A stretch of DNA of 10,743 nt. Source: Wenzhouxiangella sp. GTDB lineage: Bacteria > Pseudomonadota > Gammaproteobacteria > Xanthomonadales > Wenzhouxiangellaceae. Below the pieces are notes generated by a model, which had not been told where the DNA came from, did no database searches, and worked only from the letters and a program-made list of their open reading frames with translations. The stretch covers positions 1 through 10,743 of the forward strand of contig SKZJ01000039.1 of the NCBI GenBank assembly GCA_007127425.1. The letters run 5' to 3'. The position numbers were made by a program, and so were the translations under genes. Below are positions 1 through 10,743 of this stretch, one piece after another; positions within the stretch are counted from its first letter, which is position 1; each line of letters begins with the position of its first letter.

Positions 1-587
1 ATGGCGCCGAGGTCAAGGACTTCTACCTCGAGTCCAACTTCGCCACCGACAAGAAGGCCTCGATGATCAATTCGATGCGAACGCGCGGCAAGCGCGTGAC
101 CGCGGAGATGGTGGTCAAGCGCGACGTGCTCCGAAATGTCATGGATGCCGATACCGAGCAGCTCTATACCCACGCCAAGATCGCCAATATCGGCTCGATG
201 CTCTCGGGCGCCAACAATAACGGCTGCCATGCCGCCAATGCCATCACCGCGATCTTCATCGCGACGGGCCAGGACGTGGCCAACGTTGCCGAATCCTCGG
301 CCGGTATCCTCTACGGCGAGCTGACCGAGGACAAGGATCTCTACCTCTCCATCACCCTGCCCTCGCTGATCGTGGCCACCATCGGCGGCGGCACCGGGCT
401 GGCGACTCAGTCCGAGAGTCTTCGCATCATGGATTGTGAGGGTCCGGGCAAGGTGATGAAGTTCGCCGAGATTGTCGCGGGCACGGTGCTGGCCGGCGAG
501 ATCTCGCTGGGCGCGGCGATCTCCTCGCTGGACTGGGTTTCCAGCCACGACCAGCTCGGGCGCAACGATCCGACCCGCAAGTCGTAG
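1..587 (+). CDS. hmgA: HMG-CoA reductase, class I type, C-terminal part (5' end outside window)
   Basis: This is the 3' part of a hydroxymethylglutaryl-CoA reductase, which reduces HMG-CoA to mevalonate with two NAD(P)H for isoprenoid synthesis. The frame is open from base 3 and ends in TAG at 585-587; the start lies upstream of the window. Three catalytic landmarks of the class I enzyme are visible: the catalytic Lys in TDKK (codon 51-53), the Asp of ATGQD (codon 273-275), and a C-terminal His in SSHD (codon 546-548) that matches the general acid His of the human enzyme. The HAAN and IGGGTGL segments fit the substrate and cofactor lobes. No membrane segment is seen in this part, as expected for a soluble bacterial or archaeal-type enzyme. 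The peroxiredoxin-like gene follows 72 bases later on the same strand. Family assignment is firm. The class I call rests on motif resemblance, and cofactor preference cannot be read here. Confidence 0.93.
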   Translation, partial: GAEVKDFYLESNFATDKKASMINSMRTRGKRVTAEMVVKRDVLRNVMDADTEQLYTHAKIANIGSMLSGANNNGCHAANAITAIFIATGQDVANVAESSAGILYGELTEDKDLYLSITLPSLIVATIGGGTGLATQSESLRIMDCEGPGKVMKFAEIVAGTVLAGEISLGAAISSLDWVSSHDQLGRNDPTRKS

Positions 588-659
588 TTGACTGGAACCG
601 GCGCTTGTCCCGGCGTGTCCAAGCGCACGCCGGATGACTTCTTTCATGGAGATGGATCG

Positions 660-1310
660 ATGCCCCGTTTGTTGCTGCTTCCCCTGTTTCTGCTCATGAC
701 CGCGAGTGCGGCCTCGGAGATTGCCGATCACCCCGAACAGGTCCGTCCGCTGCTGCCCGGCCAGTCGGTGCCGACGTTCGAGATCAAGTCGGTTACCGGT
801 GAGGCGGTACACGTCGATCCGGCCGAATTCGAAAAGCCCGTGGTGTTGACCTTTTATCGGGGCGGCTGGTGTCCTTACTGCAATCTGCACCTGGCCGAGT
901 TGCGTCATGCCGAGGAGCGGCTAAGCGAGATGGGGTTCGATGTCTGGTTTGTCAGCCCCGACCGCCCCGAACTGCTGGCCGACGGGCAAGATGCTGCCCA
1001 GGGCTATGCGCTGTACTCGGATTCCGATGCTGTTGCCGCCAAGGCATTCGGCGTCGCCTTCCGGCTCGATGACGACACGCATGCACAGTACCAGGGCTTC
1101 GGTGTCGACATCACTGAACGAGCCGGCACGGAACACCGGGCGCTGCCCGTCGCTTCGACCTTTCTGATCGGTACCGACGGCATCGTACAGTTTTCCTTTG
1201 CCAACCCGGATTACACCGTTCGTTTACATCCGGATGTGTTGCTGGCCGCAGCCGAGGCCTACCTTGACGAGTCGCACGAGCGCCTCAGGCGGCAGCGTCG
1301 TCAGGATTGA
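660..1310 (+). CDS. Exported peroxiredoxin-like (AhpC/TSA family) protein
   Basis: This is a 216-residue thioredoxin-fold protein of the AhpC/TSA peroxiredoxin-like family, probably a thiol peroxidase or disulfide-active protein outside the cytoplasm. Residues 1-18 form a signal peptide with a leucine-rich core and a small-residue cleavage region (TASAAS). The active site is FYRGGWCPYCN, giving a CxxC pair at Cys71 and Cys74. Ordinary peroxiredoxins carry a single peroxidatic Cys in a PxxxTxxC motif, so the substrate here is uncertain. The ATG at 660 is chosen because GGAGA at 648-652 sits 7 bases ahead of it and because it places the signal peptide at the N-terminus. The frame is open back to 588 but has no better start. 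It may share a transcript with the HMG-CoA reductase gene; no terminator is apparent in the 72-base gap. No cognate reductase is visible in the window. Confidence 0.88.
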   Translation: MPRLLLLPLFLLMTASAASEIADHPEQVRPLLPGQSVPTFEIKSVTGEAVHVDPAEFEKPVVLTFYRGGWCPYCNLHLAELRHAEERLSEMGFDVWFVSPDRPELLADGQDAAQGYALYSDSDAVAAKAFGVAFRLDDDTHAQYQGFGVDITERAGTEHRALPVASTFLIGTDGIVQFSFANPDYTVRLHPDVLLAAAEAYLDESHERLRRQRRQD

Positions 1311-1511
1311 TCCCACCCCCGATTTGCCCGGGCGGCCTTCACCATGTTCGCCTATGGGCAATCGGGTACGAACCCCAGCGCCGGGCGCGATGCCGGATGG
1401 ACCACTGATCGTTGCCCAGCCAGGCAGCGCCGCTGACCATTTTCGACAATCGCCTCGGGGAGCGAGTCATACCGACGCTTTCGAGCTGAAACCCAAAAAT
1501 AACCGTGTGCT
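1311..1511. other. Convergent intergenic region
   Basis: This 201-base gap lies between the converging ends of the peroxiredoxin-like gene and the roadblock gene at 1512-1898. I found no hairpin followed by a T run that would make a clear intrinsic terminator on either strand, and the short open frames crossing it have no family resemblance. Confidence 0.6.
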
Positions 1512-1898
1512 CTACAACCGCTGGATTTCCCCGGCGAGCCGATTGGCCAGAAACAAAACCTGACCGATCGACAGTGAGGATTCGGAGGCGACCGTCAGAA
1601 CGATCGCGAGGTTCTGGCACTGTGTCTTGACGACCACGAGATTCGCCTTGTCACCTTCCATTACGGTGACCTGGAGTTTACCGCTGTTGATGACCCGGGC
1701 TGCCGCCTCGGACAGTGATAATAGGGTGCTGGAAAGTGCGGCGATCTTATCTTCCTCGAGCGTGAGTTTGCTGCCGTCACAATGAGCGATCACGAAGCCG
1801 TCTTCGGTGCAGGCAGACGTGACGAGCACCTCAAAATGCTTGGCAACGAACTCCTCGATGAGCGGGCGGATAATCGGTTTTGCCTGAGCTATGTCCAT
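1512..1898 (-). CDS. Roadblock/LC7 domain protein (distal, MglB-like)
   Basis: This 128-residue protein is a single Roadblock/LC7 domain. These small dimeric proteins bind Ras-like GTPases; in bacteria MglB acts as the GTPase-activating or exchange partner of MglA. The sequence follows the family pattern: an N-terminal helix, a strand with VTSACTEDGFVIA, the central helix AALSSTLLSLSEAAARV, strands around LVVVKTQC and LAIVLTVAS, and a C-terminal helix. It has no membrane segment or signal peptide, so it should be cytoplasmic. It is the last gene of the four-gene cluster, 27 bases after the GTPase stop, which suggests co-transcription. The Shine-Dalgarno is weak (GGAA about 10 bases upstream), so translation may depend on the upstream gene. 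It resembles the canonical roadblock pattern more closely than the first roadblock gene at 3311-3670. A GTPase partner is inferred from context. Confidence 0.88.
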   Translation of the reverse strand: MDIAQAKPIIRPLIEEFVAKHFEVLVTSACTEDGFVIAHCDGSKLTLEEDKIAALSSTLLSLSEAAARVINSGKLQVTVMEGDKANLVVVKTQCQNLAIVLTVASESSLSIGQVLFLANRLAGEIQRL

Positions 1899-1925
1899 AT
1901 TGAATGATTTCCACTTTGAAGGTTG

Positions 1926-2471
1926 TCAGGCGTTCTCACGCGCTCTGTGCATGGCATTAATATATAGAGGGATACTCATCGCCGAGTCTCTCGACGTGCA
2001 GTCGATTGCCATGACTGCCGCTGGAAGACTTCGGCTTGTAAGTATTTCCTGAAATACGGTGCAGAAGGATTCCAGGCTGTCATCATCGGCCTGGTCGGCG
2101 TGGGTCACGGCTACGACGAATGGTATGTCATTCGCAACGGGCTGGAAGAAATCGATTACTTCCAGCAGCGAATCAGAATCTGGACTCTCGGAGTACTTGA
2201 CCAGAAAGGCCAGACCCCAGAGCGATCGGTTAACATGGTCCCAGAGCATGGAAAAGCGACTCTGACCGGGCACCCCATACAACCCGAGTGCCATGTTGTC
2301 GCCAAGTGCGATGCGCCCATAGTCGATACCGATGGTGGTGAACTCCTTTCCAATGTCGACAGTCGAGGCCCTGTCGGTATCGATTACCTCGATTTCACTG
2401 AGGGTTCGGACGATCGTGGACTTGCCGGTGCCCACGGTTCCGACGAATGCCAGCTTCCGATACTCGCTCAT
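1926..2471 (-). CDS. MglA/CvnD-like small Ras-type GTPase
   Basis: This 181-residue cytoplasmic protein is a small GTPase of the bacterial MglA/CvnD type. The P-loop is GTVGTGKST (residues 11-19). Switch I contains TTIG (45-48). The switch II G3 motif is GVPGQ (66-70), where the usual Asp of DxxG is replaced by Gly; MglA itself has Thr at this position. The base-specificity motif is THAD (123-126), which corresponds to NKxD and is typical of this bacterial group. CTS (158-160) fits G5. The ATG at 2471 overlaps the BLUF gene stop in an ATGA arrangement, indicating translational coupling, and GGGG lies about 8 bases upstream. The frame stays open for 28 further codons upstream, but that part lies inside the BLUF gene. 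Its genomic partners, two roadblock proteins, are the expected regulators. It lacks C-terminal cysteines for lipidation, so membrane recruitment, if any, must come from partners. Confidence 0.9.
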
Positions 2472-3256
2472 TTGTGAGACCCCATGAAGACGGAACGCAG
2501 GCGATCGTAGAAGCTGCGGTTGTGCGATAGCTCGCCAAAGGTTCCCTTGTCGCACATCCCCCTGTTATCCTGATTTGATTCCGCGTTACGTTTGAGAAGC
2601 AGAGAGTTGACCTCGTTGCGTGACAATAGCTCGTGAAGTTCATCCGGGCTCAGGTTGAATTGCGCCGTTAGTTGTGCGGGGGAGGTCCAACCAGCGAGAA
2701 GGCTGGTCAGTACGTCTATGCAGTACGGATGCTGGCCGGTCAGACCGAATACGCTGGGAAGCGCTTGCAGTCGAAACTCGTAGTTGAAGATCGCATGGCG
2801 GTCGGGTAAGTCGCCGGGTTCGGAACTGAAAATCAAGTCAAGCTGGAATATCTTGCTTAAGCGCCGCTGTATCTCTTCATCCAGAGAGTCGAAGCGATCT
2901 GCATACAACTGGATGTAGCGATTGACCTCGCTGCAAGTAAGAGAGGCCGACCAGAGCTTGAGTCGCCAGCCGGAGAAGATGCGTTCCTGAATCCCATTCT
3001 CACTCCAGACCACCGCGGTCTGATAATGTCGATTGTCGTTGGCGATCTTCTCGTAAAGCGTTTCGACTGTCTGTGCCGCGCCCTCCAGGGCCTGGAAATA
3101 ATAACCGTTTCGCCAGGTCAGAAACCCGGTAATCCCATGGGCGTGGTTGAAGCGCAGACTCTGGATGACGATCGCTGTCAGCTCAGCGGGGACAGACGAT
3201 GTATCGTCCGCAACCGACCGGCTTACGTAGCTCAGCCTTTTCAGTTCCGTTGCCAT
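2468..3256 (-). CDS. BLUF-domain blue-light sensor with C-terminal helix-turn-helix-like extension
   Basis: This 262-residue protein begins with a BLUF domain (about residues 4-102), which binds FAD and senses blue light. The key residues are present: Tyr10 (LSYVS), Asn37 before GITGFL, Gln55 in YFQALEG, and Trp97 in FSGWRLKLW. The Met usually found two residues after that Trp (AppA Met106) is Leu99 here. The C-terminal half (103-262) is not a known enzyme. Residues 176-223 read like a short helix-turn-helix or winged-helix unit ([14 protein letters not shown], then [21 protein letters not shown]). The ATG at 3256 is preferred: GGGG lies 5 bases upstream and the domain starts almost at once. 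The alternative ATG at 3286 has GGGAG only 1 base away. The gene lies 54 bases after the first roadblock gene and overlaps the GTPase start by 4 bases. The BLUF call is firm; coupling light to the GTPase is inferred. Confidence 0.92.
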
Positions 3257-3310
3257 CTTGGCCCCAATGCAGGCCAACGCCTGCATACTCCCAATCAGTG
3301 GAAAGGCAGT

Positions 3311-3670
3311 TTAGACTTCGAGAGCTTCCTCGATCTGCTGCACCTTGCGTCGTGCTAGTGCGAGGTTAGACTTTGCTTTGTCAAGAACAAGATAGACGAA
3401 GAGACCACTGTGCTGGGTGGCAGGTCGAATGATGTGGATCTGCTTTTCCAGAGTGATCAGGATATCCTCGATCTCTCCCTTGATCCCGAGACTATCCATC
3501 GTCTTCATCTTTGCCTTGACCACTTCGGAGTTTCCGGCAGCCGCCAGATCAAGGTCGACACCGCCGCCAGCCTTGCCGAGGAGCATGCCGGATTTGTATT
3601 CGACGATACAGGTTCCTGCAGCACCATCTATTCCCATGAGTTGCTCAAGACTTTCGTCAATTGTTGCCAT
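3311..3670 (-). CDS. Roadblock/LC7-like protein (proximal, first gene of cluster)
   Basis: This 119-residue cytoplasmic protein belongs to a divergent roadblock/LC7-like family. Visible features are an N-terminal helix (IDESLEQLMGI), a strand pair CIVEYKSGMLLGKA, a GGGVDLDLAAAGNSEVV segment leading into the long central helix, the conserved IEDILITLEKQIHIIRP stretch, and strand LFVYLVLDKAKSNLALAR before the last helix. Similar proteins occur next to small GTPases and roadblock partners in other bacteria (from memory of the family). The ATG at 3670 is supported by a strong Shine-Dalgarno. The frame is open upstream to 3751, but that part lacks this signal. As first gene of the unit it may be the most highly expressed component. 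It is not a close copy of the second roadblock protein, so the two likely have different roles, such as homodimer regulator versus adaptor. Confidence 0.8.
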   Translation of the reverse strand: MATIDESLEQLMGIDGAAGTCIVEYKSGMLLGKAGGGVDLDLAAAGNSEVVKAKMKTMDSLGIKGEIEDILITLEKQIHIIRPATQHSGLFVYLVLDKAKSNLALARRKVQQIEEALEV

Positions 3671-3677
3671 GTAATCA

Positions 3678-3685
3678 TCTCCCTC
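3678..3685 (-). promoter_or_regulatory. Strong ribosome binding site for the first roadblock gene
   Basis: On the minus strand this reads GAGGGAGA, ending 7 bases before the ATG at 3670. It decides the start of the first roadblock gene over the open frame that continues to 3751. Confidence 0.75.
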
Positions 3686-3772
3686 AATATTGGTTATAAA
3701 AACTCTCGACATGCAATAACTGTTCGAGATTAGCGGCAGCACGCTAGGCAAAAGCGCTGATTTGGAACGATA

Positions 3773-3801
3773 AAGTTAAAACCATTTTTGACATAAGTCA
3801 A
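3773..3801 (-). promoter_or_regulatory. Candidate sigma70-type promoter for the roadblock-BLUF-GTPase cluster
   Basis: The minus strand reads TTGACT, 17 bases, TAACTT, placing the start of transcription near 3766 and leaving a leader of about 95 bases before the ATG at 3670. The -35 box is good (5 of 6) but the -10 box is weak (3 of 6). The region is AT-rich, as promoters often are. This is the best candidate I see, not a certain one. Confidence 0.35.
3788..3801. promoter_or_regulatory. FNR/FixK-like inverted repeat overlapping the cluster's -35 box
   Basis: TTGAC-ATAA-GTCAA is a 5-base perfect inverted repeat with a 4-base spacer. It fits the TTGA-N6-TCAA pattern bound by FNR, FixK and DNR-type regulators of the CRP/FNR superfamily. 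It covers the -35 hexamer of the candidate promoter, a placement more consistent with repression than with class II activation. A chance palindrome in AT-rich DNA remains possible. Confidence 0.3.
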
Positions 3802-4366
3802 GTTTTGCTGCTAGGAATTTATTAGAAAACAATTAAGCGTCGAAGCTCCTGTGAGTGACTGGTATCACGTGCTGTTGTTCAGTTGCGAGTCAAGTCACAA
3901 ATGCTCTCCTTTGCCGTTCACTGGATGGTTTGGCCGATCGCATCTGAACCCGTGCTCTATTCACATACGATAGAGAAGATGAATTTGTCTGCGAGAGACT
4001 AAGATGACAAGCCCCAGGGAGTAAATGGCCTATTAGGAAGATGTCTCTTGGAGAGTAAGCGTCCATTCAAAGAGATTTCGCAATTTGATGCTTGAAGAGC
4101 CTTTGCTAGGGCTAAGCACCAACAGAATCTCTAATAGCGGGGAAAACCACACAACCACTCCGCCCGGCCGATTTGACCCACCCTAGTAGCCGTGCCGTGC
4201 CGGGTCAGGAACAGCAATCAGCTACCCGACGTCGGCGCCTGCATCATCGCCTTGCCCGTGAGGGTTGCCGGGATTCAAGTTATCCACTTAGGGTCGTCGC
4301 CCAAGCACTCGATCGCAAACAGTCAGAGTACGGCCTGGCGCCGTGGCTTCTGTTTGCATCGCTGCT

Positions 4367-4395
4367 TTGAATTTTATTGCCCAGCTTCATATACC
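4367..4395 (+). promoter_or_regulatory. Candidate promoter of the diguanylate cyclase pseudogene
   Basis: TTGAAT, 17 bases, TATACC gives 4 of 6 matches in each box with ideal spacing. Transcription would start near 4402, about 20 bases ahead of the ATG codons at 4421 and 4425. The spacing supports this area as the original gene start. Confidence 0.4.
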
Positions 4396-4424
4396 TCCAA
4401 GAAGCAGCAGTGGGACAAGAATGC

Positions 4425-6086
4425 ATGTAACCCAAGCCCTCGATCAGTCGCGTTTTCAGTCAGCACTTGATGCTTGCCGGTGCTCGGGTTGTATTGCTCG
4501 TGATCGCCTTACTTGGCTGGCACCTGACAGAGCTCCGTTGACAGGCGTCTGCCGAAACACTGCAGGTTGCTGCGCGACTCAGTGCAATCCACATTGAAGA
4601 CTTTGTCAACATCCATCTGGCTGCGATTTCAATAGCTGCAAATATCGAGTCGTTCAACGACGGTTGGTCTCGACGGCTTTCGATACTCCACGATTCGTTC
4701 GATCATTTCATTACTCTGGCTGTGATTGATGCACAAGGCGTCGTGTTGGCCGGCGCACCTGAATTTAACCCGGATGGTGACCAGTTCGGATGGTCAGGCC
4801 ATATTGTCCGGGACCGGGACTACTTCACACAAGCAATAGAGAGGCGTGGACCATACATCTCAGACGTATTCCTGGGCCGTGGATATGGACAGGATCCCAT
4901 CGTTGCGGTTAGCGCGGCCCAGGTTGACGATAGCGGCGGCATCAAGGGTGTGGTGCAGGCGTCGAGTCCCTCCGCAGCATCTGCTGAATTCTGGGCATGT
5001 GAGCTGCAAAGACTGACAGCAAGCCTGCTTGTTCTCGATCGAAACCGCAGAGTCGTGTACGCCTCTCCAGGACTCGATTGGGAGGCGACTGATGATTTGC
5101 CTGGGAAGCTCAAGGCCGCCAATGCCGAAAAGCAAATGCAACTACCCGTCCTGAATGATGTATACAGTGATCAGACCAACGCCCCCTACTCTTAGGCTAC
5201 AACCGCGTTCGGTTGGCATGTGATGGGTCTGAAACCAACCACCGAGCGGATTTCTTCTCTCTTCCGCGATTTGATGAATATGCTTGTGCCTGCAATGATC
5301 GGGTTGCTCGTAGTTGTGATAGCAGCGGCGCCTCTGGCCCACCGGCTCGCAAGGCCAATTCGTGACCTTGCCCATCGTATGCAGGTGTTGCCTGTCGGTC
5401 CAGGCATTGCTCCTATTGGGAACCTGCACGCCCCATTGGAGATTCGAGAACCGGCGCGGGCGTACGATCAGCTAATTCAGCGGCTGACCAGAACATTCGG
5501 TCAATTAAAGCGAACATTGGTCGAACACGAGCATATTATCGAGGAACGAACCAGCGCGCTAAAGGTTTCGAATGCCAAGCTGCACAAACAGAGCATTACT
5601 GACGAACTGACGGGTGTTCTGAATTATCGGGGGTTGAACGAAGCGTTGGAGAATGCATGGAGGAGCACCCGAGAACAGGAAGTGCCCCTGCTTGTCCTTT
5701 GTGCCGACATCGATCTTTTCAAACCATTCAATGATCGTTATGGTCACCCGGCTGGTGATTCCTGCCTCAAACGGGTCGCATCAGCGATGCGCTCATCGTT
5801 GCTGAATCAGAACGACGTATTAGGCCGTGTCGGAGGTGAAGAGTTTGTTGTGCTGATAAAAGGGTTATCAATAGAGCAGGGAAAGCAGGTAGCAGAGCGA
5901 ATCCGCTTTGCTGTCGCCAACCTGAAAGTTCCCCATGCCGATTCACCATCTGGTCATGTGACTATCAGCCTGGGCATTGCGGTCGTTGCGCCCAACTCAG
6001 CCTGCAACCCTGCCAACCTGCTCGTCACCGCCGACGAAGCTTTGTACCGAGCCAAGCGTTCAGGCCGGAACTGCATCAGCCAATAA
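4425..6086 (+). pseudogene. Membrane diguanylate cyclase (dCache-HAMP-GGDEF) broken by in-frame stops
   Basis: In its original form this gene encoded an inner-membrane diguanylate cyclase making c-di-GMP from two GTP. One frame carries, in order, a first membrane helix (codons about 4470-4530, with VVLLVIALLG), a periplasmic dCache sensor (about 4560-5190, including DRDYFTQAIERR and SDVFLGRGYGQDPIVAVSA), a second membrane helix (about 5280-5340), a HAMP-like segment with ARPIRDLA, a coiled-coil linker and a full GGDEF domain with DIDLF, FNDRYGH and active-site GGEEF (5832-5846). Three stops interrupt this frame: TAA 4428-4430 (only if ATG 4425 was the original start), TGA 4539-4541 and TAG 5193-5195. 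No frameshift is needed to join the parts. The inhibitory-site RxxD reads NQND, so product feedback was probably already lost. GTG 5220 or ATG 5223 could restart a TM-HAMP-GGDEF product of about 288 residues. That product may retain activity, or the gene may be dead. Confidence 0.85.
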
Positions 6087-6116
6087 TTCTGCCAGGGAGG
6101 CCGGTCACCACCACCG

Positions 6117-9100
6117 TCAAGGTCGAAGCTGCTTTTTGAACGTTGACGAATCGACCGGGCGGCCATACAGAAATCCCTGCGCCAGGTTGCATCCATGTTC
6201 ACGCAGAATTGCGAGTTGATCCGCGGTTTCGACGCCCTCGGCCACAACAACAAGCTGCATGCTCTGAGCCAGGGCCAGGCATGCGATGACAAGGTCCCGG
6301 TCTCGGTTATCGTTTGAAATGCCACTTACGAAACTCCGATCAATTTTAAGCACATCGAATGGAAAACGGCGCAGGTAACTCAAGGATGCGTAGCCGGTAC
6401 CAAAGTCATCCATTGCAATACTCACGCCGAGACCATGGAGCTCGCTCAGAATGGTTCTGGTCTGCGCACTACCATCCAGGAGCACACTTTCAGTGATTTC
6501 TACCTGTAATGCCTGCGCTGGCAAATTCCTCGATTGCAGCATTTCATTGACTCGTCGCGCGAATTCCGGATCTCGAAACTGCTGTGGAGAAACGTTGACC
6601 GAAACACGAAAATTAGGGTTAAGCAATCGGCAGTCAGCAGCCTCTTGTAAGGCCCGGTCTAAGACAAAGTCTCCCAGGCTACCAATCAGACCAGTTTGTT
6701 CCGCGATGGAAATGAATTCGTCAGGATCGACATTCCCAAGAGCCGGATTATGCCACCGGACCAATGCCTCACCGGCTACGATCCTATCGTTTGCCAGGTC
6801 GATTATCGGCTGAAGCTCCAACTTGATCTCGTTTCGTTCCAGGGCGCCGCGCAGGTTCTCCTCGATGCTGAGGCGGCGCTTGACATTGTGATTCATAGTT
6901 TCGGTGAAAAAATAATAAATATTGCGCCCCTGAGTCTTTGATTCGTACATTGCAATGTCGGCATTACGAATCAGATCTTGGGCGTTATCGCCATCTGTGG
7001 GCGCTATGGCAATGCCAATACTTGCGGTAAGCATAAGCTCTCTATCCCTGAGATAGAATGGAGACCAGAAAATCTGGAGTAGATTCTCAGTTATACGCTG
7101 AACGTCCACGGCGTTTCTTAATCCGCCCAGAAGAATTAGAAATTCATCACCTCCGAACCGGGCGACCGTATCTTGCTCCCGGACATTTTCCAACAAGCGA
7201 CGGCCTGCCTCGTTGAGCAATTCATCGCCAGCTTCATGGCCGAAGTTATCGTTGACCTTTTTGAAATGGTCCAGATCCAGGAACAGGACAGCTGTCTGAT
7301 CACCGGTGCGGTGTGATGCCTTGAGTAGCTGATTGAGACGGTCGATGGCCAGTACGCGATTGGGCAGGTCAGTCACGGAATCGTGATGAGCCATATGATG
7401 CAAACGGCGCTCAGCCTCCCGTTGTTGAGTTATGTCACGTAGCGTTCCTGTGCATCCAGATACCGCTTTGTCATGATTTCTAGTGATCCGAAGATTGGCT
7501 TCCAACCAGCGCAAACGTCCCTGTCTGGACAGAAAACCCAGTTCGATCTTTGTAACAGCCCTGTTGCCAAGCATGAGGCTTGAGAATGCGCGTTCACTGC
7601 TCGCCCGATCACTGGACTGGATAAACTCATAAAATGGCCTACCAAGAGAGTCATCAATCTTGTGACCGGTGATCTCTTCCCATGCAGGATTAAGAAAGAG
7701 CCATCGTCCTTTCTCATCCATTCGAAATACCACTTCATGAACGTGATCGACTACCGAACGATAGCGAGCCTCACTCTCCGCAATTTTTTCTTCGATCAGC
7801 TTGCGCTCGGTAATGTCCTGGGAATAACCATACAGACGAGACGCGGATTCGGGCTCGCCGTCTAGTTCCGCATGCACCTTGATCCACCTCATCTCGCCGG
7901 TGTCCGCCCTGTGGCCACGATGCTCAATATCAAAGGGGTGCCCGGTTTGCAAAGTATGCTCAAGTCGTGAATACACTTCCGGAAGGTCATCTCGATGAAA
8001 GAGAGCAAATACTTGCTCTCGGTCCAGGTGCTCGTCATAAAGCCCACTGATACGCTGCCACTGACGCGAAGCTCGGAAGACATCGTCGGCAATGTGCCAT
8101 TCCCAACCTCCCAGGTTCGCCAGTTCCTCCGCACGAGAGCGCAATAACTCGGCATCGCGCAGTGCTTGATCCGATCTGTCGCGCTTTACGACCGCGCCAA
8201 TAATTTCACACAATACTTGGAGAAGCCAGATTTCCTGATTGCTCCAGGTCCTTCGGCGCCGCACCGAATCGAGGCCGATAAAGCCATAGGGCTCACCTTC
8301 GAGCATGATCGGCGCCAGGATCAGTGACTCGATGTCTTCTTCCTCAAACACGGCCCTGTCTTTGGCCCAATCCGGGCCAAGTTCGGAAATGCAAGGCACA
8401 TGCATGACCTGTTTATTTTCCATCAGCTGGACAACCATGGGGACCGCTTCACGCGGCAAATTCTGGAGATTCTCGATTTCCGGCGTGATGCCCGCTGCGC
8501 ACCATTCGTGAGTATTGGACATCAATTGCCGGTTGCTTTTGAATTGAAACAGATAGCTCCTGTCAACCTCGCAGTACGCACCAATACGGCCCAGGGTCTT
8601 GTTGATCAATTCATCGGCCTGTGCGCTGTCTGAGCCAACAAAATCTTTGGAGGTATCCACGAGAATACGTTGAAGGCCGGAGACATACTCCAGAGTCGAT
8701 TCAGCTCGTACCCTGTCGGTAATGTCGATACCGAGTCCGGTCAGGAAGTGCTCATCGCCGAGCCTGATGCGGTGACCTATGAAATGAAAATCGCCGACTG
8801 TGCCGCTCTTTCCCCGCAAGCGTGCCTCAACAGTTGTCCGGCCAGTTCTGAATGCCTTGTCGATGGCGTGACGAAGGGATGGTTGATCAGTTTCGTTGAA
8901 AAATTCGAGTGGATGCATGCGGCTGATTTCTTCCCCAGAATAGCCAGTAATGTCTTCCAAACTCTTGTTCCACTGAAGCATCCGTCCCGATAGGTCAAAA
9001 AGATAGAATACACCCGGCAGCGCGTTGATCACTCCTGCAGAGAAATCAGTCTGCCAACGCTGGCGTGCTTCGGTACGGCGACGCTCACTCACGTCGCGGA

Positions 9101-9479
9101 TCGAGGCGCACGCCAGCAGCCCGTTTTTATCCTCGAAGGGACTCAGGCTGATTTCGATGGGGAATTCCGAGCCATCCTTGTGTTTGCCCCATAACTCTCC
9201 GTGTTTACCCATCGGGCGAGTCGAAGGGTCGTTAAAAAAATTGGTACGGTGACCGGCATGCACTGCACTCAACCGATCAGGTACCAGCTTTTCAACCAGC
9301 TTGCCGGCAAGTTCCTCATGCTGATATCCGAAAAGCGTGTCTACCTGGCGGTTGGCAAAAACGATGCGACCGTCGCTGCCGACGATAATGATGGCATCCG
9401 GGAGGCTGTCAAAGACAGTATCAAATTTCTCACTACTGTCATCAAGCGGCATGCCGCTTGCGGTTATTCGGGAACCCAT
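6117..9479 (-). CDS. Cytoplasmic PAS-PAS-GAF-PAS-PAS-GGDEF-EAL c-di-GMP enzyme
   Basis: This 1120-residue protein has no membrane segment. Domains in order: PAS (about 20-135), PAS (145-258), GAF (265-435), PAS (455-558), PAS (565-690), GGDEF (695-855) and EAL (870-1115). The cyclase site GGDEF (776-780) is intact, with an RxxD inhibitory site (REQD, 767-770) five residues before it. The phosphodiesterase site is also complete by eye: EALVRW (904-909), VNVSPQQF, EITES, DDFGTGYASL, a Lys in LKIDRS, AEGVE and QGFLYGRPV. Both c-di-GMP synthesis and breakdown are therefore possible, set by signals at the PAS and GAF domains; the EAL activity may dominate, as in many such hybrids. ATG 9479 is preferred over the adjacent TTG 9482 because ATG is stronger and only one codon differs; the Shine-Dalgarno is poor. 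The gene ends 30 bases from the converging cyclase pseudogene. No heme- or flavin-binding signature was recognised in the PAS domains, so ligands are unknown. Confidence 0.93.
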   Translation of the reverse strand: MGSRITASGMPLDDSSEKFDTVFDSLPDAIIIVGSDGRIVFANRQVDTLFGYQHEELAGKLVEKLVPDRLSAVHAGHRTNFFNDPSTRPMGKHGELWGKHKDGSEFPIEISLSPFEDKNGLLACASIRDVSERRRTEARQRWQTDFSAGVINALPGVFYLFDLSGRMLQWNKSLEDITGYSGEEISRMHPLEFFNETDQPSLRHAIDKAFRTGRTTVEARLRGKSGTVGDFHFIGHRIRLGDEHFLTGLGIDITDRVRAESTLEYVSGLQRILVDTSKDFVGSDSAQADELINKTLGRIGAYCEVDRSYLFQFKSNRQLMSNTHEWCAAGITPEIENLQNLPREAVPMVVQLMENKQVMHVPCISELGPDWAKDRAVFEEEDIESLILAPIMLEGEPYGFIGLDSVRRRRTWSNQEIWLLQVLCEIIGAVVKRDRSDQALRDAELLRSRAEELANLGGWEWHIADDVFRASRQWQRISGLYDEHLDREQVFALFHRDDLPEVYSRLEHTLQTGHPFDIEHRGHRADTGEMRWIKVHAELDGEPESASRLYGYSQDITERKLIEEKIAESEARYRSVVDHVHEVVFRMDEKGRWLFLNPAWEEITGHKIDDSLGRPFYEFIQSSDRASSERAFSSLMLGNRAVTKIELGFLSRQGRLRWLEANLRITRNHDKAVSGCTGTLRDITQQREAERRLHHMAHHDSVTDLPNRVLAIDRLNQLLKASHRTGDQTAVLFLDLDHFKKVNDNFGHEAGDELLNEAGRRLLENVREQDTVARFGGDEFLILLGGLRNAVDVQRITENLLQIFWSPFYLRDRELMLTASIGIAIAPTDGDNAQDLIRNADIAMYESKTQGRNIYYFFTETMNHNVKRRLSIEENLRGALERNEIKLELQPIIDLANDRIVAGEALVRWHNPALGNVDPDEFISIAEQTGLIGSLGDFVLDRALQEAADCRLLNPNFRVSVNVSPQQFRDPEFARRVNEMLQSRNLPAQALQVEITESVLLDGSAQTRTILSELHGLGVSIAMDDFGTGYASLSYLRRFPFDVLKIDRSFVSGISNDNRDRDLVIACLALAQSMQLVVVAEGVETADQLAILREHGCNLAQGFLYGRPVDSSTFKKQLRP

Positions 9480-9547
9480 CAACTTCTAAGCCTGCACTTA
9501 TACACCACTATCCCTTTGATTCTGTGCAACCGTTCCCCTTCTGAGGC

Positions 9548-9576
9548 AGTATATCGAATCGGATAGAAGATCACAA
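9548..9576 (-). promoter_or_regulatory. Promoter of the PAS/GAF/GGDEF/EAL gene
   Basis: The minus strand reads TTGTGA (4 of 6), 17 bases, TATACT (5 of 6), with a predicted start near 9541 and a leader of about 60 bases to the ATG at 9479. It is the best sigma70-type match in the window. Confidence 0.5.
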
Positions 9577-9591
9577 AAGCAGAAACAATAT

Positions 9592-9603
9592 CCGACCGGT
9601 CGG
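9592..9603. promoter_or_regulatory. Perfect 12-base palindrome upstream of the GGDEF-EAL promoter
   Basis: CCGACCGGTCGG is a perfect palindrome centred about 56 bases upstream of the predicted transcription start of the c-di-GMP enzyme gene. Operators of several TetR-family repressors (for example NemR-like) share a GACC...GGTC core. No TetR-family gene is in the window, so the regulator, if any, is elsewhere. Confidence 0.3.
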
Positions 9604-9838
9604 TGACGTTCGTGCTGACCAGCATCCATTTCCAGGTTGCTTGCCAGGCCTCCGGGTTGCAATGCCCCCGCCTGCCATTCCCGTCAAACCGATAAGGAGA
9701 GGGGTCATAGGTGGGCACCGTCAGTCACATAACGGACTGATAGCATGTGGCAATTCGGTCTGGCTCTCAGAGCATCACCGTGTGATGGTATTAAGTGCTC
9801 GTTGCCCCGGCAGTGCATGCGGTCAAGTCGCAAGTTGT

Positions 9839-10523
9839 TCAGATGCCCTTTGCTCCCTTGACCAAACTTGCCGCACTACGAGCGATGGTGCCCAGGATAT
9901 AAAGTCTGATTGAAATCGCCAGAATATCGGCCATCATCCGGATGCGACGAAGCAGACCGAGCGCAATCCCGTACTTTCGTTCCTTGACCCGGTGTACCGT
10001 CCCCGTCACAAGCTCGAAGCCCATGCCCCGCTCGAACTGTTTCGCGGTGTTGTTCAGGGCAATCTCTATCTGGAACCGCTTCCTGTGCTTGCACGGCACG
10101 GCATCCCAAAGCCTTCGCGTGACGGCGCGCTCGCCGCCGATGATCGGAAACAGCCGCAAAAGCCGGTTGAGCCAGATTGTCTTGCGTGCCCGCAAGCCGA
10201 CGTACATTTCAAAGCGGCCGTCGATGACCGGCCGCATAATGCGCGACAGCGACTCGGTCGTCTGGCCGGTCACGTCGGCATCCATGAACAGGATGATGTC
10301 GTGCCTTGCTGCCCGCACACCGGCCTCGAGTGCCTGGGCCTTGCCGTGGTTGTAGTCCAGTGGCACGATCCGGGCGCTCGCTCTTTCGGCGGCACTCGCG
10401 GTACCGTCGGTGGACCCGTCGTCGACCACAATCACTTCCAGGATATCGGGGGGCGATGGCACTCGAGACCACTGCGCCGACCGTGGCCGCTTCGTTGAAT
10501 GCCGGAATTACTGCTGAGACCAT
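9839..10523 (-). pseudogene. Family 2 glycosyltransferase, frameshifted at a C6 tract
   Basis: The gene encodes a GT2 (GT-A fold) glycosyltransferase that would move a sugar from a nucleotide- or lipid-linked donor, probably for a cell-surface glycan or glycolipid. Two frames are needed to read it. The first starts at ATG 10523 with VSAVIPAFNEAATVGAVVSS, the typical first strand and nucleotide-binding loop. The second carries VIVVDDGSTDGT, the GKAQALEAG helix, the DxD motif in FMDADV, and the remainder to TGA at 9839-9841. The switch falls at a run of six Cs on the coding strand (10448-10453); removing one C would give a continuous protein of about 227 residues. The second frame alone opens at ATG 10462 but lacks the first strand, so it should not fold normally. 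Its start lies inside the small membrane-protein gene (16-base overlap), suggesting one operon. It could be a true mutation, a phase-variable switch, or a sequencing error. The substrate cannot be told. Confidence 0.8.
10448..10453 (-). repeat. Six-base C homopolymer at the glycosyltransferase frameshift
   Basis: The coding strand has six consecutive Cs exactly where the reading frame must shift by one base. Five Cs would restore the frame. Short tracts like this are prone to slipped-strand mispairing and to sequencing indels. Confidence 0.75.
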
Positions 10524-10723
10524 TGTCGTTTCAGTACCCGGCCGGAAATGAGAAAGATCGATACAGCGACCCCCACGAAGACGAGGAATGCGATCTCCAT
10601 GTTGTGGACCACGTCGACCATGCGTTGGGTCGTCCCGATCACTGAATAGGCGATCACCACCAGTACACCGGTGACTGCCAGGACACCCAGCGTGTTGGCA
10701 ATGAAGTATCTGCCAAGCGGCAT
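10508..10723 (-). CDS. Small membrane protein with two predicted helices
   Basis: This 71-residue protein is not recognised as a named family. Two hydrophobic stretches stand out, around residues 10-30 (TLGVLAVTGVLVVIAYSVIG) and 43-62 (IAFLVFVGVAVSIFLISG), joined by a short polar loop with TTQRMVDVVHNME, and followed by a basic tail (RVLKRQWSQQ). This suggests an integral inner-membrane protein with the basic tail in the cytoplasm. The start at ATG 10723 has an AGGTG-like sequence upstream. Its 3' end overlaps the glycosyltransferase start by 16 bases, which points to translational coupling and a shared role, perhaps anchoring the enzyme or acting in the same surface-glycan pathway. The gene lies near the window edge, so upstream neighbours are unseen. 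The overlap and clear helices make it credible despite its size. Confidence 0.6.
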   Translation of the reverse strand: MPLGRYFIANTLGVLAVTGVLVVIAYSVIGTTQRMVDVVHNMEIAFLVFVGVAVSIFLISGRVLKRQWSQQ

Positions 10724-10743
10724 GTCGTGGACACCTGAAAGGA

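What the first reader, a model, noticed from the sequence alone, without database searches (positions are those of the whole stretch)
1512..3670. A BLUF blue-light sensor embedded in a roadblock/GTPase cluster: candidate light-gated MglA-type switch
Seen: four tightly packed minus-strand genes encode a roadblock protein, a BLUF protein, a small GTPase with MglA-like motifs ([18 protein letters not shown]) and a second roadblock protein; the BLUF and GTPase genes overlap as ATGA. Known: MglA GTPases with MglB roadblock partners control polarity and motility in Myxococcus and Thermus, and BLUF domains usually drive c-di-GMP or cAMP enzymes or act through protein contacts. Inferred: light changes the BLUF protein, which alters GTPase nucleotide state through the roadblock proteins. 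I know of no characterised light-controlled bacterial GTPase of this type.
Basis: partly seen in the sequence, partly recalled or inferred. Interest (0 to 1): 0.82.

Follow-up and report, generated by a model that had tools for sequence, protein, structure and literature searches.

The report
Blue-light sensor wired to bacterial GTPase
Four neighbouring bacterial genes link a blue-light sensor to a small Ras-like GTPase switch and its two helper proteins, and the same gene set recurs in distant bacteria, so this looks like a natural light-operated version of a known but poorly understood switch.

Summary
In detail: minus-strand genes at 3670-1512 encode RB1 (divergent roadblock), a BLUF protein, a small GTPase and RB2 (roadblock); BLUF and GTPase overlap as ATGA. 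The neighbourhood is not unique. The same order occurs in G036, G066 and three Arenicella-genus genomes, and a BLUF gene sits at other positions beside the same module in six more genomes. In the order sample, 9 BLUF genes lie within 3 kb of such a GTPase where 0.14 are expected.

The module resembles the "Group 3 MglA" systems of Wuichet & Sogaard-Andersen (2014): GTPase, one or two roadblocks, and an unnamed protein (X) with receiver-like N-terminus and winged-helix-like C-terminus. New here: in this clade the BLUF protein is that fourth component. BLUF takes the place of X's N-terminal part and is fused to X's C-terminal domain. The seven fusion-linked GTPases in my tree form one clade (100/96). 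One further system has a LOV-type gene next to X.

Most likely, blue light is the input of a Group 3-type GTPase switch. Photochemistry, nucleotide state and output are untested; type IV pilus motility is plausible. My literature searches found no such system.

The parts
3311..3670 (-). RB1, divergent roadblock/MglB-like protein, 119 aa
   Evidence: Conserved family, 67-72% identity in f1, f5, f9 and Arenicella rows; Robl_LC7 below cut-off; related to RB2 by hhalign 78%, 1.7e-5; weak match to solved roadblocks 0.044
2468..3256 (-). BLUF-X fusion protein, 262 aa
   Evidence: Pfam BLUF 2.5e-22; 8 database relatives at 63-79% identity
2960..3244 (-). BLUF domain; photocycle residues Tyr10, Asn37, Gln55, Trp97 present, the usual Met two after Trp is Leu99
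   Evidence: fold matches Slr1694/PixD, Foldseek E 8.1e-10
2480..2788 (-). C-terminal domain related to the C-terminus of the Group 3 X protein (winged-helix-like by predicted helices and strand, plus terminal helix)
   Evidence: hhalign 8.2e-6 for the window lineage, 7.8e-12 with all 16 fusion rows; unlinked BLUF tails 0.44; secondary structure of the model
1926..2471 (-). Small GTPase of Group 3 MglA type, 181 aa; start overlaps the BLUF-X stop (ATGA)
1512..1898 (-). RB2, roadblock/MglB-like protein, 128 aa
   Evidence: Robl_LC7 2.6e-7; family profile matches solved roadblocks 2.3e-19, CvnB5 7.4e-14, MglB 2.5e-5

Best explanation
This is a blue-light-input version of a Group 3-type MglA system. 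Shown: a four-gene set RB1, BLUF-X, GTPase, RB2, in which BLUF takes the place of the N-terminal (receiver-like) half of the conserved Group 3 protein X and is fused to X's C-terminal winged-helix-like domain and terminal helix. Inferred: light absorbed by FAD switches the hydrogen bonds around Tyr10 and Gln55; the change passes into the fused X domain; that domain binds or releases the GTPase or its roadblock pair and so changes how long the GTPase stays GTP-bound. The GTPase is the output of the unit. Its most likely target is type IV pilus-dependent surface motility or attachment; the target is the weakest step.
For: Same four genes in the same order in the window, G036/L003, G066, G651 (two loci), G539 and G746. 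X lies directly upstream of the GTPase in 78 of 96 GTPases examined (76 by profile, window and L003 counted by hand), and no separate X gene was seen at the fusion loci. The fused C-terminus is X: a profile of 67 BLUF-free X proteins finds 6 of 8 fusions singly (5e-7 to 2e-15), and profile against profile gives 8.2e-6 (window lineage alone) to 7.8e-12 (all), against 0.44 for 16 unlinked BLUF tails and 0.05 or worse for roadblock and GTPase profiles. In G147 and G151 the split form occurs: X is only 114-115 aa, C-terminal part, and its start overlaps the stop of a BLUF gene by 4 bases. 9 BLUF genes near a GTPase, 0.14 expected. Photocycle Tyr, Asn, Trp in 8 of 8 fusions, Gln in 6 of 8. A two-PAS protein with the LOV signature sits directly before X in G031. 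Group 3 mgl of Snodgrassella: an mglB allele changes colony-edge spreading (PMC11112851). PixD-PixE shows a BLUF protein steering a regulator that binds PilB1 (PMC9090330 passage).
Against: No experiment. Window and L003 fusions are not found singly by the X profile (0.12 and 0.75, within the control range); the link rests on profile comparison and on the other fusions. The usual Met after the Trp is Leu in window and L003; two Arenicella fusions have Gly for the key Gln. Most Group 3-type units have no BLUF: 81 of 95 tree rows carry no BLUF or LOV label. Short X proteins also occur without a BLUF nearby (L039, L041). The pilus link is weak: 9 of 12 BLUF-linked genomes have a PilB over cut-off, but flagellin absence (12 of 12) is common in the order too (221 of 398).
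Confidence: 0.62

Rival explanations
1. BLUF-X is a light-regulated DNA-binding regulator and the GTPase/roadblock unit acts on it, with transcription as output, as the 2014 paper suggested for Group 3 systems because of the winged-helix-like domain.
For: Winged-helix prediction in PMC4316618 section 18; helix-helix-helix-strand pattern in the model.
Against: No DNA-binding family was found for X in Pfam; the fused domain ends in a conserved short helix not typical of a DNA reader (inference); winged helices often serve protein contacts (recalled).
Confidence: 0.2
2. The BLUF domain no longer reports light; it serves as a redox sensor or as a structural scaffold for the X domain.
For: Gln to Gly in 2 of 8 fusions; Met to Leu or Phe in 3 of 8.
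Against: Tyr, Asn and Trp kept in 8 of 8 and Gln in 6 of 8, the window included; the two Gly copies lie in genomes with another fusion copy that has Gln.
Confidence: 0.1
3. One reading: a Myxococcus-like MglA/MglB pair on which a separate BLUF protein acts through the roadblocks.
For: Two roadblock genes and a BLUF gene next to the GTPase.
Against: No G2 arginine finger, GVPGQ instead of TVPGQ, no G4 lysine; BLUF carries an X domain, which is the conserved neighbour of the GTPase itself.
Confidence: 0.07
4. Chance neighbours or an assembly artefact of the MAG.
For: The contig is 10,743 bases from a 65% complete MAG; of the genus members in the sample only this one has the fusion.
Against: Eight database relatives at 63-79% identity, seven further fusion genes in five other genomes, 57-58% orthologues in the genus of the PAS-GGDEF-EAL gene on the same contig, 9 near pairs against 0.14 expected.
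Confidence: 0.01

Closest known systems
Group 3 MglA systems of beta/gamma-Proteobacteria (Wuichet & Sogaard-Andersen 2014, PMC4316618; Snodgrassella example PMC11112851)
   Same: Small GTPase without G2 arginine and G4 lysine, two roadblock genes, conserved C-terminal X domain encoded directly before the GTPase, gammaproteobacterial host.
   Different: The receiver-like N-terminus of X is replaced by BLUF; G3 reads GVPGQ, not GTPGQ; G5 reads DCTSR, not DAR.
BLUF proteins with an output part (OaPAC, BlrP1, AppA; solved structures)
   Same: N-terminal BLUF domain followed by a C-terminal output part.
   Different: The output part is the Group 3 X domain, not a nucleotide cyclase, an EAL domain or the AppA C-terminus.
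PixD-PixE of Synechocystis (PMC9090330 passage)
   Same: A BLUF protein steers a signalling regulator with effects on type IV pili.
   Different: PixD is a free BLUF protein and PixE a PATAN/CheY-like regulator; no GTPase or roadblock is part of that pair as described there.
Actinobacterial conservons (Group 2 MglA: CvnA-D)
   Same: Operon that ties a sensor to a roadblock and an MglA-type GTPase (PMC4316618 section 18).
   Different: Sensor is a histidine-kinase-like CvnA; CvnC instead of X; host phylum differs.

Membership tests
Group 3 MglA system | Conserved gene set: X protein, MglA, one or two MglBs | tested here: met
   RB1 only as divergent roadblock
Group 3 MglA system | X has a receiver-like N-terminus | tested here: not met
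   BLUF (2.5e-22) stands there instead; so a variant, not a plain member
Group 3 MglA system | X has the winged-helix-like C-terminal domain | tested here: met
   hhalign 8.2e-6 to 7.8e-12; not found singly for the window (0.12)
Group 3 MglA system | Thr in place of the G2 arginine | tested here: met
   T45, T46 invariant in 16 rows
Group 3 MglA system | G3 motif GTPGQ | tested here: not met
   GVPGQ in window, L003, L035 and the f9 rows
Group 3 MglA system | G4 often without lysine | tested here: met
   THAD
Group 3 MglA system | G5 motif DAR | tested here: not met
   DCTSR in the window; DAR in the f9 rows
Group 3 MglA system | Falls in the Group 3 clade | tested here: inconclusive
   Tree of 95 sample rows has no named Group 1-5 references
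BLUF photoreceptors | PF04940 over cut-off and photocycle Tyr, Asn, Gln, Trp | tested here: met
   79.2 bits against 25; residues (roles recalled)
BLUF photoreceptors | Conserved Met two after the Trp | tested here: not met
   Leu in window and L003; Met in 33 of 33 unlinked BLUFs
BLUF photoreceptors | Binds flavin and red-shifts in blue light | not testable with these tools
   needs purified protein
Group 1 MglA (Myxococcus, Thermus) | Arginine finger beside the G2 Thr and TVPGQ | tested here: not met
   FTTIG and GVPGQ (definition)

The most novel reading that the evidence does not exclude
Bacteria made light-gated Ras-like GTPase switches more than once by plugging photoreceptors into Group 3-type MglA systems: a BLUF-X fusion lineage (window, Arenicella and others), separate BLUF genes in further lineages (in two genomes as a split form of the fusion), and a LOV-type protein in one, giving a natural optogenetic control of a small GTPase and of surface behaviour.
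Probability: 0.53. Interest if true: 0.82.

Novelty: new variant of a known kind. Interest (0 to 1): 0.72.

Why it matters
What feeds signals into Group 3 MglA systems is unknown. A photoreceptor in the input position is an input that can be switched on and off at will, so the chain from X to roadblocks, GTPase and output could be measured with light. It would also be a native module for light control of a Ras-like GTPase. Two named species, Arenicella xantha and A. chitinivorans, appear to carry it.

Tried and rejected
Rejected: 'unique to this genome'; 'Group 1 MglA'; 'random neighbours'; 'any BLUF tail looks like X' (16 unlinked tails, E 0.44; 39 control BLUF proteins, best 0.07). Flagellin absence as a sign of pilus output was weakened by its own control: 177 of 398 order genomes have flagellin, and it follows family lines. 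PilB-family matches as such say little, since 13 of 14 control genomes also match; only the cut-off counts (9 of 12, controls 0 of 14).

Led nowhere: insertion site (the two genus relatives with the orthologous EAL gene show no other window gene nearby apart from GGDEF-domain matches); protein search with the X alignment gave 4 hits; NCBIfam had no match over a cut-off for the four proteins; the RB1 model has pLDDT 51.7 and was not used; no name for the window's genus; 'Arenicella' with 'light' showed nothing relevant among the 8 of 68 papers listed.

Limits of the counts. The place table was cut short by the tool, so 9 near pairs is a lower bound. In the class sample I counted 5 same-strand BLUF genes, gene end to gene end; a sixth, divergent, BLUF beside the second G651 unit was left out. 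The BLUF family model was run on 76 of the 122 GTPase-positive order genomes; the 46 left out are all of family f2 (they were covered by the weaker). In one search, window and L003 were counted as having X by hand. In G061 the gene in the X position was not matched by the X profiles, so 'X' is only its position. In the BLUF tree the window's own gene is mislabelled SEP (row L001); the eight fused BLUFs group at 94/87 with two unlinked long-branch BLUFs (G065) inside, so a single fusion event is likely, not shown; that script also stopped with an error after the tree, and the residue table was made. The X models had taken in L035; one search is the clean test.

Full report
What is in the window. 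Four minus-strand genes lie at 3670-1512, with a gap of 54 bases (from the BLUF start at 3256), an overlap of 4 bases (ATGA, 2471-2468) and a gap of 27 bases. Pfam gives BLUF (2.5e-22), Robl_LC7 for RB2 (2.6e-7) and PF03029 (1.9e-9) for the GTPase, with Ras-type models below their cut-offs; RB1 stays below the Robl_LC7 cut-off. The RB2 family profile reaches solved roadblocks, CvnB5 and MglB (2.3e-19, 7.4e-14, 2.5e-5). RB1's profile reaches two roadblock chains only at 0.044 and 0.052 but is related to RB2's (hhalign 78%, 1.7e-5). The GTPase profile matches 590 solved sequences; the 60 best shown are Sec4/Rab/Ypt-type (9e-15 and worse), with no MglA among those 60. The genome is a MAG, 65% complete, and the window is one whole contig of 10,743 bases; by family model it has one BLUF gene and one roadblock gene over the cut-offs.

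The neighbourhood recurs. The one locus found in genome contigs, L003 (MAG 'Gammaproteobacteria bacterium isolate OFTM154'), has the same four genes in the same order. A search of 151 relatives with the GTPase found matches in 48; I fetched the surroundings of the listed places, and of some BLUF places, and scored them with profiles made from the window genes. The order RB1-BLUF-GTPase-RB2 is seen in the window, in G036 (contig of the same length as L003's, so probably the same record) and in G066. Other arrangements: BLUF, X, GTPase, RB2, RB1 in G147, G123 and G151; RB2, RB1, X, GTPase, BLUF in G088 and G076; RB1, RB2, BLUF, an unassigned gene, GTPase in G061. In the class outside the order, 61 GTPase-positive genomes were tested with the BLUF model: 12 have BLUF, and in 3 it lies next to the GTPase on the same strand: G651 (two loci), G539 and G746, all with the order RB1-BLUF-GTPase-RB2. 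L157 (G746) holds a tandem: RB1, BLUF-X, RB2, RB1, BLUF-X, GTPase, RB2. Database proteins on contigs of the same lengths as those of G651 and G746 are named Arenicella xantha and A. chitinivorans, so genus g240 is taken as Arenicella (order Arenicellales).

Chance. In the order sample of 398 genomes, 114 have a BLUF match and 122 a GTPase match. In the 42 with both, 9 BLUF genes lie within 3 kb of a GTPase; 0.14 are expected. In the 12 class genomes with both, 5 same-strand BLUF genes do so and 0.08 are expected. Related genomes are not independent; even 3 events in the order give P 4e-4.

What the module is. Wuichet & Sogaard-Andersen 2014 (PMC4316618; abstract, sections 13-16 and 18 read) describe Group 3 MglA systems of beta/gamma-Proteobacteria: a protein of unknown function, MglA and one or two MglBs, the unknown protein having a receiver-like N-terminus, a variable linker and a winged-helix-like C-terminus. 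I find such a protein (X) directly upstream of the GTPase on the same strand in 78 of 96 GTPases, RB2 within 3 kb in 86, RB1 in 67 and both in 65. Four X proteins tested have no convincing Pfam match. The window GTPase fits Group 3 in G2 and G4 but deviates in G3 (GVPGQ for GTPGQ) and G5 (DCTSR for DAR). I therefore call it Group 3-type, not a plain member.

The fusion. At the fusion loci no separate X gene was seen; the BLUF proteins are 246-287 aa long and their C-terminal part is the X C-terminal domain. A profile from 67 X proteins, none with BLUF, finds 6 of 8 fusions one by one (5e-7 to 2e-15). Window (0.12) and L003 (0.75) are not found alone; the best of 39 control BLUF proteins scores 0.07. 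Profile against profile, the window lineage without L003 and L035 gives 8.2e-6, L035 alone 3.9e-7, L003 alone 0.0036, and roadblock or GTPase profiles 0.05 or worse. All 16 fusion rows together give 7.8e-12, tails of 16 unlinked BLUFs 0.44. In G147 and G151 a split form exists: X is 114-115 aa, C-terminal part only, and its start overlaps the stop of the BLUF gene by 4 bases; short X proteins also occur in BLUF-free loci (L039, L041). The model of the window protein (mean pLDDT 72.1, pTM 0.53) has the BLUF fold (best match Slr1694/PixD, 8.1e-10) followed by helices 179-188, 193-200, 204-212, strand 220-224 and a last helix 249-259. That fits a winged helix plus a terminal helix; the fold search returned BLUF matches in the 50 rows shown and so does not test it.

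Evolution. In a tree of 95 GTPases (7 fusion-linked, 6 with a separate BLUF, 1 with LOV, 81 with none) the 7 form one clade (100/96), joined at 100/100 with the f9 clade, where 3 of 13 have a separate BLUF; the f11 systems with BLUF lie elsewhere. The BLUF tree puts fused, f9 and f11 BLUFs in three places (caveats above). So BLUF joined these modules at least twice, probably three times. Six genomes of the window's genus in the sample have a Group 3-type GTPase, but at the loci fetched only the window has the fusion, which suggests transfer or loss. In G031 (same family, no BLUF match) a two-PAS protein with the LOV signature GRNCRFL (motif recalled) ends 13 bases before X.

Light sensing. Tyr, Asn and Trp of the BLUF photocycle (roles recalled) are kept in 8 of 8 fusions and Gln in 6 of 8; L155 and the first copy in L157 have Gly. 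The Met two after the Trp, present in 33 of 33 unlinked and 6 of 6 separate linked BLUFs, is Leu in window and L003 and Phe in one Arenicella copy. The window protein should therefore bind flavin and cycle, possibly with changed signalling.

How it may work. Shown: gene order, fusion, residues. Inferred: light to BLUF, BLUF to X domain, X domain to GTPase or roadblocks, GTPase to output. For output, the experimental hint on Group 3 that I saw is Snodgrassella: passaged bacteria with a changed orphan mglB show motile flares at the colony edge and a colonisation advantage, which the authors link to type IV pili (PMC11112851; abstract and passages). Of 12 BLUF-linked genomes 9 have a PilB over the cut-off and none has flagellin, but 221 of 398 order genomes lack flagellin too. 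PixD-PixE is the nearest working parallel: a BLUF protein whose light state frees a regulator that binds PilB1 (PMC9090330 passage).

Literature. Searches for BLUF with roadblock and GTPase, with MglA, with Ras-like GTPase, with conservon, and a six-term search (15 of 40 papers listed) showed no paper on such a system (seen as listings); the one BLUF + roadblock + GTPase paper has 'roadblocks' only in a cited title. A review of light-controlled motility has no occurrence of MglA or GTPase (PMC5812497, term search). The library holds open-licence papers only. On that basis: a new variant of a known kind.

Noticed in passing
L051:5057-5827 (G031:C333): A two-PAS protein with the LOV signature GRNCRFL ends 13 bases before X of a Group 3-type unit: possibly a second photoreceptor class on the same module.
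   Followed up: partly
L155:5318-6061 and L157:3647-4435: Two Arenicella BLUF-X copies have Gly instead of the photocycle Gln; the L157 copy also has no GTPase gene of its own before the next RB1. Perhaps light-blind partners of the second copy.
   Followed up: partly
L155:6914-7531: A further, free-standing BLUF gene of 205 aa lies divergently right beside the RB1 end of the second G651 unit.
   Followed up: no
L040:5013-5471, L042:4505-4960, L129:4450-4926: An unassigned gene of about 150 aa precedes the BLUF gene in the three f9 systems with a separate BLUF; the one tested (L129) has no Pfam match.
   Followed up: partly
X proteins and BLUF-X fusions, e.g. window 2480-2510 (-), L104:3925-4992, L042:5615-6652: The X proteins aligned mostly end in a short helix-like stretch with Phe/Leu and basic residues, kept also in the fusions; it may be a binding or membrane motif.
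   Followed up: no
window 4458-6086 (+): A dCache-HAMP-GGDEF reading frame is interrupted by two in-frame stops: decayed gene or sequence error.
   Followed up: no
window 6117-9482 (-): A PAS/GAF-GGDEF-EAL protein of 1121 aa next to the unit has 57-58% orthologues in two genus members (G003, G017) without the BLUF unit beside them.
   Followed up: partly
window 63-587 (+): The C-terminal part of an HMG-CoA reductase, cut by the contig end (profile positions 203-368 of 368).
   Followed up: no
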